Virus record (IMG/VR): IMGVR_UViG_3300027865_000358
Coordinates: 1-20,501 of that record
Direction: 5' to 3' (one strand)
Source: a virus
Length of the DNA: 20,501 nucleotides
Shown here: piece by piece, positions 1 to 20,501 of the stretch
How positions within the stretch are numbered: the first letter of the stretch is position 1
Layout of the letters: each line of letters opens with the position of its first letter
Translations under genes and position numbers: made by a program
Notes under the pieces: model-generated
Told to the model about the DNA's origin: nothing
What the model saw: only the letters and a program-made list of their open reading frames with translations
The model's database searches: none

Positions 1-1
1 C

Positions 2-622
2 AGTGATGCACAGAGCGCGGCCAGTGATGCTGGAAGCAAAGCGACCGTTGCATTATCTAAAGCGTCAGATGCTTCTAGCGCGGCGATTGTAAATGCAAGC
101 GCCGCTTCTGATGCACAGAGCGCGGCCTCTCAAGCCGACTCTGTTGCACATGTCGCCAGCAGCGCGACCGTAGTCAACGCGAGCGCAGCCAGTGACGCCA
201 TGAGCGCGGCAGTGGTGGCACAGTCAAAGGCTTCAGATGCCAGCAGCGCAGCGGAGATCAAGGCGCTGATTTTGAAAATATACAATGAAGGGTCTGCAAT
301 CTCCGCCGGCGATGGAGCGATGTTTTTCACTATACCGAATTTCCTGAATGGTAAGGACTTGGTGTCATGCGGTGGGCATCTATATACAGCGGCGACCAGC
401 GATACGGTTGAGGTCATGATACACAATGTCACCAGTGCGGTGGATATGCTGTCAAGTAAGCTGACGTGGGATGCTACCGAGAAAGACACTAACACGGCTA
501 CATCTTCCGCAGTAATAGACACTGGTAATGATGGTGTAGCTACCGCAGACGAGATCAGGATCGATATTGACAGCGCGGCATCTGGAGCGAAGGGCATGGA
601 GATTCGGATGCAGTTTGCATAG
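2..622 (+). CDS. Phage fibre-like protein, 5' truncated by the window (heptad coiled coil plus C-terminal beta domain)
   Basis: The frame is open from base 2 and has no start in the window, so only the C-terminal ~206 residues are seen. The first ~90 residues are strict Ala/Ser heptads (SDAQSAA, SDAGSKA, SDASSAA, IVNASAA and similar), at least twelve in register, as expected for a trimeric coiled-coil shaft. The remainder (from about FFTIPNFLNGKDL) is a beta-type domain with a vDMLSSkLtwD segment and a closing EIRIDID...GMEIRMQFA strand. I recognise this as a C-terminal domain of phage structural and fibre proteins. Its position just before the head-tail joining genes suggests a head fibre or decoration as well as a tail fibre. 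The family assignment is inference; the coiled coil is read directly. Confidence 0.75.
   Translation, partial: SDAQSAASDAGSKATVALSKASDASSAAIVNASAASDAQSAASQADSVAHVASSATVVNASAASDAMSAAVVAQSKASDASSAAEIKALILKIYNEGSAISAGDGAMFFTIPNFLNGKDLVSCGGHLYTAATSDTVEVMIHNVTSAVDMLSSKLTWDATEKDTNTATSSAVIDTGNDGVATADEIRIDIDSAASGAKGMEIRMQFA
4..250 (+). repeat. 21-bp (7-codon) Ala/Ser coding repeats
   Basis: The shaft of the fibre gene is built from degenerate 21-bp units encoding xxxxSAA-type heptads. A 19-bp stretch at 4-22 recurs exactly at 109-127, a distance of 105 bp or five heptads. This points to growth of the shaft by unequal exchange in multiples of a heptad. Confidence 0.75.
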
Positions 623-632
623 GGGGTACATC

Positions 633-797
633 ATGAATAAGGTAATACTGGAGCCAGAAACAGGGAGATGTTCGTATTGTGATCAAGAGTTGACGCTGAT
701 CGTTGAGCGTGATGGCGAGAAATATTGCTCTTTGTCGTGTTTAGAGAGGAAAATATGGCGTTCTGGAGAAGATGATGGCGGATCTCAACTGGACTGA
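633..797 (+). CDS. Small zinc-finger protein (54 aa)
   Basis: The start is the ATG at 633, preceded by AGGGGG at 621-626; a longer in-frame reading upstream overlaps the fibre gene and is unlikely. The protein has a four-cysteine zinc-binding pattern, C13-x2-C16-x15-C32-x3-C36, in the contexts CSYC and YCSLSC, resembling small treble-clef or zinc-ribbon domains. No catalytic residues are visible. It lies between the fibre and connector genes, and its 3' end overlaps the next ORF by about 23 nt. The function is unknown. Zinc binding is inferred from cysteine spacing. Confidence 0.7.
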   Translation: MNKVILEPETGRCSYCDQELTLIVERDGEKYCSLSCLERKIWRSGEDDGGSQLD

Positions 798-990
798 CAC
801 AGGGGATGTATTATGGATCGACAGGGCAGATGTTATATGGCGTGATACTGTCTTTATAGAAGCAGTCGATCCAATCCTGCTCCACACAACCACAGCAGCC
901 AGACGAGATCATGCCCTGACAGCAACGCGCCGAACTCATGCGACAACATCAACACGGCGAACGCATAGCATTGATATAAACGAACCGTAG
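775..990 (+). CDS. Small protein with C-terminal RRxH repeats (71 aa)
   Basis: ATGs occur at 772 and 775. The one at 775 is better spaced from GGAG at 765-768 and gives 71 residues. The N-terminal half holds two similar short segments (WTDTGDVLWIDRADVIWRDT). The C-terminal part carries three 9-residue repeats, AARRDHALT, ATRRTHATT and STRRTHSID, before a DINEP tail. The repeat region is basic and His-rich, without hydrophobic segments. The gene overlaps the zinc-finger gene and is followed by an AGGGGG box and another short ORF. I do not recognise a function. The context is late structural genes. Confidence 0.6.
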   Translation: MADLNWTDTGDVLWIDRADVIWRDTVFIEAVDPILLHTTTAARRDHALTATRRTHATTSTRRTHSIDINEP

Positions 991-998
991 GGGGCTAT

Positions 999-1115
999 AT
1001 GAACGTCGGATTCATCACATACTGGTTCGAGCGGGGACAGGCATATGTCACTCGCAGTTTGATGACATTCAGCAGGTATACAAGACAATGCCATACAAAA
1101 TTCCAGGCCCACTAA
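999..1115 (+). pseudogene. Fragment of a glycosyltransferase N-terminus (38 aa ORF)
   Basis: An ATG at 999 behind AGGGGG (989-994) opens a 38-residue ORF beginning MNVGFITYWFERGQAYVTR. From family knowledge, a GFxxxWFERGxAYV start is characteristic of some GT4-type glycosyltransferases. The resemblance stops after about 20 residues and the frame runs into the start of the next gene. The rest of the enzyme is missing, so I read this as the 5' end of a glycosyltransferase gene left by deletion or rearrangement. It may still be translated, because its RBS is good. The match is from memory and short. Confidence 0.5.
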
Positions 1116-1468
1116 CAAGCTGTATCTTGCAGGAGCCAACAGACGGAGCCAGAACATCCGATGGCGGCGTTCCTCTAACATGGGGGACTGTCGTAACGTT
1201 CGATGGCGGAATAGAGGTACTTAGCGCATCCGAAAGGCTGGCATTTGCAAAGCAAACAGTGGCCTCGACTCACTGGCTATTTGTTAGCTATGATGAAATC
1301 GGGGATGATTACGCAGCGGATGTAAAAGAAGAAAACAGGATTTATATCGCAAATGCCGAAAACGCTTTGGCTGCGGAGACATACGAAATTACTGGCGTTT
1401 CGCCATGGAGAGACTGGGGTAACACTATCGGGCATTGGGAGATTGTTTTGAGGAAGATAGATGATTGA
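1088..1468 (+). CDS. Head-tail joining (adaptor) protein
   Basis: This 126-aa protein begins MPYKIPGPLTSC and has the layout of the Phage_H_T_join family: an early strand, a 'PLTWGTVVTFDGGIEVLSASERL' type segment around residues 30-55, a middle section with IRYxxxI-like strands, then RIYIANAEN and a C-terminal strand EIVLRKIDD. Such proteins form the ring between portal/adaptor and tail terminator. The start has only a weak AGGT box about 10 nt upstream. The same frame is open back to 980 without another ATG, GTG or TTG. It is followed by the gp10-like gene with a TGATG stop/start overlap, the standard gene order. Confidence 0.75.
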   Translation: MPYKIPGPLTSCILQEPTDGARTSDGGVPLTWGTVVTFDGGIEVLSASERLAFAKQTVASTHWLFVSYDEIGDDYAADVKEENRIYIANAENALAAETYEITGVSPWRDWGNTIGHWEIVLRKIDD

Positions 1469-1776
1469 TGGTTAAAGTGCGATGGAATGACAAAGAGTTT
1501 GAGAAAAAGGGACTCGATCCGGCGATAGTCAGGTTTTTGGTAAAAATAGGGCTGATGGGCGCTGCGTTGGCGCAGGTAATAACTGACAGGGTTGGCGCGG
1601 TCGATACAGGCGCGTTGTTGAAAAGTATAGCGCATGAAGTCGATCCCCGCAGATTGATCTTGCGTATTGGCACAAACATCAAGTACGCTATTTATGTATT
1701 TATGGGCACATTCAGGATGAGGGCACGGCCTATTCTCAGGATGATGCTTGTCGAATTAAGGATTAACCTAAAATAA
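1468..1776 (+). CDS. HK97 gp10-like head-tail/neck protein
   Basis: The start is the ATG at 1468, which overlaps the previous stop (TGATG); an in-frame TTG one codon earlier is less likely. The 102-aa product has the HK97-gp10 signature: a central VDTGALLKSIAHEV segment, then RIGTNIKYAIYVFMGTFRM and the C-terminal ARPILRMML, matching the family pattern DTGxLxxSI...VGTNxxYAxxvExGT...ARPFLrpAl. The family acts at the head-tail connector or neck. It is tightly coupled to the upstream adaptor and, through TAATG, to the downstream tail terminator. Confidence 0.8.
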   Translation: MVKVRWNDKEFEKKGLDPAIVRFLVKIGLMGAALAQVITDRVGAVDTGALLKSIAHEVDPRRLILRIGTNIKYAIYVFMGTFRMRARPILRMMLVELRINLK

Positions 1777-2192
1777 TGGATCTCCAGGCGATCAGAAACG
1801 CTATATATGCTGAATTTGTGGGGGATGCCGATCTGCTGGCGGCTTTGGGCGGGTCTGCTCGTAGGATGTATCCAGAAGAAGCCCCGCAAGATGCGGCATC
1901 ACCGTATTGCACGTATCAATACATAACAGGCGTTCCCGATCCTACGTTTACCAGTGATGGAGAGATCACTTCATGGCAATTCAGCCTCTTCAATAAAACT
2001 GATGAGCCGCGAGATTTTACTGACATAACTCTGGTTTTCAAAAAGCTGATGGCCGCTTATGATGACGCTGCATTGACTCTATCGGGATATAGTTCTATCG
2101 GCGTTACACGCGGAATTTCAAATGTCGTGCCTACTATAGATGGCGTTCAGCAGTTAGTCGTTACCTACGAGATAATTGTCGAGGACACTTAG
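1776..2192 (+). CDS. Tail terminator / tail completion protein (DUF3168-like)
   Basis: This 138-aa protein begins MDLQAIRNAIYAEFVGDADLLAALGG, followed by the RMYPEEAPQDAASPYCTYQYI region and the late strands WQFSLFNK and QQLVVTYEIIVED. That is the pattern of the DUF3168/gp17-like tail terminators that cap the tail tube at the neck. It fits the gene order connector, gp10-like, terminator, tube. The start codon overlaps the preceding stop (TAATG). Confidence 0.78.
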   Translation: MDLQAIRNAIYAEFVGDADLLAALGGSARRMYPEEAPQDAASPYCTYQYITGVPDPTFTSDGEITSWQFSLFNKTDEPRDFTDITLVFKKLMAAYDDAALTLSGYSSIGVTRGISNVVPTIDGVQQLVVTYEIIVEDT

Positions 2193-2213
2193 GGGATAAT
2201 TAAGGATTGAACG

Positions 2214-2582
2214 ATGGCTAAGGCTCATGGGAAAGGCTCTAGTTTAACATTTACTAATCTAACTGTCGGCGATCATGGATTTACGATCACCGATACAGCG
2301 GATATGGCGGAAGTAACCGACTTCGCAGATGGCGCTTCTGGATTCAAGAAATGGCTTGCAGGCTTGCGGGACTGGGAGTGTACTGTCCAGGGCAAGTGGG
2401 ACGACACACCTAATACAGCGGCGGTTGGCGACGAGGCTACACTCACATTGACCTTGACGGCGGGGAGTACCTTTGCTGGCAACGCTATTCTACAAAGCCA
2501 GACCGTGACCTCAGATGTCAATGCCGAAATCGTGCACGAATGGACATTCAAGGGCAACGGCGCGTTAACCGAGCCAGTGTAA
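2214..2582 (+). CDS. Tail tube protein, short paralog
   Basis: The product is 122 aa, with AAGGA at 2202-2206 before the ATG at 2214. The sequence is beta-rich, with ADMAEVTDFADGASGFKKW and DWECTVQGKWDD, then a VTSDVNAEIVHEWTFKGNGAL C-terminus typical of tail-tube proteins. The next gene shares the central block (EVTDFxDGAxGFKKxxxGLxDWxxxxxGxW), so the two are paralogs. One may be the main tube protein and the other a minor or decorated form; the sequence alone does not decide. Confidence 0.75.
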   Translation: MAKAHGKGSSLTFTNLTVGDHGFTITDTADMAEVTDFADGASGFKKWLAGLRDWECTVQGKWDDTPNTAAVGDEATLTLTLTAGSTFAGNAILQSQTVTSDVNAEIVHEWTFKGNGALTEPV

Positions 2583-2594
2583 GGGGTGATATAG

Positions 2595-3506
2595 ATGGCA
2601 AAGAAGCATGGAAAAGTGGGCGCTATCTATTGGACGCCCACCATGACAGCGACGACGATTGCTTTTGTAGACGGCGGCGGGGGGGCTGATACGATAACGG
2701 ATTCAGGAAGCGCGTTCGTAACGACCGGATACAAGGCTGGCGATCTGATCACCGTGTCAGGTTCTACCAGCAACGATGGCAATTATACAATCGTGTCATT
2801 GGTTGCGGGCACAATTACTCTCGCAACTGGTGTATTGACGGCTGAAGGCGCGGGTGATAGCGTTACTATCCGCGTGGCGTTGCCGGGACAGTTAGTGGCC
2901 GGCTTCTTCGGCTGGACGTTCACTAGCGAGATAGATCTTGTAGAGGTCACTGATTTTGTCGATGGCGCTGCCGGCTTCAAGAAATATATCGTAGGGCTAG
3001 AGGATTGGACGGGCGAAGCATCTGGCTACTGGCTTACTGATGATTTCCACGGAGACTGGACGGGAACGGAGATGATGGTACGATTCTTCGCTGAGTATAA
3101 CGCCAGCCCTAATGTCACGACAGCATTGTTCTACAGCGGCCTTGCGCTCGTGAGCGGCATTGATACTAGTTCGGGGGTAGATCAAGCCATAGAGGAAAGT
3201 CTTTCTTTCCAGGGAACAGGCAAGGCGTCGTTGCTGGGAACAGGCATAGCGTTTGTAGATGGCGGAGGCGGGGAAGATACCATTACCGATACAGGCAATG
3301 GATTTATCGCCGCCGGCTTCGAGGTTGGCGATGAATTTACCGTGAGCGGGTCAACCAGCAACGACGGCAGCTACACTATACTGGCGGTAGTAGCCGGAAC
3401 GATAAATGTCGCTACTGCTTCGCTAACCGCTGAAGGCGCGGGCGATAGCGTCACTATTAGTGCCACGACAAAGCTCGTATTGAGAACAGCGGCGTGGCCG
3501 ACTTAA
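2595..3506 (+). CDS. Tail tube-type protein with two copies of an extra 72-aa domain
   Basis: The product is 303 aa, with GGGGTGATAT before the ATG. The tube-like core (residues ~105-210: LVEVTDFVDGAAGFKKYIVGLEDW, then QAIEESLSFQGTGKAS) matches the short paralog upstream. A beta-type unit is placed at residues 22-92 and again at 218-288. Both copies carry IAFVDGGGG, DTITD, SGSTSNDG, YTI and LTAEGAGDSVTI. These look like surface-exposed decoration domains added to a tube protein. The protein is more than twice the length of its neighbour. It could be the major tube protein with external decorations or a second minor tube species. Confidence 0.72.
   Translation: MAKKHGKVGAIYWTPTMTATTIAFVDGGGGADTITDSGSAFVTTGYKAGDLITVSGSTSNDGNYTIVSLVAGTITLATGVLTAEGAGDSVTIRVALPGQLVAGFFGWTFTSEIDLVEVTDFVDGAAGFKKYIVGLEDWTGEASGYWLTDDFHGDWTGTEMMVRFFAEYNASPNVTTALFYSGLALVSGIDTSSGVDQAIEESLSFQGTGKASLLGTGIAFVDGGGGEDTITDTGNGFIAAGFEVGDEFTVSGSTSNDGSYTILAVVAGTINVATASLTAEGAGDSVTISATTKLVLRTAAWPT
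2658..2870 (+). repeat. Decoration-domain coding repeat, copy 1
   Basis: This encodes residues 22-92 of the long tail-tube protein, from IAFVDGGGG to GDSVTI. Copy 2 is at 3246-3458. The protein similarity is strong, while the DNA has diverged at third positions, so the duplication is not recent. Confidence 0.75.
3246..3458 (+). repeat. Decoration-domain coding repeat, copy 2
   Basis: This encodes residues 218-288 of the long tail-tube protein. It shares IAFVDGGGG, SGSTSNDG and LTAEGAGDSVTI with copy 1 at 2658-2870. The unit follows the tube core here, whereas copy 1 precedes it. Confidence 0.75.
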
Positions 3507-3522
3507 ACAAAAAGGGGATAAA

Positions 3523-3954
3523 ATGGGAACATCGGGAAATGCAGAACGCGGAAAGGTTGTCATTGAGCTGAAGGGTAAGAACTATACTCTCCTAGAGCTT
3601 GATCTGGAAGAGTTGGGCGATGTAGAGAACTTCATCAAAACAAAATACGCCAAGTTGTATCGGGAATCCGCCCAGGGCGTTGAGATCAAAGAGCGAGAAG
3701 AAGGGGTCAGGCGGATTCTTAGGATGCACAGCACCCCGGAAGAGCTGGCAGAAGAAATGGAGGCGAGCGATTGTCTTCTGTATATAATTTACCTGATGCT
3801 CAAGAACAACCCCGGGATAACATACGAAAACATCACCGATATAGTCGATCAGAGCAATATACAGATCGTCAATACCGCCATAAAAAGCTTTAATGATAGC
3901 GAAGAGAATGATGATACCGTAAACCCTCCGGAAGTGGAGCAGGTGATCCCCTAG
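3523..3954 (+). CDS. Tail assembly chaperone, short (gpG-like) product
   Basis: This 143-aa, acidic, helical protein begins MGTSGNAERGKVVIELKGKNYTLLELDLEELGDVENFI. It sits between the tube and tape-measure genes, where the gpG-type chaperone is found. Its start follows AAAAGGGGATAAA, a translation start region shared almost exactly with the gene at 7658. An open -1 frame overlaps its end and continues to 4175, as expected for the G/GT pair of siphoviruses. These proteins bind the tape measure during tail assembly. The assignment rests on position and frameshift architecture more than on sequence motifs. Confidence 0.75.
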   Translation: MGTSGNAERGKVVIELKGKNYTLLELDLEELGDVENFIKTKYAKLYRESAQGVEIKEREEGVRRILRMHSTPEELAEEMEASDCLLYIIYLMLKNNPGITYENITDIVDQSNIQIVNTAIKSFNDSEENDDTVNPPEVEQVIP

Positions 3955-3978
3955 ACTGGTGGACGGTTCGCGCCGTCC
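3921..3978 (+). other. Candidate programmed -1 ribosomal frameshift signal
   Basis: Two slip sites are present in the gpG frame. AAACCCT at 3921-3927 is a canonical X_XXY_YYZ heptamer in phase (A_AAC_CCT). At the end of the gene, ATC_CCC_TAG lets the CCC tRNA slip back onto CCC (3948-3950) at the stop codon. A hairpin, GGACGG-TTCGCG-CCGTCC (3961-3978), starts 9 nt after the second site. Either slip enters the frame that is open from 3915 to 4175. The frame overlap and hairpin are seen; which site is used is not resolved. Confidence 0.6.
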
Positions 3979-4175
3979 TTTCTTATTTCTATAGCTGGTC
4001 GCATGAAGATACCGGCAAGCTGACCCGGCGGCAGGCGCAAGGGTATTATCGCCGCATAATCGCAATACAGAAGATGTTTGGCGGCGGTGAATCAGAAGAG
4101 GAAGATGAGGGCTGGGACATTGACGCTATGATGGAGGAGGCGGAGGAGTTAGGTTTGAATCCTCCGGCGAGGTAG
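3924..4175 (+). CDS. T extension of the GT tail chaperone (made by -1 frameshift)
   Basis: This frame has no start codon of its own and follows the -1 frame of the gpG-like gene. It encodes LDWWTVRAVLSYFYSW, then LTRRQAQGYYRRIIAIQKMFGGG and an acidic tail ending EELGLNPPAR, which is typical of gpT-like extensions. A slip at CCCC gives a fusion of about 217 residues. The stop at 4173-4175 is 2 nt before the tape measure ATG. In lambda-type tails, the GT fusion and G together hold the tape measure and recruit tube subunits. Confidence 0.72.
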   Translation, partial: PSGSGAGDPLDWWTVRAVLSYFYSWSHEDTGKLTRRQAQGYYRRIIAIQKMFGGGESEEEDEGWDIDAMMEEAEELGLNPPAR

Positions 4176-4177
4176 AG

Positions 4178-6133
4178 ATGGCATTCAAGATCGCAGAAGC
4201 ATTTGTTGAGATAAAAGGCGATAAGGGCAAATTCAGCGGCACTATACGCAAGGCTAAGAGCGAGACTGCCGGCTTTGCCACCAGCGCGACGAAGAATCTC
4301 AAGAAAATATCCATCGGTCTGGCCGCTATTGGCACTGCCGCCGCTATTGCCGCCATTGCCATCAGCGTTAAGCTCACTCGCGCCATTATCAGTGCAGGGA
4401 AGGCGTCTGTGTTGACCGCCGTTAAGTATGACAAGCTTAAGCGGGGCTTGACTGCTGTTGCTGGCGGTGCGGAAGAGGCGAGCCGTCAGTTTATCCGATT
4501 ACGGAAAGTGGCGGAATTGCCGGGGCTTTCCTTTGAAGCGGCTCTTCAGGGATCAATAAACCTTCAAGCGGCAGGGATAGAGGCAGATCTAGCAGAGCGC
4601 GCTCTCTCGGCATTCGGCAATGCCCTGGTCACGGTCGGCAAAGGTGCAGAAGACCTCTCTGGCGTTAATCTGGCGCTGACCCAGATGGCCAACAAGACCA
4701 GCGGATTCGGCCAAGACGTTCGGCAGTTACAGGAACGTCTGCCGCAGATGCAGACGGCGCTAAAAAACGCCTTTGACGGCCAACCGCTTGAGGATCTAAG
4801 CATCACAGGTAAGGAGCTTGTCGCCGCACTGGTGACTGAATTTGAGAAGCTTCCCAAAGCGGCGGGGGGGATTGCCAATAGTATCGAGAATATCGGAATC
4901 AGTTTTGACTTGCTGAAAGATGCGATTGGCAGAACAATGCTGGAAAATACTAGAAAAGTAACAGACGGCTTTACCAAGATTATAGAAAGCTTGACCACTG
5001 TTGTAGATAATTTCACGTTGTTGAGGGATCACATAGCTATTGTGTTTTCAGAAATCGCCGTTATCGGGTTTACGACTTGGGCAAAGATGCTACAATCAAT
5101 GGTCAAATTGACCATTTCGGCGACTAGATTCATGGCCATTCCGTTAAAAGCAACATGGAAAAGCCTGGGGTTAGCTCTTGAGGATACGCTAGGAAAAGCC
5201 ATCATCAGACAATTTACGTTTACGAAAGAGGCGTCTGATAAATTATTAGCGCAAAGAGAACAGCGAACAAAAGAACACATGAAGACCATAACGGACGAAT
5301 TCAATAGAGATATAACGCCGGGCTTTGATGAATTGGTAAACGTTATGGGCGTGGAGCTTCGCCAGGCAATGACCGATGCGCTTAAAGGTTTGGGTGATAT
5401 TCAGTTACAACTGAAAACCCTAACAGACCGAGCGGAAGAATTCGCAAAATTTAGAGCAGCCATGCGAAGTTGGGCTGCGGACATATTGTCTGTTTTCGTT
5501 CCTGCCGTTCATGATATGCAGAAAGCGATAGGCAATCTGAATCTCAATTTCCTTACGGCTCAGTGGAAGGATATTAGAATACAGATGTCAGGCGCGGCAG
5601 ATCTGGCGGAGCGTCTGGCGCGGGCACTTGGAGCAGCGAATTTTGGCATCAGCCCCGCCTTCCAGGAAAGCATGAATGACTATTTTGAGAATATGCGCAA
5701 TAGAGCGCAGGATACTGCCGACGCGATCCGCCCGGCATTTGAAAATATGTTTTCCAATCTTTTCTCTGGAGAAACAAAGAGCCTTTGGGAGGCCTTTTGG
5801 ATAGACCTCAAACGGATAGCGATCAGGCAGATGGCCACGATATTCGCCACTCAGTTATTGACCGGACTGCTGACAGGCGGCGCGAGCTTTGGCAGCGTAG
5901 GTCTTGGCTCTGCGCTTTCTGCCCTTGCTCCGGGGTCAATAGATCCCACTTCCAGGGCTATCGGGGGTGCGGTCAGTAGGGGGGCGCGGGCTGTTGGAGG
6001 CTTTCTTGAAGGCGGCACTGTCATCATTAACGATCAGGATTTGACTAATTTCGACAAGCAGAGAACGACCAAGCAAGTGGAGCAGGGGCTAGGTCCGGCA
6101 TTCGCTGAGGCTGCCGCTGATGGCATACAATGA
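4178..6133 (+). CDS. Tail tape measure protein
   Basis: This 651-aa protein lies straight after the chaperone pair, as usual. A hydrophobic Ala/Ile segment spans residues ~44-65. Long alpha-helical stretches follow, and a second hydrophobic, Gly/Ala-rich region lies near the C-terminus (RQMATIFATQLLTGLL). At roughly 1.5 angstrom per residue, a known relation for tape measures, a tail near 100 nm is expected. No peptidase or lysozyme motif was seen. The last codons overlap the next gene by ATGA (6130-6133). Confidence 0.88.
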   Translation: MAFKIAEAFVEIKGDKGKFSGTIRKAKSETAGFATSATKNLKKISIGLAAIGTAAAIAAIAISVKLTRAIISAGKASVLTAVKYDKLKRGLTAVAGGAEEASRQFIRLRKVAELPGLSFEAALQGSINLQAAGIEADLAERALSAFGNALVTVGKGAEDLSGVNLALTQMANKTSGFGQDVRQLQERLPQMQTALKNAFDGQPLEDLSITGKELVAALVTEFEKLPKAAGGIANSIENIGISFDLLKDAIGRTMLENTRKVTDGFTKIIESLTTVVDNFTLLRDHIAIVFSEIAVIGFTTWAKMLQSMVKLTISATRFMAIPLKATWKSLGLALEDTLGKAIIRQFTFTKEASDKLLAQREQRTKEHMKTITDEFNRDITPGFDELVNVMGVELRQAMTDALKGLGDIQLQLKTLTDRAEEFAKFRAAMRSWAADILSVFVPAVHDMQKAIGNLNLNFLTAQWKDIRIQMSGAADLAERLARALGAANFGISPAFQESMNDYFENMRNRAQDTADAIRPAFENMFSNLFSGETKSLWEAFWIDLKRIAIRQMATIFATQLLTGLLTGGASFGSVGLGSALSALAPGSIDPTSRAIGGAVSRGARAVGGFLEGGTVIINDQDLTNFDKQRTTKQVEQGLGPAFAEAAADGIQ

Positions 6134-7254
6134 ATCTAGCCGCATTCCGGGAAAACCTACTCAAACCATCCGTAAAGCCACGCTATAAATTCCTCTATGA
6201 TTCAGTCGATAAGACAAGCCAAGTATTGAAGATCGGAACTATCAGGCGCGATGTAAATCTATCATCAGGCAAGGCGCTGATTACACTCAACAACGCTGGC
6301 GGCTGGTGGAACTTCCTGAAGGCGACGAATGACGCGCTTGGGGACACGGCTGAGATCAAGGCTTATGTTTCTGGCGATGAGGCAAATGCATACACGCTTT
6401 TCAAGGGAACTGTTCTCCATCCTGTTTATGAAGGAAAAGATGTTACTATTCAGATCAAAGATCACAACAGCAAGTTTCTTGACAAGCCAGTAGGAAGCAA
6501 CGCCAACCCTGATACATTTTGGCAATCGCAGACCGTGAGCGCTGAAGAAGTTGTATGGCGATTGCTGACCGTACATGGCGGATTGAATACGTTGAATGCC
6601 CCCACCAATCCAGATATAGCCTATACCGCTTTTGCAGCATGGCGCGACAATCATATAGTCGCTAATAGCTACGGTATCAAGGGACTTGTGAAAGGTCAGA
6701 CTGTTGCTGAATGCCTCATGATCATCTGCCAGATGACCCATTCGTATATATGGGTCAATAATGACGGCAAGGTTGACTTTGCGCCACCATACGATCCGGG
6801 ATATTCATACGATGAGGGGAACACGGGATCGAGAAAGAAGCCAGGACAGGGCAGAGATTTAGAGGAGCCTACCGATAAGATACTCAATAATGTAACAGTG
6901 AGGCATGGCTACAACTTCTCTCAAGGATCATGGGTTAGCAGCGTCACCGATACCGACGCGACAAGTATAGCAAAGTTCGGGACATTCAAGAAAACGGTCG
7001 AGGGTCGTATATTCGTACATAACACATCCGCAAGCGCCACCTCAGATCGGGATGCTACGCTTAACGATTATGCTTTCCCGCTGCGGTTCTTCAATCTCAT
7101 AGGCGGCATCCCTGCCATCATGGAAGATCTGGGTAGGCAGATAACCGTTGATGATACGCTGAAAGATATATCAGGCGCGACTCCATATGTCGAGCGGATT
7201 ATATACGATCTCGATCAGTGGGAAGTTATGATAAAAGCGAGGTGGCCTTGGTGA
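6130..7254 (+). CDS. Tail hub / tail-tip baseplate-like protein
   Basis: This 374-aa protein overlaps the tape measure stop (ATGA). It begins MNLAAFRENLLKPSVKPRYKF and has a beta-rich N-terminal half with IKAYVSGDEANAYTLFKGTV and VTIQIKDHNSKFLDKPV, resembling the barrel domains of phage hub proteins. A middle part (VKGQTVAECLMIICQMTHSYIWVNNDGKVDF) is of the kind seen in gp27/gp44-like hub folds. The C-terminus ends QWEVMIKARWPW. The position after the tape measure supports a tail-tip or distal role. I see no enzymatic motif. Precise family membership is uncertain. Confidence 0.68.
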   Translation: MNLAAFRENLLKPSVKPRYKFLYDSVDKTSQVLKIGTIRRDVNLSSGKALITLNNAGGWWNFLKATNDALGDTAEIKAYVSGDEANAYTLFKGTVLHPVYEGKDVTIQIKDHNSKFLDKPVGSNANPDTFWQSQTVSAEEVVWRLLTVHGGLNTLNAPTNPDIAYTAFAAWRDNHIVANSYGIKGLVKGQTVAECLMIICQMTHSYIWVNNDGKVDFAPPYDPGYSYDEGNTGSRKKPGQGRDLEEPTDKILNNVTVRHGYNFSQGSWVSSVTDTDATSIAKFGTFKKTVEGRIFVHNTSASATSDRDATLNDYAFPLRFFNLIGGIPAIMEDLGRQITVDDTLKDISGATPYVERIIYDLDQWEVMIKARWPW

Positions 7255-7646
7255 GCGGCACAATGGAATTGAGCGACGGAACGTCAAGCATCAGCTTTGC
7301 GGCACAGATCAGCCCCGGGATTCACCGGCCGGATTCCCGGACTCGCGGATTCAATCAATATGATTCGGGGATGCGGCAGTATTGGGATACGGGAGGCGGG
7401 GAGCGCAATGAATTCTCGCTCAAGAACATATCGAAAGCGAAGGCGGATAAGCTCAACGCGTGGTGGCAGGGCTTGACCATACTGGAATTCTACGCAGACA
7501 AAGATGGCGCGCCAGCCACTTTCATATATTCGAGGATCAACCCAGCGGGATCAAGGCCGTTTCAGTATACATTTGGCCAGACCGTAGATACTATACATGA
7601 GGCGGCAGTGAGAATTGTCGAGGTCAGCTCAAGTTCGAGCGCATAA
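7251..7646 (+). CDS. Small tail-tip protein (paralog of the gene at 12260)
   Basis: The GTG at 7251 overlaps the upstream TGA (GTGA) and has GAGG just upstream, giving 131 residues; an in-frame ATG is at 7263. The protein contains LSDGTSSISF, LKNISKAKADKLNAWWQGLTILEF and a C-terminal RIVEVSSSSSA. The N-terminal domain of the gene at 12260 has the same order of motifs (LSDGTSS, LTKAKADRLLGWWENMTVLTF, RLYEVSS), so these are paralogs about 4.6 kb apart. It is probably a small structural component near the tail hub. The Ser-rich end may be a linker or a modification site. Confidence 0.7.
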   Translation: MSGTMELSDGTSSISFAAQISPGIHRPDSRTRGFNQYDSGMRQYWDTGGGERNEFSLKNISKAKADKLNAWWQGLTILEFYADKDGAPATFIYSRINPAGSRPFQYTFGQTVDTIHEAAVRIVEVSSSSSA

Positions 7647-7657
7647 AAGGGGATAAA

Positions 7658-8626
7658 ATGGGGATAGCATTTGCAGGACCTTGGATAGGAGAATTCGGGT
7701 GGGAAATCATGACTTGGGTTCCTTATCTCAGGAAGCTGAGTCGGGATTACGAGAAGATGATCATATCGACGTTTGAAGGCGTGGAGGCGTTGTATTCGGG
7801 ATTTCATTGCGAGTTGGAATTTCGACCGCATACAGATCAAAAGCGTGTTGATGGCTGGACGGAAGTCAACTGGCCATATGTAGGGATCGAATTGGAAGCG
7901 TATCATATCAAGCCCATCAAGCAATATAAAGTCGATGGCGAATACGTCCGATATGGATCGCCTGTTGTTCAGGATGCTGTTGTTTTGTTCCATGCCAGAG
8001 GGATACAGACGGCGGCATTCAAGAACTGGGATATTGAGAAATGGGCGGTCTTGGCGAAGGAATTCCCAAGCGCAATCTCGATAGGGTCAAAGGATGACCT
8101 GCATGTTCCGGGAACAGGGGACGCCAGAGGCATGTCTCTTGGCTCTCTAATGGACTTGGTAGCGTCTGCCAGCATAGTTATAGGGCAGAGCAGCGGCGTG
8201 ATGCACCTGGCGGCAATGTGCGGCACTCAGCAGCTTGTCTGGGCGGATAACAAGACCTATTTCAACGAGCCATTGGAAAAGAGATACCAGGAGACGTGGA
8301 ATCCGTTTGGAACACCGGTCACATGGATCGATTGCGACAACTGGGACCCGCAGCCAGATCAGATCATGCAAGCATTGAAGCCCAAGCATAGCATTCCGAA
8401 TACCCAGGTATTAAGCGTGATATATGATGCCGTGCAGTCAGGTCAATATATAATCGGTGTGGCGCATGTAGGCGAAAAGGATAATAAAGCGGCTGTGATG
8501 GCTAAGAGCATCGGTATCAACTTCCCTGATAGTATGCTGGAGCAGGCAGAAGAGCAGCTGTTCAAGAGCGTTCGCGGGTCGATTGCGAAGGCGAAGGCGG
8601 AGAGGATGCCGGTGTCATGGCGATAA
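7658..8626 (+). CDS. GT9-like glycosyltransferase
   Basis: This 322-aa protein begins MGIAFAGPWIGEFGWEIMTWVPYLRKL. The diagnostic part is residues ~158-186, MSLGSLMDLVASASIVIGQSSGVMHLAAMCG, which matches the GT9 (ADP-heptosyltransferase-type) C-terminal motif, where a helix after the gSG..H.Aa loop binds the sugar nucleotide. The C-terminal ~70 residues are an added helical region. It begins 12 nt after a tail-tip gene with its own AAAAGGGGATAAA site, and its end overlaps the next glycosyltransferase by 10 nt. The donor and acceptor cannot be read from sequence. Confidence 0.75.
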   Translation: MGIAFAGPWIGEFGWEIMTWVPYLRKLSRDYEKMIISTFEGVEALYSGFHCELEFRPHTDQKRVDGWTEVNWPYVGIELEAYHIKPIKQYKVDGEYVRYGSPVVQDAVVLFHARGIQTAAFKNWDIEKWAVLAKEFPSAISIGSKDDLHVPGTGDARGMSLGSLMDLVASASIVIGQSSGVMHLAAMCGTQQLVWADNKTYFNEPLEKRYQETWNPFGTPVTWIDCDNWDPQPDQIMQALKPKHSIPNTQVLSVIYDAVQSGQYIIGVAHVGEKDNKAAVMAKSIGINFPDSMLEQAEEQLFKSVRGSIAKAKAERMPVSWR

Positions 8627-10659
8627 AGGTCGAACTTCATAACGCTCAGTTTATTGGCGACTTGATAACGGGGACGCCAGCTGTCAGGGACATGGCTGCT
8701 GCCCGTCGATGTACTAAATGCGGAATGGAGGCATTTGTTCCGAGTAAGGCGAAAGTTGATGTCATATCATGCCCGAACTGCGAGCGAGAATCCTTCAAGC
8801 ATAAATTTCGAGTGAGGTTTAATACAGGCGGAAAGCCGGCTTTTCAGCAGATATTCTACGGGAATCCGTATATCGACAATTTCGCAGGTGCCCCTGATAT
8901 ATCGCTGCGAATTGGAACACAAACAGCGTGCAATAGGTCAAGCTCTCTGGGCTGCCATATAACCGAAGCATTCAGAATGTCGATCATGGAGAAGACTGAC
9001 TTTGATTTTCCGATGGGTCCGCTCGTCCCCGATCTGCACTTGACCGAAGACGAAAAGGCCCTGCCGCCTATTATAGATGGCAGATACTGGCTTATAGCCA
9101 ACGGCAAGCGGCCGCCGTTTACGTCGAAATTCTGGCCGCCTGAGAGATGGCAGGCCGTCGTCTCTGAGCTTTCCGAGATAACTTTTGTCCAGATTGGACT
9201 TGATGACGGGAAGCAGAATTCAGAACATTATCATCCTAAACTCTATGGCGACAACATGATCGACATGATCGGTCAGACACAGGATCCGCGTTCAGGGATC
9301 CGCGATCTATTCCGGCTGGTCTATCATTCAGATGGTTGCCTGTCGCTGGTCAGTAGCCTCATGCACGTAGCCGCCGGATTCGGGAAGCCGTGCGTTATAC
9401 CAGCGGGAGCTAGGGAGCCGGCGCAGTTTGAGATGTATCCGTTCCATAGATACATACATAGCCAGGGAGCCATGAAGTGCGAAGGGCAAGATCTTGATGG
9501 CAATGAACGGGATGCTCAAGGATTGAGGTCATGTTGGAGGGCATCGGCGCGGGCATGTCCGAATCTGGAACAGGGCTATCCTAGATGTATGATGATGATA
9601 GAGCCTTTCCAGGTCGCCAACGGGATCAAGTCGTATTATGTCGGCGGCGCGCTGGAAGCCCCGGAAGGGTCAGCGAGAAAGAGAACCGCAAAGAAGCCCG
9701 TCTTTAAGCTGGTATGTAACGCTCACGCATACGGAGGCGGCGAGCGGTCGGCTGTCTGGATAGCGAATAAGATGCTCCTGGAAGGTTACGACGTTCACCT
9801 TATCCCGGGGCGGAACGTCAGCCGCGAGTTCAGTATGTCCTTATCCCCTCATGTAAAGCTGGATTCCCAGGAGCATCCTCTCACCGAACCATGTGATATA
9901 ATGATGCTATACGCAAACGATATGACCTCCGGATTCGATGGCAGATACAAGCTATTGGAGAGTGTCGAGGCGGATAAAAAAATCATGGTCTTGAATTATC
10001 GCTTGATGCAGGCCGGCACTGTGGAGTGGTCTAAAACATGGGATCGGTATATCTTCCTGTGTTCTGATATGGGACAGGCTTTCAGGAAGTTCGTTCCAGA
10101 TTGCAACGCGAGTATCTTGCCGCCGCCTATCGACCTCCAGCCGTTTCTTGATACCGATCTGGGGTCGCTGGATAAGACGCTGCATGTTGTCAGGGTCGGC
10201 TCGCAGGGAGCGTCTAAGTATCCAGAGAACATCCGGGATATTGTGGAGCGGATAAAAGCCGGTCATCCAGCGGTAAGGTTTACCATGATGGGCGGACATA
10301 AATCGTTGGATGATCTCGATTATGTCACCAATATACCGGAATACAGTCAGCCCGTATTGGATATATTGAAAAAAGGCTGCGTGTTCTGGTATATACTGCC
10401 GCCGGATTATCTTGACAACGGCCCGCGAGTAATAATGGAGGCAATGGCGGCGGGTCTGCCTGTGGTTGCCGATAACAGGGGCGGAGCGAAGGATAGGTTG
10501 ACGCCTGAAACTGGCTGGCTCTGTGATACGGTGGAAGAGCATATCGAAGCGATAGTCAATATAAACAGTAAAGAAACGACCAGGATGGGGCGGAGAGCCA
10601 AGGAAAGGGCGCGGACATTCAAGCCAGAGAAATGGATCGAGGCGGTATTAGATGAATAG
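8617..10659 (+). CDS. Two-domain glycosyltransferase: GT9-like half with zinc ribbon, fused to GT4-like half
   Basis: This is a 680-aa protein. The N-terminal half starts like GT9 enzymes (AQFIGDLITGTPAVRDM), but a four-cysteine ribbon follows at once (C32-x2-C35 ... C52-x2-C55). The GT9 core then continues, with LANGKRPPFTSKFWPPERW-type text and GCLSLVSSLMHVAAGFGKPCV, and a Cys-containing end. The C-terminal half begins at ~366 with VCNAHAYGGGERSAVWIANK and carries NGPRVIMEAMAAGLPVVADNRGG (~601-623), the donor-binding E-x7-G pattern of GT4. One chain can thus add two sugars or act at two steps. The gene overlaps both neighbours (10 and 8 nt). Confidence 0.75.
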   Translation: MAIKVELHNAQFIGDLITGTPAVRDMAAARRCTKCGMEAFVPSKAKVDVISCPNCERESFKHKFRVRFNTGGKPAFQQIFYGNPYIDNFAGAPDISLRIGTQTACNRSSSLGCHITEAFRMSIMEKTDFDFPMGPLVPDLHLTEDEKALPPIIDGRYWLIANGKRPPFTSKFWPPERWQAVVSELSEITFVQIGLDDGKQNSEHYHPKLYGDNMIDMIGQTQDPRSGIRDLFRLVYHSDGCLSLVSSLMHVAAGFGKPCVIPAGAREPAQFEMYPFHRYIHSQGAMKCEGQDLDGNERDAQGLRSCWRASARACPNLEQGYPRCMMMIEPFQVANGIKSYYVGGALEAPEGSARKRTAKKPVFKLVCNAHAYGGGERSAVWIANKMLLEGYDVHLIPGRNVSREFSMSLSPHVKLDSQEHPLTEPCDIMMLYANDMTSGFDGRYKLLESVEADKKIMVLNYRLMQAGTVEWSKTWDRYIFLCSDMGQAFRKFVPDCNASILPPPIDLQPFLDTDLGSLDKTLHVVRVGSQGASKYPENIRDIVERIKAGHPAVRFTMMGGHKSLDDLDYVTNIPEYSQPVLDILKKGCVFWYILPPDYLDNGPRVIMEAMAAGLPVVADNRGGAKDRLTPETGWLCDTVEEHIEAIVNINSKETTRMGRRAKERARTFKPEKWIEAVLDE

Positions 10660-11566
10660 CAAAATACTTTTCTATTTGCAGGAAATGGAACAGATCGAGA
10701 AAAGAGGATGGGCTATACCTGTAACATGCGAGATGGATCCATCAAATAGATGCCAGAACCAATGCGCATTTTGTATATCGAAGAATAGAACCGCTTATGA
10801 TGACATGGATCTTGCATTTGCGCTCGCAATGATTAAGGATCTCCATTATTTAGGTGTGAAGTCTATTACCTTCACCGGCGGCGGTGAGCCGACTATGAAT
10901 CCAGGCTTGCCAAATATGATAGAATTTGCTGCCCTAATCGGCATGAAGATTGGGCTTATTACGAATGGTATCGAGATCGGGGACATCCCTTTCCAGCTTC
11001 TGGAATTTGTCAGGATCAGCCTCGATGCAGGATACGCGGATACATATAAAAAGATAAAACACAATGATGCTTACGAACAAGTAATAGATAATATAACCAA
11101 CATCAGACCATCATGCAAGACGCTTGGTTTGAGTTACGTTATGTGTGGTCAGGGCGAGGTTGATATGGCGCGAGCCGAAAAGTTGGCAGAGGAATTAGCC
11201 GTGGATTATATTCAGTTCAAGCCGGAGATTTCCCAGAGCAATCAGGTATTTTATCCCTCTGCAGATATTAGCTTTTTTACCAAGCGATATGACAGGAACC
11301 GGGACGTTTCTTGCGATATAGCAGGATTAGTAGGCATTATTACTGCCGATGGTAGATATGTATATTGCTGTCAACATAGATATGAAACTGAGTATACTAT
11401 TGCCGATCTCCGGGAAAACAGCCTCGCAGTGGCGATTATCTCCAGAGACAATATGGATATTGATAATACTCAGTGTAAGCTATGCCGATACAGTAATTAC
11501 GCTGAGGAATATACGAGATATAGAGGGCAGCATCACGCCTATATGCTGCACAAGGAGTTCCTGTAG
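10652..11566 (+). CDS. Radical SAM enzyme with C-terminal cysteine cluster
   Basis: This is a 304-aa protein. C34-x3-C38-x2-C41 (CQNQCAFC) is the radical SAM 4Fe-4S motif, and FTGGGEPTMNPG at ~74-85 is the SAM-binding GGE motif. A second set of cysteines (C221, C239/C240, C275-x2-C278) sits at the end in a layout resembling SPASM/Twitch auxiliary-cluster domains. Such enzymes modify peptides, sugars or cofactors; the substrate here is unknown. Overlaps of 8 and 1 nt with the neighbouring glycosyltransferases show co-translation. A sugar-modifying role and a peptide-modifying role are both open. Confidence 0.78.
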   Translation: MNSKILFYLQEMEQIEKRGWAIPVTCEMDPSNRCQNQCAFCISKNRTAYDDMDLAFALAMIKDLHYLGVKSITFTGGGEPTMNPGLPNMIEFAALIGMKIGLITNGIEIGDIPFQLLEFVRISLDAGYADTYKKIKHNDAYEQVIDNITNIRPSCKTLGLSYVMCGQGEVDMARAEKLAEELAVDYIQFKPEISQSNQVFYPSADISFFTKRYDRNRDVSCDIAGLVGIITADGRYVYCCQHRYETEYTIADLRENSLAVAIISRDNMDIDNTQCKLCRYSNYAEEYTRYRGQHHAYMLHKEFL

Positions 11567-12153
11567 TGAAAATCGGCGTTTTGATAACTTCATACGACAA
11601 AACGGCTAATGACATTGGCGCTCTGGCTCGGCCTATGATGGAGCGCGGGTATTATATAGTCATAGGTTATGACGCTCATCAGATTACGCCTTCCGCTGAT
11701 ACGGTCAATAGTTGCGATTTATTCTTCACCGGTGGCGGCTGGAGTGGCGGCGGCTGGAGTGGCAAGCAATTCGGAGAGCTAAGGAACATCAGGACAGGAC
11801 TCGATCTCGTATTATCTCACGGCTGTGATTATGTCCTAAAGCTCAACGGTGATTCAATAGTCGGTAGGCCGGATGGGATACCTGTACTTATCAAGTATCT
11901 AGGCAGTAATGATGTCATGGCATGCCAATGGTGGGATCAATGTGGGACGATGGTATTCTTTGGCAGGTCTGAGCCGTTGGTCAAGGTGTTTTCGACTCTG
12001 GAGCCAGCGCCGCCTCAAATAGAGAAGCGATTTACAGCGGCATTAAAGAGCTATGAAATGAAATATCAAGTCTATCCATGCACAGCAGATGACCAGGGTA
12101 TATGGGGAAAAGCGATTGGCTTCCAGCGCGAAAGCAAGAACTTTCCTCCATAG
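11566..12153 (+). CDS. GT-A/GT2-like glycosyltransferase, frameshifted near its 3' end
   Basis: The GTG at 11566 overlaps the previous stop by 1 nt. The frame gives 195 aa: MKIGVLITSYDK, YYIVIGYDAHQ, a GELRNIRTGLDLVLSHGCDYVLKLNGDS block (~70-97) with an NGDS in the DxD position of GT-A folds, and ADDQGIW near 175-180. The frame stops abruptly at KNFPP. In the +1 frame, coding continues without a break to 12256, so the gene was probably ~231 residues long and carries a 1-nt insertion near 12142-12148. A perfect 15-bp tandem duplication also lies within it. Residual activity is uncertain. Confidence 0.65.
   Translation: MKIGVLITSYDKTANDIGALARPMMERGYYIVIGYDAHQITPSADTVNSCDLFFTGGGWSGGGWSGKQFGELRNIRTGLDLVLSHGCDYVLKLNGDSIVGRPDGIPVLIKYLGSNDVMACQWWDQCGTMVFFGRSEPLVKVFSTLEPAPPQIEKRFTAALKSYEMKYQVYPCTADDQGIWGKAIGFQRESKNFPP
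11734..11763 (+). repeat. Perfect 15-bp tandem duplication
   Basis: Two exact copies of GGCGGCTGGAGTGGC (11734-11748 and 11749-11763) encode GGWSG-GGWSG. This is an in-frame duplication of five residues in the frameshifted glycosyltransferase, consistent with recent replication slippage. Confidence 0.85.
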
Positions 12154-12256
12154 AAATCTCTATAACCAAAAACTGATAGATATTGTATTCGGGATGTACC
12201 AAAGGGACATTAAGATTTTTTATCCAAATATTTCACCCAACGATGGCAGGATTTGA
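12146..12256 (+). pseudogene. Out-of-frame C-terminus of the glycosyltransferase at 11566
   Basis: In the +1 frame, the 36 codons after KNF read LHRNLYNQKLIDIVF, then GMYQRDIKIFYPNISPN and DGRI, followed by TGA at 12254-12256. The composition is protein-like. The TGA lies 3 nt before the ATG of the next gene, which is the spacing found elsewhere in this operon; the upstream-frame TAG at 12151 leaves an unusual 106-nt gap. Removing one base near 12142-12148 joins the two frames. Confidence 0.7.
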
Positions 12257-12259
12257 CAA

Positions 12260-13096
12260 ATGGCGCTCTATAAACTATCAGACGGAACAAGCTCTGTTGA
12301 TATAGATCCAACACGCGGGCTTAACATAGCGGAGAATCGTATCAGGCAGACGACGCTCAACAAGGGCGGTCTATCCGATACGCACGAGTGGGGAAATGCC
12401 GAGCTCTATGAAGCGCCGCTGATCAACCTCACGAAAGCCAAAGCCGACCGGCTTCTGGGCTGGTGGGAGAATATGACGGTCTTGACCTTTACTCCAGATC
12501 AAGGTGCTCCGGGTACAACGCATCAGATGATAATTGATGGTGTTGAGCGGCCGCTGGATATGTGGCATCATCTGTTTAAGAGTAAGTACGCGGGGACGCT
12601 CAGGCTCTACGAGGTCAGCAGCCAGTCGTTTTCATCGTCCGAAATATCGGTATCAAAAAGCACGTCATGTTCCCAGTTCGAGGCAAGTGAATCATGCGAT
12701 ATAGTAGCAAGTAAATCATGCAGCGAGTTTATAGTGGGAATATCCCGCAACAGCGTATCGGAAAGAGTAGAGGTTACGGTTTCGTCTTGCTCCACATATA
12801 GATCCTGCTCGGAATTCAGCGCGACCGACCTTTTTGAATCGTGTTCGACATATTCGACCTTGATTGGTAGCGATTACTGGACAGCCTCATCATGTGACGA
12901 AACTTCGACAGTAACCTCTGATTCATCATGCGAGGACGTATCGTCCTGCTCTGATAGCATCAGCGAGTCATTATTATACGACGTTGTAGAGCTAACATTA
13001 GGCAGCCAATCATGCAGTCTCGATCCATCGGGTACGTCATGCAGCGAATCGGCCGCTGGTGAATCATGCTCTGAATCAGCGGGAGGTATATCATGA
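12260..13096 (+). CDS. Tail-tip protein with Ser/Cys-rich C-terminal extension
   Basis: The product is 278 aa, with AGG upstream of the ATG. Residues 1-120 match the small tail protein at 7251 (LSDGTSS, KAKADRLLGWWENMTVLTF, RLYEVSS). Residues ~121-278 are low-complexity and rich in Ser, Cys, Glu and Thr, with 12 cysteines, every one preceded by Ser (for example TSCSQ, ESCST, SSCED, ESCSES). The N-terminal domain has no cysteine. Such a tail could be a flexible spacer, a disulfide-linked stalk or a substrate for modification by the glycosyltransferase/radical SAM genes just upstream. It overlaps the next gene by ATGA. Confidence 0.7.
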   Translation: MALYKLSDGTSSVDIDPTRGLNIAENRIRQTTLNKGGLSDTHEWGNAELYEAPLINLTKAKADRLLGWWENMTVLTFTPDQGAPGTTHQMIIDGVERPLDMWHHLFKSKYAGTLRLYEVSSQSFSSSEISVSKSTSCSQFEASESCDIVASKSCSEFIVGISRNSVSERVEVTVSSCSTYRSCSEFSATDLFESCSTYSTLIGSDYWTASSCDETSTVTSDSSCEDVSSCSDSISESLLYDVVELTLGSQSCSLDPSGTSCSESAAGESCSESAGGIS

Positions 13097-13551
13097 GAAA
13101 AGACCGTATCATGGATATACACGACCGCCAGACGACTTTTCAGACCGAATCTCATGTTGATGATGTGTCGGCGCACAGGACTGGCGGCGTGGGCGAAGGC
13201 GGGATAGGCTTTGTAAGTGGCAATATTGATGATCCTGATAGCCTGACGCAGAATCCTTTTCCATTTCTTTCTGTTCACGCCAGTCGATTCCCAAACGGGA
13301 TAACAGTCACCGACTGTGGCATTATCACGCACCCGTCATCAACATATTCGATGGACTTCAAGAAATATACATCGCCTTCGGACGGATCGCCAGTCACTAT
13401 AGAGACAGTGGCGACCTCCGGCTCTCAGGAGGCCGAGGATGACGGCACTATAGATAATCCGGCAGTGGCCGTTGGAGACATAGTATATATAAATTTGCCA
13501 GCGACAGATATAGATTCTCTTTACTTCTGGATGACGTTCACTATAGATTAG
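13093..13551 (+). CDS. Beta-rich virion-type protein, probably tail-tip or receptor-associated
   Basis: The product is 152 aa. The ATGA overlap with the preceding gene fixes the start. The first ~60 residues are polar and Gly-rich. From about residue 65, the sequence NGITVTDCGIITHPSSTYSMDFKKY and later VGDIVYINLPATDIDSLYFWMTFTID form alternating strands resembling a C-terminal beta-sandwich domain often found on phage structural proteins. No enzymatic motif is seen. The placement between the Ser/Cys-rich tail protein and a propeller suggests a host-contact or tail-tip role. This is inference. Confidence 0.6.
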   Translation: MRKDRIMDIHDRQTTFQTESHVDDVSAHRTGGVGEGGIGFVSGNIDDPDSLTQNPFPFLSVHASRFPNGITVTDCGIITHPSSTYSMDFKKYTSPSDGSPVTIETVATSGSQEAEDDGTIDNPAVAVGDIVYINLPATDIDSLYFWMTFTID

Positions 13552-13560
13552 GATAAGAAT

Positions 13561-14526
13561 ATGGCTATAGACGCATGGACGCAGGTCGGTTCGCAGTTGA
13601 ACGGACAAAATGTGGTTGATTCTCTAGTGGCCTATAATGGTAAATTGTACGGCGGAATGGGAAGTACCGGCCGTTTATTCGAATGGGACGATAACGCCGC
13701 CTGGGTAGAGAAAGCAGGGCAATTAAATGTGCAGACGCGGATCTTTAGCCTGGCAGTCTATAATGGTAAGCTTTACGGAGGGACAGCGAGTACCGGCCGT
13801 TTATTCGAGTGGGACGATAACGCCGCCTGGGTAGAGAAAGCAGGGCAACTGAATAGCCAGACTGTCATATATAGCTTGGCGGTCTATAACGGCAAGTTGT
13901 ATGGCGGCACTTCACCTGGAGGCCGTTTATTCGAGTGGGACGATAACGCCGCCTGGGTAGAAAAGGCTGGCCAATTAAATGGGCAAGACGCTATATATTC
14001 TTTAACCGTATATAATAATATATTATACGGCGGCACTTATGATGGTGGTTTGGCAGGCGGTCGTTTATTTGAATGGGATGGTTTAAGCAACTGGGTAGAG
14101 AAAGCAGGGCAACACGACACCGAGCGCTCTATTGAGTCGCTGGCGGTATACAATTCAAAACTTTACGGCTGCACTACGAATAGCTCCCCGGCAGGCGGCG
14201 GGCTATTGCTTGAGTGGGATGATAGCAACGCCTGGGTAGAAAAGGCTCCAAAGCTAAATAGCCAATTCGAGATGTGGGCTATGGCAGTATATCGCGGCAG
14301 GCTCTATGGTTCGACAGGAACCGGAGGGCGTTTATTCAGATGGAATGACAACAACGCCTGGGAGCAAGTTGCTATAGAGCTAAACGGACAGACGAGAATA
14401 ATGTCTCTCGCCGTCTATAGGGGCAGGCTCTATGGTGGGACGCTCGAAAGTGGGACAAGTACCGGCGGCCGTCTATTTGAATTCGGAGAAGCCGCTGGCC
14501 AGGTAATCAGCATCAATATTATATAG
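13561..14526 (+). CDS. Seven-bladed beta-propeller (Kelch/YncE-like repeat) protein
   Basis: This 321-aa protein is made almost wholly of seven ~41-47 aa repeats of the form QLNGQTxIxSLAVYNGKLYGGT...GRLFEWDDNAAWVEKAG. The N-terminal AWTQVGS supplies the strand missing from the last blade (GRLFEF), the usual closure of a propeller. Blades 1-3 are nearly identical, while blades 4-7 diverge and have longer loops. AGGATAAG precedes the ATG. The protein probably forms a binding disc on the virion, perhaps for receptor or glycan recognition. No signal peptide is visible. The fold is inferred from the repeats. Confidence 0.75.
   Translation: MAIDAWTQVGSQLNGQNVVDSLVAYNGKLYGGMGSTGRLFEWDDNAAWVEKAGQLNVQTRIFSLAVYNGKLYGGTASTGRLFEWDDNAAWVEKAGQLNSQTVIYSLAVYNGKLYGGTSPGGRLFEWDDNAAWVEKAGQLNGQDAIYSLTVYNNILYGGTYDGGLAGGRLFEWDGLSNWVEKAGQHDTERSIESLAVYNSKLYGCTTNSSPAGGGLLLEWDDSNAWVEKAPKLNSQFEMWAMAVYRGRLYGSTGTGGRLFRWNDNNAWEQVAIELNGQTRIMSLAVYRGRLYGGTLESGTSTGGRLFEFGEAAGQVISINII
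13650..13975 (+). repeat. Near-identical propeller-blade DNA repeats
   Basis: The segment coding GRLFEWDDNAAWVEKAG occurs at about 13672-13722, 13795-13845 and 13921-13971 with only a few base changes, at a period of ~123-126 bp. The identity extends to synonymous positions, so these blades were copied recently or are kept alike by recombination. Confidence 0.8.
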
Positions 14527-14534
14527 AGGATGTC

Positions 14535-14762
14535 ATGCCGGACAACAGCTTCACATGGGGTAAATTAGCACAATACGTCCTGCCTGTGCTATTGACAGCG
14601 CTCATAGTTGTGATAGGCTTCCTTGTCACGCAGATACTATCCTTGAATGTGCAGATTGGTGAGTTGAAAGTGCAGCTTGGGAGGCAGGAAGTAACTGTGC
14701 GCAACCTATCGTCTAAGATCGATGCTATTACCATAACACGATTCAGGAGCGAGGAGCCATGA
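14535..14762 (+). CDS. Small membrane protein with coiled coil (holin/lysis-like)
   Basis: The product is 75 aa, with AGAGGA before the ATG. One transmembrane segment spans residues ~13-35 (VLPVLLTALIVVIGFLVTQIL). It is followed by a heptad-like helix (LNVQIGELKVQLGRQEVTVRNLSSKIDAI) and a charged end. It opens a run of four small genes after the tail genes, the usual place of lysis functions. It could be a class III-type holin or a spanin-like component. Its end overlaps the next gene by ATGA. No motif decides between these roles. Confidence 0.6.
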   Translation: MPDNSFTWGKLAQYVLPVLLTALIVVIGFLVTQILSLNVQIGELKVQLGRQEVTVRNLSSKIDAITITRFRSEEP

Positions 14763-15103
14763 AAAAAGCGGAAGTCCGCCAGTATATGTGGATAGTGGGT
14801 GTGGTTATTGTATGTGTTTTTCTCACTTATATTTGGGCGCAGTTGGCTGGTGGTGAAAGGCAACGGCTCAGGAAGCTACCGCCTGAATACGAAAACATAG
14901 ATAAGCTGCTGAGCGACTTGCAAAATGATCAGATCTCACTCAATCTCGCTGTCCAGGTGCTGATCGTATATCTGAAGGAGCGGGAAGGCGTCTATCTACC
15001 GTTTGAGGAAACCGATACATATTTTGACCTGTATTATATAGATAAAGCAAATCATGAGAAGCTGCGGTCGGATAAGTCGAAGCGTTACAAGCGGCGCAAG
15101 TAA
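14759..15103 (+). CDS. Membrane-anchored small protein (spanin-like candidate)
   Basis: The product is 114 aa, with the start in the ATGA overlap. An N-terminal transmembrane anchor (residues ~9-29, MWIVGVVIVCVFLTYIWAQLA) is followed by a soluble, charged, helical domain and a very basic end (KSKRYKRRK). The single N-terminal anchor and helical body recall i-spanins, but a partner lipoprotein gene was not found. A lysis-accessory role is inferred only from position. Confidence 0.55.
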   Translation: MKKAEVRQYMWIVGVVIVCVFLTYIWAQLAGGERQRLRKLPPEYENIDKLLSDLQNDQISLNLAVQVLIVYLKEREGVYLPFEETDTYFDLYYIDKANHEKLRSDKSKRYKRRK

Positions 15104-15133
15104 CGGCAGATCAACTGCACATAGAGGCGAAAG

Positions 15134-15298
15134 ATGAGGACATTCATGACGCATATAATAAAACTCTGGTATGCCATCACCGGTATCAAGAATGGTGAAT
15201 GCGAATATAAGATCGACAGGACAGATCTTGACCATCTCCTATCGGCGGACATCAGTCATATAGACGGCGAGAAAGAGCAGGATGTCGTCAATGGATGA
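15134..15298 (+). CDS. Small hypothetical protein (54 aa)
   Basis: An ATG at 15134 follows AGAGGCGAAAG. The peptide begins MRTFMTHIIKLWYAITGIKNGECEY and has a polar, acidic C-terminal half. It has an amphipathic start but no clear membrane span. It fills the gap between two lysis-like genes and overlaps the next ORF by about 8 nt, in keeping with the operon's close packing. The function is unknown. Confidence 0.55.
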   Translation: MRTFMTHIIKLWYAITGIKNGECEYKIDRTDLDHLLSADISHIDGEKEQDVVNG

Positions 15299-15539
15299 TA
15301 AACCAAGCTGGCCGGCTGAAAGGAAGTTTGTGCTTGGCCAAATTGACCAACACGCCAAAAAGCACGATGACCTCTGTGATGAAGTTGTCAAGCTCAGGAT
15401 AGCTCAGGCGGTTACATGGACGAAGGTCGCGCTAATTGCCGCCATCGTTGCATTTATCGCTGGCTTTCTCGGTTCATTGTTCCTGGGTCTTCTCAAGCTT
15501 GCTCCTGCTATTCTCAAGTTTCTGCAATCCACCAAATAG
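15291..15539 (+). CDS. XhlA/holin-like small membrane protein
   Basis: The ATG at 15291 is 8 nt after AGGA (15279-15282) and is preferred over the ATG at 15282. The 82-aa protein has an amphipathic helical N-terminal half (KFVLGQIDQHAKKHDDLCDEVVKL), then a hydrophobic span (WTKVALIAAIVAFIAGFLGSLFLGLLKL) and a short amphipathic end, the layout of XhlA-type hemolysin/holin accessory proteins. It is the last gene before the terminator. No endolysin is adjacent, so the lysis role rests on topology and position. Confidence 0.62.
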   Translation: MDDKPSWPAERKFVLGQIDQHAKKHDDLCDEVVKLRIAQAVTWTKVALIAAIVAFIAGFLGSLFLGLLKLAPAILKFLQSTK

Positions 15540-15589
15540 AGCGGGGCGATCCCATCCATACTTGACCATCAAGCCGCCTCGCTCTTTTC
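15538..15589 (+). terminator. Rho-independent terminator of the late operon
   Basis: Arms AGAGCGGGGCG (15538-15548) and CGCCTCGCTCT (15575-15585) pair over 11 bp with one G-U. The loop is ~26 nt and the 3' arm runs into TTTTCTTT. The left arm overlaps the stop codon of the last lysis-like gene. This marks the end of the long rightward transcript. Confidence 0.72.
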
Positions 15590-15832
15590 TTTGACACACC
15601 CCACACGTATTAATGCCGACAACTTCGGGGAATTTGCCAAGCAATATCAGAAAAAACGGCGGCGCCGCCATAAAAAAGTGAAAATAGGGTTGTATTCTGG
15701 AGACCCGAATTCGTTGTATATAGTAGAGGGCGGTTTACTCACCTTTACCGCTCCTATACTATTACTCTTGACGTGCATGGTGGGCGCGGCTTTTCATTGT
15801 CTGCTATGCACGTTTCTATTCTCTCTTTCCCC
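15590..15832. other. Non-coding stretch with two inverted repeats
   Basis: I see no convincing gene here; a TTG-started 81-codon frame (15591-15836) has no RBS. Two inverted repeats lie inside. One is an imperfect hairpin at 15720-15762 (ATAGTA-AGG-GCGGT against ACCGC-CCT-TACTAT, with small bulges). The other is a perfect 8-bp pair ACGTGCAT (15771-15778) / ATGCACGT (15806-15813) followed by a pyrimidine-rich run. They could be operators, RNA structures or a second terminator. Confidence 0.5.
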
Positions 15833-15861
15833 TTGACTTACCTTCCGCTCTCTGTTAAACT
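15833..15861 (+). promoter_or_regulatory. Sigma70-like promoter for the two-gene cassette
   Basis: TTGACT (15833-15838), a 17-nt spacer, and TAAACT (15856-15861). The spacing is ideal, the -35 matches the consensus at 5 of 6 bases and the -10 at 4 of 6. It lies downstream of the late terminator and ~120 nt before the first cassette gene, which implies separate expression. Confidence 0.6.
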
Positions 15862-15913
15862 ACAACTACAACAAGCCTGCGCAGCTTTGCTGTGATTGCC
15901 GCTAAACATTATT

Positions 15914-15956
15914 GGGGCGGTGGTCAGTTCCCAAACTGACACAACGTCACTGCCCC
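15914..15956 (+). promoter_or_regulatory. Structured 5' leader: nested hairpin
   Basis: The outer stem GGGGCGGTG (15914-15922) / CACTGCCCC (15948-15956) encloses an inner perfect hairpin GTCAGTT-CCCA-AACTGAC (15923-15940) and a 7-nt unpaired ACAACGT. It lies between the promoter at 15833 and the GGAGG at 15970-15974. It is not followed by a T-run, so it looks like a leader structure or protein-binding element and not a terminator. Confidence 0.55.
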
Positions 15957-15979
15957 ATACCTTTACGTTGGAGGTAAGT

Positions 15980-16375
15980 ATGAATGCCAAATCATCTAAC
16001 GACAAGTCAACACCACCTCAAGTTTTGTATGGCCGAAGTGGAATGATTAAGCAATTAGAGGATTTGAAAAGTAGCTCAGATACGAGATCGGCTCTAATTA
16101 GATGGCTCGGATTTAAAGTGTATAAACTTTCAGAAAGTGATCTCTTCAAAATAGATTACAAAAAGGCGCTAAAGGCCTACTTAAGCAGTCATGCCCGAAG
16201 AGTAAAATTAATTGGAGTCTTAGTAAGGGACACCGAGCCAACAGTAAAGGATCTAAGAGCCAGGTATAAAGCATTAGCAACGAACCTAGATAAAATGATG
16301 AACTTGGAATTGGCCGCGTTTTATATATCTGTCAACATCGCAGAACTTCCGGAACTTATGGAAATAGTAAAATGA
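15980..16375 (+). CDS. Cassette gene 1: unknown 131-aa protein
   Basis: The ATG at 15980 is 5 nt after GGAGG. The frame is open for a further 28 codons upstream, but those cross the leader hairpin and have no RBS. The protein is mostly helical and basic, with no membrane span. It contains LIRWLGFKVYKLSESDLFKIDYKKAL, a strand-like KLIGVLVRD, and a helical end NLELAAFYISVNIAELPELM. Base composition is visibly more A/T-rich than the tail genes. It overlaps the next gene by ATGA. I do not recognise the family. The separate promoter and composition suggest acquired cargo. Confidence 0.65.
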   Translation: MNAKSSNDKSTPPQVLYGRSGMIKQLEDLKSSSDTRSALIRWLGFKVYKLSESDLFKIDYKKALKAYLSSHARRVKLIGVLVRDTEPTVKDLRARYKALATNLDKMMNLELAAFYISVNIAELPELMEIVK

Positions 16376-17205
16376 ACATAGACGGCGATATAATAGACCA
16401 TGAAGTCTTGAATCTCTTAGATGAAAGTCTGATAAAAAAGGCGTTTGATACTATCAACTTAAAAAAGGTATCAAAGGCCTTCTATGGAGATGAAAGTCTA
16501 ACAGAATCTGAAATTGAAGCCGTTGCAAGGGCTATAGAAGGTCTAGAATTTTCGATTATCGATCTGTGGCAGTATTCCTTTGAAACTGGAGAGGAAAATC
16601 TTGACAGCAAAACTCAGTTCCAAAAACTATGCTTTAAATGCTTCAAACTGATGAATGCTCTGCCTATACCGGAAGATAAATTTGGCAAGATTAAGCATAT
16701 ATTGAAGCTCACCACATATGCGTACCTTGGCGAAAAGTGGGAAGATATGCGACGATTCCTGATTGAAAGACAAGAAGTATGGAGCATAGATCAAACAGAA
16801 AATAATGATTGGGATGATAGGATGTTCTCAACTATTTATTTGTCTATTCTATATCTTGTCAGGAAGAGCTCTTGGCAGGATCTTGATGAATCAGTTAAGC
16901 TAATAAATAGTTTGAGATCAGAACAAAGCAAATATGAAAACCAATACTTAAATGAAGTAGAAGCCCAGTATAAACGGGGTGCTGCACTTGAGCTTGCTTC
17001 TTTATATCATCTTGCAAAGGCAGTTGACCTAGTCAGTGAATATATGTTACAAGGAAGCCCGCGGGATGTGCTTGAGCAGATATCTTTTCACTTTGATAAG
17101 TCAATTGCTTACGCGCAAAACGTAAGAATTGTTGAATTAGATCTCCTCTTGCGTATGCTTCACAGTACATTTAAGAAAATGATTTTCAACTCGATAAGGA
17201 GGTGA
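16372..17205 (+). CDS. Cassette gene 2: unknown 277-aa helical (TPR-like) protein
   Basis: The start is in the ATGA overlap with gene 1. The whole protein reads as alpha-helical pairs, such as IKHILKLTTYAYLGEKWEDMRRFLIER, STIYLSILYLVRKSSWQDLDESVKLI and ALELASLYHLAKAVDLVSEYM, consistent with a TPR-like solenoid. The last ~60 residues (EQISFHFDKSIAYAQNVRIVELDLLLRMLHSTFKKMIFNSI) remind me of the helical region before the helicase domain of some large defence-type DEAD/DEAH helicases. If so, this is a truncated or stand-alone N-terminal part. That is unverified memory. No catalytic motif is present. AGGAGGTGA at its stop serves the next gene. Confidence 0.62.
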   Translation: MNIDGDIIDHEVLNLLDESLIKKAFDTINLKKVSKAFYGDESLTESEIEAVARAIEGLEFSIIDLWQYSFETGEENLDSKTQFQKLCFKCFKLMNALPIPEDKFGKIKHILKLTTYAYLGEKWEDMRRFLIERQEVWSIDQTENNDWDDRMFSTIYLSILYLVRKSSWQDLDESVKLINSLRSEQSKYENQYLNEVEAQYKRGAALELASLYHLAKAVDLVSEYMLQGSPRDVLEQISFHFDKSIAYAQNVRIVELDLLLRMLHSTFKKMIFNSIRR

Positions 17206-17215
17206 GATAGCTTAA

Positions 17216-17524
17216 ATGGACGGCAGAGATAACACGCCAATCGATCCGAATGGATTGTATTATAGATTGAAGTTTCCAAAAAAGATAAATGGATGCTCTA
17301 CTATAGCGGAATTGGCTAAAGACGGCTGCCCTATATGCGCCAAAAGATTCAATGTTGAAGCCTCGGCTGGATTCGGGTCGCTACATTGTCCCGTTCATAA
17401 AGTCATTTGGATTTGGATACCGGGTACAAGAGACAGGCAGGGATATACGTCACATTCATGGAAGAATTATTTTACACAGGAAGTATCAAAAGAATGGAAG
17501 CGCCGTTTCCCAGAAGGGAGATGA
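17216..17524 (+). CDS. Small zinc-binding hypothetical protein (102 aa)
   Basis: The ATG at 17216 follows a full AGGAGGTGA (17197-17205) that contains the stop of the previous gene, with a ~10-nt gap. The protein holds C38-x2-C41 ... C58-x2-H61 (GCPICAKRF and HCPVHK), a likely zinc knuckle, followed by WIWIPGTRDR and a basic, aromatic end. It carries no known catalytic residues. Its stop overlaps a 21-codon ORF (ATGA at 17521). The function is unknown. Confidence 0.68.
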   Translation: MDGRDNTPIDPNGLYYRLKFPKKINGCSTIAELAKDGCPICAKRFNVEASAGFGSLHCPVHKVIWIWIPGTRDRQGYTSHSWKNYFTQEVSKEWKRRFPEGR

Positions 17525-17586
17525 AAGAGCGTAGCCTCGGCAACAGACTAAATGAGTTGTGTGATAGTGATTTCAAATTCTTTTAG
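17521..17586 (+). CDS. Possible 21-aa peptide (translationally coupled)
   Basis: The ATG at 17521 overlaps the previous TGA (ATGA) and lies just behind GAAGGGAG. The peptide is MKERSLGNRLNELCDSDFKFF, ending 11 nt before the ATP-grasp gene start, whose AAAGGAG overlaps the end of this reading. The tight spacing is what makes it credible. It may be a leader peptide or a spurious frame. Confidence 0.4.
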   Translation: MKERSLGNRLNELCDSDFKFF

Positions 17587-17597
17587 AAAGGAGCGAC

Positions 17598-18335
17598 ATG
17601 AATAAAAACAGTATGTTATATTGGTGGCCGCTGGTAAGGGACTTGAATATACCTATGCCTGAGACGCATATAGTCGAGCTCAACATGACATATGATGAAG
17701 TCTTTGGCGTCCTTGATGGTGAGAAGTCATCCGCTGATGCCTGGGCCAGGCAATTACCCGCCATACGAAAGGCTGTGGAGCGTGTAGGCGTTCCTGCCTT
17801 TGTACGGACTGACCATACGTCAGGGAAGCATGACTGGGATCTAACCTGCTATCTCGAAGGCAGTGATGATAAAAGCCTGAAAAGGGCGATAGTTGGGCTG
17901 GTGGAATGCAGCTCTCTGGCGGATCTGGATATTGAGGCGTTAATAGTGCGAAAGTATATACCCATGCTGACAGGCTTCACCGCCTTTGTACGCGAGATGC
18001 CGATCAATCCAGAGCGCAGATACTTTGTCAGGGACGGCGCGGTTGAGTGCCATCATCCGTATTGGAGCGCCGAGGCTATTGAGCAGGGCTCGCGGTATCT
18101 CAATTTGGCGGAGAATTGGGAGGAGCTACTGTGGGAAATGAACTACGAACCGGATGATGAGGTCGAGTTGCTATCAAAATACGCGGTTTTGGTAGGCGCG
18201 TGCGTAAAAGGCTACTCGAGCGTAGACTTCTGTAAGGCAGCGGACGGTAGCTGGATATTTATTGATATGGCAGAAGGCGGAAGATCAGAGCATCCCGCCT
18301 GTAGCTATGGGGAGTCCGATTCAGATGTAGAGTGA
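17598..18335 (+). CDS. ATP-grasp domain protein
   Basis: The product is 245 aa, with AAAGGAG before the ATG. Recognisable blocks are WARQLPAIRKAVERVGVPAFVRTDHTSGKHDW (residues ~49-80, with the nucleotide-loop RTD...SGKH), GFTAFVREMPINPERRYFVRDG (~126-147), CHHPYW (151-156) and GSWIFIDMAEGGRSEHP near the C-terminus. They match a phage- and bacteria-borne ATP-grasp group. ATP-grasp enzymes usually join a carboxylate to an amine or thiol through an acyl-phosphate; the substrate here is unknown. The gene holds one copy of a 48-bp repeat that recurs, in another frame, at 20044. Confidence 0.75.
   Translation: MNKNSMLYWWPLVRDLNIPMPETHIVELNMTYDEVFGVLDGEKSSADAWARQLPAIRKAVERVGVPAFVRTDHTSGKHDWDLTCYLEGSDDKSLKRAIVGLVECSSLADLDIEALIVRKYIPMLTGFTAFVREMPINPERRYFVRDGAVECHHPYWSAEAIEQGSRYLNLAENWEELLWEMNYEPDDEVELLSKYAVLVGACVKGYSSVDFCKAADGSWIFIDMAEGGRSEHPACSYGESDSDVE
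17737..17784 (+). repeat. 48-bp exact direct repeat, copy A (in the ATP-grasp gene)
   Basis: The sequence starts ATGCCTGGGCCAGGCAATTA and ends GGCTGTGGAGCGTG, and is identical over 48 bp to 20044-20091. Here it encodes WARQLPAIRKAVER, a conserved-looking part of the ATP-grasp family, so this copy is probably the source. The flanking bases differ. Confidence 0.95.
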
Positions 18336-18406
18336 TAAAATAGAAAAGCGTAATGATTCCAAATGGGCTAACGGGAAGGAATACTGACTTCCTAGAAGGA
18401 GATAAA

Positions 18407-18826
18407 ATGAAGACATTATTTGTGATTGCAGCGTTAATACTTTTTTGTTCTGGCGCGCATGGACTATATGTGTATCAGGTAACCACCGATGATCCCCAGG
18501 ACCCGGATGTTGTCTGGACAACGATCCCTGAGTCAGATATAACATACGATGTGGAGCCTGGGGATACTTCTGGCGTGCCCAAGATCCATGAAACAGTGCC
18601 AACGCACAACAGCTTTGATGATGATGATATTCAGGAATGGTATGTAGACGCTCCGAATAAATGGTGGCGTCTGGTCAGCTTTTCGGCTTCGGCAGCGGGG
18701 ATCGAGTTTACGGGTGGCGCAATAGGCGTCAGGTACTTCTTCCGATATGCCAAGCAGCCCGGAGGTTGGTTTTCTCCAGAGAATAGTGTCACGATCATAC
18801 AGCCCGGACTTCCTATTCACCAGTGA
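18407..18826 (+). CDS. Secreted protein with signal peptide (139 aa)
   Basis: The ATG at 18407 follows AGAAGGAGA; an upstream in-frame ATG at 18353 lacks an RBS. The N-terminus MKTLFVIAALILFCSGAHG is a Sec-type signal, probably cut after AHG. The cysteine lacks a clean lipobox. The mature part is acidic and Trp/Asp-rich (DDPQDPDVVWTTIPESDITYDVEPGD), with strand-forming segments later. It is the last rightward gene before the convergent minus-strand pair. It may act in the periplasm or at the cell surface, for example in superinfection exclusion. I do not recognise a family. Confidence 0.62.
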   Translation: MKTLFVIAALILFCSGAHGLYVYQVTTDDPQDPDVVWTTIPESDITYDVEPGDTSGVPKIHETVPTHNSFDDDDIQEWYVDAPNKWWRLVSFSASAAGIEFTGGAIGVRYFFRYAKQPGGWFSPENSVTIIQPGLPIHQ

Positions 18827-18856
18827 TAAGTGTCAAACAGCCCATTAAATCATCCA

Positions 18857-19048
18857 TCATACCATCCCTACGCATTCAGCATCGCAAGTCTCCACGCGCG
18901 GCTTAATTGGCCGCTTGATGATCTCTATCTCGCGGCCTTGCATAGCGCGCTCCATATCTTCATCAGCTTTGGCGGCGATGCGGCAGAGGGAGTAGATGAT
19001 GAGGTAGCCTATGATGATTAGAACGAGTAGTATGTGGTACATTACCAT
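18857..19048 (-). CDS. Small single-span membrane protein (63 aa)
   Basis: The start at 19048 overlaps the stop of the HTH gene (TAATG read on the minus strand), so the two form an operon; an ATG two codons inside (19042) is an alternative. A hydrophobic span follows at once (ILLVLIIIGYLIIYSL), then a charged tail (KADEDMERAMQGREIEIIKR). The plus-strand frame in the same place (18830-19021) lacks an RBS and is judged a shadow. The role is unknown; membrane proteins next to lysogeny regulators are often exclusion factors. Confidence 0.58.
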   Translation of the reverse strand: MVMYHILLVLIIIGYLIIYSLCRIAAKADEDMERAMQGREIEIIKRPIKPRVETCDAECVGMV

Positions 19049-19245
19049 TATTTATCGCCTTTTCGTATTTCTTCCAATAAATCCAGGTCTACATGCTTAA
19101 TTTTTACATATCGCTCAACAATGGTGCGCTTTAATATTCCTTTCGTAGACGTAGGAATGTTATGCCTGGTAATCGCTTGGTGTATATTTTGTTTTGAACA
19201 ACCCAATGCTTCGGCGGCTTCTTTTATCGTGACTAATCTTGCCAT
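19048..19245 (-). CDS. Small HTH DNA-binding regulator
   Basis: The product is 65 aa, with AAGGAGA (read from 19257 to 19251) before the ATG. Residues ~5-31, VTIKEAAEALGCSKQNIHQAITRHNIP, are a clear helix-turn-helix of the HTH_17/excisionase type, followed by a short basic and acidic tail. It is read leftward from a consensus promoter (19315-19287) and faces rightward early genes. Matched TTGAC-N8-GTCAA sites cover the -35 boxes of both promoters, so it is the likely repressor or switch protein. An excisionase-like role is the alternative. Confidence 0.72.
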   Translation of the reverse strand: MARLVTIKEAAEALGCSKQNIHQAITRHNIPTSTKGILKRTIVERYVKIKHVDLDLLEEIRKGDK

Positions 19246-19286
19246 ATGATTCTCCTTTTTAATATGTTGCTAAAAAATACACTTTA

Positions 19287-19315
19287 ATCATATCATATTG
19301 ACTAGGTATTGTCAA
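19287..19315 (-). promoter_or_regulatory. Leftward promoter of the regulator operon
   Basis: On the minus strand: TTGACA (19315-19310), 17-nt spacer, TATGAT (19292-19287). Both hexamers are close to consensus with ideal spacing. The predicted transcript starts ~35 nt before the HTH start codon. Confidence 0.78.
19298..19315. promoter_or_regulatory. Operator O1 (TTGAC-N8-GTCAA)
   Basis: TTGAC TAGGTATT GTCAA is an 18-bp dyad with 5-bp arms and an 8-bp centre. It overlaps the -35 and spacer of the leftward promoter. The same arms and centre length recur in O2, and the centres share A at position 7 and TA at positions 10-11 of the 18-mer. Confidence 0.65.
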
Positions 19316-19327
19316 CTTTTTTTCTTA

Positions 19328-19361
19328 AATAATAGGATTATTCTATAAAAAGCCTATTATT
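19328..19361. repeat. 9-bp inverted repeat between the two promoters
   Basis: AATAATAGG (19328-19336) and CCTATTATT (19353-19361) are perfect arms around an AT-rich 16-bp centre, about midway between O1 and O2. It may be a binding site for a second factor such as a host protein, or a third operator of a different type. Confidence 0.55.
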
Positions 19362-19364
19362 AGC

Positions 19365-19382
19365 TTGACAAACTAAAGTCAA
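19365..19382. promoter_or_regulatory. Operator O2 (TTGAC-N8-GTCAA)
   Basis: TTGAC AAACTAAA GTCAA has the same arms and 8-bp centre length as O1. It covers the -35 box of the rightward promoter, so binding here should block RNA polymerase. Confidence 0.65.
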
Positions 19383-19393
19383 TGTGGTATCAT
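19365..19393 (+). promoter_or_regulatory. Rightward early promoter
   Basis: TTGACA (19365-19370), 17-nt spacer, TATCAT (19388-19393). This is a near-consensus sigma70 promoter reading into the small genes from 19520 onward, divergent from the regulator promoter. Confidence 0.78.
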
Positions 19394-19519
19394 TAAGGTG
19401 TTAGGACGAAGCAAGGTTCTTTGAAAACGTCGGATAACTCAATGTTCAACATAGCTCGCAAGTAGCAGGCAAGACGTAGCCAGGGAAAGCGAGTGATAAT
19501 ACAACGCAAGGAGAAGACA
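19394..19519 (+). promoter_or_regulatory. Untranslated leader of the early transcript
   Basis: About 120 nt lie between the rightward promoter and the first ATG. A weak CTCGC/GCGAG pairing (about 19456-19495) precedes the RBS block CAAGGAGAAGACA. No gene is seen here. Confidence 0.45.
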
Positions 19520-19741
19520 ATGACGACAAGAGATGCTTTGGCAAGCAAGATGGAACTCCAGGAAGAGACTGATAACGTATCGCATAACCTTAAAATGTTC
19601 GGAGCAACCACAAACGACCGCGCTTTGGGAGAGTTCTTGAGCAAGGCAAATCAAGAGTTTCAGCAGATCATCAAGGACGGCAAGCCGACTCTCTGGAACA
19701 CTTGGAATTGTGAGCTTGATAGGCGTGGAAGGTTAATGTAG
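19520..19741 (+). CDS. Small early protein (73 aa)
   Basis: The ATG at 19520 follows AAGGAG (19508-19513); an upstream in-frame start is inferior. The protein is charged and helical (ASKMELQEETDNVSHNLKMF, LGEFLSKANQEFQQIIKDG), ending CELDRRGRLM. It has no membrane span or recognised domain. It is the first gene behind the rightward promoter and is followed by a terminator-like hairpin. Confidence 0.6.
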   Translation: MTTRDALASKMELQEETDNVSHNLKMFGATTNDRALGEFLSKANQEFQQIIKDGKPTLWNTWNCELDRRGRLM

Positions 19742-19761
19742 CCATAGTAGACGAATACACG

Positions 19762-19790
19762 CGGTCGCAGTTAGTCAAGCCGCGACCGTC
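19762..19790 (+). terminator. Terminator-like hairpin after the first early gene
   Basis: CGGTCGC (19762-19768) pairs with GCGACCG (19782-19788) around a 13-nt loop, followed by a pyrimidine-rich TCTTTCTCCTTATT. The T-run is weak, so it may be a partial attenuator or a processing site. Confidence 0.45.
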
Positions 19791-19857
19791 TTTCTCCTTA
19801 TTGCCGCAAGGGGGTGATTCCAATGTTCTAGCCACCGCCACATATTATCATATACCA

Positions 19858-19883
19858 GCCGGCGGTTTCTATGGGCCGCCGGC
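19858..19883 (+). promoter_or_regulatory. GC-rich leader hairpin before the second early gene
   Basis: GCCGGCGG (19858-19865) and CCGCCGGC (19876-19883) form a perfect 8-bp stem with a 10-nt loop. It ends 8 nt before the AAGGAG of the gene at 19904. A comparable hairpin sits before the gene at 20232. Confidence 0.6.
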
Positions 19884-19903
19884 AACACACAAGGAGAAGA
19901 AAA

Positions 19904-20149
19904 ATGAGTAAAGAGATCGTAGTAGACGGCATCGTTTATGTTCCAAAAGACGACGCGGTCGAGGGCGTTAACAAGCCTAGGGAATGCAGATTCCCGGCCG
20001 CGGTGGATAGAATTACAGTGATCGAAGCGATAGAAATCCTGGAATGCCTGGGCCAGGCAATTACCCGCCATACGAAAGGCTGTGGAGCGTGGTTAGTTCC
20101 GGTGCCGGTTCCGGTGACGGTTACGGTTCCGGTTGAGAAAATGAATTGA
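19904..20149 (+). CDS. Small early protein containing a captured 48-bp segment (81 aa)
   Basis: The ATG at 19904 follows ACACAAGGAGAAGA. The protein begins MSKEIVVDGIVYVPKDDAVEG and continues through VIEAIEILE. It then enters sequence encoded by copy B of the 48-bp repeat (CLGQAITRHTKGCGAW) and ends in LVPVPVPVTVTVPVEKMN, coded by hexamer repeats. The first ~45 residues look like the original protein, while the last third looks assembled from the repeat and the hexamer run. The function is unknown. Confidence 0.58.
   Translation: MSKEIVVDGIVYVPKDDAVEGVNKPRECRFPAAVDRITVIEAIEILECLGQAITRHTKGCGAWLVPVPVPVTVTVPVEKMN
20044..20091 (+). repeat. 48-bp exact direct repeat, copy B (in a small early ORF)
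   Basis: Identical to 17737-17784, same orientation, 2307 bp away. The reading frame differs by one base from copy A, so it encodes CLGQAITRHTKGCGA here and WARQLPAIRKAVER there. Copy B is followed directly by a hexamer repeat run. Confidence 0.95.
20095..20136 (+). repeat. Hexamer tandem repeat (GGTTCC-type)
   Basis: About seven degenerate 6-bp units (GGTGCC, GGTTCC, GGTGAC, GGTTAC, GGTTCC and similar) encode the Val-Pro/Val-Thr dipeptides VPVPVPVTVTVPV. They follow immediately after the 48-bp repeat. Confidence 0.75.
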
Positions 20150-20167
20150 TGAAACAATACTAACACA

Positions 20168-20201
20168 CCCAGGGGTTTTGTTGCAAGCATTCTCCCCTGG
20201 G
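20168..20201 (+). promoter_or_regulatory. GC-rich leader hairpin before the third early gene
   Basis: CCCAGGGG (20168-20175) pairs perfectly with CCCCTGGG (20194-20201) around an 18-nt loop. It has no T-run and is followed by the CA-rich RBS block of the gene at 20232. Confidence 0.6.
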
Positions 20202-20231
20202 CAATTCAAACACAACACACAGGAGAAGACG

Positions 20232-20486
20232 ATGGCATTGATAACGGCAGGCAAATTTACGGTACAATTCACGGCGCAGAATGAGGAACAAGCAAGGGGC
20301 GTCATGGATCAGATAGAAAAAATATTAGACATGACGGTCAAAGATCCGGGCAGGTTTGAGATATTGCGGTGCGAAAGAGCGTACTGGGTAGCCGCTGATG
20401 ATTCGGTAGAGCAGCCGCCTTACAACACACAAGGAGAAGACGATGAGGATGCCGGCAATCACAATGGAATGGCTGAAAGCGAATGA
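20232..20486 (+). CDS. Small early protein (84 aa)
   Basis: The ATG at 20232 follows ACACAGGAGAAGAC. The protein begins MALITAGKFTVQFTAQNEEQARGVMDQIEKILD and continues RFEILRCERAYWVA, a compact alpha/beta layout. The last ~25 residues (PPYNTQGEDDEDAGNHNG) are encoded by DNA that also contains the complete RBS block and start codon of the next gene, so the tail is probably a read-over extension. The family is unknown. Confidence 0.6.
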   Translation: MALITAGKFTVQFTAQNEEQARGVMDQIEKILDMTVKDPGRFEILRCERAYWVAADDSVEQPPYNTQGEDDEDAGNHNGMAESE

Positions 20487-20501
20487 CGCATGTAGCGAAG
20501 C
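20443..20501 (+). CDS. Start of the next early gene, 3' cut by the window
   Basis: An ATG at 20443 follows ACACAAGGAGAAGACG, the same leader block used by the preceding genes, and the frame is open to the window end. It reads MRMPAITMEWLKANDACSEA. The 'MEWLKANDAC' opening is one I associate with a family of small phage early proteins. It overlaps the previous gene by 44 nt in another frame. Confidence 0.55.
   Translation, partial: MRMPAITMEWLKANDACSE

What the first reader, a model, noticed from the sequence alone, without database searches (positions are those of the whole stretch)
17737..20091. 48-bp exact repeat shared by two genes in different reading frames
Positions 17737-17784 and 20044-20091 are identical over 48 bp. 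In the ATP-grasp gene the segment encodes WARQLPAIRKAVER, which fits that family; in the small ORF at 19904 it is read one base out of phase. The ATP-grasp copy is therefore the likely donor and the second a recent capture that supplied new coding sequence. The pair also flanks 2.3 kb that includes the regulator and both divergent promoters, so recombination between copies would remove the switch.
Basis: partly seen in the sequence, partly recalled or inferred. Interest (0 to 1): 0.75.

Follow-up and report, generated by a model that had tools for sequence, protein, structure and literature searches.

The report
Phage gene end overwritten by copy
A 48-letter piece of one phage gene was copied, out of reading frame, over the end of another small gene that has also lost its core, which looks like an ordinary copying accident in a decaying gene rather than the birth of a new function.

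Summary
The 48-bp exact direct repeat is real (17737-17784 = 20044-20091), far beyond chance, and the only such pair in the 20.5-kb virus record. Copy 1 lies in an intact R2K_3 ATP-grasp gene, where it fits a helix kept in homologues. Copy 2 lies in ORF 19904, which is a rearranged DUF6948 gene. It keeps the family's N-terminal VVDGxxYVPK leader and C-terminal half, but lacks about 53 core residues that 119 of 120 relatives keep in frame. Similarity to relatives stops exactly at base 20043, where copy 2 begins, and resumes at a GGTTCC-type array just after it. The copy therefore replaced the family's conserved end (TxxAxxSIxxVPVWxx-stop). 'Capture of new coding sequence' is not shown; the acceptor looks like a degraded gene. 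Most likely mechanism: short templated replacement (template switch or double illegitimate recombination) joined at a 4-nt microhomology, which is inferred. Side finding: in 94 of 120 DUF6948 genes the conserved V/I-W end hides the ATG of an overlapping ORF encoding (Gly-Ser/Tyr/Asp)n. The 48-bp event overwrote that start here.

The parts
17598..18335 (+). Donor gene: R2K clade family 3 ATP-grasp (245 aa), intact against 27 homologue rows
   Evidence: PF14243 E=2.8e-9; homologues 31-50% identical over most of the length; profile alignment
17737..17784 (+). Copy 1 of the 48-bp repeat, encoding part of the helix before the conserved VPxFxRTD block (AWARQLPAIRKAVER)
   Evidence: fits the homologue profile at p about 0.013-0.019
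19904..20149 (+). Acceptor ORF (81 aa): rearranged DUF6948 gene, N-terminal leader MSKEIVVDGIVYVPKDD plus C-terminal half AVEGVNKPRECRFPAAVDRITVIEAIEILE(C), core of about 53 residues missing
   Evidence: PF22253 partial match 18-53; own profile from 118 relatives, 41 bits over residues 18-53; leader found intact in L032, L118, L180
20044..20091 (+). Copy 2 of the 48-bp repeat, overwriting the DUF6948 C-terminal end; its first four bases ATGC may be shared with the native E-C codons
   Evidence: DNA similarity to L180 ends at 20043; the segment in this frame scores no better than random peptides once the C is granted (38%)
20096..20134 (+). Short hexamer array (GTTCCG-type, 6.5 copies), remnant of the array that follows most DUF6948 genes; reads VPVPVPVTVTVPV in the DUF6948 frame and GAGSGDGYGSG in the -1 frame
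20044..20136 (+). Possible overlapping ORF in the -1 frame, MPGPGNYPPYERLWSVVSSGAGSGDGYGSG, whose ATG is the first three bases of copy 2
   Evidence: same relative frame as the (Gly-X)n ORF in relatives; expression not shown
19048..19245 (-). HTH_17/excisionase-like small regulator between the copies
   Evidence: PF12728 8e-6; TIGR01764 1.2e-4; both below the curated cut-off
19287..19393 (.). Divergent sigma-70-like promoters between the copies
   Evidence: Two 11/12 consensus matches with TG before the second hexamer

Best explanation
A 48-nt stretch of the ATP-grasp gene was copied about 2.3 kb downstream, same strand, over the 3' end of a DUF6948 gene. It replaced roughly 75 nt (compared with relative L180) that held the conserved C-terminus, its stop codon and the start of an overlapping (Gly-X)n ORF. 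Inferred route: a one-off template switch or double illegitimate recombination during phage DNA replication, joined on the left at the microhomology ATGC (donor GATGCC, acceptor GAATGC). The acceptor had lost, or then lost, its core by an in-frame deletion of about 53 residues, so it was probably free of selection as a DUF6948 protein. The remaining 81-aa frame is the old DUF6948 frame running through foreign sequence into the old array. Shown: the repeat, the donor and acceptor genes, the position of the boundary, the lost core. Inferred: mechanism, order of events, loss of function.
For: Exact 48-bp repeat with unrelated flanks. The DUF6948 relatives keep a conserved end at this place; one natural exception (L144/L145, same sequence) also lost it, by fusing to the array. 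DNA alignment to L180 keeps similarity up to CTGGA at 20043 and again in the GGTTCC array. The donor segment fits ATP-grasp homologues (245.7 bits against a mean of 239.4, top 1.3%; the other two phases give 240.3 and 232.2). In the acceptor frame the segment is ordinary (8.8% of random peptides score as well, 38% with C granted) while a family-typical end would give 56 bits rather than 41. Only one other of about 120 DUF6948 genes (L049, split by a frameshift) lacks the core in frame. No third copy in the record, in IMG/VR (a 25-base exact core), phages or plasmids.
Against: Only one genome carries it, so neither the order of events nor its fixation can be shown. The donor fit is moderate (p about 0.015) and the window's ATP-grasp has about 3 extra residues in that helix against most homologues. 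In the acceptor frame K-G-x-x-x-W of the family end recurs (TKGCGAW), which weakly favours the reverse direction. The 81-aa frame stayed open through the rearrangements, which could mean selection. No reads were available to exclude an assembly fault.
Confidence: 0.72

Rival explanations
1. New gene by capture: the copy supplied functional new coding sequence to ORF 19904, which now makes an 81-aa chimeric protein, and/or to the -1 frame ORF, which makes MPGPGNYPPYERLWSV-(Gly-X)n.
For: The 81-aa frame is open, has a good ribosome site (AAGGAG) and keeps the DUF6948 frame on both sides; the -1 frame keeps the relative phase found in relatives and regains an ATG.
Against: The DUF6948 core is missing. 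11% of 48-mers of this window are open in all three forward frames, so openness is weak evidence. No relative carries the chimera, so no sign of selection can be measured.
Confidence: 0.12
2. Assembly or library artefact: the second copy was created by a chimeric read or misassembly.
For: The record is a metagenomic virus contig and no close relative is available; copy 2 is 410 bp from the contig end. Contig-end repeats are seen in other contigs.
Against: Both copies have four distinct flanks, and a 48-bp repeat is shorter than a common read. A simple misjoin would give one new junction, not two. Copy 2 is not at a contig end.
Confidence: 0.1
3. Reverse direction: the segment is native to the DUF6948 gene and was copied into the ATP-grasp gene.
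For: A conserved-looking A and K-G-x-x-x-W in the acceptor frame; ATP-grasp is about 3 residues longer there than most homologues.
Against: Profile tests favour ATP-grasp; DNA similarity to DUF6948 relative L180 stops at the repeat edge.
Confidence: 0.05
4. A functional repeated DNA site, for example a protein-binding site built on the near-palindrome TGCCTGGGCCAGGCA at the left of each copy, used for regulation or recombination of the 2.3-kb switch region.
For: The 15-bp near-palindrome lies in both copies; regulator and divergent promoters lie between the copies.
Against: Only two copies, both inside ORFs, none at the promoters; identity extends over 48 bp with sharp edges rather than over a site; folding of the region is not unusual (z = -1.4). 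No match in other phages.
Confidence: 0.03

Closest known systems
Double illegitimate recombination / short templated replacement in bacteria (Hulter and Wackernagel 2008, seen in the reference list of PMC8116780; the short-patch form, SPDIR, from memory)
   Same: A short unrelated DNA segment from elsewhere replaces a stretch with little or no homology at the edges.
   Different: Shown in Acinetobacter baylyi; here a virus genome, one event, 48 nt, inferred from sequence only.
Templated insertion by microhomology-mediated template switching (MMBIR; e.g. PMC8421209)
   Same: Short copy from another template joined at microhomology.
   Different: Described in eukaryotic cells; the polymerase and break here are unknown, and the right-hand microhomology cannot be seen.
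DUF6948 (PF22253) phage genes
   Same: ORF 19904 keeps the leader and the C-terminal half.
   Different: Core deleted, C-terminal end replaced by the 48-bp copy, following array short.
R2K_3 ATP-grasp (PF14243)
   Same: Donor gene is a full member by sequence.
   Different: About three extra residues in the helix that carries the repeat.

Membership tests
DUF6948 (PF22253) | C-terminal half CxFPxxVxxVxLxEAIEIL | tested here: met
   41 bits against a profile of 118 relatives, residues 18-53; Pfam 24.3 bits, below the cut-off of 27
DUF6948 (PF22253) | Core RTYSAGVFAGEL..NARRxWYWxGAASLSQLA | tested here: not met
   Absent from the ORF and found nowhere else in the record
DUF6948 (PF22253) | C-terminal end TxxAxxSIxxVPVWxx and stop | tested here: not met
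   Replaced by the 48-bp copy
R2K_3 ATP-grasp (PF14243) | Profile match over the domain | tested here: met
   37.8 bits, cut-off 26.3
R2K_3 ATP-grasp (PF14243) | Residues invariant among homologues kept in the window protein | tested here: met
   Aligns over its whole length with four homologues without loss of the motifs they share
R2K_3 ATP-grasp (PF14243) | Ligase activity | not testable with these tools
Short templated replacement (double illegitimate recombination, SPDIR-like) | Donor copy kept intact elsewhere in the genome | tested here: met
   Copy 1 intact in the ATP-grasp gene
Short templated replacement (double illegitimate recombination, SPDIR-like) | Acceptor sequence lost at the site | tested here: met
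   About 75 nt of relative L180 have no counterpart
Short templated replacement (double illegitimate recombination, SPDIR-like) | Microhomology at both edges | tested here: inconclusive
   ATGC possible on the left; the right edge cannot be judged without the ancestor
Mobile element or dispersed repeat family | Further copies in this or other genomes | tested here: not met
   None in the record, IMG/VR (25-base exact core), phages or plasmids

The most novel reading that the evidence does not exclude
The copied 48 bp re-armed a two-frame gene end: it kept the DUF6948-derived frame open and, with its own ATG at the first base, gave a new start to the overlapping (Gly-Ser/Tyr/Asp)n frame, so that one templated patch created new termini for two overlapping phage proteins at once.
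Probability: 0.07. Interest if true: 0.6.

Novelty: new member of a known kind. Interest (0 to 1): 0.36.

Why it matters
It is an example of out-of-frame gene patching in a phage with donor and acceptor both identifiable, which is useful for asking how often short templated copies reshape small phage genes. It also warns that a long exact repeat in a small ORF may mark decay rather than invention. The larger lead is what the event overwrote: a conserved overlap of DUF6948 with a Gly-Ser/Tyr/Asp dipeptide-repeat ORF, seen in most relatives, for which no description was found in the library searched.

Tried and rejected
Chance repeat. Mobile element or wider repeat family. Regulatory palindrome. 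Reverse copying, after noticing TKGCGAW against the family's SIKGVPVW: tested with random peptides and not significant. A general hot spot for copied segments beside the arrays: in 30 genomes only 3 of 37 repeat pairs touch an array, and in those both copies lie beside arrays; not supported as a cause of the window's case. Search for close relatives by ORF 19904, ORF 19520 and the tape-measure gene gave none that covers this region. Literature searches for DUF6948 and for (Gly-X)n phage repeats found nothing relevant; the SPDIR paper is not in the library.

Full report
Observation. The repeat is exactly as described: 48 identical bases at 17737-17784 and 20044-20091, same strand, 2307 bp apart. 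It is the longest exact repeat in the window; the others of note are tandem repeats in one gene (13.6-14.4 kb) and ribosome-site sequences. Composition predicts about 5e-21 such pairs, and there is no third copy even with three mismatches. Among 60 pieces of 15-20 kb from 30 other virus contigs, dispersed exact repeats of 48 bp or more occur in three: two end at a contig terminus and one is a local duplication. The feature is therefore real and uncommon.

Donor side. The gene at 17598-18335 is an R2K_3 ATP-grasp with homologues in virus contigs and in a few archaeal and bacterial MAG contigs. The repeat encodes AWARQLPAIRKAVER, in a predicted helix (by pattern, no structure was computed) just before the conserved VPxFxRTDxxSGKHxW block. 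In 27 aligned homologue rows this stretch varies, but it has the same pattern, a hydrophobic residue, then A, then [LIVF]G. Replacing the 15 residues by random peptides from the same window gives a mean of 239.4 bits; the real segment gives 245.7, in the top 1.3% (1.9% against coding peptides only). The other two phases of the same DNA give 240.3 and 232.2. The segment is thus native there, with moderate statistical weight.

Acceptor side. Residues 18-53 of ORF 19904 match the C-terminal half of DUF6948. Two scans of IMG/VR gave 158 loci with this gene, 120 distinct. They end almost without exception in an 18-residue tail, (D/N/P)(V/C)TxxAxxSIxxVPVWxx. The N-terminus of ORF 19904, MSKEIVVDGIVYVPKDD, is also DUF6948: three intact relatives begin MKKIIVDGVTYIPE, MKEIKVDGITYVPK and MEKEVKIDGVVYVPK. 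Aligned to L180 the window lacks about 53 residues, the most conserved core, RTYSAGVFAG..NARRLW.W.GAASLSQL. At DNA level the match to L180 runs to CTGGA at 20043, stops where the repeat starts, and resumes in a GGTTCC array at about 20096. About 75 nt of L180 are replaced by 52 nt here. The segment in the acceptor frame is no better than random peptides (8.8%; 38% once the first C, likely native, is granted), while a family-typical end would add 15 bits. The copy in ORF 19904 is the newcomer.

What was overwritten. In relatives the DUF6948 gene is followed at once by an array of hexamers GGY-(TCN/TAY/GAY) (85 of 120 with a strict pattern, median 14 nt after the stop, 79 of 85 in the same phase). 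The array is read as (Gly-Ser/Tyr/Asp)n in the -1 frame from an ATG formed by the V/I and W codons of the DUF6948 end: 97 of 120 genes have it, and in 94 the frame runs into the array. The V/I codon there is GTA or ATA in 86 of 100 cases, against 22% elsewhere in the same genes. The residues are Ser 656, Tyr 508, Asp 361 but Ala only 9, although Ala is the fourth combination of the same bases, so the choice appears to be made at protein level. In the window this start was replaced by the 48-bp copy, and the array is 6.5 units long. The tail VPVPVPVTVTVPV of ORF 19904 is this old array read in the DUF6948 frame. L144/L145 show an independent case of a DUF6948 end lost by fusion to the array (DCTKPAMAMAMAMANN).

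Mechanism. Best supported is a short templated replacement: 48 nt copied from 2.3 kb upstream on the same strand, with a possible left microhomology ATGC (donor GATGCC; acceptor GAATGC, since relatives often have E/D-C there). The kind of event is known as double illegitimate recombination or template switching in cells; which enzyme did it here is unknown. Because the core of the acceptor is gone as well, the locus reads as a DUF6948 gene in decay. Whether the 81-aa frame or the 30-aa -1 frame (MPGPGNYPPYERLWSVVSSGAGSGDGYGSG, 20044-20136) is made cannot be told from one genome.

The switch. Regulator and divergent promoters do lie between the copies, and a crossover would delete them and leave a 63-residue ATP-grasp stub. 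Nothing shows that this happens; 48 bp is short for general recombination (own knowledge).

Verdict. Observation confirmed; direction of copying supported; 'capture of new coding sequence' not supported. It is an ordinary kind of event with unusually clear anatomy. The overlapping DUF6948/(Gly-X)n pair is the part worth following.

Noticed in passing
L010-L095 and L112-L190 (120 distinct DUF6948 genes); window 20096-20134 is a remnant: The conserved V/I-W end of DUF6948 hides the ATG of an overlapping -1 frame ORF encoding (Gly-Ser/Tyr/Asp)n: ATG in 97 of 120, running into the array in 94; GTA/ATA used in 86 of 100 V/I codons there against 22% elsewhere; Ala almost absent (9 against Ser 656, Tyr 508, Asp 361). 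No description was found in the paper library.
   Followed up: partly
L144 3000-3136 (same in L145): A DUF6948 gene whose end was lost by fusion to the array (AIEILDCTKPAMAMAMAMANN), an independent parallel to the window.
   Followed up: partly
L022 2918-3500: Two copies of the (Gly-X)n ORF with the same leader (MNKNNNFIDS) on either side of the DUF6948 gene; Bacteroides phage ARB14 (MT074134.1) has 10 places that match the window's array. The ORF seems able to multiply within a genome.
   Followed up: no
window 13632-14441: 126-bp repeats in one gene (13561-14526) coding for about 42-aa units (LAVYNGKLYGGT..GRLFEWDDNAAWVEKAGQLN), with parts of neighbouring units 89-98% identical, as if recently duplicated.
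   Followed up: no
window 7658-12153: A block of glycosyltransferase-9-like, radical SAM/SPASM and further genes in the tail-gene region of this virus.
   Followed up: no
L252, L254, L255: The ATP-grasp gene has relatives in contigs of archaeal MAGs (Nanoarchaeota, Archaeoglobus, Nitrosotalea) as well as in virus contigs; whether these are proviruses was not checked.
   Followed up: no
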